Source of the DNA: Auricularia sp. M13
Taxonomy: Eukaryota > Basidiomycota > Agaricomycetes > Auriculariales > Auriculariaceae
Reading direction: 5' to 3'
DNA: 64,000 nucleotides
NCBI GenBank assembly: GCA_037042915.1
Contig: CM073193.1
Span: 6,262,001 to 6,326,000, forward strand
Shown here: positions 1 to 64,000 of the stretch, one piece after another
How positions within the stretch are numbered: the stretch's first letter is position 1
Layout: each line of letters opens with the position of its first letter
Notes under the pieces: model-generated
Database searches by the model: none
What the model was told of the DNA's origin: nothing
Seen by the model: only the letters and a program-made list of their open reading frames with translations
Made by a program: the position numbers and the translations under genes

Positions 1-1
1 A

Positions 2-52
2 GATTGGGATGAGGACGACGAGCGGTATCCGGGGTCCCGCCGTCCGAGCTGA
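2..52 (+). CDS. possible C-terminal tail of a gene cut by the left edge
   Basis: The first bases read open from base 2 as a short acidic then basic tail (begins DWDEDDER) that ends in TGA at 50-52. Sixteen codons are too few to identify anything. The composition looks more like protein than the DNA that follows, so this may be the last exon of a gene lying to the left. It could equally be chance. Confidence 0.2.
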   Translation, partial: DWDEDDERYPGSRRPS

Positions 53-1408
53 AGGGTCGTCTTTCCCGCGCTCCGTCGACGGGACGTAATTTTGACGCTC
101 CCGCGGCCGCGAACTTCTGCCACTCGCATTGGACGTCGTGTGCGGCAGTCTCAGCGCTTGCTTGGCATGACAGTCTCAGCGCCCCGGCCGTACAGTGCGA
201 CTCTCCTCTAAGTATGGGTTTACCTCGCCCATGCGATAGATCTAGAGCCTGCAGTAAGTTATATGAAGGGATTTACTTAATTAAGCTCGTGCGAACGGCA
301 CCGCCTCGACGCGGAGGGTCGGTCCGGCGCCACACACGAGGTTGCAATCATACGATACGAGACCGAGCGACCCTGCCTGCCTGCGTTAGATACTGTAGGA
401 GAAGTCTCACTGGCAGCAGCGCGCGGGGCAAGAACCTGCCAGCGTCGACCCTGGTGGTTGGGTATGATTATGTGCAAACGCCGAACAGAAGTAGGAGTAT
501 CCTTGCAAAGTTACCTAGAGGCTGACAGTGGCGCGCATGGTCCCAGACCGAGTCAACTCGGAGAACTCACTCCGAGTCGCAGGGCTGCAGTATGTCTGAC
601 CGTGCCTGAGATCCTGGTCCCCCCCCCGAGACGCATGTTGCTAGCGCTGCTGGGAGGCGGACATTGGCACTGGGACGTCTTTAATTGGCTGAGCTCATAC
701 AGTGCATCGGGGGGCGTCTGAATCACCGGCGAAGGCTCATCGCCGCCGTCCTGCCAGCGACGCCCACTTCATCCGACGCTCTGCTGTGAGACCGCGACAC
801 TGCTCGCAATGGGCAACGGTGCGTCATGCCGGGTGTTTGCACCGTGGACTCGGAGCTCTACTCTATAGCTAATGCTTACTGTTACTGTAAGGACAAACAC
901 AGTCACAGTCCGTCTCGACAACTTCTCCCGGTGGCAGCGATACAGTACAGTTGCATGTTGCATGTGGATGTGGATGTGGATGTGGCGCGGGGCGTGTCGG
1001 GATACGACTGGATGATAGGGGCGCGGCAACCTGCCCGTGAGAGCGGCGGTCGCCGCTGGGGTGGCTGGCGACTTTCGTCATTGGGCTGCCAACCAGACAG
1101 CGAGTGGCGGAGATGGTCAAGTTACAGTATGACGATGTGAGATATGGTAGTAGACTGCTTCGAGTACAGCAACGCTGCGCTTCATGAGAAGGCTCTGAGT
1201 CAATCGTTTTCACTCTCGAGACGGGCGTGACTCCGGACAGAGAGTGCTGCCAGCACACTGCCGTTTGCTCCCCAACATCAGAATTTATTGTGTCTAAAAG
1301 ATCAGTTATTTTCAGGTCTTACTACGGTTCACCGATTGAACTTTTGCTGGTTGTCATGATTGCTTTGTTTTTCTGTTGCGGGGTTTGAACTTTCATCCAC
1401 AGCTCTGA
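53..1408. other. stretch without a recognisable gene
   Basis: No open frame here has recognisable domain content. A short GTGGAT microsatellite lies near 963-982. The last 100 bases should hold the promoter, and perhaps a first exon, of the F-box gene that follows. Confidence 0.4.
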
Positions 1409-1486
1409 GTCGGACTCCCTCCGAGTCGTTGCCCACGGCCTGCCGCGGCTCCCACGCACGCACCACGCGTAGTACCGCAGCATTTC

Positions 1487-2884
1487 TTGCGAATAGCGCC
1501 CTCTTCCAAACCCGCAGCCATCGACAGTCTTCCAAACGAGATTCTGGCCTACATTTTTGATCACCTGGATGACCTTCGCACCACTTTGTCCGTGGCACAC
1601 GTGTCCACGAGCTGGCGCATAATCGTTCATTGTCATCCGTCTTTTGGGAGCTACGTTCGCTTCATCTACTCTGATGAAGAAGGACGCAATTGGGATGCGA
1701 GATGCTCTCTCTTCGTCCAGCAGGTCACCTGCTCGTCGCTGCCGCTACACCTGACGATCCGATACTATGGACACGAGAGGCTGGTTCTGAACACTCTGCT
1801 TTCCGTCCTCTCGCAGACCATGGATCGCGTCGTGTCGTTGGAGCTCTCGCTGCACGCGCGCCAGCCGTCAGTGATGTACAAGATACTCGACACGCCCGCC
1901 CCGTTACTTGAATGGCTACGCATAGGAAGGGCAGGTCGGCCTTTCGGCTTCGACAAACGCCCGCATGTGGCCTCTACGATCTTCAGTACGCCCGACCGCT
2001 TGAAAACCCTCATCTTGTCCTACGTTAATCTTCCCAATGACCTATCCGGCCTCAAGTCAATCGAACATCTTGTACTTTACAACCATGGTGGCGCTGCTCA
2101 GATTGCCCCTGCCGTTGCCTTGTGCAAGCAACTGCGTCGTCTCAACCTTTTGGTGAACCACAACCCCTTTGTCCCAGACGCCGACCTTGAAGCCGCCATG
2201 AGGATACCTGCCGTTGCTAGCCTTGACTATATACACCTGCACATGCCGAAACGGATACACACTTCCTACGCCATTATGATGCCTCATCTCGTCGGACAGT
2301 TACGACTGGAGCTTACCGCGATGCCCCGGACGCCAACCCGCGCTCCGACAACCGCAATTGAGACTCAGACTCTTTTCAGCATCAAAATCTCTGACGAGGC
2401 AACCGGGCGCGAGCGCCTGTTCATAGGACACAATACGGCCGACCTTGCCGACATATCTCGTGAATTCCATCGCCACTGTCTCGCGTCTCGCGTCGTCGAG
2501 CTATCCATGCGCATGAATATGCTCCGCATAGCCGCAAAACTCCTTCCATCGCTGCCCTTCTTGGAGATCTTCACTCTCCAGCTAACGTCTGTCCCATCGT
2601 CGGACATCCTGTATCCGCCTCAACCGCGTCTTTATGCTCCCCCAATCGCGGTTGACGATGAATGCCATGACATGTCGCCAATCGCATGCCCATCTCTGCG
2701 GACGGTAGTGATCAAGGGCCAGGGGCGAGACTGCCGCACATCGTGGCTTGCCAAGTTCATGGGCTCGGCTCTGGGTGCGAGCTGCCGCCAACAACTGGAG
2801 TTGGAGATGAGAGGCGCAATACTTGTCGGCGATACGCGGGCTATTGGTGGCTACTTCAAAAGTATTTTTATGTATCCTGACTGA
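1487..2884 (+). CDS. F-box protein (5' end not resolved)
   Basis: This is probably a substrate-recognition subunit of an SCF-type ubiquitin ligase. An F-box helix with the pattern LPNEILAYIFDHL lies about 15 residues into the open frame, followed by a second F-box helix (VAHVSTSWRIIV). About 400 leucine-rich residues follow with no clear repeat family, as is usual for agaricomycete F-box proteins. The frame is open from about 1409 but has no ATG before the F-box; the first codon at 1487 is TTG. The true start is therefore probably in an upstream exon, with likely acceptor AGs near 1480 and 1510. The stop is TGA at 2882-2884. The C-terminal part binds the target in this family, but no target can be inferred. 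Confidence 0.7.
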   Translation: MRIAPSSKPAAIDSLPNEILAYIFDHLDDLRTTLSVAHVSTSWRIIVHCHPSFGSYVRFIYSDEEGRNWDARCSLFVQQVTCSSLPLHLTIRYYGHERLVLNTLLSVLSQTMDRVVSLELSLHARQPSVMYKILDTPAPLLEWLRIGRAGRPFGFDKRPHVASTIFSTPDRLKTLILSYVNLPNDLSGLKSIEHLVLYNHGGAAQIAPAVALCKQLRRLNLLVNHNPFVPDADLEAAMRIPAVASLDYIHLHMPKRIHTSYAIMMPHLVGQLRLELTAMPRTPTRAPTTAIETQTLFSIKISDEATGRERLFIGHNTADLADISREFHRHCLASRVVELSMRMNMLRIAAKLLPSLPFLEIFTLQLTSVPSSDILYPPQPRLYAPPIAVDDECHDMSPIACPSLRTVVIKGQGRDCRTSWLAKFMGSALGASCRQQLELEMRGAILVGDTRAIGGYFKSIFMYPD

Positions 2885-3691
2885 ACTTTGCATACGTGTG
2901 TAGCTCGATTACGGTTTTCCTGTTTCTTTCTCTGTCGGACATGCATAGCAAAAGAGCAGTTCTTGCGGTCTATTGCGCTTACGTATGTACTTGGCCTCCG
3001 GATATCCGGAAGATGCCGGATAGGATAAGATAGGATAGTATTGTAAGATGGGGAGGTCCCTTAAGGAACGACGCCTCAGTGACGCCGTGGTCACAGGACC
3101 AGGGCCAAAGTCGTTTGTTTAAGCAAACTTTTTTCGGCCATCCTACTGCTATTATTGTGTAGCCAGAGCAGCCTGCTCGTAGATGATAGAGCTGACATGA
3201 AATACTGAACCAACATATCGACAAGTCCTAATCACAGCTGCAGCATCCACATAGACTGAACCCTGGCGGCCTTGATCGATTGACACTGACAGTTGTTCCC
3301 TGCTTCTCAGTGCCGGAACTTCACCGGGGCGCTCTGTGGCATGTAGCCTTATTGGTTTCTCAAGGCTATTATGCTACGATGTGCAACGTCAGGCACACCG
3401 TTTCCTGCGTGCGAGGAAAGATCCTGTGAGCCCAAATTCTAGACAATGTCACAAGTCAGGTGATTCAAGCCCATTTTGCGACTACCAGAAGTGGTTGCTG
3501 AGCTATCCTTTTTGCGCGCATGCGGCTTTTCACACGTCACGCTTCATGGGGAAATCATCCGCAGGTTCTATCTTACCTTCTCATGTCAAACACGGAAGCC
3601 CCTTCCCCCTCTCCCGTCCAGAATCTACATAAGAAGTAGCCCTTCAGGTCCCAGGACCTCCAATCAGTGCACTCCGAGTCATCCTGCTCCC
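2885..3691. other. intergenic region
   Basis: This is the 3' flank of the F-box gene and the 5' flank of the zinc-finger gene. Short GATAG/GATAAG runs occur at about 3018-3042. No gene is seen. Confidence 0.4.
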
Positions 3692-4416
3692 ATGTCCTAT
3701 CCATATCATACCCACTCAGCGCATGGGCAGTCCTGGCCTGGCACCCAGCCTATGCCAGTCCTGCTGCTGGCAGTCCCTATAGCGCGTCAGAGGGCATGTT
3801 TGACATGTCTCCCTACCCGTCTCCTGGTCGTTCACAGCAAGCAAGCCACGCCGGGTCCTCAGTTTCATCGTCTCTACACTCTGCTGGGAACGCACCGGCC
3901 CCTCCTCCAGCTCCATACCCCACTGGAGCACGTCCCCCCCTGCAATCTGCTTTGCAGGGGGCATCTTCCCTAGGTCCACATTCGTCGCCGAGCGTGTCCC
4001 CTTATCGGGTACCTCCGCCTACTCCCAGCTCATACATGGATCATGGCCATACACAGCGTCTCAGCGGCCTACCTTCCGTGCCCCCCGTCGATGGGGCATA
4101 CGTGACTTCGCGACTAGTCGGTCGGCCACGAAACATTACAATGGCTCCTTCAGTGGACACGCCGCAGGACGTCGACCCAAACGTCAAGTGCGACTACTGC
4201 GGGACTGCAGTAGCTAACTCGAGGCTATATCAACACTGGAGGTCTCGGTGTCCCAACCCACAGGCAGCGGCGGCTGCGGCTGCGCAGCAGTCTACGGCCA
4301 TGCCCACCGTGACTTCGCGCAGACAGCCTCACCTATTACTTGGGCATGCGCAAGCTGCGCCTGTGCGTGTGACTCTGGAGACAGCGAAGAGAAGTGCGCC
4401 ATTCCCGCGCAAATGA
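3692..4416 (+). CDS. Pro/Ser-rich protein with a C2HC-like zinc-finger motif
   Basis: The family was not recognised. The open frame is rich in Ser, Pro, Tyr and Gly. Near its C-terminus it carries C-x2-C, then H and C (KCDYCG ... YQHWRSRC), which resembles one zinc knuckle, followed by an alanine run. The start is uncertain. An ATG at 3692 opens a His/Tyr-rich N-terminus in another frame. Removing a 44-base GT..AG segment, 3730-3773, joins the frames and gives 226 residues, but the donor GTCCTG is weak and the removed piece also looks coding. The alternatives are a 1-base frame break near 3750, or a start at the in-frame ATG at 3796 (206 residues). A nuclear, DNA- or RNA-binding role is only a guess from composition. 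Confidence 0.45.
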
Positions 4417-4546
4417 ATCCTCCCCGTACCTGCCAAGAAACTATCCAATCTATGCCAATTCCTTTCTTTGATGTACTACTAGTCGAATGCAGTGGAGTTG
4501 TATGTGTCAATGAATAAATTGGAGCCTTTTTCTGCCTGTTTGGCCC

Positions 4547-4554
4547 GTGAGCGG
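4547..4554. repeat. left target-site duplication of hAT-like element
   Basis: GTGAGCGG lies immediately before the left end of the element at 4555. It is repeated exactly at 5075-5082, just after the right end. Confidence 0.85.
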
Positions 4555-5074
4555 CAGTGTTGTTTCTGAAGGCCTTATTAAGGGCGGCCATTTGCTTTAA
4601 GGCCTTAACTTCTTAATAAGCCCTTAATAAGGGCTCATACTTAAGGGCTTACTTTCGGAGGCATATTGTAATGACATTTAATACAGATCAATATAGGTGG
4701 ATGAATATATAGATACCTTATGTCCTTCTCACAGCGCTGATGCACAACTAGATTGACTGAGATAATCAAGGTGGAGACCTTTATAGTATGCCATGTTCTA
4801 CTTGTACAGACTGTATGCAAAGTGCATCCCCAGCAAGGCTCAGCAAGCCAATTTCTCTGCCTGAGGAATAGACGTTGAGACCAGAGGGCTGGTTCAGAGT
4901 AAGCATAGCTGAGCCCCCACAAATGTTGATTTTGTCGCCTTCTTGATGGGGAAAAATAAGGGCAATTTAAGGTTATTAAGACCATGAGTTTTCAGAAAGA
5001 TAATTAAGGCTTAACGTTAAGCCCTTACTAAGGGCAAGTCTTAATTAAGGCCTTAACCTTAAGAAACAACACTG
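4555..5074. mobile_element. non-autonomous hAT-like DNA transposon (MITE), 520 bp
   Basis: The two ends are inverted repeats. Both begin CAGTGTTGTTTCT (13 of 13 identical) and continue imperfectly with AAGGCCTTA-type motifs. The element sits between perfect 8-bp direct repeats GTGAGCGG. An 8-bp target duplication with ends starting CAGTG is the known mark of the hAT superfamily. The inside is AT-rich compared with the neighbouring genes, carries many short AAGGCCTTAA and TTAAGGGC palindromes near both ends, and has no transposase frame. It therefore depends on an enzyme made elsewhere. The perfect duplication suggests a fairly recent insertion. The right end lies 74 bp before the ATG of the next gene, so it may alter that promoter. 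Confidence 0.88.
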
Positions 5075-5082
5075 GTGAGCGG
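5075..5082. repeat. right target-site duplication of hAT-like element
   Basis: This is an exact copy of the 8-bp sequence at 4547-4554, directly after the right terminal inverted repeat. Confidence 0.85.
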
Positions 5083-5148
5083 CCACATCGCGGAACCTTG
5101 TCACGAGACCGCAGAACTCCGACTCAAACTTCCTCGTTCAGCGCACCG

Positions 5149-6608
5149 ATGCTCCGCAGCCCGCGTCTCCGGGGAGCGCGCCGCTTTTCGTGCCCCCCTC
5201 TGGCACTGAGCGACATGTATTATGGCTTCGATGGTCGTGCATTCCGCGACGACGTGCTCTCCGTCTGCCCAGAGTTTTGGGCGCGCTTTCCGGACTTATC
5301 GACCATCACGCTGATATCTCAGGACGAAGCTCGTGCCATTTACCGCCTGGACGAAGACCTGTGTCTGAAGCTGCTTCCCGTGTCTATCGACGTCGAACAT
5401 CTTGCTCAGACTATGCGCACTGCGAGCCAGGTGGTGCCAGTACCACGCATCCATCAGATTGGGCGGTCAGACAATTGCTCATATCTTCTCATGGATTGGG
5501 TCCATGGTCAGCAACACTTTGATGCTCGAATTCTCGAGAAACAGTTCCCGTCGTGGGTCATCACAGCTAAGCTCGAGCGCCAAGTTGCCCGTGTGGTCGA
5601 GGATCTCGCTCGGCTCGGCATTGCTCACAATGACCTTTACCATACAAACCTGTTCGTGGATAGATATTGGGGCATCTCCGCCCTGATTGACTGGGACGCA
5701 GCTCGAGAGCGAAGCTCTGGTGAAGAGTACCTCCGCCGAGTACAGTCGTTCTGGCGGCCTCACGATTGGGATTATATGTTCGCCAGACATTGTCGACCGT
5801 TCGGAAATGCTTTCGTCGCGAGCCCTATCGACGGGAATAGGACATTCAACGGGATGGAACCGTTTCTGCCGTTCCTTTCTGTCACAGGAGGAAACCATCA
5901 TCCGATGGATGCGCCGCCGCCACCTCACGTACTCAGCCCAGAATCATGGGCGGCGCAGTTGAAACGGCCAGATCATTCAGCAGTCCTTCTATGTGGCGGC
6001 GACGGTGCGTGCTACGCCGTCGATTCGAGCGTGATAAACTGAAACTTTCCGCAGGTGATCGCATTGAAGATTTCCTCGACTCGAATACTGCTCTGTGCGG
6101 AGTGCGCGTCTCCAGAGCATTTACGGCACTATCTCCCAGCCGTCACAAAACGCGAGGAGTTTTTATCACTGCGCTCTCTGACTTGACGGCTTTGTCCTGG
6201 ACAGCAGACGAGGAGCTTGTTCGCCTGGTTGTTCGGGAATGTCCTTCCATCGTTATACTCGTCAATTGGGACAGGCCTTTATCACCTGCTTTCTTCACAG
6301 GTATGGCCTGTCCGACGGACCTGTGCGATCCCGAATCTTTTCCGCGCGTCTTCAATGTGCGAGGATGCGTTACGGAGGCTCAGTCAGTGTCACCATCGCC
6401 CGACTCAGCCGGTCTACCACTCACGGTGACGGTCACTGAGACCATGCTATCAGGAGAATTGCCGGTGGACGTCGTCCTCTTCGAGATCAGCCTAGCCGTG
6501 AGCGCTGAGAAATCCATCGAGGAGCAGGTGGTTCACGCTCAACGCGCTGCCATCGATCAACTCGTGTCCGAATACGTGCTCGAATCACATCGACCTGCTT
6601 CAACATGA
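5149..6608 (+). CDS. APH/protein-kinase-fold protein with extra C-terminal region
   Basis: Two exons, 5149-6004 and 6055-6608, give 469 residues. The intron is 50 nt, with donor GTGCGT and acceptor CGCAG. The N-terminal half matches the aminoglycoside-phosphotransferase/kinase-like fold common in fungi. It has the catalytic-loop pattern HNDLYHTN about 20 residues before IDWD, which is the metal-binding Asp, and a YLLMDWVHG hinge before them. These residues look intact, so phosphotransfer is plausible, though the substrate is unknown. The last 185 residues are of a type not recognised. The start was taken at the first ATG in the open frame; a second ATG at 5215 is possible. A 520-bp hAT-like element ends 74 bp upstream. 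Confidence 0.65.
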
Positions 6609-7071
6609 CCTATGCATTCTGATCAAGTTCAACGAGAGTCGTGCTCTATCTGACTGCTGTCACTCACCGCGGGAGCGTGCGCAATGCAAATTGTGTCCGG
6701 GAGGTGCGTCTCAAGTTTCCATTTGCGCCGCAATAAATGGCGGTCCTCAGAACTTTAGGCAGAGGGGTTGTGACGGTGGCCATCATTGAACGTGAACCGT
6801 TAACCTCTCATCGGCCCGGAGCTACGGCCTCTTGGTATGCCAGCTGCGCAAGCAGTTCTTCTCGCCGAACGCCTTCGCCTCGACCCGCACGAGCGAGCCA
6901 CTACAAATGATTCGAGCCACAGCAGATGATTTGCTCTCGGAACCGCTCTTCGCAGATGTCCCGTAGTTGATCTAGATTGTGTACAAAACGGATTTCAGGC
7001 AGAGAATAGCATTGAGAACGGTTGCACGAGGCGATCAACTGGTGACATGTGGGAATGATACGGAGATGTAT
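6609..7071. other. convergent intergenic region
   Basis: This lies between the ends of a plus-strand and a minus-strand gene and should hold both 3' untranslated regions. Nothing else is seen. Confidence 0.4.
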
Positions 7072-8019
7072 CTACAACTCGATCTTGAGCGTGGCGTAGA
7101 CTGCAGCCTTGTTCTTTGCGAGGAACTCGGGGAACGTCGTGAGCGGGATGCCGTAGCTCTTGATTTCCTCCAGCTCCTCAGCAGAAATGTCCGCGCCGAC
7201 CTTATTCTGCCAGGCGGCGACGAGGGCACGAATGGACGGCGCGGGGTCGGACTTGAGGAGCTCGGAGGCGTCCACGAAGCTGGCCTCGATCTTGACGCCA
7301 CTGAATTTCTCAAGCTCGTGCACGACCTGCTCAAGCGTCAAGTTCTCCGCGGCAGGCCTGATGATCTTGGACGCGAACTTGGCCGGGTTGAGGAACGCCG
7401 CGGCCGCCCAGCGGCCGATGTCGTGCCCGTCGAGGTGCGCCATCGGGAGGTCGCGCTTGATGCCCGTCACGAACTTGCGCTCGGTGTGCAGCTCCGGGTA
7501 GTGGAGGTCGGACTGCGGGTAGAGGTAGTTCTGGTGGAGCCACGGCGGGCGGAGGACGGTCCAGTACTTGACGCCGCTGTTGCGCACGGCGTCCTCCGCG
7601 GCGGCCTTGGAGTGGTAGTACGGCCTGTACGCGTAGTCGGGCAGCTCCGCAAGCCACCGGGGGTGGTCGCCGGTCTTGAATGCCGTGCTGATCACCAGCG
7701 ACTCGACCGTGCCCGCCGCCTTGGCCGCGTTGACAAAGTTCTGCGTGTGCTTCGCCTCGCCGTTCTCGTCGCCGAGCACGGGGAAGGGGTTGATGAAGAT
7801 GCCCTTGACTCCGACGGCGGCCTTGTTGATCACGTCCACGCTGTCGAAGTCGCCGACGAACAGAACGGCGCCGAGAGACTCGAGCTCCTTCGCCTGGGGC
7901 TTCGTCGGGTCGCGCACGAGCGCATGCACGCGCTGGCCGGCTCTGAGCAGCTCGCGGGCAACAGAGCCGCCTTGAGCGCCAGTAGCACCGCTAACAAGAT
8001 ACGTAGAGGGCGAGGACAT
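7072..8019 (-). CDS. NmrA-like NAD(P)-binding protein
   Basis: A single exon encodes 315 residues. The N-terminus carries the Rossmann dinucleotide motif GATGAQGGSV, followed by VRDPTKP, the usual NADP-phosphate site in NmrA-like proteins of the atypical short-chain dehydrogenase group. The middle has PYYHSKAAAEDAVR and LRPPWLHQNY, matching the family, while a strict YxxxK catalytic pair is not obvious. NmrA-like proteins act either as redox sensors that bind NAD(P) or as reductases such as isoflavone-reductase relatives; the sequence does not decide between these. The start was set at ATG 8019 because the upstream in-frame residues look like leader sequence and a TATA-like element lies 68 bp before it. 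Its closest neighbour in kind is the NmrA-like gene at 42-43 kb, which has introns. Confidence 0.88.
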   Translation of the reverse strand: MSSPSTYLVSGATGAQGGSVARELLRAGQRVHALVRDPTKPQAKELESLGAVLFVGDFDSVDVINKAAVGVKGIFINPFPVLGDENGEAKHTQNFVNAAKAAGTVESLVISTAFKTGDHPRWLAELPDYAYRPYYHSKAAAEDAVRNSGVKYWTVLRPPWLHQNYLYPQSDLHYPELHTERKFVTGIKRDLPMAHLDGHDIGRWAAAAFLNPAKFASKIIRPAAENLTLEQVVHELEKFSGVKIEASFVDASELLKSDPAPSIRALVAAWQNKVGADISAEELEEIKSYGIPLTTFPEFLAKNKAAVYATLKIEL

Positions 8020-8086
8020 TGGAGAGCAGCACTGTCGTTGGGGTGTTGTTTCAGGACGACCAAGCTGGACCAGAACATCGAGAGGC

Positions 8087-8092
8087 CTTATA
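8087..8092 (-). promoter_or_regulatory. TATA-like box of NmrA-like gene
   Basis: On the minus strand this reads TATAAG, about 68 bp before the ATG at 8019, which is a usual distance for a fungal gene with a short leader. Confidence 0.4.
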
Positions 8093-9951
8093 ACTGTTTC
8101 CAAAATTCGCGTCTACGGTACCGGGTGCATATTGCATCGCGCAAGAGCATGCAATCGCGCTTTCCCAGTCGCCCGCAGCAAGCGTCGTCGCGACGGTGCC
8201 TGGGACGGCGGCCGTAGCAGAGGGTTTCGGCCGCCGGACAAATACAGACAAACGTCCAAGTCAATAGTACTGATCTCTGAAGATCTCTGAACGGTATTTC
8301 TGCCCGCTCGACTTGCGCTGGATTGGCGGAGCCGATCAATGCGAATGGACTGTCAAGCAGAACGACAAGATAATTTCGGAATCAAACTATCCGACGCGGC
8401 TTGGAAGTCCGAAGAGACCCAACTCCGACGCTCTCTGTTCTTGAAAGAAAGATTTACTCACGTCATTAAATATTTTATGCTATACCTGCTGCTGTTCAGT
8501 GATCTGATTGTATCCTTGGCCACGGTACTGCAAGCGATGCTACACCAACCGTCCTGTCCGAGTCGACGGGCGTTGGCCATCTCAAGATGGTCTGGAATAC
8601 AGTAGCTATTGCTCACGACGACGACTTCCTTGCAGTTTCTCCGCCACCTTTACCCGACGGTACATTCTGATAGACGCCGTGCGACGGGTGCGCCGGGGAT
8701 ACTGGTCACTGGCAGCTTCAAGTTCAGAATACCATGTGCTACCACAGGGAGCGACGGTGCTCTGGAAGCTCCCATATCGTACGCGATGGAATAGCTGCAA
8801 CATATGAGCTGCACACGCTACAATATTTCATGTCCCTGCTAGAAGAATCCTCACACACTCCCCCAGAATCGATCCCATCCTCATCATGATGTTCCCTCCG
8901 AATTTGCTAGTAGGCCTGTAGTTTTTATTGCACATTACTCTATGCATATCTTGAAAACCCTTCATAATATGACTCAAGACCCGAGCTGAGAACGGCCTGC
9001 CAGTGTACGGTGTGGAGGGCCGTTCATCATTGGCGTAACACATGAAAGGTGGTTGTTGTAACAGTTGAGTCCATCTTGTGGTAACTCAGCGGTTTCCAAA
9101 GTCGAAATTGCTGAGGATCTCCCCTCACAGAGATGTTTAGGATGGTTCTTGCCTTCCACAAGGAGCTGGAGACGAGCTCGCGCATGTGACGAGCACCTAC
9201 TTCTGCGCCGTTAGAGAGGCGTTTCCTAGTAACCATTACTACCCGACGTCGCGGGAGAAATGCGCCCGTACAGGTTCTCGAAAATGCGAAGACCAGCGCA
9301 GTCCGATGTGGCAGGTTGCAGCCCGAGTCCGACAAGTCGGATGCACTGCCAGAAACGGTCCCGCAAATACGAAACCCGCCCTCATGTGAGACAAGACCTC
9401 TCAGTCGACAAAGTGTGCAGAGAGAGCCCCAAACCCGCAACTCAGTGCGTCATGAGCAGGTGCCGTGGAGTGGGTCAACGTTTCCACGGAACAACGTCTG
9501 TTTTTAGCCGATCGACTCCGCGGTGATCCGGAAGCAGACCGTGGAGGGGCGAGGGCACACGCACAACACGAGGAAGACATGCACAGTGCGCGCACAAGGC
9601 GCGGCAGAGGGCGTAAGGAAGCTGGAAACCTTATCTTTTGTTTCCATTGTGAATGTGGGCCGATCGGCAGCTGTTTACATAACGCGGTGCATGGCGAGAG
9701 GGTGGCAGCAGACTCAGCAACGGGCGGGCAGGGCTCCAGAGCGCAACGGACAGTCTGGAGAAGGCTCTGGGCGCTGGGGGAAGCACCGGGTCGACGGCGG
9801 CCTGTTGTGGTTGAGTGCGCCGGCGGAGCGAGACAAGCTTGCGTGTGCGCGGCACAAGGGACCGGAGGCAAAGCGGAGGCAAGGAAAAGGCGAGAGTCTT
9901 TGTGGAAGAAATTCGAACCCCGCTCGCGCACCCCCAACCCAAGCACCGACA
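8093..9951. other. divergent spacer and bZIP leader
   Basis: No gene was recognised between the minus-strand NmrA-like gene and the bZIP gene. From about 9465 the sequence is GC-rich and open in two plus frames up to the bZIP ATG. One frame is in phase with the bZIP and has an earlier ATG at 9691. The other has an ATG at 9579 and runs past the bZIP start, so if it is transcribed it would be an overlapping upstream frame. Confidence 0.4.
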
Positions 9952-11981
9952 ATGACCAGCACGCTCGACGACTATCTCAACATGGACATGCTCGCCGCGG
10001 GCGGCGGGGCGGCGTCGGGGCGCGACTCGGACGACTCGCCCGACTCGTCGTTCCTGGGCCTGCCGCCGACGCCGCCGCAGCCGGCGCTCGAGACCATGCC
10101 GTCGATGGACCCCGCGTTCAGCGACATGTTCAAGATGATGTTCGACCCCTTCGACAAGGCCGTCGCCGTCGACGGCCCCTTCGCCGCCGACGCTCCCTTC
10201 GGCGGCCTCTTCCAGAGCCTCAGCCCGCCGGAGCCGAGCTCGTCGTCCGCCACGTCCGCGTCGCCCGCCCTGGCCGACGACGCCAGCTTCTTTGCCATCG
10301 ACCCCCAGCTGACCTCCGTCGTCGCCCCGTCCCAGCTGGCCGCCCGCCCGCAGCAGCCGGCAACCAAGAGCTCCAAGTCATCACGCCGCAGCAGCGCCAG
10401 CAGGCGCCCACCGTCTGACGACGAGGACGAAGAAGAGGACGACGAGGAGGATGACGAGGACGACGACGGCGACAGCATCATGGCGCCCGTCAAAGTCGGC
10501 GGGCGCGGCAAGGCCGGGCGCAAGGGCACGCTCGCGTCCGGCGGGATCAAGAAGTTCGGCGGGCAGGCGGTCAAGGACGCCGACAACCCCGACGACTGGC
10601 GGCCGACCGTCGACGAGTACAAGAAAATGTCGTCCAAGGAGAAGCGCCAGCTGAGGAACAAGATTAGCGCCCGCAACTTCCGCATCCGCCGCAAGGGTAA
10701 GCTGCCCAGCCTGTCCCCGGTGCCACGCTCCCCGTTGCTAACGCTTGGCCCGCCGCCGCTGCAGAGTACATCACGACGCTCGAGGGCGACGTCGCCGAGC
10801 GCGACAAGCTCATCGACATCATCCGCGAGGAGCTCGGCGCCACCAAGCTCGAGAACGAGGCCCTGCGCCGCGAGGTCGACGCGCTGAAAAAGGCCATGCT
10901 CGAGGGCCGCGTGGCCCACAATCTGCCCCCACCGGCCCCGCTCGACGCCGTCAAGGCCGCGACCGACGCAGCGACGAAGCGCACGACCCGCTCCAAGGCC
11001 GCGCGTGTCAACACCCAGAAAGACCTGCCGTCCTCGTCACCGCGCACCGCCTCCGCCCGGGCCTTTTGGGGCGGTTCCGCCGGAGGCGCCTTCAACGGCA
11101 TTACCCCCGTGCACACCACGCTCGTGCCCGACTTTGCCTCGCTCATCAGCAACTTCTCCGAGAAGCAGCAGGCCACTGTCGCGCCCATTGCGCCTTTCGG
11201 GTTCCTTCAAGAGGAAAACATCAACCCGGCGCTCAACACGAGCTGCTTCACGAACCGCACTGTCAACGGCATCGCCCAGCCCCAGACGCCCCAGGCGCCC
11301 GGCGGGTTCGACAACTTCACGGACCAGAACCCGTTCACGATGAAGAACCTCGAGCAGTACCGCATGCAGCTCTGGGGCAAGATGGCGCGCGAGATGTCCC
11401 CGTCCGCCGCCCTCAATGCCGTCAACAGTGCTGCGCCGCAGTCCCCCGTGCCTACGCCGTTCGCAATGTCAAACGGCCTCAAGCCGATGTTCCTCGACTC
11501 GACCAACGCCGCTCGTCGCGGTCCGAGCCCCAGCTTGTCCGAGATCCTCAGCGGCAAGAGCAGCGCGCGGATGCCTTCCGGCCCAAGCAAGTCGGCATCG
11601 CCGGGCCCGGAGCACGCCATGTTGGCCGCCGTGGCAAGCCAGACGCTGCTCGGCAAGATGTCGTCAGCATTCTGGGACGCGTTCTCCGGCCCGTCGCCGG
11701 CGGGCGCGAGCTCGAGCAAGAAGGCCGACTGGGACGCGGAGAAGGTGCGCCGCGTGCTGGAGGGCACCGCCGTCGTGCGCGTCGTCGACGTCGAGGCGCC
11801 CAAGCCCAAGCCCGCGGACCCCGCCGCGGCGCTCGAGGAGAGCATGCGCTCGCTCAGCCTGCACAAGGAGCAGCAGACGGCCGGCGGGAAGCCGGGCAAG
11901 GACGAGCCGGGCAACGCGCTCGCGGGCATGTTCGCCGGCCTGCGTCTCGGCGCGCGCCCAGCGCCGCCTGCGCGCTCGTAG
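9952..11981 (+). CDS. bZIP transcription factor (653 aa)
   Basis: Two exons, 9952-10696 and 10765-11981, encode 653 residues; the 68-nt intron falls at the end of the basic region. An acidic N-terminus (MTSTLDDYLNMDML) and a long Asp/Glu run come first. The basic region follows at about residues 225-250, with the invariant N-x7-R spacing in NKISARNFR. After it comes a leucine zipper of about five heptads (ITTLEGDVAERDKLIDII ...). The remaining 370 residues are Ser/Pro/Ala-rich with conserved-looking patches such as FGFLQEENINP and YRMQLWGKMA. It should bind DNA as a dimer in the nucleus; the target genes are unknown. An in-frame ATG at 9691 could add 87 residues, but the start at 9952 looks more natural because of its acidic activation-like beginning. 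Confidence 0.88.
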
Positions 11982-14900
11982 TTCCGCTACTCTACTCTCC
12001 ACCCGGATCCTCCCCCCTCCTCGTCGTCGCTAGTGTGTGTTGTGTTTTGCTTGCATAGACTCTCCCATTTTCTCCCTCGCCGTATCGCATTCCCCATCCC
12101 CATCCCCATCCCAAACCCCCCAACCCACACTCCTGCATCTGATAGTGTTACAGTATGTCGTGTAGTCCCCCCATACCTCCCGCGCTCTAATTGCCCGCCC
12201 GCGTCCATAGTGCTCTTCGTTCCCCCCGCCCCACCTAACCCTTACCCTCGCCCCGCTCCTTATGCCAGCGTTTGCCGTCGTGTTTTCGTTTGCCGCGTGC
12301 TTCGTTGTAGTATAGCTACTCCCCCTCACCCGGTCTGACTTGGATCCGTTGAGAAGGCGCGTACGTCTGCGTGTCCGGTTTGTCTAGGGTCGAATATCTG
12401 GAATCCAAATTTTAGCTCTTTTACTCAGTGTAACGAGGTTTGGCTAAACTTGCGTGATTCTCGAGTGCCTTGGTTGAACATTCATGGAACTGACGGAATT
12501 TGCATCATGAGCTTGAGTGAGCGGAGTTGGGTGTTGTGAACTTCTTAACTTCGAACTCGTCCAGATTCTCTTATTATTGTGGGTACTTGAGTTGACAGCA
12601 CTCGTCTCCCGCCCGCAGCCCACTGTTCGGCCTCACTCATCCGGCACTCAGATCTCGAAGTGAACCCGGATGCTGTCGATTACGCCTTATTCACAGGCAA
12701 CTCGCTGCTGTTGCCGCTGCCAATGTCTGATCGCCAACCGCGCGTGTCTTGTGCTTCCTTGGCAATGGCGCTCAGGTGTTGCCCACCATCCTCGGCTCGC
12801 ACTCCTACGACTGCCTCCGTGAAACAGCTCTGGCAGAAGATGCCTTGCAGTTAAAATGAAACGCGCCGGCCGGTCTGCGTGGAAGTCGTTGCCTATGCTC
12901 GCTCGCGATAGTGCGTCTCGCGCCGGGCCTACAAGACGATGCCCGCACTGTTATCCTCCTGCCAGTCCGAGTCACTATCCACAGACCGGCCGGTCGTATT
13001 TGTGCCTCGCCACTCACCCTGAGGATGGTCGACTCCAATCGACGACGCGCCGCGAAACCAGACAGGATGGACCGAGCCTCGACGTTTAGACCGCGTCTCG
13101 TGGCACTGGCCAGTGAATTCAGCGCTCATGAGTTCGCTGGCGGCTGGCATAGCTTCTAGTCAGTCGGCGCACGCAGCAGGGGTGGATAGACGTTCGTCGA
13201 GGGACCCGGTAGTTGGCTGTCGCCGACGAGCAGCCGTGTCGCATTCCATGACCATGATCTGGACGCCCTCGAGTCGCGGTGCAGCTGCTGCACATCGCGA
13301 CATCGAATCGTCGACTTCAAGTCGATCCAATATCAATTTTTGAGAGCTGGCGCGCTGGTTGTCACTGGTCCTCGACTCCTCGTGGGCGGCGAAGGATGAC
13401 CCCCAGACTTCGACTCGACTACCCCCTTCGCACTACACTTCTGGCGTTCGACGCGCCATAGAACCAGTAGCATTGAGGAAATAGCCAGCATTCAAGAGTT
13501 GGCGCCACAACACGCGCTGGTCCCGTCGTTCTTACTGCCTGCACACGGACGCATCCAACGAGGCGCTGGGGGCTGCTTGCAGAAAATCCAGCCGCTGCCT
13601 CTCGGGGACTCCGGTCTACGAGAGGCTTGGCAGAGCGCACGCCGCGGGCGACCTGGCACCGCAGCGATTTACCGAGATATTTTCCAAAGTCTCCGGCGTA
13701 CCAAAGCCTGTTTGGGGGCCGCAAAAATTCAACGGCACCCTGGTTCAAGTTGTACGCGAAATCGTGCTACGGACTCGCACCTTCAAGTTCTGGACAAGTC
13801 GGCGAAGCGCAGCCGCAGCTGTCGGGCGGGCGCAGCTGTAGCGTGGAATACCGTTCTGAAAGACGGCAATACGAGGGCTAGCACGACGCTTTCCCCCAGT
13901 ACGCGGCGCTGAGCGGGCGCTCTAATTCACTCAATACGAATGTCCGAAGACCCCGCAGGACACGGCGTCTTGGCCATGACAGCGAAGCGCGACCGCGGCC
14001 GCCGAGCGGGAACGAGCGCAAACGGCACTTTGCAGAGTATTGTACCTCCAGTCGCCGGGCCACACCCTGATAACCCGGTCAACTTTCTCGAGCACGCCCC
14101 TCCATACGTGCCGCTCGAAAGGAGCGTGCACCGGACGCCGCCGTCCGTCTGCTCGGGTAGCTGTGCATTTGCCTCACCCCCCGTGCTTCCCGAACACAAG
14201 TACTGCGAGTAGGGCAGTCTCTGCACGTTCGTGCACATGCAACGTGCTTGCCATAGCATCCCGCTGTGCAGGCCGTGCGTATCCGGCTTCGCGACGTTCG
14301 CCTTTGTGTATGGGCGTCACACTGTCTCCGTCGGGCACAGACGCGGGCAACAAGTCGCTCTGCAAATCTCCGGAATATATCGGGCTTCACGAGCGTCCGC
14401 GCATACGGCACAGGCAGTGTGGCGGCCACATTTCCTTTGCTCAACCCAGCAGTGTTCGTGCAGAGGGAATGTTGCAGCCCATTCGCGAGTCAGAGACACT
14501 AGAACGCGCGATTCAGGAGCCGGTGTTGAGCAAAGACTCAACCTCCTGTCGTCTGCAAGTCATTAATAAACGAGGTTCTCCAGAATGGTCTGCAACGTGG
14601 ATCCTGGACCAGGCTGCACCAACGCATCCTGAGATTTTCCTGGTACGCACCTGCGCAACGGTCGTTCTTATGCACTGTGACTCTGATTCCGCATCCTTCC
14701 CACGCAGACTCTGTTCGCTCGGCTCAATTTCAGCTAAATCGCGGAGGTGCACTACAATCACGCATAGATCTCTAGCAAGCATCGCGGCGACTCAGCTAAA
14801 TTCTACCGACTCAAGCTGGTGCACACCTCTGTGCACTGGGGCCGCACGGCGTTCCCCACCGGTGCCACAATGTCATTGAATCGATATCGGAGGCTAGCCA

Positions 14901-17024
14901 TGGGTCTTCCCGGTAGCTTAGACGTGCCAGACTCGTCTCCACCACGCTGAAAAGTCTTGCAGGTCTGGCACGCCATGCAGGGAATATGGACAAGAGACAA
15001 AAGGCACGTTGCCGAACGGTCTCCGGTGATGCGTCTGATATGGAAAATCCGGTGTGCACCCTGCGAGTTGGGGTTTATTCTTGTCCTACAAATGGCCTTG
15101 CTGCAATCCCACCGTACGCCTTGTGGGTCTTGTCTCGAGGGACTTGCGCGATTGCCAATTGTTGGCGGCTACATGGACAATTCAGCAGACGTTCCGGGCA
15201 GGCCGCATGCACAAACTGTGGCGCACCACAATCCTATGGTTATCCCCATCGCGTCCCCATACGCTCGCCTCGGCGGAGCTCATTATCGTTGCACGATCAG
15301 CGTAATAGAAATCCTTGGGGCGGACGAAGACGGTTCACCTGCGGACGTCCTCCACACTTATAATCGTCCCGTGCGTCGACAATAGGCTATAGGTCTACTG
15401 GCATGCCTAGCCATGTTGCTGAAGGGTCGACCGTACCAGGAGACTCGCCGACACCGCAGTGGATGCACGTTCACCGGGAATCCGCCTCCTCGCGTGTAGT
15501 CTCCCTAGCGAGAACCAATCCGCAAGTTCCGACTCACGCCCAAACAGCTCGCCGGGCTGAGTGGTCGTAGGCTGCGCCATCTCGGAGTGAGTCGCAAGTT
15601 GCAGGCGGGGGGAACGGGGGAGCGCGGGGGCATATAGACGTCACCCTGCTTCCACATACCTTTTTCTTGCGACGCCCAGATCCAATCGTACTCACCGAGC
15701 TTCTCGACGTGCCCGGGAACGGTCGGGTCGATCCCACCTATTTACTCACACGCTTTCTCCGCCGACGTTTCCGTCCGCGGCGACTCGTCAGGGACCCGAA
15801 GACCGGTGCACTGCATGGTCGGTCTTCTGCGTGCCTCGCCCTGGAATGAGATTGCCGGTGCGGGATCTCGCAGTCTATCAACCCGTGGGCAGGATCGTCG
15901 CACCCGTTGGGGAAGCTGCTGCTGCATAAATGTCATTTTTTGTTTGTCGACGCCAGGTTCATTGAGATTGACGTGCATTGCCAGGAATACGCCGTCCCTG
16001 AGAGAATCCTGCGACATGTTCAATAGAAATTTGCCTTTTGCACTTGCATTTCAGTTGCTTATGAGCCTATCACACAATTTCAAGAATCAAGAGTCAGAAT
16101 TAATGAATTAAAGTGATCATGACGCCATAGGTTAAAGTACAGATGATCTTTAACTGGACAGATTGTCCATTATTTTGGGGCTCTGGCTATCAATACTGAG
16201 TCTACATGAATACTCATAGGATATTTTGAACCTGTGATGGAAATGTCGAGCAACCGCTCAACGAGCTCTTCCTCCCGATAAACGAGCACATGAGCCCGCT
16301 TGTAGCGAGCCCACCCCGGCGGGCGTCTTCATCGACCCGCGGTTGCTGCGATCAGAACGGGCAGGATTAGCGATGATCCCAAAGTGAGAGGCAGACGGAT
16401 ACTCACGGTAGTGGCTCATCGGGTGCGTCTCCAGCAGCACGGTGTGACCGCGTGCCTAACTCCTGCGTAGCGCATACGCACTATCAAACCCGAAGGTCAG
16501 AGAGCGGACAGCAAGCAGTATGACAAAGCGACGCACTGGGTGTTGGAGACCACTGTGTTGTCTGGAATGTTCCTGAGTCGGGACTTGCGGATTGCACTGG
16601 CGCAGAGAAAGCGCAAACGTCCCGTATCGGGCACAGCGTCCGCATCGCGGCGAGAGGTTGGCGGCGCGTCCGAGGGCACTCGGGATGGAGAAATGGCACC
16701 ACCAACAGGCCAACTTTTATAACATCTCCATGCAGGTGCCGACACGATGGCGGCCTCAAGGAACAAGCACGCGAAGCGCTGTGCTGAGAACCCGCAGACG
16801 CGTGGTGCCGAGGCGATCCTTCTCACTTCTCAGGCTCTCCCATCGCGTGTTGATCTATCATTCCGGACCGCAATATCACCGCAATTGGGGTTTCGCGTTC
16901 CGTTCGAGCCTGCCGCGAAGCGCTTCTCTCAGCTCATTACTCGACGGGGGTGAACGTCGTGAAGACATCTTTACCCTAAGCCCTGCTGGCCTATCGTGAA
17001 ACCGACCCCGTCGCGTTCTGGGGT
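11982..17024. other. 5-kb gene-poor region
   Basis: No intact gene was found on either strand. A C-rich tract (CCCCAT repeats) follows the bZIP stop near 12090-12120. Open frames of up to 279 codons (14040-14879) show no recognisable domains and biased composition. Short pieces look protein-like, for instance on the minus strand at about 15412-15578 and at 16385-16440, where a GTGAGT donor and a GATCGCAG acceptor lie 62 bases apart. They do not chain into a model, so the region may hold very old gene remains. Confidence 0.35.
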
Positions 17025-17720
17025 TCATGGAATCAGTTCAACGTGTCGCTCACTGGATGCCGCTCGATAGTGTCAAGATCTTGCACCTGACACTGCGTCC
17101 CGTTCGACGAGTGCAGCCGACGGATGCACACTCGGGCCTCGCCAATTGAGATGCAAGCAAACATGTCGCTCCAGAATTTGTCAGGGGCCCAGGGCAAATA
17201 AACCTGGTGTATTGAACCTGGAGACTGGGTGCTCCCGCCAACGGTGCGAAGTCTAGCGTTTGCCTCGACGCTCCATTGTGTGCAGCATTCAGCGAAGTGC
17301 CCCAACGCCCTGGAGTTCATCCCCATCGCGAAATAAGGGCACTGAGACCAGACCAACGCCGGTGAGGTTTCTGACTAACTGCCGCACGGCGTCCTCATTG
17401 TCGTGCATGATTGGCAATCGCGATATGCGCGCGCAGCAACTCAAACTTCTAGGCTGCACCTCAACAATAGGCGCCTCCTCCAGATTCTCATTTCTCCGGA
17501 AACCTGCCCAGGCTGGTACGTCGTTGCATCCGTCCTCGCAGTGAAGGTCGAGCGTGCTCAGCTACCCCGCCGTTGGGGCTTGACGTTGCAGTCACCGAAT
17601 TCTCCGCGCCTGACAATGTTCGTAGCACCAAGTATGACCTGTCAGGATGCACTAGCGGTAATCTTCTGACCCTTCACCTCACGCATCCGGAGCAAAGTCT
17701 CTCTCGAGCTCCTGATACCG
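17025..17720 (+). pseudogene. coding-like remnant, perhaps of a leucine-rich F-box-type gene
   Basis: Several short plus-strand stretches in different frames read like protein. Examples are MPLDSVKILHLTLRPVRR near 17050-17110, VLPPTVRSLAF near 17230-17260 and DLSGCTSGNLLTLHL near 17635-17680. Stops and frame changes lie between them, and ordinary introns do not join them. The leucine spacing recalls the LRR-like C-termini of the F-box genes nearby, but no F-box is seen and the family is a guess. Confidence 0.25.
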
Positions 17721-17932
17721 ACATATGGAGGTGATTCAGGCCCTGCGAGGCAGATAGACTCATACTTGGAATGGCCTTCCGAGGTCACTCGCGCCAATCT
17801 TACACCGGCCCTTCAAATTTAGAATTGAAACCGAGCAAGCCACGAGTCTGCAAGTACTGTACATAGCCGGTCGTGAAGCGAACAAGATCCAAGCGACAGA
17901 ATACACCACGGTCGTAGCCCTTAGCCTCAGTG

Positions 17933-19528
17933 TCAGTGTCCGTGACGATGCACCAGGCGGTTTCTTGGCAGCCCCACTCCCAGCAGGGCGGACGAATACT
18001 CGGGCCTCGACAGCTCAAGCTCCTTGAAGAGCACCTCGTGGAAGATCCACCGTTCGGCCCTTGAGCGCCAGCCAGCCCCGCGCTCCATGACGTGCTGCTG
18101 AAAGGCGTCGTCGAATGCCTGGCCACAGAGCATCCGGCGCATCGGGCGCTGCGTGCATGCCTGTTCGACGGCTACGAGCGTCTCGGCGTCGTGCAGGCCC
18201 GTCAGCGCGAGGTCTGTGATGCCCTGATGTTCGTTTATGAAGCGTCGAAGAGCTTCCAAAGCGAGGTCTACTGCCAGTCGACGCTGACCATTGCGTGGGT
18301 GGGCCTCTGCTGTGCCCGCCTTGCGGTAGATGCACCCGAAGCAGGAAGCCTGCTCGACGTTGTCCAGGCGCAGCGTGTGCAGGCGCGGGAAGTCGCACCT
18401 GACCCCGGTGTGTGGGTGGTGGCTGAGAACCAGGAGGGGGACCACGAAGGCCACGTGCGGTGAGAACGTGACGTTAAGCGCAATGATCTCGAGATTCTCG
18501 GCATGAGAGCAGATGAAGGCTTGTAGAGCTTGTGCGCCGGCCGTGCACAGGGCTACGTTACAGATTTGAAGCACGCGTAATCCCTGGAAGACGCAGTGTG
18601 GTAGGAACTTGTCGAGGCAGCCCAACCGGGCTCGGCCATGGCCTGTGATGCACAACGTGTCGACAGCCCGGAGATTACTGAGTAAACCTCGCCATGAATC
18701 AAACGAACTGGAAGCGCTCCGCAGGGCGATGTGAAGGATGCGCAGTGTATTAATTGGACCCATTAGCCTGGTGCATGAGTAGTCCAGACCGGTAATCGAG
18801 AGACGTTGGAAAGGCACTCCGGCATGCAGCTGCTGCAGTTCGAGAGCCTCCCAAAGGTTCCAGTCATATAGCTCATCATCCTCATTCCTGTGAAAGGAAT
18901 AATAATCGATGGGAGCTGGCCGAACCGAAGTCTGGAGAGGAGACATGCGGAGCGAACGGCGGACCTTGTCCGCGAGCGTCCGCAAGCGACTGGGACGCGA
19001 GTTGGGGACGTACCAGGAGCAGCTCGCGACAATGTAGGGGTGCGCGATCCGCATAAAGAGTTCTCTAAGATTGCGTAGGTTGGGGAGGACCAGCCAGAGG
19101 GCCATGGCAAGGTTCCTGAGTTCTTCATCGGGTACAGGCAGAGGTGGAAGTTGGTACCGGAAGATGTCAGGGTTTGCGGAGCGTTTACGGCGCATCATTC
19201 TGTGGAACGCCTCGGTTACCAGGGATCGTTGCGGCAGAGGGCTGAAGAGCGCGGCGACAGTCTCGTCGAGCACGACAGCCTGCACGAAGGCTGCTGTCTC
19301 CGGGCAAGCCTGCAGCGTCTCCAACATCCTGAGCGTGGCTGCTGGAAAGGCATGTGACACCACAATCTTCCTGTATAGATATGGTGTCGCGGAGTAGTTG
19401 AAGGCTTTGGACACGAGCGCAACTGCGTGGAAGTCGAACGGCCACGTTAGATGAGCCAATATGCCGTTGACGAGCTCGGCAGGCAGCGAGGAGATCGAGC
19501 AAGCGCGTACACGCCTGCGCCTGACCAT
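17933..19528 (-). CDS. F-box protein (531 aa)
   Basis: This is a single long exon. A basic start (MVRRRRVRA) leads into an F-box-like segment SSLPAELVNGILAHLTWPFD at residues 12-31, then VALVSKAFNYSATPYLYRKIV, a typical second half of fungal F-box domains. About 450 residues follow with leucine-rich, LRR-like periodicity (LRVLQICNVALC, LRTLADKVRRSL). In the SCF ubiquitin ligase the F-box binds Skp1 and the rest binds the target. The ATG at 19528 is the first in frame. It lies head-to-head with the helicase gene, with only 316 bp between start codons. A 3' intron close to the stop cannot be excluded. Confidence 0.75.
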   Translation of the reverse strand: MVRRRRVRACSISSLPAELVNGILAHLTWPFDFHAVALVSKAFNYSATPYLYRKIVVSHAFPAATLRMLETLQACPETAAFVQAVVLDETVAALFSPLPQRSLVTEAFHRMMRRKRSANPDIFRYQLPPLPVPDEELRNLAMALWLVLPNLRNLRELFMRIAHPYIVASCSWYVPNSRPSRLRTLADKVRRSLRMSPLQTSVRPAPIDYYSFHRNEDDELYDWNLWEALELQQLHAGVPFQRLSITGLDYSCTRLMGPINTLRILHIALRSASSSFDSWRGLLSNLRAVDTLCITGHGRARLGCLDKFLPHCVFQGLRVLQICNVALCTAGAQALQAFICSHAENLEIIALNVTFSPHVAFVVPLLVLSHHPHTGVRCDFPRLHTLRLDNVEQASCFGCIYRKAGTAEAHPRNGQRRLAVDLALEALRRFINEHQGITDLALTGLHDAETLVAVEQACTQRPMRRMLCGQAFDDAFQQHVMERGAGWRSRAERWIFHEVLFKELELSRPEYSSALLGVGLPRNRLVHRHGH

Positions 19529-19844
19529 GACTGGTTTGTGGTGGTCAAGCTGGTAGAGAACGAAACTAAGAGCCGGGGCTACTAGCGCGGTCCCGCGGTG
19601 GCAGCTCGAGCCAGGTGCCCCAAAGGAGAAATCTCTCCGCCAGATGAGCCAATTCGCCCATTCCGGTGTTATCGAATCTGTTACTGAGTCAAGAATGGAT
19701 CGAGTCCTATCTTTGAGATTTTCAGAGCGAGTACAACGGCCACGGCAGAGTCAGTTGAAAACGCGACCGCGCGGCTGAGTACGAAAGGTAAAATCTGGGT
19801 CTGCTTTCGCGTCCAGACCTCGCACCTTCGACGCTCGAGCCGAC
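19529..19844. promoter_or_regulatory. shared divergent promoter region
   Basis: The 316 bp between two divergent start codons must hold the promoters of both the F-box gene (minus) and the DEAD-box helicase (plus). No clear TATA box was seen. Confidence 0.4.
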
Positions 19845-22295
19845 ATGTCGTTGCTGCGAATGTCGCTCCTGACGCGGGTGTCAGTGGCCAGGAGGGCGGC
19901 TGGGATCGTCCCGCAAGGTCTGTATGCGCCTGCCAGATTTTTCTGAAAATTTGCTCATGCATACAATACAGTGGCAGAATGTGTACGATATGCGCATAAC
20001 GGGCCCGCCCCATCGTACAGCAGGGACAGAGACTACAACGGCGAAAAAGGAGATTCCAGCAGAGCCCGCAGGCCATGGGATGTGCGCGGGAGCCAGCGTG
20101 ACCGGCCGCGTGGCGGCCAGTCCAGAGACCAACGCGGCGGCCAGTTTGGACGACCCAGCGGCAACCGGTTCAATGACCGCAGGCCTCGAGAGGTTCTCGA
20201 AGAGTCAGAGCCTGCGTTTGAACCAGACCCACGCGACGCCGATGCTCCAGTCTCCGGCGAACATCTCTCGGGCAGCACTCCTTTCTCGACCATCCAGCCA
20301 CACATCTCGAATGCGACGTACCAGGCGCTCGTCTCTCGTCCTTTACAACTGAAGACGATGACGGACGTTCAGGCCCAGGTCTTCGCGCTTCTGCCCAACC
20401 TCGCAACCCCCCATCCGGACGTCGAGCCCAACCCCGAGGCCCAGGCCGGTAGGAAGGACTTGCTCATCCAGGCCAAGACCGGCACTGGCAAAACGCTCGC
20501 CTTCCTAGTTCCTGCTATTGAGGAGAGAGTTCGGACTCTCGAGGCTATCGGTCGCCAGGCTGCCATCGACGCTGGTGCGCCCGACGACGTTGCACTAGCA
20601 AAGAAGGCAGAGCGCGCATACGCCCGTACGCATGCTGGTACACTCATCATTTCGCCCACACGTGAGCTGGCTACGCAAATTGCCAACGACGCCATCCGCG
20701 CTTCTGCCAATCACAAGGAATTTGAGGTCAGGCTTTTCGTTGGCGGTGCCAGCAAAGGGTACCAGATGCGCGACTGGCAGCGCGGACGCCGCGACATCGT
20801 CGTCTCAACCCCTGGCCGTCTCCTTGATTTCCTCCGGTCTGAGCCTGGCTTCAAAGACGGCTTCGAGAAAACGCAGCTGGTGAGTTGCAGTCTTTGTGGT
20901 AGATATCCGCTAATGACAGCTCAGTTGGTACTTGACGAAGCCGACACACTCCTTGAAATGGGTTTCCGCGACGATATCGACATTATCAAGCAACATCTTC
21001 CTGAAGCCCCGCACCGCCAAACCTTCCTTTGCTCCGCGACGCTGTCTCGTGAGATCACGCAGGTGGCGCGTACGCTCCTCCGGCCGGACCATACGTTCAT
21101 TCGCACTGTGTCGTCCGATACCTCCCCGGTGCACGCTCACGTCCCACAGTACCAAACCGTCCTCCCAGACGGAAAGCACCTGATCTCGCACTTGGTCCGT
21201 CTGATCGCCCACGACCAGATTGCCAACGCGGGCAGGTCCAAGGTCGTCGTCTTCTTCTCCACGACGAAAAAGACGCAGCTCTTCTCGACCATTCTGCGCG
21301 AGCTCGCCAAGTCCAACCTGCCGGCGTCGCGGACGAACATTTACGAGCTGCACAGCAAGCGGGCCCAGGATTCGCGCACCAACACGTCCAACATGTTCCG
21401 CTACGACCGCAGTGGTGCCTCGGTGCTCATCACGTCCGACGTGTCTGCGCGCGGCGTAGACTACCCCGGCGTGACGCGCGTTATTCAGATTGGTGTCCCC
21501 ACCAGCTCCGAAATCTACATCCACCGCGTCGGCCGCACAGGTCGCGCGGGCACTTCCGGGCGCGGCGACCTCATTCTCTTGCCGTGGGAGGCTGGCTTCA
21601 TCCGATCGGCGCTTTCGCAGGTGCCCTTGAAGCCGCTTGGTGTTGAAGACCTCGAGGCCGAGATGCAGCAGCTTGCGCGCGACTTCGAGAGTGATCCGAG
21701 CAAGTTCATCCGCCGCTCTGAAGTGAAGGTCGAGGCGCCGAAGGGCCACCCCCGCGCACTGCGCGAGCCCGCGACCTTCCCGCAAGGCGTCCCCGCGCGC
21801 ATCGAAAAGATCCCAGACTCGGTGACGCAGCTGCAGGGCCGCCTCGACGAGGAGGCCATCAACGAGACATTCTCCAGCATGCTTGGGTTCTACATGGGCA
21901 GAGTCAACGAGCTCGGTTTGAACAAGGACGCCATCGTCGAGGGCTGCAAGGCGTGGACGGTCGAGGTCATGGGCCTACCGACCCCGCCCTACGTGTCGCC
22001 GCAGTTCCTCGCTAAGCTGGGCGTCAGCAACGGGCAGCGGAATGACCGCCGTTCGTCGTTCGGCAGGAGCTCGTTCAGCCGGGACCGTCCTTCGTTTGGG
22101 AGGGACCGTCCTTCATGGGGCGGTGACCGTCCTTCGTTCAGCAGGGACCGTCCTCCATCCAGCCGGGACCGTCCCTCGTTCGGCGGTGACCGTTCTTCGT
22201 TCAGCAGGGACCGTCCGTCGTTCGGCGGCGACCGTCCTTCGTTTAACAGGGACCGCGCGCCGTCCCACGATCGGTGGAGCTCGCGCGAGTTCTGA
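19845..22295 (+). CDS. mitochondrial-type DEAD-box RNA helicase (Mss116-like)
   Basis: Three exons, 19845-19917, 19972-20879 and 20925-22295, encode 783 residues. Exon 1 encodes a 24-residue Arg-rich, acid-free start (MSLLRMSLLTRVSVARRAAG) that fits a mitochondrial targeting peptide. The helicase core has AKTGTGKT (motif I), PTRELA (Ia), TPGR (Ib), DEAD (II), SAT (III), TSDVSARGVDYPG (V) and HRVGRTGRAG (VI). Members of this group act as ATP-dependent RNA chaperones in mitochondrial intron splicing and translation. The C-terminus is nine tandem 7-residue Arg/Ser/Phe units, a likely RNA-binding tail. Intron 2 is 45 nt, in frame and stop-free, so keeping it would insert 15 residues just before DEAD. 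The first donor, GTCTGT, is unusual but restores the frame exactly. Confidence 0.9.
22071..22259 (+). repeat. nine tandem 21-nt units in helicase tail
   Basis: Nine consecutive imperfect 21-base units encode 7-residue repeats of the type SFSRDRP, SFGGDRP or SWGGDRP. The phase stays constant, so unit number can change without breaking the frame. Such RS/RGD-type tails usually bind RNA. Confidence 0.9.
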
Positions 22296-23132
22296 GCGTC
22301 ACACGCCGCGACGTCTCCTCCCTCTTGCTGTTTCGTCTAGCTTATTGTAGTCTTTTTCCCGGCGCCATTGCACTAGTAGGCAACCTTAGACACCCCCGCA
22401 ACTCACCCAAAATTACCCATACGGCATTGCTTATACATCGCGCATTCCTCTGCATTTTGCTTCATTGATTTTCAAACACATTGTGAAGAACATCTGCGGC
22501 CCTTTGCTTGGGCCTTGTGAGCCGCTTCCATCGTATTCATTCATCCATGTCGAGGAGTCTGCGCGACTCGAGGTCGTAGTCAATCTGCCTCAGGAGTCAG
22601 GCAGCCTCGTCGATAGTTGCGCACTTTGTAGCTTCCGCATGCGCTGCAACCATTACTCACCGTCCTTCCCATAGCGTTGAAATTCCCGAGTAGCAACTTG
22701 TCCAGTCGTCGAATAAACGACTGCTCACGCGTTCACGACGCCCGGGTGCATTCGAACTGCCTCCGGTCTCTTCTTCGCCTTCGGTCCGTACGGTCAGGCT
22801 TGAAGCCTGAAGCTTGAAGTCTCAACTTTTTTAATACCAGGGAGTGGTTGAGCATCAATAAATCCACCATTGCTGTTCCTGATCTGTGATCAATTGCGAG
22901 TGAGAGATGATGAGCGGAGGTTCAAACTTTATTTCTTCTCTTCTTCCTCGTCCATCCGGATCGCTTGAAACAACCCTGTCTCGTTCCCTCGCCGCACAGC
23001 TCTTGCACAAAATGGTCCTGTTGAGGCATCTCCGTCGGAACCGTCACGCCACTGGGAAAGCGGTGCTCCGCCTGACTCGCTAATCTGCTTTAAGCATCGG
23101 CCTGCTCAACCTGTCTGCCCGCTCCCTCTGCC
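22296..23132. other. intergenic region
   Basis: This is the 3' flank of the helicase and 5' flank of the next F-box gene. No gene is seen. Confidence 0.4.
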
Positions 23133-24953
23133 ATGGACCTGTTACTCCCACTGGGCGCCGCTGTTCGCCTGTTCGAGCATCTGTCGCCCGCCGACCGAAA
23201 TTCGGTGGTTAACTCGTATCCCGGGCTTGCGCTCCCACACGCCAAGTTTTGCGCGCGGACGCGGCCGTGGCAGGCGCGCTTCCCCGTCGAGATCACACAG
23301 GCTGCGTTTGAGTACCTCAGCCCTGCCGACTACTATACAGCATGCTGTGTCTGCTCATTCTGGCGGAGCTGCGGCATGAACGCGCGCATGCTCAAGGCCC
23401 AGCTCGATACCGCGATTAAGAACTCGTGCGATAGCGCTGCAGACCTTGCGGACGTTACGCCTTTTCCGGAAGGCGCGACTACGGAGGACCTATGGCTCTA
23501 CTTTGTTGTCGCTGCGCCGCGCCGCTACATGTTTAACAGCGGCATGCGGCGCAACCGCGTTATCACCCTCGATTTGCGCAGCCCGCTGGCATCGCCCAAC
23601 GCAGGTGGCATATTTATGTCCGACTATGGTGGCATCATTGCGCTCTCTTCGGCGACAGGCCTGATCTTCTATTCCATTGAGGACATGTTGCCTAACTCAT
23701 ACGACACAGCGCCAAGCGCTAGCGACCTTGGCACTTTGCATCACCCTCGTGGTGTGACACACCCTCAGCTCGTCGACGTCAGCATTGCTCACCAGCAAGG
23801 CAGCGGAGGCCAGTTTCATGTCTTTGCGCTGTACGACGGCGGCTCCGTCTTTCGCGCGGGGATCGAGCTTGTCACTGTGCCTGAGACGCACCTCAAGCAG
23901 GCGACGTTCACCCGTTTCTCGCTAGTGTATGGCGGTCCGCCGTACATGAGCACGGTGGAATGCGACTGGAGTGGTGTCCCACCTCCGTCGTCCTTCAAGG
24001 CCTTGCACATCGACGCTGTCGCGCCAGCTACTCCTGCGCGCGCGATGATCGCACTGCGTGCGGGCACGCAGACAAATTCGAACCCTCAGGTGTACGTCGC
24101 GCTCGTCAGGACGGATTCGACGCGCGAACCGTCCCTCGAGCGCGTGCGCAAAGTACGCACCAAGCGCTCCCTCGCCGCACTAGACGTCCTGCGCCTCCGC
24201 TCCCGACTTAGCCTCGCGCGCTCGGGCGCGACGGCAGCAGGCAACAAGCCCTGGGATCTGCTCACACTCTGCCACCCCGAAGTCGCCTCGACCGATTGGC
24301 GTGCGCAGCAATCAGACCGTCTCGCCGTGCAGGAGGTCTTCCTCGAATGGCTGCACGCGCACGTCGGGCACCCCGCGCGTGCGCCGGTGCTCAAGAGCAT
24401 GGATATCGGGAGTGGACTGCATCTGACGCTCGAGGGCCTCACGCCGCTCACTGCGCGGCTCTCGCACAAGGGGCTCAACCTGCGCTATGCGGCGGGCACA
24501 CGGCTGCCCGCCCCGCCCGGGCTCTCAAACGTTCCACCTGCTATGGTATGCGCGCTACAGTACGTCCAGCGCACGCTACTCATCGCCGCGCTCTGGCCAT
24601 CATCCAAATGCAACGCGCTGTACCTCTACGAGGGCCTTCCAGCGGACATCGTCGCGGGGCGCGCCGCGCCGCGCCTCCTCGCGCGCTTCGGCGCGTCTGC
24701 AGAGGTTGCCAGCATGCACTTCTTTGGCGGCTTCACGAGTGCGCCGAAGGAGCCGCCGTGCTCGGGCAAGATCGTCCTGGCGGTCGTCATGCGTGCGGGC
24801 TTCGTCCACCTCGCACAGTTTACCGCGAACGACCTCAACACGCCCGTGGAGTGGAGCGTCCCGGCCGCTGTCAAGCTGCGCGCGGCGATGCCAGGGACGG
24901 CGGGGTGGAAGAGTGAGTGGGTTGCGAACGCTGATGGGAGTATGCAGGGGTGA
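23133..24953 (+). CDS. F-box-like protein, 606 aa
   Basis: A single exon encodes 606 residues. An F-box-like segment lies at about residues 50-80 (FPVEITQAAFEYLSPADYYT, then CSFWRSCGMNARM). Upstream, a second similar helix (LFEHLSPADRNSVVNSYPGL) resembles a duplicated F-box half. The long C-terminal part has repeated strand-like stretches (GGIIALSSATGLIFYSIED, QFHVFALYDGGSVFRAGIELV, VYVALVRTDS) that suggest a beta-propeller-like target-binding domain, but no WD40 signature is visible. The ATG at 23133 is in a good position, after a short leader. The stop is at 24951-24953. A role in SCF-type ubiquitination is inferred from the F-box only. Confidence 0.7.
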   Translation: MDLLLPLGAAVRLFEHLSPADRNSVVNSYPGLALPHAKFCARTRPWQARFPVEITQAAFEYLSPADYYTACCVCSFWRSCGMNARMLKAQLDTAIKNSCDSAADLADVTPFPEGATTEDLWLYFVVAAPRRYMFNSGMRRNRVITLDLRSPLASPNAGGIFMSDYGGIIALSSATGLIFYSIEDMLPNSYDTAPSASDLGTLHHPRGVTHPQLVDVSIAHQQGSGGQFHVFALYDGGSVFRAGIELVTVPETHLKQATFTRFSLVYGGPPYMSTVECDWSGVPPPSSFKALHIDAVAPATPARAMIALRAGTQTNSNPQVYVALVRTDSTREPSLERVRKVRTKRSLAALDVLRLRSRLSLARSGATAAGNKPWDLLTLCHPEVASTDWRAQQSDRLAVQEVFLEWLHAHVGHPARAPVLKSMDIGSGLHLTLEGLTPLTARLSHKGLNLRYAAGTRLPAPPGLSNVPPAMVCALQYVQRTLLIAALWPSSKCNALYLYEGLPADIVAGRAAPRLLARFGASAEVASMHFFGGFTSAPKEPPCSGKIVLAVVMRAGFVHLAQFTANDLNTPVEWSVPAAVKLRAAMPGTAGWKSEWVANADGSMQG

Positions 24954-25495
24954 GATGTCTCAGTGATGACTTTATGATTTTCCGCCATGTGTATCAGTTC
25001 GAAATGTAAAGTAGCTGCAGAACTTGTGTAGAATAGCATAGAGACAAGAGCCGCAGACCGAAAGTGCATTGTGCGTATGAACGGTCAATAGTGTAGAATG
25101 CGATGAAAATCGAGCAACGCTCGATCATATTGGCTATCTTCACAAACTTCACGTGTAGGAGGGACGATCTGTTCTGTCGCTTGGAGGTTAAACCTTATTA
25201 ATGATGATAAATTGCACCCAGAGGTGGATCGTGGCGGGGCGGAGTTCTTTTACCTCCGCGACACTCAGTCTGCCTTTGACCACGTCTCGTCGAATTGTGC
25301 AGCCATGGCATCCCCCGAAACATTCTCCAATGTCCCTCATATTATAGACGAGGCATTGACCGAGTGCTTTGAGCAAATCTACGCGCGATTTATTCCAGTT
25401 CTCGATGAAAGGTGCGCTCGATCAATCTCTTTGTCCTCCAGGAATCCAGCCAGGAGGCTCACTAGTTCTTCTCAAGCGCTGCAACTTCAGAAAAC
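24954..25495. other. intergenic region with a possible upstream exon
   Basis: An ATG at 25305 opens a protein-like 35-codon stretch (MASPETFSNVPHI ...) ending at a GTGCGC donor at 25412. It resembles a first exon, but no AG acceptor was found that joins it in frame with the F-box gene starting at 25496, so it is not included there. Confidence 0.3.
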
Positions 25496-27169
25496 ATGGC
25501 TTGCCTTGCTTTTTCAGCAGCATTTCGCTTCAATATCATTCGTCTCGTCGAATCTCTGCACAGCGATGTGCGGCTACGATTGTGCACACACGCACGCGTC
25601 AACCAGCTTCCCGATGATGTCCTCATCAATATCCTGTCTGTCATGCCGCTTAAAGAACTCGTCAAGGCCACACACGTCTGCCACCGTTGGCGGAAGGTTG
25701 CGATTGAAACGCCCGCGCTGTGGACGCGACTCGACTTGACGGGCGCATTCTTGGTCAACGCGGACGAATTGTTCGCGCGCTCGAAGGCCATGCCGCTCGA
25801 CATCAGTATCACCGTGTCGTCAACTTACCTCTCCCGCATGCGCCGTCTCTCAGCTCTCGTCGCCTCCCACATCGGCCGCACTCGTACCTTGTCCATCAAG
25901 TCTTCCGGACTCAGGATCGTTGAAGATCTTCGAAAGCCATACATGCCCCGAGAAGGGCCTCTCCCCGCTCCCATTCTCACGACGCTGCACCTCGATACTG
26001 ACTTTGGGCTCCTAGACAAATATTTCTGCGACCTGACCGGCCGGTGCCTCTCTAACTCTATCCATTACCCGGCTCTGCAGGAGGCGTACGTCCTGCGGGG
26101 ACTGAGCACCGTGAGAATCTTGTATCAATGCACCCAGCTGCGCGTTCTTGTTCTTTGCCTTGCGAAAATGATCCTCGGCGTCGATGTGCTGCGCCTCTTG
26201 CGCGACAACCCTGCGCTCCGCGACCTGGAGTTGCGTGTCCCGCCGGGCTGGACAGGAGATCTAATGAGCGCATCATTATTCGCTTCTTCTGGCCCGCTTC
26301 TTGGACGCGCACTTGATGTCGACATGCCTCTGGTTTGCGGCCTGGAACGCTTTGCCGTCCTCCCGCTGGCAAAACCCACCGACGAGCTCGATCTATTCCC
26401 ACCGATCACTCCGCATGCGGTCAACCTGGGGTTTCGGGACACCTATCTCCTCCCGGTGACCACGTACTTTGTTAACCGTGTAGACTGCTCGGCCATTCCT
26501 TGTGTGGAAATCGCGTGTAGCCTTGCGACGCTCGAAGAACCGCTCGGCAGCGCGCTTCTCGGGCACCTGCAAGGCGTCACAGCGGTAAAGATCTCTGGAA
26601 AAGCGCTGCAACTGCAGGACTCGCGCGGATATACGCGCCGTTTCTATCAATTGGGCGGGGTCCAGGGCCCGCTCGACCTCGCGCTCCCTTTTCTCGAGCA
26701 CGTGCGCGTCTTGGAGCTTTCGCTGGAAGAGTGGCAAAGACTGCATAAATGGCATGGTATCACCGAGCTGGCGTGTCTCAAGGATCTGAATCTCCACGCG
26801 CATTTGCGGGAGTTTGCCATCATGGAGCGCGGCATCGCGTGCCCCGCACTGCGGAGCCTCACACTCACCATGTCGCATTCCACTTCGGTGCCGACCAACG
26901 GCCAGGCTCTTACCGTCGGGAAGGAAGTCGCGCTTTGTAGACTGCAGATGTGCCCGCCGTTACAGTCCCTGACTATCGTGCGAGAGATCGACGACGAGCA
27001 CGTAGTAGACGAGACGTTGCATTTCGCTGCTCCGCTGCCTCTGACCGTGTTTCTCACGTCGGCTGTTCTGGTTGACGATCTCCCGGAACTGCTAGATGTC
27101 TCAGACAGTTCGGCTGAAGACTCGGCTTGGGATTCAGTATCAGATTCAGAGAGTGACTCGGAAGATTGA
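25496..27169 (+). CDS. F-box protein with leucine-rich C-terminus, 557 aa
   Basis: This is a clear F-box protein. Residues 36-75 contain NQLPDDVLINILSVMPLKEL followed by ATHVCHRWRKVAIETPALWT, the standard fungal F-box layout ending in a tryptophan. About 450 leucine-rich residues follow (LRVLVLCLAKMILGVDVLRLL and similar), then an acidic Ser/Asp/Glu tail of about 25 residues (DSSAEDSAWDSVSDSESDSED). The ATG at 25496 was chosen as the first in frame; a spliced upstream start cannot be excluded. It is probably an SCF substrate adaptor, with an unknown target. The acidic serine tail has many casein-kinase-2-type sites, so phosphorylation is possible. Confidence 0.85.
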   Translation: MACLAFSAAFRFNIIRLVESLHSDVRLRLCTHARVNQLPDDVLINILSVMPLKELVKATHVCHRWRKVAIETPALWTRLDLTGAFLVNADELFARSKAMPLDISITVSSTYLSRMRRLSALVASHIGRTRTLSIKSSGLRIVEDLRKPYMPREGPLPAPILTTLHLDTDFGLLDKYFCDLTGRCLSNSIHYPALQEAYVLRGLSTVRILYQCTQLRVLVLCLAKMILGVDVLRLLRDNPALRDLELRVPPGWTGDLMSASLFASSGPLLGRALDVDMPLVCGLERFAVLPLAKPTDELDLFPPITPHAVNLGFRDTYLLPVTTYFVNRVDCSAIPCVEIACSLATLEEPLGSALLGHLQGVTAVKISGKALQLQDSRGYTRRFYQLGGVQGPLDLALPFLEHVRVLELSLEEWQRLHKWHGITELACLKDLNLHAHLREFAIMERGIACPALRSLTLTMSHSTSVPTNGQALTVGKEVALCRLQMCPPLQSLTIVREIDDEHVVDETLHFAAPLPLTVFLTSAVLVDDLPELLDVSDSSAEDSAWDSVSDSESDSED

Positions 27170-27408
27170 ACTTGAGAATGTACAGTCCAAGCGGTGTAAT
27201 GATGTTATGAACGTGTGTTTACTCTTCTAGAACACTTATAATTTGTTTCAATAATTTTACGGGAACGTCATGAATAGTGAGCAGATTTTTGTTGGAACGA
27301 TTTGCTAGATGTTCGAGCCTCATTGTCCCGCGGGGACGAATATTCTGATCCCGGCGGCGATCCAGACGGGTTCTGCCGAATCTTGTCCTCGTCATTCCAC
27401 CGCCCAGG

Positions 27409-30400
27409 ATGGACAAGCCGCCATCGACCAGCGCTACCGTGCCGCTCGAAAAGTCGAGGTCCAAGTCGCCGTCGAGCTTGGAAGAGGGCGAGGTCATCGA
27501 AGAGCCCGACGCAGAGCCGCCGGCGCCGCCACCTGCACCAGCGCCGCCGCCACGCCCGCGCAGCCCATGGTCCAAACGGGCATACGGACCCCCTACGCCC
27601 GCCAGCGCTGTCGAGCCCAGGCGTCCGACGGGGCCCTCGCAGCCTCTGCCGCCGCAGGAGCGCGAGTGGGAGCGCGAGCGCGAGGCCCAGATGCGAGAGC
27701 GGGCCCGCGAGCGCGACAAGGAACGGGAGCGGGAGCGCGACGTCTTCCGCGAGCGCGAACGGGAGCGCGAGCAACGGGAACGCGACCGCGAGCGGGAACG
27801 GGAGCGCGAACGAGAGCGAGACCGTGAACGGGAGCGCGAGCGCGAACTGCGCGAACGCGAGCTCCAGGCGCAGCGCGACCGTGAGCGAGAGGCCAGGGAG
27901 CGGGACGCCCAACTGCAACGCGAGAGGGACGCTCAGCTCCAGCGTGAGGCTCGCGAGCGAGCCCAGCAACAAGAGCGCGACCGCGAGCTCCAGCTGCAAC
28001 TCGAGCGGGAGCGCGCAGAGCTCATGCAGGTCGACCAATCGCCGCCGCAGCCGCCAGCGCAACCACCAGCACGCCCGACCGAAGAGCGCCAGCTAGACGT
28101 GACCGACGCACTCTCATACCTCGACATGGTCAAGGCCCAGTTCCAGGACATGCCGGAGATTTACAACCAATTCCTAGACACAATGAAACAATTTAAATCT
28201 GAGCAGTCAGTCTCTTGTCATTTCCGTGGCTGCTGCCCGTATTCTAACACGCTCTGTGCTCAGGATCAATACGCCTGGTGTCATTGACCGTGTCTCGTCG
28301 CTCTTCGCAGGCCACCCAAGGCTCATCGAGGGCTTCAATGCATTCCTGCCCGCTGGCTACCGTATCGAATGCACGACCTCATACATTACTGTCACCACGC
28401 CCTCGGGCACAACCAAGACTCAACCTCCGCTCCCCTTGCACACCTTTGATCAGCCGCCACCGCCGCGCCTCAATCCATCTCGCATGGGTGCCTCCACGCC
28501 CGTACAGGCTATCCCTGTTGTCCCCGCCTCGGCAGTTACAGGCTCGTCTGCCGCTGCCGGACTTCCAGGTGGTCCAGGCACGCCGCGCTCAATGCACCAG
28601 GAGCGAGAGGCCATGCGCCAGCAGACCGACCGGGAACGAGACCGGGAACAGCGCGAGCGCGACCGTCGCGAACGCGAGCAACGCCAGCGTCAACGCGACT
28701 GGGACACCCAGCATCAGCTGCAACTGCAGCAACAGCTGGTCATGCCCGCGCCTATCCCACCCACGTCGGACCCCCAGCCACCGTTTAATGCGGCGATGGA
28801 GTACGTGAACAGAATCAAGATGCGTTTCGCGGACGAGCCAGACATCTACAAGAACTTCCTCGACATCCTTCAGACCTACCAAAAGGGCGGCCAGGGCGAC
28901 TCCGTCGCCATTTCCCACCAGATCACCGTGCTGTTTCGCGGAAATCAGGACCTCATTGAGGAGTTCAAGAAGTTTGTCAATACTAACGATGACATGATGG
29001 GTGGGGGAGGCGTCGATATGGACGTCGAGCGCGATAGACCAGAGCGCGGCGACCGGAGGCGCAGGACGACAGTGATCAATGCGGAGCCACCCAAAAGAAA
29101 ACGACGCGTCACAGACCGGACCGATGTAATGCCTGCAACGCGCCCACCTAAGGTCGGTACTTTCTTGTCCGACTCTTCCATTCATCTTATCTGCATTTTA
29201 TAGAAACCGCGAACCGACAAGTCTGAGCAGAATCAACAGCAATGGGCGAGGGAGCCATCACCACCTCCCATCTCGCATGTGCGTGGACAAGGGCACGGCC
29301 AGAACCAGCATCACCACCACCATCACGCCGCGCAGGTTGCGCCGCTCCCGCCGCCCGCACCCCCGGTACCTGACGAAAGCTCATTCTTCGAGCGCCTCGG
29401 TGACCCGGAGTTTACGCGGCTAGCTCGCGACTTTGCGCATGGAGACCGAAACGTCGATCTGCGCACGCTCGTCGAGTACTTGGGCGACACGCCACTCGGG
29501 CTGGAGTTCCGCGAGATCGTGGGCTGGGGCAACTTCATGCTGACCGACAACTCCAATGGGCCGACACAGAACGGCGTCACGATGGGCGCGGGCAACGGCT
29601 CCGGGCGGCTGGCCGCGCGTGTGGACGCCGACGAGGACCTGGGTCCGAGCTACCGTCGTCTGCCTGCCGCCGACGTTAGCCGGCACATGAGCGGACGCGA
29701 CGACATGTGCCGTGATGTGCTGAACGACGAGCTGGTCTCGCACCCATCCTGGGCTCCGGGCTACGCGTCTTCCTCGCCCGCGCCTCCCGCTGCGGAGAAA
29801 AATGCATACGAGAAGGCGCTTCACAGGAGCGAGGACGAGCGGCACGAGTTCGACTACGCCATTGACGCGCTTGTCCGTACCGCCGTGGCGCTCGACGCTG
29901 CGCACCAGCGCGTGCAGGGGCTCCCGCCGGACGAGCGCAATGGGCACAAGTTCAAGCTGCCGCTGCTCGGCGGCTTGCTCAAGCCGGTGCACGTGCGCAC
30001 CATCCGACGCGTGTACGGTGGCGGCGGCGCGGCGAACGACGTGCTGCAGGCGTTGCACGATTCGCCCAACACCGCGATCCCCGTGGTGACGCGTCGGCTG
30101 CGGCACAAGGAGGACGAGTGGAAGCGCGTGCAGCGCACGTGGAACCGTGTCTGGCGCGCCGTCGAGGCGCACAATTTCTTCGGGAGCTGGGACCACGAGG
30201 GCGCGATGGCGCGCGCGCGCGACCAGGAGAAGCTCAGCTCGCGTGCGCTCGTGGACGAGCTCGACAAGGCGCGGCTCACGCGGCTCGAGCGGCGCGCCGC
30301 CATTCTTGATCCCGGTGTCCGCGCGGCGGCCGAGCCGCGCGTCGACTGGAGCGCCAGCTTCGAGTGTGTTGATGTGTTGCAGGACGCGCTCAAGCTCGTC

Positions 30401-31807
30401 TTTGCGTTCCTTGGGCAGCTGCCGTCGACATCGGGCATCGAGAAGCGCCGCGTCGAGGGCTTCCTGCGATACCTTGTCCCGCTCGTGTTTGCCGGCCACC
30501 AAGACGCCTGGGATGAGGCGCTCGGCACGGTCGACGAACGCGAGGAGGAGGAGCGGCTCAAGAAGAAGGCTGCAAAAAGCAAGAAGGCTGCGAATGGGAC
30601 GACCAATGGGAATACCTTGATGCTCGCTGCTGCCGATGGCGAGCCGCTGCCTGCGCCTGCTGCCATGGACATCATCTCGCCCCTCATCCAGCCTATGGAG
30701 ATCGATAAGAGGGACGAGATCATCGAGTCACCTGCGTCGTCCACGCGCGTCTTGTTTGCTGATAGGAAGATCTACGTGTTGCTGCGCTACCTCGAAGTGA
30801 GTTCCAACGTCCCAGCCCCGGATATATTTTTGACAGCGTTCAACATTATAGATTCTATACGCGCGTCTTGCACACTTCTCCGACCTCGCGCACACCCTCA
30901 GCACGGTCGAGTCGGGCTCGTACCTGGACCATCCGTTGGCGACGCAGCTAGGACTGACGCGCTCGCTGCCGGCGCTCGCGGAGGCGTACGGCGGCTCGCC
31001 GGAGCGCTTCTACGACGTGCTGCTGGAGAGCGTGGAGAACGTGTTCTGCGGCGATCTGGCAGAGCCGGCCTTCCACGCCAATATGCGCATGATGTTCGGC
31101 TTCGAGGCGGCGAAGTTGCTCACGCTCGACCGGCTCGTCGGCGCCGTCGTCAAGCAGGCGCAGGTCGTGCTCGCGGACAAGCGGTGTCGGCACCTGGTGG
31201 CGTTGGCGCACCAGGGCAACGAGCGCGAGAGGGAGGCGTATCGCCGGGTGGCCGAGGCCGAGGCTGGCGAGGACGGCTTGGTGTATGTTCGTTTGGTATG
31301 TTTGCACGATACCCGCTGTGTTGAGGGATGGTTGGAGTTGATGTGTTGGTACAGGAGGGAAGTGAGATGAGCGCGGTGCTGCTTATGCCCGGCGACCGTC
31401 TTCCTGAAGACACCGAAAGGGTCGATGAGCGCTGGCAGGCGTACATGGACGCCTATGCGCGCAAGAAACGTACGGAGGGCGTCAAGGCGCCAAGCAAGCT
31501 GCCCTTCTTGAACAGGTCCGCTGCTTCGTTCCGCGCCCTGGGTCTTCGTGTCTGACGGTTTGCCAGGAATCTGCCCAGAAACAAGGATGCGTGGACGCGC
31601 GACAAAAGCCGGCTGAGCTCGCGTCGGAGGCTTGAGGCCAAGGTCGACCGCTACTCGTACCGGCTCATGTTCGTGCCCGGCACCGAGGAGGTCCTTGCAA
31701 GACGCTGGTCCGCCAGCCAGCTTGCCGCGGCGTGTGGTCGCGCGGAGAAGCTCGCCGAGGAGCGCGAGTCCTGCGTTACGCGTTTTGTGAACAAAGATGG
31801 AGCGTGA
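27409..31807 (+). CDS. SIN3: Sin3-type transcriptional co-repressor
   Basis: Six exons (27409-28205, 28264-29152, 29204-30796, 30852-31295, 31355-31515, 31567-31807) encode 1,374 residues. Paired amphipathic helix domains lie at about 230-297 (PAH1, split by intron 1), 438-505 (PAH2) and 620-670 (a weaker PAH3). The Sin3-specific histone-deacetylase interaction region follows at about 709-830, with GPSYRRLP, SGRDDMCRDVLNDE and HRSEDERHEFDY. The C-terminal conserved block ends with YSYRLMFVPGTEEVL. Sin3 is the nuclear scaffold of the Rpd3/HDAC complexes and is recruited by DNA-bound factors through its PAH domains. Unusual here are the Arg/Glu-rich run of about 120 residues before PAH1 and a second such run before PAH2. 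The stop TGA overlaps a perfect GTGAGT donor at 31804, so a further 3' exon remains possible. Confidence 0.93.
27658..28020 (+). repeat. Arg/Glu low-complexity run in Sin3
   Basis: GAGCGCGA-type hexamers repeat with variation and encode alternating Arg and Glu residues. This forms a long single charged helix or disordered linker between the N-terminus and PAH1. A shorter copy lies at about 28600-28700, before PAH2. Confidence 0.8.
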
Positions 31808-32159
31808 GTCCTTATAGTCTGTTTTGCTGAATGTCACGGGTCTGCGTCGTTGAACTGGCTATCGTGTGTATTTACTGCTGTGCGTTGCTTGCTGTTCCAT
31901 CTGTTTGTAATAGTAGTATCAGTAATTGGATATTGGAGTTTATCTAAGTTGCAGTTCAGAATGTCCTTTGTTTTGTTCGGGTTCAAGGTTGGTGCCAAAC
32001 AGCACGGTGAAATCCCGCATCCTGCGCAAACACCGTGGCCCATGTCTCCCTTTTCGCTGCCACTGTGGTCTACCATGATCACCTACGAGCCCAGCACACG
32101 CACACACCTACGTTGTAAGCCGGATCATCCAGGCCACTCGTAACAGGTTGTCTGGTACG
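31808..32159. other. intergenic region
   Basis: This is the 3' flank of Sin3 and upstream flank of the dead esterase gene. Nothing else is seen. Confidence 0.4.
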
Positions 32160-33481
32160 ATGTACTGGCCTCTGTCGCAGCTCCTGGTGCTCGGTCTACT
32201 TGCACCTGCGCTCGCTCTCAACCCAGCTCAACGATGTACGAAGCTCGGACAGACGCATGTCGAGCATGCTCACTCCATCGACACGCTCTATCTAGGTGCC
32301 AACGCGAGCTACCGCGTCCCCTGCGTGCGCGGCCAGGGACTCGGGGATGACCTGCTGGCTCAGACCAGCGTTAACCTCTGCGTGGTCAACATCGTGTACA
32401 ACACGTCGCGCAGCAGCGCAACGCGTATTGAGGCCTGGCTTCCTGATACCGACACGTGGTATGGCCGCATCCTCGGCGGCGGCGGCGGCGGCCTGGGCGG
32501 CTGCATTGACTGCGGCTACCTCAAGTGGGGGCCCGCTCTGCACTTTGCGACTTTCAGCTACGACGGCGGCCACGATGGTGCATCCGGCGCAGCATTTGCA
32601 TAGTCAGACGAGATTGTCACTGACTATGCCTACCGCGGCCTGCACGTCGCCTCCCAGGCGGCCAAACTCCTCGTGCGCCAGTACCACGGCCGCGCACAGA
32701 GCAAGACGTACTACGTGGGCTGCTCAGCCGGTGGCAGGAACGGCATTTGAGCTGCGCAAGACTACCCAGCCGACTTTACGGAGAGCACGGACAGTTGTTG
32801 TCTGCGCGCTTGGACCGGTGCCATGGGCGACACGACGTTTTTCCATGTGGCCTTCGACCCAAACTTCTATGAAGTCGCTCTGGTGCGCCACCTTCTACCC
32901 ATTGCAACGCTCTTCAGCATCTAATGGTTGGTGACGATACGTAGTTTACAGGTGGCAACCTAGTGCCAACTTCGGACTGAAAGAAATCGTAGATGCGGAG
33001 GCGCGGAACGCGAAGGTTCGGGTCAGCTCATCCAACCCAGACATCTCTTCGTTCCGCTGGCGTGGCGGCAAGTTACTCGTGTGGCACGGGAGTCGTGACC
33101 TAGTCAGTGGCCGTCCTTCCTCGTTTTGCAAGGCGCTCATGCAACCATCCAGATCATCTCCTCCGGTACCGCAACATGGTACTACTAGCGTACTGCGTAC
33201 TATCTCGTCTCTTCGTTATGCCGGGCGTGGACCACTGCGGTCCCGGCGCCTGGAAATTCGGTTAGACTAGCGCCGCGACGTGGTCCAACTCGTTGGACTC
33301 GCACGCGTTGTTTGCGCTGGTGAACTGGGTCGAGACAGGCAATGCGCCTGCGACACTGCGTGGGAAGACAGACGGGACGGCGAATGCGAGCTTCCCGGAC
33401 ACCAGGCCCCACTGCAGCTATCCGGCCAAGAGCGTCTGGAATTCTGATGTTCACGATTGGGAGTGCGTGGAGACTCCGTAG
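32160..33481 (+). pseudogene. decayed tannase/feruloyl esterase gene
   Basis: The sequence starts with an ATG and a secretory signal (MYWPLSQLLVLGLLAPALA). It continues as the tannase/feruloyl esterase family: GGGGLGGCIDCGYL in the oxyanion region, GCSAGG with the nucleophile Ser, GGKLLVWHGSRDLV with the Asp, and MPGVDHCGPG with the His. Intact members are secreted hydrolases that cut gallate or ferulate esters of plant matter. Here the first frame is interrupted by TAG at about 32601 and TGA at about 32748, and a third stop follows near 32922. After that the homology moves between frames, and the last block (LDSHALFALVNWVETGN ...) ends at TAG 33479-33481. Introns do not explain the stops, which fall inside conserved blocks without splice sites. 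The catalytic residues still readable suggest that loss of function is fairly recent. Confidence 0.85.
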
Positions 33482-33568
33482 CTAGCTGTCGGAATTGGGT
33501 GCGGAGAAATTTCAGGAGAGTAATCATCTGAACCAACACACCAACATGCCACAGGTGGTCACCGATCG

Positions 33569-36500
33569 ATGAAGACTCAAAGTTGCAATAAAGACTTCAA
33601 AAGAGTAGGCTGTCAGATGTCGGCTGGCACCGGTCTGGACGGCTTGGCTGCCCATCACAACCACTTGATGGCGCCGTGCCCCGAGTTCTTGGACAATGGC
33701 GCATGCACAGCTGAAAGTTGCCCTCATCAGCACAACATCTTCATCTGCCGCCTTTGCCGTCTATGGTGTCCGAACTCGCAGAGCTATCAGCAGCACCTGC
33801 GCGGCAAAAAGCACCAGCAGACTTTGAGCTCAGGCGGAACGCGCATCGAGCTGCCGTCATGGTGCGTTGCATGCCACTGCAGCCTCAGGAGCCTTTCTAC
33901 CCATGCGGACTACGAAACGCATGTGCGGGGAAGGCGGCACCAGACCGCGCTCGCCGTGCTCGATCGCCGCGGCGACCCAGCACATCCAGCAAACCCGGAC
34001 GCGCACTGCGACGTGTGCAACTGCGATCTCTTCGAGCATGACCGGGCGCGGCACGAGGCCTCGTATGAGCACAAGAAGAAAGAGCGCTTTACAGCGTATC
34101 AGGCGGCATTCGATGAGGCCGAGCGCGACAAGGCGGGCGTCAGTGTGGAGGCAAACATTGACTTTCCGTTCCTCGACGCACCGCGAGTGGCCGGGGCATC
34201 CACGAGGGCACGCCGTAGCGCCGAGGTCACCTTCTCGTTGCCGGATAACAACGTCTGGCTCGTGGCCGCACGCTTGTCGTCCAGTCTCAGCAGCAGACGC
34301 GAGATCTAGTACGGAGCGCCGCCCCTGTCGGGTCCAATTCGTTCTAACCCTTCCTCAGTTTCACAACTCCTTACATTGAACGCGACATTCGGCTTCTAAA
34401 CGGCTCCGTCGAACGGGTCGAAGTTCTCTTTGATTCGCATGGCATAATTGGCCGATTCGAAGATCGGCTGGAACTCACGTTTGAGGACCGCAGCCTTGCG
34501 AAACGATTCGCCATTGTCCGACCCATCGCCGCGGTCGTCGGGAATCGCGATGACTACGACGCCATTAGGCCGGTAGCGCCCTATGTCCCGCGCGCACGGA
34601 AAGTGCAGGAACGTGACCCGCACATCGAAAAGGGCCCGAAGCCACGGGCACTCGTGGATGTACACTGGGTCGTTCCTCTGGCCAAATATGACATCCCTCG
34701 CCACTTGAGCGAAGTCATCGCGACTGTGCGCAGAGGTGGAGAGCTCATTCGGCGGCTGCAGACATCTTTTCTTCCCGCGCGATTCGGGCCGGATACGTAT
34801 GCGCGGTTCTTCCGAACCCTGCTCTACGTCGAGGAGGCTCAGCTCAAGTGAGTAGTACGAAGGGGTAGATACACGACATCTCACCGGACACTAGTGTTGA
34901 TATTGAAACCTTCGACATGGACGATGTCTCTTTTGAGCCTGTGGCCGGTTTTTATAGGTCAGCAACCCTTGTTCCGATTCACATTGATTTTGGCAGCTGA
35001 GCAAGGGCATTAACTAGATTTGCGGTCCCTGGGCTGGCAGAGAAACGTCCGAGCCTCACCGTCGGCGATCGTATCCTCGTGCAACATGCGGGCGGCACAT
35101 CGGGTTACCAATGGGAAGGCCGCGTGTTCCGCGTGCGCCAGCTCGAGGTCGACCTGAAGTTCAACAGTCACTTTAACTCCATCCGCGGCCAGAAATTTAA
35201 CGTCAGATTTCGTCTCAATCGCCTAACGCTGCGGCGCATGCACCAGGCGCTCGATAGTTCCTTCTCGCAGGAGCGCGTGCTGTTCCCTTCGCTGAACCAT
35301 TTCGCGCACGCCCGCAAACCGACGAATGCGCGACTCGATGCCATCCGGCCGGGCGAGCGCAAAATCGCCGAGAACAAGCATCAGTTAGAAGCTGTGGCTG
35401 CCATTCTCACTCAAGAGGCTGGTAGTGCACCGTTCGTCGTCTTCGGACCGTAAGTCTCGGACGTAATAGACAGCACAGTATCTGACATGCTACCCTGACA
35501 GGCCAGGGACTGGAAAAACTATTACCGTAGTTGAGGCCATGAGGCAGCTCACATTGACCAATCCCGAGGCTCGCATTCTTGCTTGTGCGCCCAGTAATTC
35601 TGCGGCCGACCTGCTTGCGCAACGTCTGGCGGGGGCTGGCCTGAACGCACGAGAGCTGTTCAGACTGAATGCTCCTTCGCGCAGTGTCGACACGCTGCCG
35701 CAGACCCTGCTCACTTATTCTCTCCGCAACGACGAAGGCACATTCTGCGTCCCTCGCGTTGCCGAACTCAAGCGCTTCCGCGTGGTCGTCGCGACCTGCG
35801 TCTCTGCTGGCGTACTTCACGGTATAGGCGTTACCCGTGGTCATTATTCACACATTTTTATCGATGAGGCGGGTCAGGCATCGGAACCCGAGGCAATGAT
35901 TCCCATCAAGACCCTGGCCGGCTCTGGGACTAATATCATTCTTGCTGGAGACCCTCGCCAATTGGGTCCTATTGTGCACAGTCGGGCTGCTCAGGCTCTT
36001 GGTCTTCAACTGTCTTTCTTGGACCGCCTCATGGCTCGAGAAGCCTACCGGGACGACATGCATGGTATCAGGTGCGCCCGTGCCCTCTGAGGCCGTCGCT
36101 GTGGCAAGATTACTTATTGAAAGGGCATCTCAGTTTCGTGCATCTCACACAGAACTTCCGCTCGCACCCTGTAATCTTGAGCTTCCCAAATAGGCAGTTC
36201 TACGCCAACAAGCTGGAGCCATGTGGAGACCCCGCCGTCACGAGCAGCCTTGCACGGAGCGCCGTCCTTGCTCTCCAGTCCCTGCCTATCGTCTTCGAGA
36301 ATATCTCGGGCAAGGACGCACGTGAAGCGCAATCACCGTCATTCTTCAACGTCGCGGAGGCCTCCCTCGTCAAGCAGTATGTCCAGGGTCTCATGGATGA
36401 CCAGAAGCTTCGCCTCCGTGCGTTGCACTCTTCCGCCCGCGATTCAAGTTTCTAATCATACCGCAGTTGACGATCACATTGGCATAATCTCCCCATACCA

Positions 36501-37072
36501 TGCGCAAGTATGCAAAATCCGCACGCTGCTCTCCAAGATGCCGAAGGGCCGGAAGATCAAAGTAGGCAGCGTGGAGGAGTTCCAGGGACAGGAGCGGCGC
36601 GTTATCATCATCTCCACCGTGCGAAGCTCGCAGGAGTTTGTTTCGTACGATCTGCGGCACACTCTGGGCTTCGTTGCAAGTCCCCGACGGTTCAACGGTC
36701 AGTGAATCTTCTCCCCTTCACTGTGGCCGCATCTCAGGTCCCATTCTAGTTGCTGTTACGCGTGCACAAGCGTTGGTCATCGTTGTCGGCGACGCATCGG
36801 TGTTGTCTCTCGACCCGCTCTGGCGCGCGTTTATGAACTACATATACAATGCTGGTGGATGGAAGGGAAAGAAGCCCGACTGGGACACCAAGGCGGAAGT
36901 GCCCGAGGTCTGTCCTGGCTCCGATATAGCCGTAAACACACTGGCTATTAGCGAGATGGACGCGCTGGTAGAAAAGACTAAACAGGTTGTGATGAAGCGT
37001 ACGCGGGGGTCAGACGACGGCGAGCAGGAGTGGGATGGCGCCGTCGACAAGGAGTGGAAGGAAGCCGAGTAG
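33569..37072 (+). CDS. MOV10/SDE3-like superfamily-1 RNA helicase with N-terminal zinc fingers
   Basis: Eight exons (33569-34308, 34359-34847, 34895-34957, 35018-35449, 35502-36071, 36134-36417, 36467-36697, 36750-37072) encode 1,043 residues. A CCCH finger (C-x8-C-x4-C-x3-H) lies at about residues 37-55. Three Cys/His modules follow (CRLCRLWC...HLRGKKH, CVACHCS...HVRGRRH, CDVCNCD...H). The helicase core has GPPGTGKT (about 573), DEAGQASEPE (about 691), LAGDPRQLGP, NFRSHP, GIISPYHAQ, VEEFQGQERRVI and NVAVTRAQAL. This set marks the UPF1-like group, and DEAGQA fits MOV10/SDE3/Armitage, which unwind RNA 5'-3' and work with Argonaute proteins in RNA silencing in animals and plants. That role in this fungus is inferred. 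All introns are 47-62 nt and restore the frame. Confidence 0.9.
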
Positions 37073-37307
37073 AATTACCACTTTACCAAAGACGAACCTC
37101 ATGAACCTCGCTCAAAAGCAATGTGCAGGCGGTTATCCATATGTCCAAAGACCGAGTGGAAAGTTTTTGTATATCGTAGCCTTGTGAGTTGAAAGTCCGA
37201 TTTCAACCTCTTTACTCGACTCACATTCTATCCATACAGTCTGATTGCATCCCGTTACGCCTAGCTTGCGCCGAGCGAACAGACCACCTCTTCACAGCAC
37301 CCAAGTC

Positions 37308-38723
37308 ATGGAAGACTTGCCGCACGATGTCTTAGCCCATATATTGCTGAGCTCCCCGCTTGTGCCCAACGACAAGCTAGCTATCAGTGCCGTATCGCGT
37401 CGCCTGCGCCACGCCGTACTCGACATGCCTCTTTTCTGGTCATCTATAGAGATCCGCGCTGAGCGCGATCTGCTTCGGCTCGACGCCTTTGTCGCGCGCA
37501 GCAGGACTGCACTGTTGGACGTGACTGTCTGCCCCGACGACCGCGGCGTAACGGACGCCATGTGGATTCACCCTTATCAGCGCAACGTCGATAAAGTTGC
37601 TATGGTGCTCCTCCCACATGTAGCGCGCTTTCGCTCCTTCCGCGTAGACTTGTACGACCTCGCAGCAATGGCGCCGTTTCTGGACACGAATCTAGTGTAC
37701 GAACGGCTCGTTGAGCTCGTCATCCATGGGAGCAGCCTAATGGAGCAGCCACTTCCTATCTCCCTCGTCGCACCGGAGTTGGAGGTTGCGGAATTGGCTT
37801 TTGTTCACGCGCGCGATTGGTCTACCATGACACGTCGCCTAAGGGATCTCACTGTCGTCAGTAACAGTCTCGAGATAATTACGCCTTCATTCATGGATCA
37901 GCTCATTTACGGCTCCACAACACTACGTAGGCTTGTGCTCGCCGAACTAGATATTGAGCACGAGACTGCACCGTTGAAGGGTCTCTGGATGTTCCCCCAT
38001 CTCCAACATCTCGAATTAGACTTATCATCAGCTCGCACGCTCGACATTCTTCAAGCAATTCCCACAGCTCAGATTCACTCTGTATCATTTAACATATCCG
38101 ACGGGATCGTCTTCGAGCTCCACCACAGGAACGACCCGCATCCTATAATTGCTCAACTCCTTCACGGAGCCGGAAACATAGCTGCATTCGCCATAAAAGA
38201 CACCTATACGTTCGCCTTGCTGACGAGTAGCGGACGACGGCGCGATATACGCCCGGCGGCGTACTCGAGGGAGATAGTGCTGACCGTGTGGAGGTATCTA
38301 TGCCACCATCACAGTGCTCATGAAAGCCTCACGTCGTGCGCAATCGACGCTAGCATCTGGCACTGGTACGACACGGCATTCAACGAATACCCACCGCTAG
38401 GGCCGGACTTCGTGTTGCGGCTCAGCGGGAACCATATTAGCACTGTGCCCAGCGTCCTCGATTTCCCCACGCTCGCGAAGGTTGTTCTAGAGGACTTGGG
38501 CTTCAGCGAGGTCGAGCTCTGTGAACAAGCCATTCGCTGGCTAGACAAGGAGGTCATCAGATGCAATCGTTCAAAAGTGCCGATCTGCATCTGTGACTGT
38601 GTGCGGAGGAACACTGATATACGCAACGCGCTGGAGGAACGGCTCCCGGGGAATCTAGGAGGGAGTTTGGCGGCAGACCCATCGTACGGAACTCGATGGT
38701 TTATTTGTCCGGGAGACTGTTAG
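37308..38723 (+). CDS. F-box protein, 471 aa
   Basis: A single exon starts at ATG 37308; the open frame upstream has only a TTG. The F-box lies at the very N-terminus (MEDLPHDVLAHILLSSPL, then LAISAVSRRLRHAVLDMPLFWSSIEI). It is followed by AERDLLRLDAFVARSRTALLDVTV, a segment common to agaricomycete F-box proteins. The remaining 370 residues are leucine-rich with no clear repeats. It is likely an SCF ubiquitin-ligase adaptor. It begins 236 bp after the stop of the MOV10-like gene on the same strand. Confidence 0.85.
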   Translation: MEDLPHDVLAHILLSSPLVPNDKLAISAVSRRLRHAVLDMPLFWSSIEIRAERDLLRLDAFVARSRTALLDVTVCPDDRGVTDAMWIHPYQRNVDKVAMVLLPHVARFRSFRVDLYDLAAMAPFLDTNLVYERLVELVIHGSSLMEQPLPISLVAPELEVAELAFVHARDWSTMTRRLRDLTVVSNSLEIITPSFMDQLIYGSTTLRRLVLAELDIEHETAPLKGLWMFPHLQHLELDLSSARTLDILQAIPTAQIHSVSFNISDGIVFELHHRNDPHPIIAQLLHGAGNIAAFAIKDTYTFALLTSSGRRRDIRPAAYSREIVLTVWRYLCHHHSAHESLTSCAIDASIWHWYDTAFNEYPPLGPDFVLRLSGNHISTVPSVLDFPTLAKVVLEDLGFSEVELCEQAIRWLDKEVIRCNRSKVPICICDCVRRNTDIRNALEERLPGNLGGSLAADPSYGTRWFICPGDC

Positions 38724-39176
38724 ACCCGCAGACAATGTTGCTGGATTCCTGTGGCTTGTGTACCTTTTTCCATTCTGCGAGGGCCACAAGGGCATGTACT
38801 GACGGTGCGTACAATAAAATATACTGTCTTTTTTTGGTCTTTCCTTTGTTGTTTGGTGAGCTGATGCCATCGCAAACCTGTGCAAAGGAGGCTTGCCGGG
38901 CCGGTGCGACACACGGATTCTTGCACGACGACCTGGTACCCAAAGACTGCATCTCCACTTGCCCTCCGGCGACGAGCTCTCGGTGGACACGAATGCACAG
39001 TTTGTTCCACCTCTGGCTCAGAGGCTGGCCGTAACAGGCTGGAATCTGATTATCTCTGAATTAGTCACTAAGCGCAACAACGGAACGATGCAAAGTGATG
39101 TAGTGACGGAACTTGCACACGACTCTTCCTTTCCTCGTTCTCGTTCTCGTTTCCGTTCTTTTCATTCTCGACGGCG
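38724..39176. other. intergenic region
   Basis: This is the 3' flank of the F-box gene and promoter side of the S10 gene. A CT-rich run lies at about 39121-39170, just before the ATG, as is common near fungal transcription starts. Confidence 0.4.
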
Positions 39177-41347
39177 ATGACGGCCGCTGCGACTTTCGTT
39201 CTTCTGCAGCTGGCCACCGTGCTCCTCGGCGTTGCGGCGATGCCGTCCCGGCAGGACCTGGAGGCTCGTCGCCAGGCTGCCTGGGCGCGCAGGGCTTCCA
39301 TTACAGCCTCCTCGAGCTCGCCGAGCGTACAGCCCAACGAGACGGCCGCCGTGCACACTATCTCCTTCAGCAATCCGGCCGCGCGCGAGTTCCTCGTCGA
39401 TGGCTCTCGCATTCCGGACGTGCCGTTTGACCTTGGACCCTCCTGGGCAGGTGCGTACCTTTAGTATGTGCTGCCAAAACATATTTCTAAAGGAGCGGTC
39501 ACTCCGCAGGATTAATGCCCATTACCGGCCATGTGAACGAGACGCGGAAACTGTTCTTCTGGTTCTGGCCCGCAAAGACCCTCGAAGGCGCGGACGATCT
39601 CGTATTCTGGACCAACGGGGGTCCAGGTGTGTTTTATACAGCTGCTCAATGGTCAGCAACGCATTGGGCTAATGAAAAATTTGCGCAGGATGCAGCTCGC
39701 TGGAAGGCATGTTGCAGCAGAATGGCCCGTTCACCTGGGCATCCGGCACAGCCCAGCCGCGACTCAACCAGTGGTCCTGGACGAACCTGACGCACGTCCT
39801 CTGGGTCGAGCAGCCTATTGGAACGGGATTCACTCAGGGCGAGGTCGAGATCACCAACGACGAAGAGCTCGCAGTCCAGGTTGCCGGTTTCCTTGAGCAG
39901 TTCCTCAATGTCTTCACCGAGCTCAAGGGCAAGAACTTCTACCTCGGCGGCGAAAACTACGCCGGCTACTACGTTCCCTATATTGCTAACTATCTATACG
40001 AGCACCCGCACGATATCGAGCTGAACACGAAAGGCGTCTGGCTGGCGGACGCGTCTATCGCGTGGGATATCGTTCAGGAGTACATCCCGACCTATTCCTT
40101 TGTGCAGGTTTGACGTTGTGCTTCCCTTTCTTGGCGCATTCTTACGTGGTTGCTGCAGAAATGGAAAGACGTATTCGGGTTCAGCAAGGAGTTCATGCTC
40201 GAGCTGCGCTCGACGTCCGACGAGTGCGGATACACGGACTTCGCGCAACAGTACCTCACCTACCCGCCGCGCGGGCCGATGCCGCTCCCGGAAGTTGCGT
40301 TCTACGGCTTGCCGAACGCGAGAAACATCACTGGGCCATGTATGATCTGGGACATGGTCGTCGACGAGGCGTTCAAGTGAGCTTTTGGCCAGACGGAACC
40401 GCCGCGCGATGCTGATGTTTTCGTAACTACACAGTGTGAATCCGAACTTCAACCTTTACAGGATCTTTGATGCCTGGCCCATCCAGTGGGACGTTCTTGC
40501 GTATCCAGGAAGCATTCCAAACCAGCAAAGTCCTATCTACTTCAACCGCACCGACGTCCAGAAAGCTATCCATGCGCCGGAGGTTGACTGGAGCGTTTGT
40601 ACCTCGCAGGTGCGCCTGTGTGTCGCCCGTGTCTTGCAATATCGCTGACCGAGCGCAGCCGGTCTATCTACTCCGGAACGACACATCGCTGCCCTCATCG
40701 TTGACCGTGTTGCCCAATGTCGTCGAGAAGAGCGAGCGGACCGTCATTATGCAGGGGTTGATCGTGCGTCGCCCTTGCCTCCTTAACGCTGTCTTGTTGG
40801 CTTTTGAGTACTGATGGACAAATAGGATATGATGATCCTTTCTGAAGGAACTCGTATCGCAATCCAGTGAGTTTTTAGTCGTAGCGTGTTTACATCTCTC
40901 AGCCGTTGATCCCTCCTTCAGGAACATGACCTGTATGTCAGCGCAAGAACTGTGAATGATTACTGAATTTGGCGCCTTACAGGGGGTGGCAAGCAAGGCT
41001 TTCAGACGCCCATCGAAGAGGACACCTTTGCCATCGACCGCTTCGGCGTCCTAGGCTCGGTGCACGAAGAACGCAGTGCGTTCCCTCTCCGTGTCTTCCC
41101 TTTGCCGCGCAGCTAACGTCCCGCGCAAGAACTGACCTACATCGAAGTCAACCTCGCAGGACACATGATCCCCGTGCGTTCCCCTCGCCAGTTTCTCCTT
41201 CTGCCAGCTGACGCGTACTAGAAATATGCACCATGGGCAGCCTACAAGAGCCTGGCGTATTTGCTCGGCCGGACGTACCTGAACTCAACCTCGTTCGACG
41301 AGGGGCTCTACCCTAACGATCTCAACTTGTTCGGCGGGTTTGCTTGA
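39177..41347 (+). CDS. secreted S10 serine-carboxypeptidase homologue lacking the catalytic serine
   Basis: Eleven exons encode 540 residues: 39177-39450, 39510-39626, 39689-40107, 40159-40376, 40435-40609, 40659-40763, 40826-40866, 40922-40932, 40983-41075, 41130-41173 and 41222-41347. A signal peptide (MTAAATFVLLQLATVLLGVA) starts the protein. S10 family blocks follow: FWTNGGPGCSSLEG, VEQPIGTGFT, GENYAGYYVPYIANY, IDMMILSEGT (Asp) and AGHMIPKYAPW (His). The nucleophile is normally Ser in GESYAG, but here codon 220 (39955-39957) is AAC, Asn. The Asp and His sites remain and the frame is intact, so this looks like an inactive secreted relative rather than an ordinary pseudogene. Exon 8 is only 11 nt. 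Active members remove C-terminal residues from peptides, in the vacuole or outside the cell. Confidence 0.9.
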
Positions 41348-41753
41348 CATTTTCCCTTTTCTATGTTCAGCTTTCACTTCAGTTGCATTTCTTTATCATA
41401 TAACGGTTATTGCTTATAGTTGGTCTGTCGCGTTTCTGCGAATAGAGGGTCATTGCTGTCTTGCGCTTGGAAAGGAGCCGATAAAATGTCGGCGACGTCG
41501 CTTGGACGGCTCCCCCTTCGGATTTGGGGAAATTCAAAATCATGGGATAGATGCGAAGGGTCTTTACAGTAACATAGTTCTGCACAGTTAGAAGAGGAGG
41601 GTGCATAGGTGTGAGTTGGGAATCACAAGACGGCAAGGACGAGTCCCTCGGCCGCCGAACCCTCGTTCAACGAAACATCACCAAGCAGCACCAAACATAC
41701 GGTGGAACGGCCGCAGCTTGGCCGCAGTGCACCAATACAGAAGGCCCGGGTCT
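41348..41753. other. intergenic region
   Basis: This is the 3' flank of the S10 gene. No gene is seen. Confidence 0.4.
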
Positions 41754-41986
41754 GAACCTCTAAATGGAGGACTGAAATCACCGTGGTTGAGCGGGCTGGC
41801 ATGAGATGGACCAAATTTGAACGGCTTAAAACCTATCTGACCGGAACCGGTATTCACTAGGCCTGAACCTCCAAATCTAGAACTGAAATCCCCGTGTTCT
41901 AGCGGGCTGGAAATCGGCTGGCAAGAGATGGACCGAATTTGAACGGATTAGGACCTATCTGGCCGGATCCGGTTTTCACTGGGCCT
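41754..41986 (+). repeat. imperfect tandem duplication of about 111-122 bp
   Basis: Two units, 41754-41864 and 41865-41986, both begin GAACCTC and share blocks such as GAACTGAAATC/GGACTGAAATC, AGCGGGCTGG, GAGATGGACC, ATTTGAACGG, ACCTATCTG and TTTCACTGGGCCT/TATTCACTAGGCCT. The second is about 11 bp longer because GGCTGG and its flank are doubled inside it. The pair lies 100 bp before the ATG of the NmrA-like gene, so it may be a duplicated promoter element. Confidence 0.85.
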
Positions 41987-42086
41987 GTTCATCCGTGCAC
42001 ACTTCGTCAATGAAACCCGGCTGCCCATAAAGCGAGGGAAAATGCACTGTCTTAATCAGCACCCCCAACAGGAGCATTACACACCT

Positions 42087-43225
42087 ATGGTCCTCTCCGC
42101 CGCATCATCCGCTCCGCTCGTTGTCGTCGTCGGCGCCACTGGCGTTCAAGGGGGCTCGGTTATTCGCCACCTCATCGAATCTGACAAGCCATACCGTCTT
42201 CGTGGTATCACCCGTGATGCCACCAAGCCCGCCGCAACCAAGCTCAAGGAACTCGATGTCGAGGTTGTCTCTGTCACAATTGCGGTCGGCAACGAAGCCG
42301 CGGTCGTCGGGGCATTTAAGGGGGCCGAAGTGATCTTTGTGGGGTTTTTATATGGCATCCACTGGAAGTACCGTACTGACATTTGCTGGAGGCCGTGACG
42401 AACTTTTGGGAGCATATGGACCCTGCGCGCGAGACTGCCGAAGGAAAGCTCATGGTGGACGCCGCAAAGGCTGCCGGCGCGAAGCTCCTCATCTGGTCTG
42501 GCCTCGAAGACATCAAGAAGGGCAGTGGTGGAAAGTATAATCACGTCTATCACTTCGACAGCAAGGCTGCAGTCACCGAGTACGCGCATTCTCAGCTGCC
42601 TACCGTCGACGTCCAAGCTGGCTTGTAAGTCAGGACTTCTTCAGGTTCATTAATTCAAGATCTCACCAATGTGCCATAGCTATATGACGAACTTGGAGAA
42701 CCCTCTCATTGCCCCCCGCAAGCTCGAGGATGGCTCCTGGATCTGGGATCACCCGAGTGTGAGCAGCACGACTCCGTTCCCATACATCGACATGGAACAC
42801 GACTACGGCCTGTTCGTCCGTTATGCCATCGAGTCTCCCGAATTCCGCGCCGGAGGAAAGGCAATCTACACCTACGGAGAACGCATCAGTCACTCCGAAG
42901 CCGCTCAAGTCCTCAAGCGTGGTGAGTTGCCGACGGTCTCCTCTCACTACAAGGTCGTGTGCTCACGATCCACCAAATAGTTCGTGGAAACGAGATTCGC
43001 ATTGAGCCAATCTCACTCGAGGCGTACGTCCAAAATCTGAAGGCCTCGGGCATGCCTCAAGTCGTAGTCGACGACTTCCGTGACCTCGGGTTCGTGACTG
43101 ACATCGGATACTACGTCGGCAAAGAGGTCAGCCCAGAGCAGCTCAGGTACCGGGAGGGTCTCGCGAGACGTCCGAGGACGTTGGAGGAATTCCTTCGGGC
43201 CCACCCTGACTTTGTCAAGGCTTAA
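42087..43225 (+). CDS. NmrA-like NAD(P)-binding protein
   Basis: Four exons (42087-42338, 42392-42624, 42680-42921, 42981-43225) encode 323 residues. The Rossmann motif VVGATGVQGGSV and the phosphate-binding stretch ITRDATKPAA lie at the N-terminus. VTNFWEHMDPARETAEGK and KLLIWSGLEDIKK are typical of the NmrA/HSCARG group, in which the protein senses the NADP/NADPH ratio or acts as a reductase. A catalytic Tyr-Lys pair is not clear. The first donor is GTGGGG, weaker than usual, but the join gives the family sequence VIFAVTNFW. ATG 42087 is preferred; an in-frame ATG at 42042 would add 15 residues. It differs from the single-exon relative at 7-8 kb in length, intron content and most of its sequence, so this is not a recent duplication. 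Confidence 0.9.
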
Positions 43226-43571
43226 GAATGTTTGAAACTGCCCCGGAATGACAACGTGCACAGGCCTTATGATGCCTCTCGAACATATTGACATCTGCAA
43301 ACCGCAAATACTCGATGAGAAATCAAATCATCATGTATTATGCCCGGTTACGCTCACATCACAATTGATGCCGTAGCTCGCGCGCAAGACGACAGCGCGC
43401 TGAATGGTCATTTTCCTGAGCCGAATTCAATTGATTGAACTCTACACACCCAGAGCGTTTGGGTCGGGGTACTGTAAGTCAAGGTTGGATAAATTATTGG
43501 GTAAAGGTGCTAATGCGACATTGTGTTGTGCATGCTCAAATCCTCAGAGGTGGATACGCTCGTACCGGCCT
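43226..43571. other. convergent intergenic region
   Basis: This is the 3' flank between the NmrA-like gene (plus) and the chitinase (minus). Nothing else is seen. Confidence 0.4.
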
Positions 43572-45273
43572 TCAGTATTTGCTGACCTTCGCGAAATCGG
43601 CATTACGCCCCGCGGCGGACGGAGCGCCACGGCCACGGCGCAGGATGCTGGGCTTGTTGCTCGGGCGGCCCGCGGGACGGCCAAATGCGCGGCGCGTGAT
43701 GGTGCGGTTTGGGCCCGCGAGCTGGCGCTTCGCGCTGCAAGCGCCATTGTCCTTCCAAACCTCCGCCGAGCCGGGCGTCTCGCCCTGCGTCCACCATGCG
43801 GCGGTGTAGCTGTGACCGTTGTACGACACGGTGTTGCCGCCAGTGAAGACCTTGTCGGCCGCCCAGGCGTCGCCGCCGCATGCGCCGCCGGTGCTCGGGG
43901 CGGGCTCGGGGGCGGGCGCCGGGGCTGGGTCGCAGGGCTCCTCCGGAGCAGGCTCAGGTGCTGGTGCAGGCTCGGGCTGAGGAGCGGGCTCAGGAGCGGG
44001 AGCAGGAGCAGGCTCGGGAGCAGGAGCAGGCTCGGGGGCGGGTGCAGGCTCCGGAGCGGGCGCAGGGGCGTCACCACTGCGAATCGCGTCCTTGATGGCC
44101 TTGTCGAAACCGCCGTTTGCACGGGCCTGAGACGCATCCCAGTACTGGAAAATGGCAAAGGAATGAGTTAAACTTATGCGTGATCAAGCTCGTAAAAGGC
44201 TTACCATGACACCGCCGAACGAGCTGTACTGCGACGCAGTCTCCTTCGCGATGTTGGCGAGGGTGCCGACGTCGACGTAGCCGCTTCCTGCAGCTGTCGA
44301 TGAGGCAGGGGCACCGATGTAGATCTTCACGTTCTTGTTTGGGGACGTGTTCTTGGCCCAGTCGTCCCACTGAGCGAAGTTCCAAGCGTTGGGGTTGGCG
44401 TAGTTCTGGAGACCGCAGTAGTTGTTCTACAACGCGAACATAAGGGTGTAGTCCGACGGCGAAGCTGGAAAAACGTACGTAGAACTGAACGTAGACGGCG
44501 TCAAACTCGGCCTTGTTGAGAGTCTCGCCCAGGTTGGCATCCGGGAAGACGCACTGCAGGGATGGTCAGCGAGCTATCACGGGTCAAGGGAGCATTTCCG
44601 ACCTGAGGCGCAGCAGTCACGTAGTACTTCTTGCCGTCAAAGTGCGAGCGAAGCTGCTTCACGAAGTCCGCGAAGAGAGGAGTGCCGCCACCTTCAATGT
44701 CAAGATCTACACCATCCAGAACGGCATCGCCGAAGGGACGGGTGTCGCTCTGGCCGCCCATGAACAGGTTCCAGAACTGGTCGGCAAAGTCGGAAGCTTG
44801 CTGCGAGCTGGTGAAGGTGCTGCCACCGGTCGCGCCGCCCATGGAGAGTAGCACGGTCTTGCCCTTCGCCTGGCACTTCTTGATGTCCTCGGACAGGAAG
44901 CTGCAGTCCGGCAGCTGCCTTTGTAGGATAGCTTCAGCCTGATAGCACATAGACGTCGAGCGGCGGCTCACGAGTCACCGAAGGTCTTCTGCGTGACGGC
45001 ACTGCAGATGTTGGCAAGGTCGAGCTGGGGCAGCCCGCCCGGACCGAAGAAAACCGTGAGGAAGGAAATGGCGAAAGTGTCGATGCTATCGTCGTCACAG
45101 TACTCTCCCAGGCTCTTCTGGAAGTTGGCCGTGTCCTGGCCGTTAGCCGCGCCGTACGAGTTCTGGCCCCAGTACGCGACCGTGTTGTCGTTGCGGTTCA
45201 TGTCGAACGCGTTGACGCCCAAGAGCGACATAAATACTGAAGCCGCCAGGAGCGAGCCTTTGGAAGCGACCAT
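43572..45273 (-). CDS. secreted GH18 class III chitinase with CBM5/12 domain
   Basis: Five exons on the minus strand (45273-44972, 44918-44603, 44553-44479, 44426-44205, 44144-43572) encode 495 residues. A signal peptide ([19 protein letters not shown]) leads into a GH18 barrel with [22 protein letters not shown] and the catalytic motif [10 protein letters not shown] at about 168-177, whose Glu is present. The fold ends with SSFGGVMYWDAS. A long Ala-Pro-Glu linker follows, then a CBM5/12 chitin-binding module at about 400-440 (WAADKV ... [16 protein letters not shown] ... VWKDNGAC). The enzyme cuts chitin in cell walls during growth, autolysis or attack on other fungi. Unusually, a basic tail of about 55 residues ([20 protein letters not shown] ...) continues beyond the point where such modules normally end. 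Confidence 0.93.
43893..44073 (-). repeat. Pro-Ala-Pro-Glu linker repeat of chitinase
   Basis: GGCTCGGGAGCAGGAGC-type repeats on the plus strand encode repeating APAPEP units on the minus strand. This is a stiff, probably O-glycosylated linker between the catalytic and binding domains. Confidence 0.85.
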
Positions 45274-45388
45274 CTCGAAGGAAATAAAAGCAAAAGTCGC
45301 AAAGAAGAAGAAGAAAGGTGAAAAGGGTGGCCTAACGAAGAAGAAGGAAGAAAAGTAAGCTGGGAGATCTGGGCTGCGCGAGACCACG

Positions 45389-45395
45389 TTTTATA
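45389..45395 (-). promoter_or_regulatory. TATA box of chitinase gene
   Basis: On the minus strand this reads TATAAAA, 116 bp before the ATG at 45273. A purine/pyrimidine-biased run lies between them. Confidence 0.5.
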
Positions 45396-46238
45396 GCAGA
45401 GCTCGACCGGCGACAACAGCACTGCAATTAGGTGCCATCATGATCGCCCAAGGGAGAGCAAGGCATGAGCGCGTTGGCACTGCCTATTCGCCGTTGCTAC
45501 GACGTGTCGCCGGATGGGGGTTCGCTGAAGTCCGCAGTAAAACGGACAGGCTGGCCTCAGGGAACCTGGATGGACTATCCAGGAGCATAGAACTGCAGTC
45601 TGAAGAAGAGTTGCTGAGCTGGAGGAGAGCCAAGGCAAAGTTCATTGTCGTCAAGAGCGAGCGGTGAAAGCGGGGTTTAGACATTTCAGTGATGCTTGAC
45701 ATCTCCTGTCACCATCCTCAATAGGACATCTGGACACGCTGGCATGACCGCCCTGACCGATGCTTAGATCGCAGTTATCATCTATGAGTATGTTTAAAAA
45801 AATAGGTTACAGTGTGGCCGTGGAGCCCGTTGACCGACAGCCGTGGCGAGCGTCTGCTCTGCAGTGTACTGTCTCGTTCGCCTCTGGGTCACCTCTGTCT
45901 CCATCTTCGTCGAATGAACCCCCGAAACGCGCACGCAACAATCGCAGCACCTGACTCTGGCTGTTTGCGTTGCATGTCGTCCAACATCTACAGTTGTGCG
46001 GAGTGACTCCGCACTGCGTATCCTGGAGGACAGCCGCAGTTGTGCGTCCAGCTAGCAGTCAACAAGGGTATCGGAGCATGCATTGCCTAATCAGCTACAA
46101 CAGAATCATAGAATCATTTGAATCATTACATTACCCCGAATCACAGAGTACATTCTTGCGTTTTTACCACAACACAGAACAAGTCCGGGATCTGTACCTT
46201 TAATTTGAGTTTGAGTATTTGAATCCACCATGCAGCAT
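45396..46238. other. intergenic region
   Basis: This holds the upstream flank of the chitinase and the 3' flank of fimbrin. No gene is seen. Confidence 0.4.
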
Positions 46239-48521
46239 TTAATGCTTCTGGAGCGCCATCAAGCTCGCAACGAAGGTCAAGACCTTCAGAAACAAGATGA
46301 GCTCAAAGCAAACAAAAAGGCGGGAAGGGGATGGACGCACCAGCCGTGCGCGAACGTCGACGATGTCCTCGGGCACGAGGAATATCGTCGCGTTCATCTT
46401 GCGCGCAATGGAGATGGCGAGCTTGGCGTTCTGCCGCCGCTCCTCGTAGTCGCCGCCCTCGCTGACGTTCGCGACGAGACTGAAGTCGACGATGCCCGGC
46501 CGCAGCGCGTCGAGCAGCTCGAGGAAGAAGATGCCGGTGGTGATGCTCGGGTCCTTGAACGAGCGCAGCGGCTTCACGCTCGCCTTGTGCTTCTGCACCG
46601 TCGTGTTCGCCCACTTGAGCATCTCGGTGTCCGTGATCGGCCGGCCGGTCGCGCTCAGGCTCGCCAGCGTTTGCGAGATGTTCAACCTATGCATATTTAG
46701 TGAGTTACAGTCCTAGTCAACACCCAAACCGGCGACTACGCGCGACACACCTCATGAGCTGCCAGACGAGACCGAGCACAAGCGTCTTGGTGCCGTCGAC
46801 GATGTCGGCGCCCTGAATGCCGACCATGTGCATCTTGTTCTGCTTGGCGAGCTCGACGGCATAGTTCGCGTTCTCCACGCACTTGAAGCGGCTGAGCTGC
46901 GCCTGGTTCGGGGTGATGCCGAGCTCCTCCTCCACATCGCCGCTCTCCTCCGTGTTGAACGTCGCTTGCGTCGGAGAGCCCGGCGCGCCCGTCACCACCT
47001 TTGGTTTCGAGACGCGCTTCCAGATGACAGAGCCTGGCAAAATCTTGTCGAATGCCTGGAGGATAATAACGCCGTTCTATGGACAGCGTCAACGGCTGAA
47101 TACAAAGTGCTCAAGAAATTAAGGTGTACCTTGAGGTCCTCGAACAGATTGTAGACGGCGGGCTCGACACCGAGCGAGTTGAGCCAGAGCGTGAACGCAC
47201 GTGCTTCACGCTCGCCCTCGGCGTCAAAGTCCTCAATCTCAATCTTTTCGTTGGGCTCGAGCGGTGCGAGACCTGGATGCGTGTTGAACAGGTTCGCGAC
47301 GAACGCGAGGTTGAGGCGCGGGTTTCCGGAAAGCAGCGACGGCGGCGTCAAGTATTTGCGGCAGCCAATGCGGTCGGCGTTTTGCAACACCTAAGCCAAG
47401 AGGGTCAATGTCTCGGTAGCTTCAGAGTCAAAGTCACGAATACTGACCTGTTCTGCACGCTGTTGCAGGTTCGTTGTCTGGAGCGGCGCGAGCGAGCATT
47501 CATCCGGCTTGAGCTGATGGAGCAGAACAGTGTAGTTCTCGCCGTCCTTCACGTCCTTGCTGAAGTTGTTCACGCGGCGCTTCCATCCTGCGGCCTTCAG
47601 ATGATAGTTAAACCAGCGCAGAAGGATTTGATCGGGCGTCAACCGCAACAGGTCCTCGATCGTCTCGCCTTCCTCGCATAGACGGTAAAGCTCTGGGTGG
47701 ATCTTGATGTCCACACGGGCGAGCAGGCCGCGGCGGATAATCTGCCAGATGAGGCCGAGGATAAGATGCTCGCGGCCTTCAGCAAGGTCGGACGAGCCAA
47801 TGTTGACGACGGAGCAGCCGATACCGCGGGCAGAGGTGATGACGATGTTGTTATTCTCCGTCATTTGGAAAGCGTTCAGTGGCTTGCGCGCGGTGGGCTT
47901 GTTGAGGACACGGGTGTCGATGGTGTCGGGCACGGAGTCGTTGATGAGTTTACAGAGAATGAGGCCGTCGCGGCACTCGTCGAAGATCTGCATTGTCTCC
48001 GTCGAAATCGGCAGTCGCGAGCCGACGTCGGGGTCGCCCTCGAGCACGCCGTTGATGTGGGACGTGAATTCGCGCCGTTCGTCCTCGTTGATCGTATGCG
48101 AGACATTGGCGTTTGTGCCCTGCACCATGACCTTGCCTTTGCTCTTGGTCAGCTTGGCGCTGTGGTCCTTGAGCTTAGCGTGCAGCTGGAACACATGAAA
48201 TCAGCCTTAGTCGTCGCTGGGCGCGGCGGTGCGCACCTCGATCCAATCCTCGAGCTCGACCTTGCCCGAGGCGTCGACCGAGACGGTCTTGAGCGTTTCT
48301 CGGACCTGGTCATAGGACTCTGCAGACGTCTGGGCGGCGTTGATGACTGTGGTCTTGTCGACTCTGCCGGGGGTGTCGGTCTCGATCGCGCTGCCATCGT
48401 CATGAGCGAGCGGCTATTGCACTGTGAGGTAAGAAATTACTTACTTGAAGCGATTGATAAGATCGAACATCTCCTCCTGCGAGATCTGTGGGTATTTCTT
48501 CTGAAGCTTCAGCGCTTGCAT
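46239..48521 (-). CDS. SAC6: fimbrin (actin-bundling protein, Sac6/plastin family)
   Basis: Seven exons on the minus strand (48521-48445, 48390-48237, 48185-47448, 47390-47130, 47076-46751, 46686-46341, 46283-46239) encode 648 residues, the usual length of fungal fimbrins. The N-terminus (MQALKLQKKYPQISQEEMFDL) corresponds to the EF-hand-like headpiece. Four calponin-homology domains in two actin-binding pairs follow, recognisable from DGLILCKLINDSVPDTID, HLILGLIWQIIRRGLL, ENYTVLLHQLKP, KTLVLGLVWQLMR and GIFFLELLDALRPGIVD. The protein ends VLTFVASLMALQKH. Fimbrin cross-links actin filaments into bundles at endocytic patches and growing hyphal tips, in the cytoplasm. The last intron separates only the final 14 codons. 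Confidence 0.95.
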
Positions 48522-51500
48522 CGTGGACAACGAGCGAGACGGGGTCGTGCAAAGGCGTAAGAAATAAGACTGCGGCTTCGGACTTTGTATTCAACGTCAT
48601 CCTTGTTCTGCTACGCACGCCAGGGTCCGCAAGAGGCGCTGCGCGCCGCCGCAGCTGCAATCCCGCTCGCAGTGACTAGGCTGCTGCGCACTAGGCGCTG
48701 AGGTCTTGTACGACGCCGATAGGACAAGGAACCTGTGTTTCTTCCAAACGGCAGTAATATTATTCAGCCGGGCCGCCCAGCCACCTTTTTTTCTGTGCAA
48801 CAGGATATCTGACCCTCTAGCGCCATTTAATTTCAGTAGCGGATGCTTTGACGACCAGTTACTAGGCTTCTGGGAACATACTGCTGGAGCTCTCGGGACG
48901 GATTCCTGCCTCATGACATCTCTGCCAATCGATCTTGCACCTCGTCCTCAGGCGTCACTGCACCTAAATAGCCAAACTTCTGTACTATGCCTGGCTTGGA
49001 CATCGGTTCTACTCTTGTGTCTCACTCTACGACGTCCTACATCTTCGCAACAACGACCCGAAATGAATCGAGGCCGATGCATGCTCTTATCTGGCGACTC
49101 GATTGGACTCGCAGACACTTTATTCGTGTGTTAAACATGCTTGGCTCTTCGTGCCATATCATTTGAGACGGCAATCTGTTGTCTTCGTACAAGGAGCAGG
49201 CAAGAAGTCCCTCGTCGGTACGAAACTATAGCTTTTCCAAGGAACCGGCAGGCTCGACTAAGCCTGCCTCAATCTCGCCGGTCTTTGCGAACGAGGACCA
49301 TAACCTTTATGCCCCCATTGTGTTTACGCCGGGTCGGAAGCGGTGGTCGGCTGCTCTGTGACGGTCTCTGAGCACCTGCCGTCCCCTCACAGCACGCGAG
49401 GCTCTGTCCTCATGATGTTTGGCTCAGACGGGGAGTGGAGGGCGTATTGCGGCGTTGTCCCAGACCCTTTTGCTTCAGCTGAAGCACCTGCACCTCGATA
49501 GCAGTCCCAATACTAGTTGTACATGGCCCCACGTCGTCTCAATGTCAGGACCGCCGTCTGGTAATTGCTCACGCGAGATTGTCCTAGGACAATGACGATG
49601 AGTGCTGCTGCGGATCGGGGGACAATTGACCCTTGCAACTCTAATCTGTGTTCGATCTACCGAGATCTGCTGCATCTTGCTTGGGCACCACCAGCCTTCA
49701 GGCGCTCCGAGCCTGCACACTCAGAAGGCGTCGTCCCTCATGCCGACCTCCCAGCCATTCCAGCAGCGCCGCCACGCTCTCTGGCAGCGTGCGCAGTCTG
49801 AGAATAGAGCAGCGATCTAGGCCGCACCTGATTCATCCAGTACAGAAATGTATCATATGATGCCGCGAGGAGTGTCGCGCAGCGGGACCAGCTCGGCCAC
49901 GAATCGGCCAAACCTCGCGCAGGCCCTCCAAGCCTGGGGAACTCCGATCTCGTTTTTGCGAAGAACAACACTTCTCGAGTCGCCTCCGACGCTTCGCGCG
50001 CACGGACGCGGGCCGGAGAATGTGCGGGGCATGGGGAAGAGCCTGGCTTCACGTGCGCGAAGAAACACCGCGCGTGGGGACTGGCCGCGCCCACCCCACC
50101 CCACGGTCGGCCGACAGGTCGTCTGAGACGCTCGACACCGACATGATTCGCATATTCCAGCCAGGCCACTCTTTCCCTGGCGCGATGAGCCCGCCCGCCC
50201 AATCCCACTGCATGTTTACGCCATGACGTCGCTTAGGCGACTCTTTGCCATATTCGACACTTGGTAGATCTCCGCGAGCACCGTTTGTGGGCGGACGCAC
50301 TTGCATCTGTTTCGCCGCACCGTGTGAATCGATTATGGTCTTGGAGGGTCACTTGACCCCCCAGTCCCCGGTCAGAGAACGGCTTCTTGGACCTGATCAT
50401 GCTTCAGTGGAACAATGTCGGTGCAGAGCTTCGACTTGTGCAATTGGTGAAGCCCTCAGTACTATCAAGCGGCAGGAGTCGCAGGGACTACTCGCACAGT
50501 CAGCCGACCTGGACGCGTGAGAACCATTCAATAAAGCACTAGCCCTCCAAATACGGACACAATGCGGCTCATGCAAAGACAGGTATCAACTAAGATACAT
50601 TATACCGGAGTCCAAAGCGTTCTCTTCCCTGTGGCTAGCACAGTGAGCACTAATCGGAAAGACTTCACCCACTCCTCCACGATCCATCAACTCACCCTCC
50701 TCGCAAGTCACGTGAACAGATCATCCAACTCCGCAGCAACAAAAACCCAGCCTCCGGCCAGCATAATGAAGGCCTCAGCGTGGCGGCAGGGGATGATAAG
50801 CGGCGCTGTTGTTATCTCCCTCCTCGCATTCGAAGTGGCAGTCTTCTGCCAGTGAGCGGTCATTCTCTGCCCATAGCGTCATTCTGTTGTGCGATCCAGG
50901 CTCTGCGCGTCGCTTTCCCACGTAGCTCGAATACCCTGTGACACCCAAGCCAGCAGTGCCAGCCGTGCCTTTTGATCCCGCGATGCATGCCGGCGACGAA
51001 AATGGGAGCTAGTGGAAGTTGGAAGTTAGAGGGACCGCAGCCGCATTACACTTGACAGCCTTCTTTGTTGCTGGCCCCACTTCTCCGCTGCGTGGTCTGC
51101 TCACCGCCGAGTAAGCACTGGCGGCAGGGTCCAATGGCAGCCCGGCGCGGCCTGTCCGGAGAGCAGCGTAGCAACAGCCCTCTCAGCCATCGCACCTCTT
51201 CCTCGCTGCCGCGCTGCGTCGCTACGACTACTTGTGATGCAATGCATGGTACATATATGGCCCGGTAGCTTATTCTGGAACAGTCTTTCCGTCAGGAACT
51301 CGTGCGAATGCATAGGTACGAGGGAGCGCCCTCGTTTCCAGATCTAGGGCGGAGCGTCTCCAGAATGCTGCGGGTGCCATCAGGAAGGAACCCACCGTTT
51401 GACAATGACCGTTGTACTAGTGAGTAGGTAAGAACTCGGAACCTGTAAGAACTCTGGCCATTTGTTGTTCCGGAATTTCCACGATGCGTGGGTTTTGTCC

Positions 51501-53818
51501 TCTGACCACAAGTTGATGACGAATATCAATGAGTGCTCAGACTCTCAAGGCTAAGCCGTAAATGGGACGGCAATCAACGTCGTGTGGTCGCATCCAAGGT
51601 CATAATCCATGTGTATGATGCTTCTGCAGTTCCTCAGGCTTCAAGTTTGCCAACGGGAAATAGCCCGCCGAGTCCCAGACGGGTATGCGACTTGCATATG
51701 AAGCTCGAGACATCCCGATCTGTAGCCCTTCAAGCGATGAACAGCGTGTGCAGCGAAGATATGAGGAACCTGCACCAGCAGCGCCGGGAAGCGATCATCA
51801 TAGTATGCTGCACTTTGTCAGCGCCGGCCGGAGCACCGTGAGCAGGCTCTCAAATGGCAATGAAATGAGCGATATTGGCTGGCGGCTTCCACCAGAACAT
51901 TTCATCGATGAGAATTATGTCGTCGCGCACGGGCCGATCATGTGGTCTCTTTCCCCGGCGCCCGCTCAGCTGATTCAGATCTCAGGCTACGAAAGCGCAC
52001 ATACTGTACGCTCTGCAGCGGGACGGCGGTGTAGATGCATCGGGGAGGGCCGAAGTTGTGCGGCCTCGCAGAGACGGTGCTCGCTTGGGGGTACTCAGTC
52101 GTAAACCCGTGCACCGGGATCCTCGATTTGACAATCCCGTTTGTGATTATGATCATCAATTCATTTTGATAAGATCGGCCTGCATTCCAAATCTGGATCA
52201 TCAATGCAGATCCGGAACTTCGTCTTGGCGGAGAATTTCTCCGATGAACCGCGGAGACTCGGAGTCGGAGGCGGACTCGGACTCAGAACAAACGCAAAAC
52301 AGAATGAATTATGTGTGAGTTTATGTGCAAGTGAGAATACTCATTGGTTGCGGTGGGGTCTCTCACTAGGGCATGCGTTGAAACTGCGTCACCGAGCTTC
52401 CATGCGGCGCTTTAGACACTGACCGCAAGTTTGAAGGGCTCTTCCAGCCATCGCAGGCCTAGGCAGATCGTGAGCTCACGAGCCCGCAGAGCACGGGCCG
52501 TCAGATTGCTGCATGTTACCATGTAGAGCGCATGACGAAACCTCGAAGCACCGCGACTGTCGCTGTCAGGTCTGTGCCCCACGCGCCTCCAAGTGTACGT
52601 TCGCCGGGTAGAACAGTGATCAATATCCCCGGCCCCAGTCGTCCCCTATCCCGTTCCCAAAGTAGACGACTATGACGATGGTACACAGGACGACAGCTGC
52701 TCGAAACATCATGTCATGTGGATGGACGGTGCAGACCTGAGGAGCGATTGGCTGCCAAAGACCGGCTTCATTTGTCGGGCTCTCAGGGCTTGCACCAGGT
52801 CCCAGGGTTAGAGCATACCGGGAAGCAGGCCAACGACGGGTTCATGTGCTCTCGCGAGCTCGACGAAGTGGTTTGCAGTCGCACCATGTGCGAAGCTATC
52901 TCACCGAAGGAGTTTGAAGCCAAACAGGGTCTACAACCCCCAATCCTTCAGCTTGTTTCGAGAATCGCCCACAGCATGAGGTCAGGTTGTTAAGAGTGAG
53001 CGGATTCTGAAGGGTTTCGGCTGTCGATACCTGTGCGAGTGGCTGCAGCCAAATTACAGACAGCAGCGATGACATAGTTCAGGAGATGATTGGAATCAGT
53101 GGCTGAATCTGAAGTACTGTGCAAGCTCCGAGTCGTCTTGGAAAACCAAAGAGAGCCCCGTGTAACAGCCCCAGTATCAAGTGGCAAAACATTCGGTGAG
53201 AGAGAGAACCTGGGACAATCGCATTCTGTGATGTCGAAAGTCGACGGCGGCGAAGTGAGATGAGCAGAATCGGACGGTTGATCATGCACATGCATCATAC
53301 TGGTCCGTGGTTTGCAGCCAGGGTCACGCTGGGGGGCACAGAATCTGGCGAAGGAGGGAATCTGCTTCCACAGGAGCCGAGACAACGCCGAGCACGCGAA
53401 ACCAGATGACCGCACGGGCCATGAGCCGGCGAGAAGAAGCGCGGCCTCGAGACGCGCTGCGAGTCAGACGACCCGCGCAGGCAGCGTCCCTGCAGGCTCG
53501 GGCAGCACGAGCGCGCGCGCGGGAGGTCTCAGGGCCGTGCCGGCCGTCACGAGCGTATGTGTGGCTGGCGCCAACGAGCGTGCGAATAGAGGCTGTGGAG
53601 GGGGAGCAGATGCAGGCGCGCGGAAAGATCCCAGCGCGGGCGCTATTTCTGCACGTGGATACCTCGGGAAGGACGGGCGCGGGCAGATGTCGGCTGATGG
53701 ACCCCAGATGGGCGCACCTCGGGAACGCGGGGTGGTCAGTGCATCTGGGGAAAGCCCGGGCATATGCTGGGAGCGCGGCAACAGAAGGTCGCTTCGAAGT
53801 TGTCAGGCCGTGCGGCCG
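48522..53818. other. 5.3-kb gene-poor region
   Basis: No complete gene was recognised. Two short candidates are noted among the findings: a protein-like frame ending at 49361, and a 29-codon frame with one membrane-like helix at 50766-50855. Other open frames have no domain content. The first 200 bases should contain the fimbrin promoter and the last 500 the bZIP promoter. Confidence 0.35.
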
Positions 53819-53824
53819 TATAAG
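53819..53824 (+). promoter_or_regulatory. TATA-like box of second bZIP gene
   Basis: TATAAG lies 72 bp before the ATG at 53891. It supports that ATG as the start even though the same frame stays open for almost 600 bases upstream. Confidence 0.5.
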
Positions 53825-53890
53825 AGGGCTCTGTGCCCCCGCACTGACTGGCAACTGCTCGAACAGCCCGCGCCGCCCCTTCGAGACGAG

Positions 53891-55199
53891 ATGTTCAACA
53901 ACGCCTTCAGCGAGTTCTTCGGCGCGAGCGAGCTCGAGATGGACGCGCTCGCCAAGTGCAACCAGTTCGGCCGCTTCCCCATCCTGCCGCTGTCGACCAC
54001 CCTCCCCGCCATCCACGACGGCAGCCTCTCCGACGACAGCTGCTCGCCGATCACACCCCTCGACGCCTACAACCTCAGCCTGCACACGCTGGGCTACGAG
54101 AAGGCAGAGCCATTCGCGTCTCAGCTGGGCGCATGCCTACCCATGTCAGCGCTCTATGCGCCGCCGCCGCTCCCGCTCCCCTCCGACGCGGAGAGCTCGT
54201 CCGCAACGGACAGCTCGTCGCCAGCGTCCGAGCCCGCCGTCCTCCCGTTGTCGACGCCGATCGTGCCCTCCCAGGCGCCGCCGGCGTCCAACAAGAAACG
54301 CGCTGCGCCGTCCGACGCCTCGTCAACTCCCGCAGCACCCAAGAAGCCGCGTGTGTCGCACGGGCGCGTGCGGGCGAAAGACTTCGTGCCGCCCGACGTG
54401 TCGGGCCTGACGAAGCGCGAGGCGCGACTGGTGAAGAACCGCGCGGCCGCATTCCTCTCGCGGCAGCGGAAGCGCGAGGAGTTCGAGGCGATGGAGGTGT
54501 GAGTAGCCCCTCTCCCCCAACAGCGCACCGGCGCCCGTTGCTCACAGCAGCCCCGCGCAGCCGCCTCGCCTCGCTCGAGCGCGACAACGCGCAGCTGAAG
54601 CGCGCCTCGTCACTCGCCGCGCCGTCCCCGTCTGCGTCCTCGTCTACTTCCGACGACGCGTTGGAGCCGATGCAGCTTCAACTTTCGTCCATGCGGCAGC
54701 TGCTGCAGGCTGCAGAGGAGCGGGAGAAGGCGCTGCAGGCGGAACTCGAGGAGCTTCGTCTGGAGTCCGAATCCTCCTCCTCCAGTGGCACTGACGAGCC
54801 GCACCCGAAACGCGCCAGCCTGGGCCTGATGGTGAGTTTTGGGAAGCGTCAACGCGTCGCCCGGATCTCGAGCTGACCTGGCGCTCGCAGGCCGTGCTCT
54901 CGCTCTCCTCCGTCGTCAAGTCCGCAGAGGGCTCGTGGGCCGACAGCCTGGCGCTGTGCGACGCGCAGAGCGGCGCGCCCGAGATCGAGGTGTCGTGCAC
55001 GCCGTGCGCCGACGGCCGCATGCGCGTCCGGCTCCACCGTCCGTCCGAGCAGCAGCAGCAGCGCCAGGACGACTGGCCGGACTTCATGGACGACGACTTC
55101 GCGTCCATCTTCCCGCCCGCCGCCAAGCGCGTCCGCCTCGCGCTCGCCAGCGCCAAGCTCGCCGACGACGGCGCAGAATTGGAAGTCGAGATCCGCTGA
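53891..55199 (+). CDS. bZIP transcription factor (395 aa)
   Basis: Three exons (53891-54498, 54561-54831, 54891-55199) encode 395 residues. The N-terminal half is Ser/Pro-rich with an acidic start. A basic region with the N-x7-R spacing (KNRAAAFLSRQRKREEFE) lies at about residues 180-205. A leucine zipper of roughly four heptads (VRLASLERDNAQLK) spans intron 1. A second coiled stretch follows (SSMRQLLQAAEEREKALQAELEEL). The basic region resembles that of ATF6/CREB3-like and Hac1-like factors more than Gcn4, but a specific orthologue cannot be named. It is a nuclear DNA-binding dimer. The ATG follows a TATA-like box by 72 bp, which argues against starting at one of the earlier in-frame codons. 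Confidence 0.88.
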
Positions 55200-56322
55200 T
55201 CGCATGGCATATTGATTCGAGTCCCCTGTCCCGTCCGGACTATCCCTCGTGGGAGGTGGATGTTGTTGTGTTGTAATTTTATCTGTACTTTAGGTGTATC
55301 CTCGCTTGCTTTGCGTTATGCTGTCGCCAGTATGCCACACATAGGACCTCCATGCCTGCATTCCATATAGCCATAGTCTATACGATGCAATCGATTCATG
55401 TGCAATATCTGCTCCAGCGTTTGTGATCAGCATTTTGCCGCAAATGGGTTCCTTGCGAGGACGGACCTAGTGAGTACTGCAACCGGACTCTCGCATGGAC
55501 ATGGAGCAGGATCTTGATTCGGGGCGTTCGGGCTCTGGAGCTGGACATGGACATGGCCCGAATCACAGACCATGGAGCACAGATTCACTCCTTGCGGCTG
55601 ACGGCGCCTCAGTCTGGAGCTCGTAGTCCTCTTTCGTCGACGAGCACCAAAAACGCGCTGGGCAGAAGCCGGTACCAGGCAAGGAAGGCGAATCCACTTG
55701 CCAGATTGATTGTAGAGCCTGAAACGGAGAGTCGAAGACCTGGGTCGAACGGAGAACAACGAATGCGCCCGGAGAGAACTCTGGGAGCCATTCACTCCGC
55801 GTCTTCGCACGGCGAAGCCAGGCTGTCCACGGCACGCGCCGCAGAAGGGCACACACAAAGTCAGGCCCTGGCTCAGGCTGTGTGATGAGCCGTTCCGAAG
55901 TCAAGTCTGCCCGGCCACAGTGAGTTTCTGCGCCGGGATGTCGCGCTGCCCATCTAGATCTGGTCTCATTACGGTTTCGAGAATAGATTGCCAGTGCCCG
56001 TTGCCGCTGCCAGCGGAGATCCAGGCCGCAGCGCACGTCCTTGGAGGGCTGGAAACAGTACAGCCTGATCTCTGCGCCGAGCGCGAGTCCCACTGGCAGT
56101 GAGCCACTAGCCAGCGCGCGCGACAGGAAAAGCCGAGCCTGGGTCAGGTCAGGCGGGCGGCTGGATTGCTGGCGCACGGACACCTGACGGCGGCCCGTGC
56201 GGTCGCGGTAGGGACTCAGGACGAACCGGAGCCGGGGCGGAGCTGGAAAGCGTGACGCCGGACGCTTTCTCGTGAGCACAACTCTCCCCGGAGCCGTCAG
56301 CCGTAACCCGCCAGCCGGCCCA
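55200..56322. other. intergenic region
   Basis: This is the 3' flank of the bZIP and the 5' flank of the RPA-interacting-protein-like gene. A 293-codon minus-strand frame (55563-56444) crosses it and the next start; it shows no domain and is judged spurious. Confidence 0.4.
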
Positions 56323-57349
56323 ATGCTCTCGTTCGCCACAACGCCGCCGCTGCGGCAAATGTCTTCGCCGTCTGTGCCGCAATGCTCACTGGCTGCCGCG
56401 CCGCCGACGACGACTCGGAAGGCAACGCGCATCAGCCAGTACAAGGCCCGCCCAGTCCAGCGCGGCGGGCTCCCGCTGTCCAGCCCTGACGCGCCTGCGC
56501 ATGAGCGGCTGCTCAGGAAGTGCGAGCAGTACCGCGCCCGTGAGCGCGCACGTGCGCGGGAGCGCGCTGTCGCTGCGTCGAGCAGCGATTACGACGGGGA
56601 TGTGAACATGGACGACGAGGAGCAGGATGCCCGGGACATTGAGCTGGTCAGTCATTGCCATCTTATTCCTTGCACCTGATGCTAATACCAACCAGCTCGA
56701 GGGCCGCATTGGGCTACAGGACCGCCGACGGGCTCAGAAATTCTTCGAGCAGTCGTTCAACCAGGAGGTCGGCACTTCTTACGCTATGTCTGACGACGAG
56801 CTGCAGGCCCTGGGTAAGTTATTTTTCTGCCAAGGTTTGCAATGATTATTGACAGGTTGCAGAGGACGGGCCAGACGACGAAGAACTCGCCACACTGTAC
56901 GAAGAGTACATTCAGGAATCAAATGCAGGTACTTCCTTCATTTATTGAGATATTCGCGCGCGACGCTCACGCTCACTGCAGCTCAGCCGTCCAGCTCGCG
57001 CGAAGCACAAGATGCAATGATGAGTGACGACGTACCGGCCGCACCACTGGCGCAAAGCCGCCTCTTCGCCTCCTGCCCATCATGCTTCATTGACTGGCAT
57101 TCGGGCGCCGAGCGCAACTGCCGGCAATGCGGCCTTGTTCTGCCGCTCGAAGACGTCGCGTCGTCTTGGTTCGCCGAACATGGCCATGGCACGCCGACAA
57201 AGCCGTATGCGCTGTCCCCTTGCTCCCTTACTGGCGTCACAGACTCACGGTTGTGTAGGACACATTTTCTTTCCCTCGTCGTGTTGCCCGACGGGCTGCT
57301 GCTCGTCTGTGGGGCGCCTGACTGCGACTGGTGCTTCGACTTGGAGTAG
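56323..57349 (+). CDS. RPA-interacting-protein (RPAIN)-like zinc-finger protein
   Basis: Four exons (56323-56646, 56696-56813, 56863-56928, 56982-57349) encode 291 residues. The layout matches the RPA-interacting protein family: a basic N-terminus (KATRISQYKARPVQRGG), a charged Arg/Glu helix, an acidic middle (YDGDVNMDDEEQDARD, EDGPDDEELATLYEEYI), and a C-terminal cysteine domain. That domain contains CPSC, CRQCGLVLP, a further Cys/His set and a final CGAPDCDWC, consistent with two zinc sites. In animals this family carries replication protein A into the nucleus. The role here is inferred from layout and the finger. ATG 56323 was used; ATG 56359 is an alternative. Confidence 0.75.
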
Positions 57350-57587
57350 CCCACGCCGTACCGCTCATCCTGCCAGGCTTTTTACTTGTTTGATCTGTTA
57401 TCTTGAAGAACGATTGTGTCCTGTAATGTAACAATACAATGCACCTTGACAATGTGTACCCTGCCCTCGAAGCCCAGCTGTGCACGTTGATTCCCGGGAA
57501 GCGCGCGCTTCATGGCGAAGTCCACTGCCACCGTCACTCCCGCTCCCGCTCCGAATTTCGCCTGAGCCACCCACCGCTTGTCGCGCC

Positions 57588-59138
57588 ATGACACTATCAC
57601 ACAGCGCCAAGGTCAGCGGGGACGGCAGCGCGCGTGGCGGGGCGCTTACATGCTGCTGGGCAGGTCGCGTGGGCGACGACGTGCGCGGTGGGCGATCTGG
57701 GTTCGTGTGGCGCGTCGGCGCGCTGGGCAACGCTGACCGCTGGCCGCAGCCGGCAAGCTCGTGCGGCACGGGCAGAGCTTCCTCATCTACCCCGCCGCGT
57801 TCTACCCCGAGTGTCGCGCCGGTGCGTGCGCGCGCCGCTCCTCGGATGTCCGAGCTCACCTGCCAGCGGCCGCCCGCAGAGGTCCACTCGCCCGCGCTGT
57901 TCGGCCTGCCGTTCGAGATCGTCCAGCTCTGCTGCGCGGACGGCGTCACCGTCGAGGCCTGCCTGATGCTCCAGCCCGCAGCCTCCGCGGCCAACGTGCG
58001 TCCGACCGTGGGCTCACCGTCACCGCCGTCACTGTCACCGCTCACGCTCGACTCTTAAGCGCCCGACAGTGTTCATGTTCCACGGCAACGGCGCCAACTA
58101 CAGCATGCAGCTGCCCCTCGCCCGCCAGTTCTACAAGAAGTGCCGCTGTAATGTCTTCATGCTGTCCTACCGCGGGTCCGCCAGTGCTCTTCGCCACACA
58201 TACGCTCGTGCTAATTCCCCCTTCGCGCCGCGTAGATATGGGAACAGCGGCGGCTCGCCGAATGAAAAGGGTATCGTATCGTATCGTGTGCCCTGGTCGC
58301 CGTCTTCGCGATCTCAATGCTGCCTTTGCAGGGATTCGGCTGGATGCGCAGACGGCGCTCGACTTCATTCTCAAGCACGAACTCCTCTCGCAAACTAAAC
58401 TGGTATACCAAATAGTGTTCGATGTGAAGCGCCGCTAACGCGTCTGCGCAGATACTGTACGGCCAGTCGTTGGGAGGAGCGGTCTCCATCGACTTGGCGA
58501 GCCGCAACCCTGACAAGGTGCGCGCGCGCGACTTCCCGGCACCTGTGCTCCCTCGCTTCTCGAACTCTCTGACGTCGCGTGCGTTCTAATGGATTTAGGT
58601 GGCCGCTCTCATCCTCGAGAACACCTTCCTCTCAATCGTACGTGCCATACCATCCCATCTCACACACTGCACCTCGAACTAAGACAACTTTCACGCAGCC
58701 CAAGATGATCCCCGCGGTACTGCCCGCACTGGCGCCCTTCAGCGTGTTTTGCATGCAGAAGTGGAACTCGGAGAAGGCGATCACACTCGTCCCGCGTACA
58801 ACGCCCATGCTCTTTCTCAGCGGGCTCGAGGACGAGGTCGTGCCGAGCGCGCACATGCGGCGGCTGTACGAGATCGCGAGCGAGAGCGAGCGCGAACACT
58901 CGTCTGAATCGGATCCTGAGGACCGTGACGGCGCCATGGACAAGACCGAGCGGCGGCTCTTCCGCGAGTTCGCGGGCGGAACGCATAGTGCGTCTTTTTC
59001 ACTCTCTCTTAAAAACGTACTGTAGAATTGGTGGAGACTCACGTTGATATTGCTACCCTAGATGATACGTTCCTTCGGCCGGGCTATTGGAGCGAGATCC
59101 AGCGCTTCATCCAGAATCTGCCACTGGACTCGGAGTGA
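57588..59138 (+). CDS. ABHD13/BEM46-like alpha/beta-hydrolase
   Basis: Eleven exons encode 313 residues: 57588-57611, 57664-57700, 57750-57821, 57880-57995, 58060-58175, 58236-58270, 58332-58402, 58452-58517, 58599-58637, 58699-58987 and 59062-59138. The family blocks are FLIYPAAFYPE, FGLPFEIVQL, FMFHGNGANY (oxyanion), LSYRGYGNSGGSPNE, YGQSLGGAVS with the nucleophile Ser, ENTFLSI, LFLSGLEDEVVP with the Asp, and GGTHNDTF with the His. The triad looks complete. BEM46/ABHD13 proteins are membrane-anchored serine hydrolases, and Bem46 affects hyphal growth and polarity in Neurospora. The first two short exons are less certain; they supply a start and a weak hydrophobic N-terminus. For the last intron a nearer acceptor also keeps frame, but would break the conserved HND. 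Confidence 0.82.
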
Positions 59139-59566
59139 CTCAGGCTGACGTTTTCGATGTCCAACTTGAACCTGGACTCTGCATTTTTTGTTCCGCTTTG
59201 TCCGACCTCACTTACTCACTCACTCACTCTCGGGTCATACATACACTTACAATCATCGGAAGGCTCGTACTGGCAGACCGCTACTCACTGTACTTCGTGC
59301 GCATATCATTGAAAGGGAAATGCTATTCGTGTTTTTTTTTGGGAAGCGGAATCGACGGGTGGGCAGTATACTTTAGGCAGAGTGCTCGTCGCTTGCTTGC
59401 AGAGTATAGTCATGCTGGCTCAAGTGACGGACACGGGCGGTGCTGAGGTCTTGGAATTCGCCGCCGAGGCCGATCGAACTGCTTGCATGCGCCGCGGACA
59501 TCCGCTCGCGTAATGCGCCTCAGACATAACAGCCTCGATCGAAGCTTGCACCGCTCGACACGCGGG
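59139..59566. other. intergenic region
   Basis: This holds the 3' flank of the hydrolase, with an ACTC microsatellite at about 59212-59229, and the promoter side of the cerato-platanin gene. Confidence 0.4.
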
Positions 59567-59574
59567 TATATAAA
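59567..59574 (+). promoter_or_regulatory. TATA box of cerato-platanin gene
   Basis: TATATAAA lies 106 bp before the ATG. A strong TATA box and a CA/CT-rich leader suggest high expression, as expected for an abundant secreted protein. Confidence 0.7.
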
Positions 59575-59672
59575 CCGTCGTCTCATCGCGACCATTCTCA
59601 TCAAACTCGTTCTCCAGCAACTCATCCAACAGTCCAATCAACCAACCCACCTAAGTAAACTCTCATCTCAAA

Positions 59673-60110
59673 ATGCGCGTCCTCTCCATCTTCACCGCCG
59701 CACTCTCCGTCGCCTCCGCCGCGGCGCTCACGACGCGCGGCAGCGTGACGAAGGGCGCCGTGAAGTACGACGCGACGTACGACAACGCGCAGCTCTCCAC
59801 GCTCGCGCTCGCATGCTCGGACGGCAAGAACGGGCTCGCGACCAAGGGCTACGCGACGCTCGGCACGCTCCCCTCGTTCCCGTACGTCGGCGCCGCGCCC
59901 GCCATCGAGGGGTGGAACTCGAAGAACTGCGGGACGTGCTGGCGCGTGACTTACCAGGGGCGCAGCATCACCTTCACGGCGGTCGACCACTCGAAGAGTG
60001 TCACGCTTAGCAAGGCTGCTATGAACAAGTTGACGAATGGACAGGCGGTTAAGCTGGGGAGTGTGCAGGCGACTTATGAGCAGGTCGCTGCGAAATTCTG
60101 TGGTTTCTGA
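59673..60110 (+). CDS. cerato-platanin family secreted protein
   Basis: A single exon encodes 145 residues. A signal peptide (MRVLSIFTAALSVASAAA) is followed by the cerato-platanin domain: VKYDATYDNAQLSTLALACSD, KGYATLGTLPSFPYVGAAPAI, WNSKNCGTCWRV and VDHSKSVTLSKAAMNKLTNG. The four cysteines (CSDG, NCGTC, FCG) that form two disulfides are present. The fold is an expansin-like double-psi barrel without hydrolase activity. Members bind chitin oligomers, sit in the hyphal wall or are released, and can trigger plant defence. The protein ends GF straight after the last cysteine, as usual. It is convergent with the aldehyde dehydrogenase, 198 bp apart. Confidence 0.96.
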   Translation: MRVLSIFTAALSVASAAALTTRGSVTKGAVKYDATYDNAQLSTLALACSDGKNGLATKGYATLGTLPSFPYVGAAPAIEGWNSKNCGTCWRVTYQGRSITFTAVDHSKSVTLSKAAMNKLTNGQAVKLGSVQATYEQVAAKFCGF

Positions 60111-60308
60111 ATTATTTTCGATTCATAACACTTGTATCTATATATCTTAATCGTTTGTGATACATTGTCCTCATCATCTTGCTATTCCTTTCCTTACACG
60201 ACACTACTTGGTGTCATTGATATGGAAGTACTCAAAATACTGCATTTGATCGTTTTGGTAATAGTGTCATTACATCGTCACAACCATTTGGAGGGGGGCG
60301 GAGGGAAG

Positions 60309-62620
60309 TCAAAGACCGCCGAAAGCAATGTACTTCATGTTGAGGTATTCGTCCAATCCATGACGCGATCCCTCTCGGCCAAGGCCACTCTCCTTGACGC
60401 CGCCAAAGGGACAGTTTGCCTGCGCCAGCACCAGTGCGTGGCTCATGTTGGCGCCTACCACCCCAACTTCAAGCGCCTCAGCGACGCGCCAGATTCTGCC
60501 CATATCGCGAGACCAAAGGTATCCCGCGAGCCCATATGCTGCCGGTGAGAGTCCACAATCAACATCTCTGCTAGGATACGGCGTAAAATATGGGCACGCA
60601 CTAGTATCGTTGGCGAGTTGGATGAGTTCCTCCTCCGTATCAAACTTGATGAGCGCAGCCAACGGGCCGAAAATCTCTTCCTTGGACAGTCTTGCCGTCC
60701 CCGAGACATCCACGAGCACAGTCGGCTCGAAGAAGCTGCCTTTCAGGCGCTTCCCGCCCGCAAGTACGGTCGCGCCCTGTTTGACGGCATCGTTCACGTA
60801 CGACTCGACTTTCTCCGCCGCCCGCGCGTGGATGAGCGGGCCCAGCGCGCTGCACGATGGTCGCGTCAAACTGCCTGGCCGGATGAGTGGCACTGACGAC
60901 GGGAACTCACACGTCGGCGTCAAAGCCGTTGCCGGGCTTCAGCGTCTTGACCTTCTCTGCGAACAGGGAGGCAAACTTCGCGTACACGGCCGACTGGACA
61001 TAGACGCGGTTGGCACTGATGCACACCTGACCGGAGGTGCAGAATTTGGAAGTGACGAGGCCTTTACCGCGCGTCAGAATTTCGCCGACATCCTGCATCC
61101 CAATAGCTGCCTTATCACTCACCAGAAACGGCTTCGTCGAGGTCCGCGTCGTCGAAGACAATGAACGCCGCGTTTCCGCCGGCCTCAATTGTCACCCTAT
61201 CCAAGTTACCCTCGTCAGGAGAACCGGGAGTCATAAGCATAGGAAAAGTCTACGCACTTCTTCATCGTTGAAGCAGACTGCCCATACAGCGTCTTGGCCA
61301 CAGCAGTGGATCCGGTGAACGAGATCTTGCGGACAGTCGAATTTTCGCATAGTTCCTTGCCGACTGCCCTGGTGTGAGCTGAGGTGGTCACCACGTTCAC
61401 CACCCCTGCAGGGAACCCGGCCCGGGCGACCAGCTGAGTCAGATAGTCAGAAAGGTGGTTATACTGCGACTTGTGTTGTGAAACTCACCTCCGCTACAGC
61501 GAGAGCCGAGAAGGGCGTCTCTGGCGCAGGCTTGATCACGACGGTACAACCCGCTGCAAGCGCCGGGGAAAGCTGCCTGTTATGAAAGGTGGTAATTCAG
61601 CTGCCCGACTTGCTATGTGACGACCCTGGTAATCTTACCTTGTGATCATGGCCGAAGGGAAGTTCCAGGGCGTGATGATAGCACTAAATGTGCAGATCAC
61701 GTGAGCTTCGACAGCTGCCAGAGGAAACGGACAGCGCAAGAGCACGATCACTCACCAGACGCCTACAGACCAGTGCAAGCATGAATGAGCTGTGCGAATG
61801 AGTATGGGAGGCGGAACGCCTACCGATGGGTTGCTTGATCACCACGCTGCGGACGTTCGGCGTAGAGGACGGAATGACCTCTGCAGGGTCGTGGAAGTTG
61901 AGCATTGACAACGCCACTGACAGAAATCAAGTTCGGCAAACCTCCGTAGGCTCTGATAGCTTCCTCCGCGAACCACTGAAAGTGAATGGGGAAGGATTGG
62001 TCAGACACCTAACAACGCCGCACCGCAGCGCCAGCCTTAACACACCTCAACAAAGGACGCGGCGTAGATGATTTCGCCCTAAATCGCATGGTATCAGTTT
62101 GCATTATCAGCCAGTAACAGGTCGCACCTTCGCTTCCGCGAAGACCTTGCCATTCTCCAACGTGACGATGCGCGCGAGGTCGTCGATATTCTCTAGGATC
62201 AGCTTGTGCAACTGCAGCGCATTGAGTCTCCAGAAATTGATCTGCACAATACTAACCTTCATGAGAAGATCATGCCTGTGGCGCGCCGTCGTCTGAGACC
62301 ACGTCTTGAACGCGGCGTTGGCCGCGCCAATGGCCTCCTTCGCCCCCGCGACGTCCATGTCGGCCACAGCGGCGAGCGTCTCATCCGTTGCGGGATCTTG
62401 ACAGTCGCAGTGAGTGCATACTAAAATGGACGTCAATGCGCACTCACTCGTCACATCGAACGTTTCCCCTCCCTTTGTGTCCTTCGCGTCGAGCCACTTG
62501 CCATTGATGTAGCCATTGGTGTGGACGAGGCCCGAGTCGTTGAGACCGAACTGAAGACAACCACAAGTCAATTTTCACGGGTGGGGACACGACCTTGGGA
62601 CCTACAGCTGCTGCTACCAT
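60309..62620 (-). CDS. succinate-semialdehyde-dehydrogenase-like ALDH
   Basis: Fifteen exons on the minus strand encode 498 residues: 62620-62594, 62550-62448, 62396-62257, 62211-62128, 62078-62046, 61975-61942, 61880-61824, 61762-61756, 61683-61639, 61576-61489, 61433-61258, 61196-61123, 61061-60911, 60849-60602 and 60538-60309. Diagnostic blocks are [54 protein letters not shown] with the catalytic Glu, [10 protein letters not shown] with the catalytic Cys, and [17 protein letters not shown]. The FVEWFAEEA and KQPIGVCA segments favour the succinate-semialdehyde type, the NAD(P)-dependent last step of the GABA shunt; the exact aldehyde is inferred. No targeting peptide is evident. Exon 8 is only 7 nt. 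Most introns are 43-63 nt, with one of 72. Confidence 0.92.
61756..61762 (-). other. 7-nt micro-exon of the ALDH gene
   Basis: Between introns of 61 and 72 nt, the 7 bases GCGTCTG (minus strand) are bounded by CTGTAG and GTGAGT. With them, the joined sequence reads [15 protein letters not shown], exactly the family pattern; without them the frame is lost. Confidence 0.85.
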
Positions 62621-63879
62621 AGTGTGGATTGAAGGGAATGGCGGAAGAGTGGAGTGCATCCCAGCAGGTCGTATGCCCCTCATAAATAATGTCGTGCTTC
62701 GGGCTTCAAACGGGAGACGCAATTCAATAGCTGAACGGGAAGGGATCGACTTTGCGGCAACTGTTGGCGTCAAGCGCCACGGTTTCGACATGTGTGGGCG
62801 TACCATGTGAGTTTGTTGACTGTCCACAAGGTCCGCGAGAGTGCGGTACGATAGTCAGGAGGTGTGTTCGGTCGAATGCCAGATAATTATATCAAACGGC
62901 GCACCCCAGAGAATAAAGGATATTTGTGCGCGTTGCTCGCATCCTAACGCGACTGTGAGCGCCTCAGACCAGAGCTTCGCGAACGCAGACTTGGCCCAGC
63001 GAGAAGAGTGCGTGCCGTTATCATCCCAGCCAACCAGCCAACCGATGGTCAGGCGCTGAGTCCAGCGGCAAGGTGGTCGCAATAGCTCCCAAAGTGTAAG
63101 ACAGCGACTTGCCAGATGACATGACAGGCGAGAATCTCGATAGATGACCCCACTGTTTAGCTCGTCAGGGTGGTCGCTGCGGAATTCTGAGCACCACAGG
63201 ACTTGCAGAAAGGCCGCCTACAAGCTCGTGAAGTGGGATAGGCGCCAGGTTCAGCCGTGAGCCCTGTTCGCCAGTAGAGACATCCGGTCTAAAGCTGATA
63301 CGGACGCAGGGCCGCACAGAAGTCTGCACAAATCCAAGCAGAGGGAGGCCCATCGAGCTCCACAGCCATCCCTCAAGGGAAGTCAGCGCTTCAAGGAAAT
63401 ACTGAACAGGCCGCGGTGCAAACAACGGCGATTATCCAAGTTCGTCATGTGTTTATAGCAAAAAATTGGCAGGACGACTTCTGGCCTATATCATGGCAAT
63501 CTGGTAAAGCACGGCTCAGTCGATCACTCAAAGAGCATGAGTAGGTGCCAAGTGAATACGCACTTGACGCACTGGTCGGCATTACAGCTTCGCTTGCAAC
63601 AGTGTAAGGCTCGGGAAGCACTGTAAGGTTCAGCGGCATGTATTGGACGGGCGAACTGACGCCGGACAAAGATGCGGATACGCTACATCGAGGAAGACTG
63701 TACATCGCACGCACCGGTCGGCAGGCAGTCTCGGGTTCGGTTTGGTTCGGTTCGAGTCAATTCAAATCAGGATCGGGTCGCAAAAATACTGGGACGGATG
63801 ATGGAGGACAAAACAAAGGGAGCAGGGTGCTTGAGCTAGATCTTCGAACAACAAGTCCACGCCTGCAGGCTGAGAGAGT
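62621..63879. other. intergenic region
   Basis: This is the upstream flank of the ALDH gene and 3' flank of the gene at the right edge. No gene is seen. A run of GGTTCGG repeats at about 63730-63755 ends GGTTCGAGTCA and looks like a pol III B box, but no tRNA fold or A box accompanies it. Confidence 0.4.
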
Positions 63880-64000
63880 TCACTCTTGCTTGGGTGGCTC
63901 GGCCTGCGCAGGCGGTGGGGCGCCGAAGTGGCCCATGGCAGGCGGGGCGCCTCCGCGACGTGGTCCTCCGCCACCGCCACGCCAGCCGCCGAACGCGCCC
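63880..64000 (-). CDS. C-terminal end of an RGG/Gly-Pro-rich protein (partial)
   Basis: On the minus strand, 39 codons run from the window edge to TGA at 63882-63880. They are rich in Gly, Arg and Pro (AFGGWRGGGGGPRRGGAPPA) and end in QAEPPKQE. RGG-rich tails are common in RNA-binding proteins such as snRNP or ribonucleoprotein components. The rest of the gene lies outside, so the family cannot be named. Confidence 0.5.
   Translation of the reverse strand, partial: GAFGGWRGGGGGPRRGGAPPAMGHFGAPPPAQAEPPKQE

Follow-up and report, generated by a model that had tools for sequence, protein, structure and literature searches.

In this fungus (Auricularia sp. M13), an intact gene encodes a homologue of the S10 carboxypeptidases that carries asparagine in place of the nucleophile serine and glutamine in place of a second conserved active-site glutamate. 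Judging from its sequence, we consider it probable (roughly 0.6) that the gene product is a secreted, probably glycosylated pseudo-carboxypeptidase with an S10 fold that has lost its peptidase chemistry, rather than the product of a decaying gene. An S10 domain, a substituted catalytic residue and coding constraint (the latter an average over the terminal branch) occur together in this protein. An earlier note on this DNA left a choice between a secreted pseudoenzyme, a recent loss and a base-call error. The pseudoenzyme is the best supported of the three, because the residue equivalent to Glu65 of carboxypeptidase Y (CPY) is also substituted (by Gln), the active-site blocks have accumulated more changes than those of the nearest paralogues and the reading frame is constrained.

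Gene structure and active-site residues

Positions refer to the window, the whole 64,000-nucleotide stretch of DNA that was analysed. Rebuilding with a spliced aligner gave a locus at 39177–41344 on the forward strand, with 11 exons encoding an S10 homologue of 540 amino acids (Table 1). All 10 introns are GT–AG and 48–62 nt in length, and the 540 codons continue across them without a stop or a frameshift, as the earlier description of a clean eleven-exon frame had it. Residues 99–510 match Peptidase_S10 (PF00450) with an E value of 8.8e-67 and 226.7 bits (curated cut-off, 21.9 bits). The N terminus is hydrophobic (judged by eye, without a predictor), the sequence contains eight N-glycosylation sequons and four cysteine columns are common to five aligned paralogues. 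A search for a second copy found none in the 52.1-Mb, 14-contig assembly, in which the locus is single-copy; duplication of the locus within the assembly was therefore rejected.

Table 1 Positions of the S10 gene, its exons and its active-site residues in the window
Feature	Position (strand)	Basis
S10 gene, including stop	39177..41347 (+)	Spliced-alignment model; Pfam PF00450
Exon 1, with hydrophobic signal-peptide-like N terminus (by eye)	39177..39450 (+)	Spliced-alignment model
Exons 2–6	39510-39626, 39689-40107, 40159-40376, 40435-40609, 40659-40763 (+)	Spliced-alignment model
Exons 7–11	40826-40866, 40922-40932, 40983-41075, 41130-41173, 41222-41344 (+)	Spliced-alignment model
Asn127-Gly128-Gly129, kept (CPY Asn51-Gly52-Gly53; oxyanion/carboxylate-binding block)	39614..39622 (+)	Alignment to solved S10 structure
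Gln141 (CAG) at CPY Glu65 position	39718..39720 (+)	S10 models of the genome; five PDB alignments show Glu
Glu219 (GAA), kept (CPY Glu145)	39952..39954 (+)	S10 models of the genome
Asn220 (AAC), replacing nucleophile Ser (CPY Ser146)	39955..39957 (+)	PDB alignments; paralogues
Asp437 (GAT), catalytic Asp position, kept	40826..40828 (+)	KEX1 alignment; models of the genome
His496 (CAC), catalytic His position, kept	41162..41164 (+)	KEX1 alignment; models of the genome
Stop codon TGA	41345-41347 (+)	Spliced-alignment model

CPY equivalents are given on a numbering that we assume by counting from the NGGPGC block, and we take the CPY bridge to be Glu65–Glu145. The nucleophile motif reads GENYAG, and in five PDB alignments (KEX1 and four lysosomal protective protein entries) Asn220 stands opposite the Ser of GESYAG; both the codon and its coordinates are exactly those first reported. 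A splicing artefact was dismissed because the codon lies within the 419-nt exon 3, away from splice junctions, and the frame is continuous through all ten introns. In the KEX1 alignment, the Asp block contains Asp437 and the His block His496, so that the catalytic Asp and His of an active S10 carboxypeptidase are both present, as the first reading had stated, and only the nucleophile Ser of the triad is missing. The oxyanion block, described earlier as intact, does retain its Asn-Gly-Gly, but towards its end a conserved Glu is replaced by Gln141; all five printed PDB alignments, which represent two different proteins, have Glu here. The Asn-Gly-Gly block and the Glu65/Glu145 pair are thus kept except for Glu65.

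In a wheat carboxypeptidase structure, the ligand contacts named are Asn51, Gly52, Gly53, Cys56, Glu145, Ser146, Tyr147, Tyr239, Val340, His397 and Glu398, a list from which Glu65 is absent (PMC7034887). Gln141 therefore alters the surroundings of the active site, which by itself is no proof of inactivity.

The protein might still be an enzyme, its Asp, His and oxyanion loop using another group, for example a His-activated water or a residue from elsewhere in the fold. The equivalents of Asn51, Gly52, Gly53, Glu145, Asp338 and His397 are all kept, and the S10 paralogues of this genome vary widely around their active sites, both of which would accommodate such a change. However, no substitute nucleophile is apparent near Asn220: residues 201–240 contain neither Ser nor Cys, and their sole Thr (Thr207) is 13 residues away. 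From the residues present, we regard retained catalysis as very unlikely.

The eight flanking open reading frames in a family scan matched F-box (two frames, of which one scores under the curated cut-off), NmrA, AAA, C2H2-type zinc-finger, CBM5/12, calponin-homology and Sin3 families, and therefore give no hint of a linked pathway. The CBM5/12 carbohydrate-binding module occurs in the frame at 43575–44183 (reverse strand), together with a Pro-Ala-Pro-Glu-rich repeat stretch. Downstream of the S10 gene, the sequence at 41749–41994 is partly duplicated in tandem, at spacings of 111 and 122 bp and in copies that are 82–85% identical.

S10 paralogues and the serine position

Other S10 loci were gathered by Pfam, protein and pattern searches, and 27 were fetched and modelled. 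Three of these (L040–L042) produced no S10 model, and from L025 (C8:1705500-1711000) the script recovered a 70-amino-acid 3′ S10 piece alone, leaving 23 other models that reach the nucleophile position; the search counts are lower bounds, so further paralogues may exist. The models are script-made, some with doubtful small exons and several without the Asp or His end. Serine occupies the nucleophile position in 23 of 23, and Asn is found only in the window protein, a difference that is more than chance. The surrounding hexamer, called invariant in the earlier note, is not: GESYGG, GESYSG, AESYGG, SESYGG, TESYGG, SGSYGG and GQSYGV also occur, and Ser alone is constant. The S10 motifs given in an account of the Aspergillus niger degradome (GESYA, TESTG and AESYG) likewise all contain Ser (PMC7804941).

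The nearest paralogues, L016 and L035, are 56% and 58% identical to the window protein and keep Ser, encoded by AGC and AGT, respectively; AAC is thus a single transition from the codon of L016, in agreement with the one-base distance proposed at the outset. At the Glu65 position, Glu is present in 19 of the 23 other models. In the remaining four (L020, L021, L024 and L026), Ala or Gly takes its place and Glu145 is missing as well, whereas the window protein keeps Glu145. Its CAG codon is again one base from the GAG of L016 and L035.

These codons bear on whether the Asn is a base-call or assembly error. A single wrong base would suffice, and four consecutive A bases at 39953–39956 extend into the Asn codon. 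An error of this kind is nevertheless unlikely, because two single-base changes fall on active-site residues; in addition, the rest of the gene is free of frameshifts and stops, and the assembly has one copy of the locus.

The four other models without Glu65 (on contigs C11 and C3) cluster together with support of 100/100; their motifs read GGGPG and SGSYGG, the equivalents of Asn51, Glu65 and Glu145 are all lost and Ser is kept. Their substrate recognition may differ. A further divergent S10 locus, L019 (C1:6418500-6423500), has a model with an internal stop and carries Gln for Glu145 and Arg for Cys56; it is possibly a pseudogene.

Pattern searches, which miss motifs split by introns, found the degenerate DNA pattern for GEN-Y-[A/G]-G once in the 52-Mb genome, at the window locus; the backward control also matched once. 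The broader G-E-x-Y-[A/G]-G pattern gave 66 matches against 55 for its backward control. On reading the list, 11 of the 66 have a Ser codon, 7 of them at known S10 loci; the remaining four comprise L039, which is an S10 gene, and the three loci without an S10 model. In 54 of the 66, the variable position is neither Ser nor the Asn of the window. Among prokaryote contigs, the Asn-form pattern had seven matches, none in frame with an S10-like GGPG block, in a scan of no demonstrated power: its Ser-pattern control was found in 0 of 2, 0 of 299 and 0 of 199 genomes, which makes the scan uninformative. We recognised no description of an S10 protein with Asn for Ser in the titles and abstract openings of the papers listed on S10 pseudoenzymes.

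Sequence evolution and coding constraint

A tree of 24 proteins places the window protein beside L016 and L035 (100/100), without resolution of the order within the trio. The terminal branch of the window protein in this tree (0.39) is around twice as long as those of the two paralogues (0.22 and 0.19). Codon models were fitted to seven sequences and 400 codons on a topology that we fixed, the outgroup order of which differs from that of the protein tree. An omega of 1 along the whole terminal branch was rejected (lnL −8109.0 versus −8092.3 with omega free, around 16.8 log units). Omega on the window branch was not raised (0.025 versus 0.065), in models in which synonymous change is saturated, the window branch is at its bound when omega is free and one inner branch is at its bound in all three fits. 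With a single omega, the window branch has a length of 6.41, intermediate between L035 (5.39) and L016 (7.96), so the acceleration in the protein tree is not echoed by the codon models.

We also scored derived residues, from residue 88 onwards, in each of the three paralogues against the other two, defining blocks as the ±8 residues around eight active-site positions. Within the blocks, the window protein has 16 derived residues of 65, compared with 6 of 55 in L016 and 4 of 53 in L035; outside them, the counts are 51 of 211, 36 of 196 and 28 of 188. The excess in the blocks (16/65 versus 10/108 for the two paralogues jointly; Fisher p = 0.008) is weak evidence, as the columns are non-independent, the rest of the window protein is also faster (51/211 versus 64/384, p = 0.03, again on non-independent columns) and blocks and remainder change equally within the window protein (16/65 versus 51/211, p = 1). 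Among columns that are invariant in the other six proteins, the window protein breaks 8 of 96, including the Glu65 and Ser146 positions; the nearest paralogues break 2 of 90 and 4 of 92, and four further paralogues 5 of 93, 10 of 98, 9 of 97 and 8 of 96. The total for the window protein is thus not exceptional.

The main rival to the pseudo-carboxypeptidase reading is a recent or strain-specific loss, in which the enzyme was active until lately and the Asn allele is young, in a gene that is set to decay or is masked by active paralogues. We consider this possible but doubtful. It would fit the single transition between AAC and AGC, the intact frame and splice sites, the Ser and Glu65 kept by the other two members of the same group, and the codon models, which have no relaxation on the window branch. 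Set against it, the change at the Glu65 position and those elsewhere in the active-site blocks suggest longer drift. The codon models do not separate a long-standing from a recent loss, because they show no acceleration, are saturated, hit bounds and use a fixed topology. Together, the evolutionary data fit a constrained gene with a drifted active site, without setting the date of the drift.

Possible function and relation to known pseudoenzymes

Under the pseudo-carboxypeptidase reading, the window gene would belong to a small three-paralogue subfamily and would have exchanged its nucleophile Ser for Asn and its Glu65-type residue for Gln, changes that would end peptidase chemistry; acyl-enzyme chemistry is not expected, because there is no nucleophile. 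The protein most likely still folds, given that the S10 fold, the oxyanion loop, the Glu145 equivalent, the Asp, the His and four cysteines are kept. It might bind peptide C termini and leave them uncut, which is plausible because most of the carboxylate-binding side is preserved in the oxyanion loop, Glu145 and His. It would then serve, outside the cell or in the vacuole, as a decoy that binds peptides, as a scaffold or as a stabiliser of a partner protein.

Other alpha/beta hydrolases, such as haloalkane dehalogenases and epoxide hydrolases, have Asp at the nucleophile elbow, and Asp-to-Asn mutants of these enzymes can regain activity through deamidation. By the same route, Asn220 could deamidate to Asp after secretion and turn the S10 fold into an Asp-nucleophile hydrolase for a new class of substrates, an outcome that we regard as extremely improbable. 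Among the papers listed, titles and the first lines of abstracts gave nothing that settles the question of deamidation rescue.

The window protein shares its domain with yeast KEX1, CPY, human cathepsin A and wheat carboxypeptidase II and, like these active S10 carboxypeptidases, retains the NGGPGC oxyanion block and the Glu145, Asp and His positions; it differs from them by Ser to Asn and Glu65 to Gln. As a pseudoenzyme, it would plausibly be a new example of a well-known kind. Ecm14, a member of family M14, is a pseudo-carboxypeptidase secreted by fungi; related proteins, predicted to be inactive, occur in basidiomycetes (PMC7706225). Ecm14 and its relatives resemble the window protein in being fungal, carboxypeptidase-like and substituted at catalytic residues, and the window protein may also be secreted. 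Unlike the window protein, Ecm14 belongs to a metal-dependent family; it is also conserved across ascomycetes, whereas the Asn form is known here from one genome.

A second parallel lies within the S10 family itself, in cathepsin A, the protective and catalytic functions of which are reportedly distinct (as in the title of a 1991 paper). Cathepsin A has a protective, complex-forming function beside its peptidase activity, and there is a mouse with a catalytically inactive Ser190Ala form (PMC5241486, PMC3937211). Unlike the window protein, natural cathepsin A keeps its Ser, and the Ser190Ala form is engineered.

A domain match alone would count the window gene as a carboxypeptidase, although the nucleophile is missing from its product. 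Should relatives prove to share the Asn form, the window protein would be for S10 what Ecm14 is for M14 and would provide a natural system for asking what a carboxypeptidase fold does when it does not cut.
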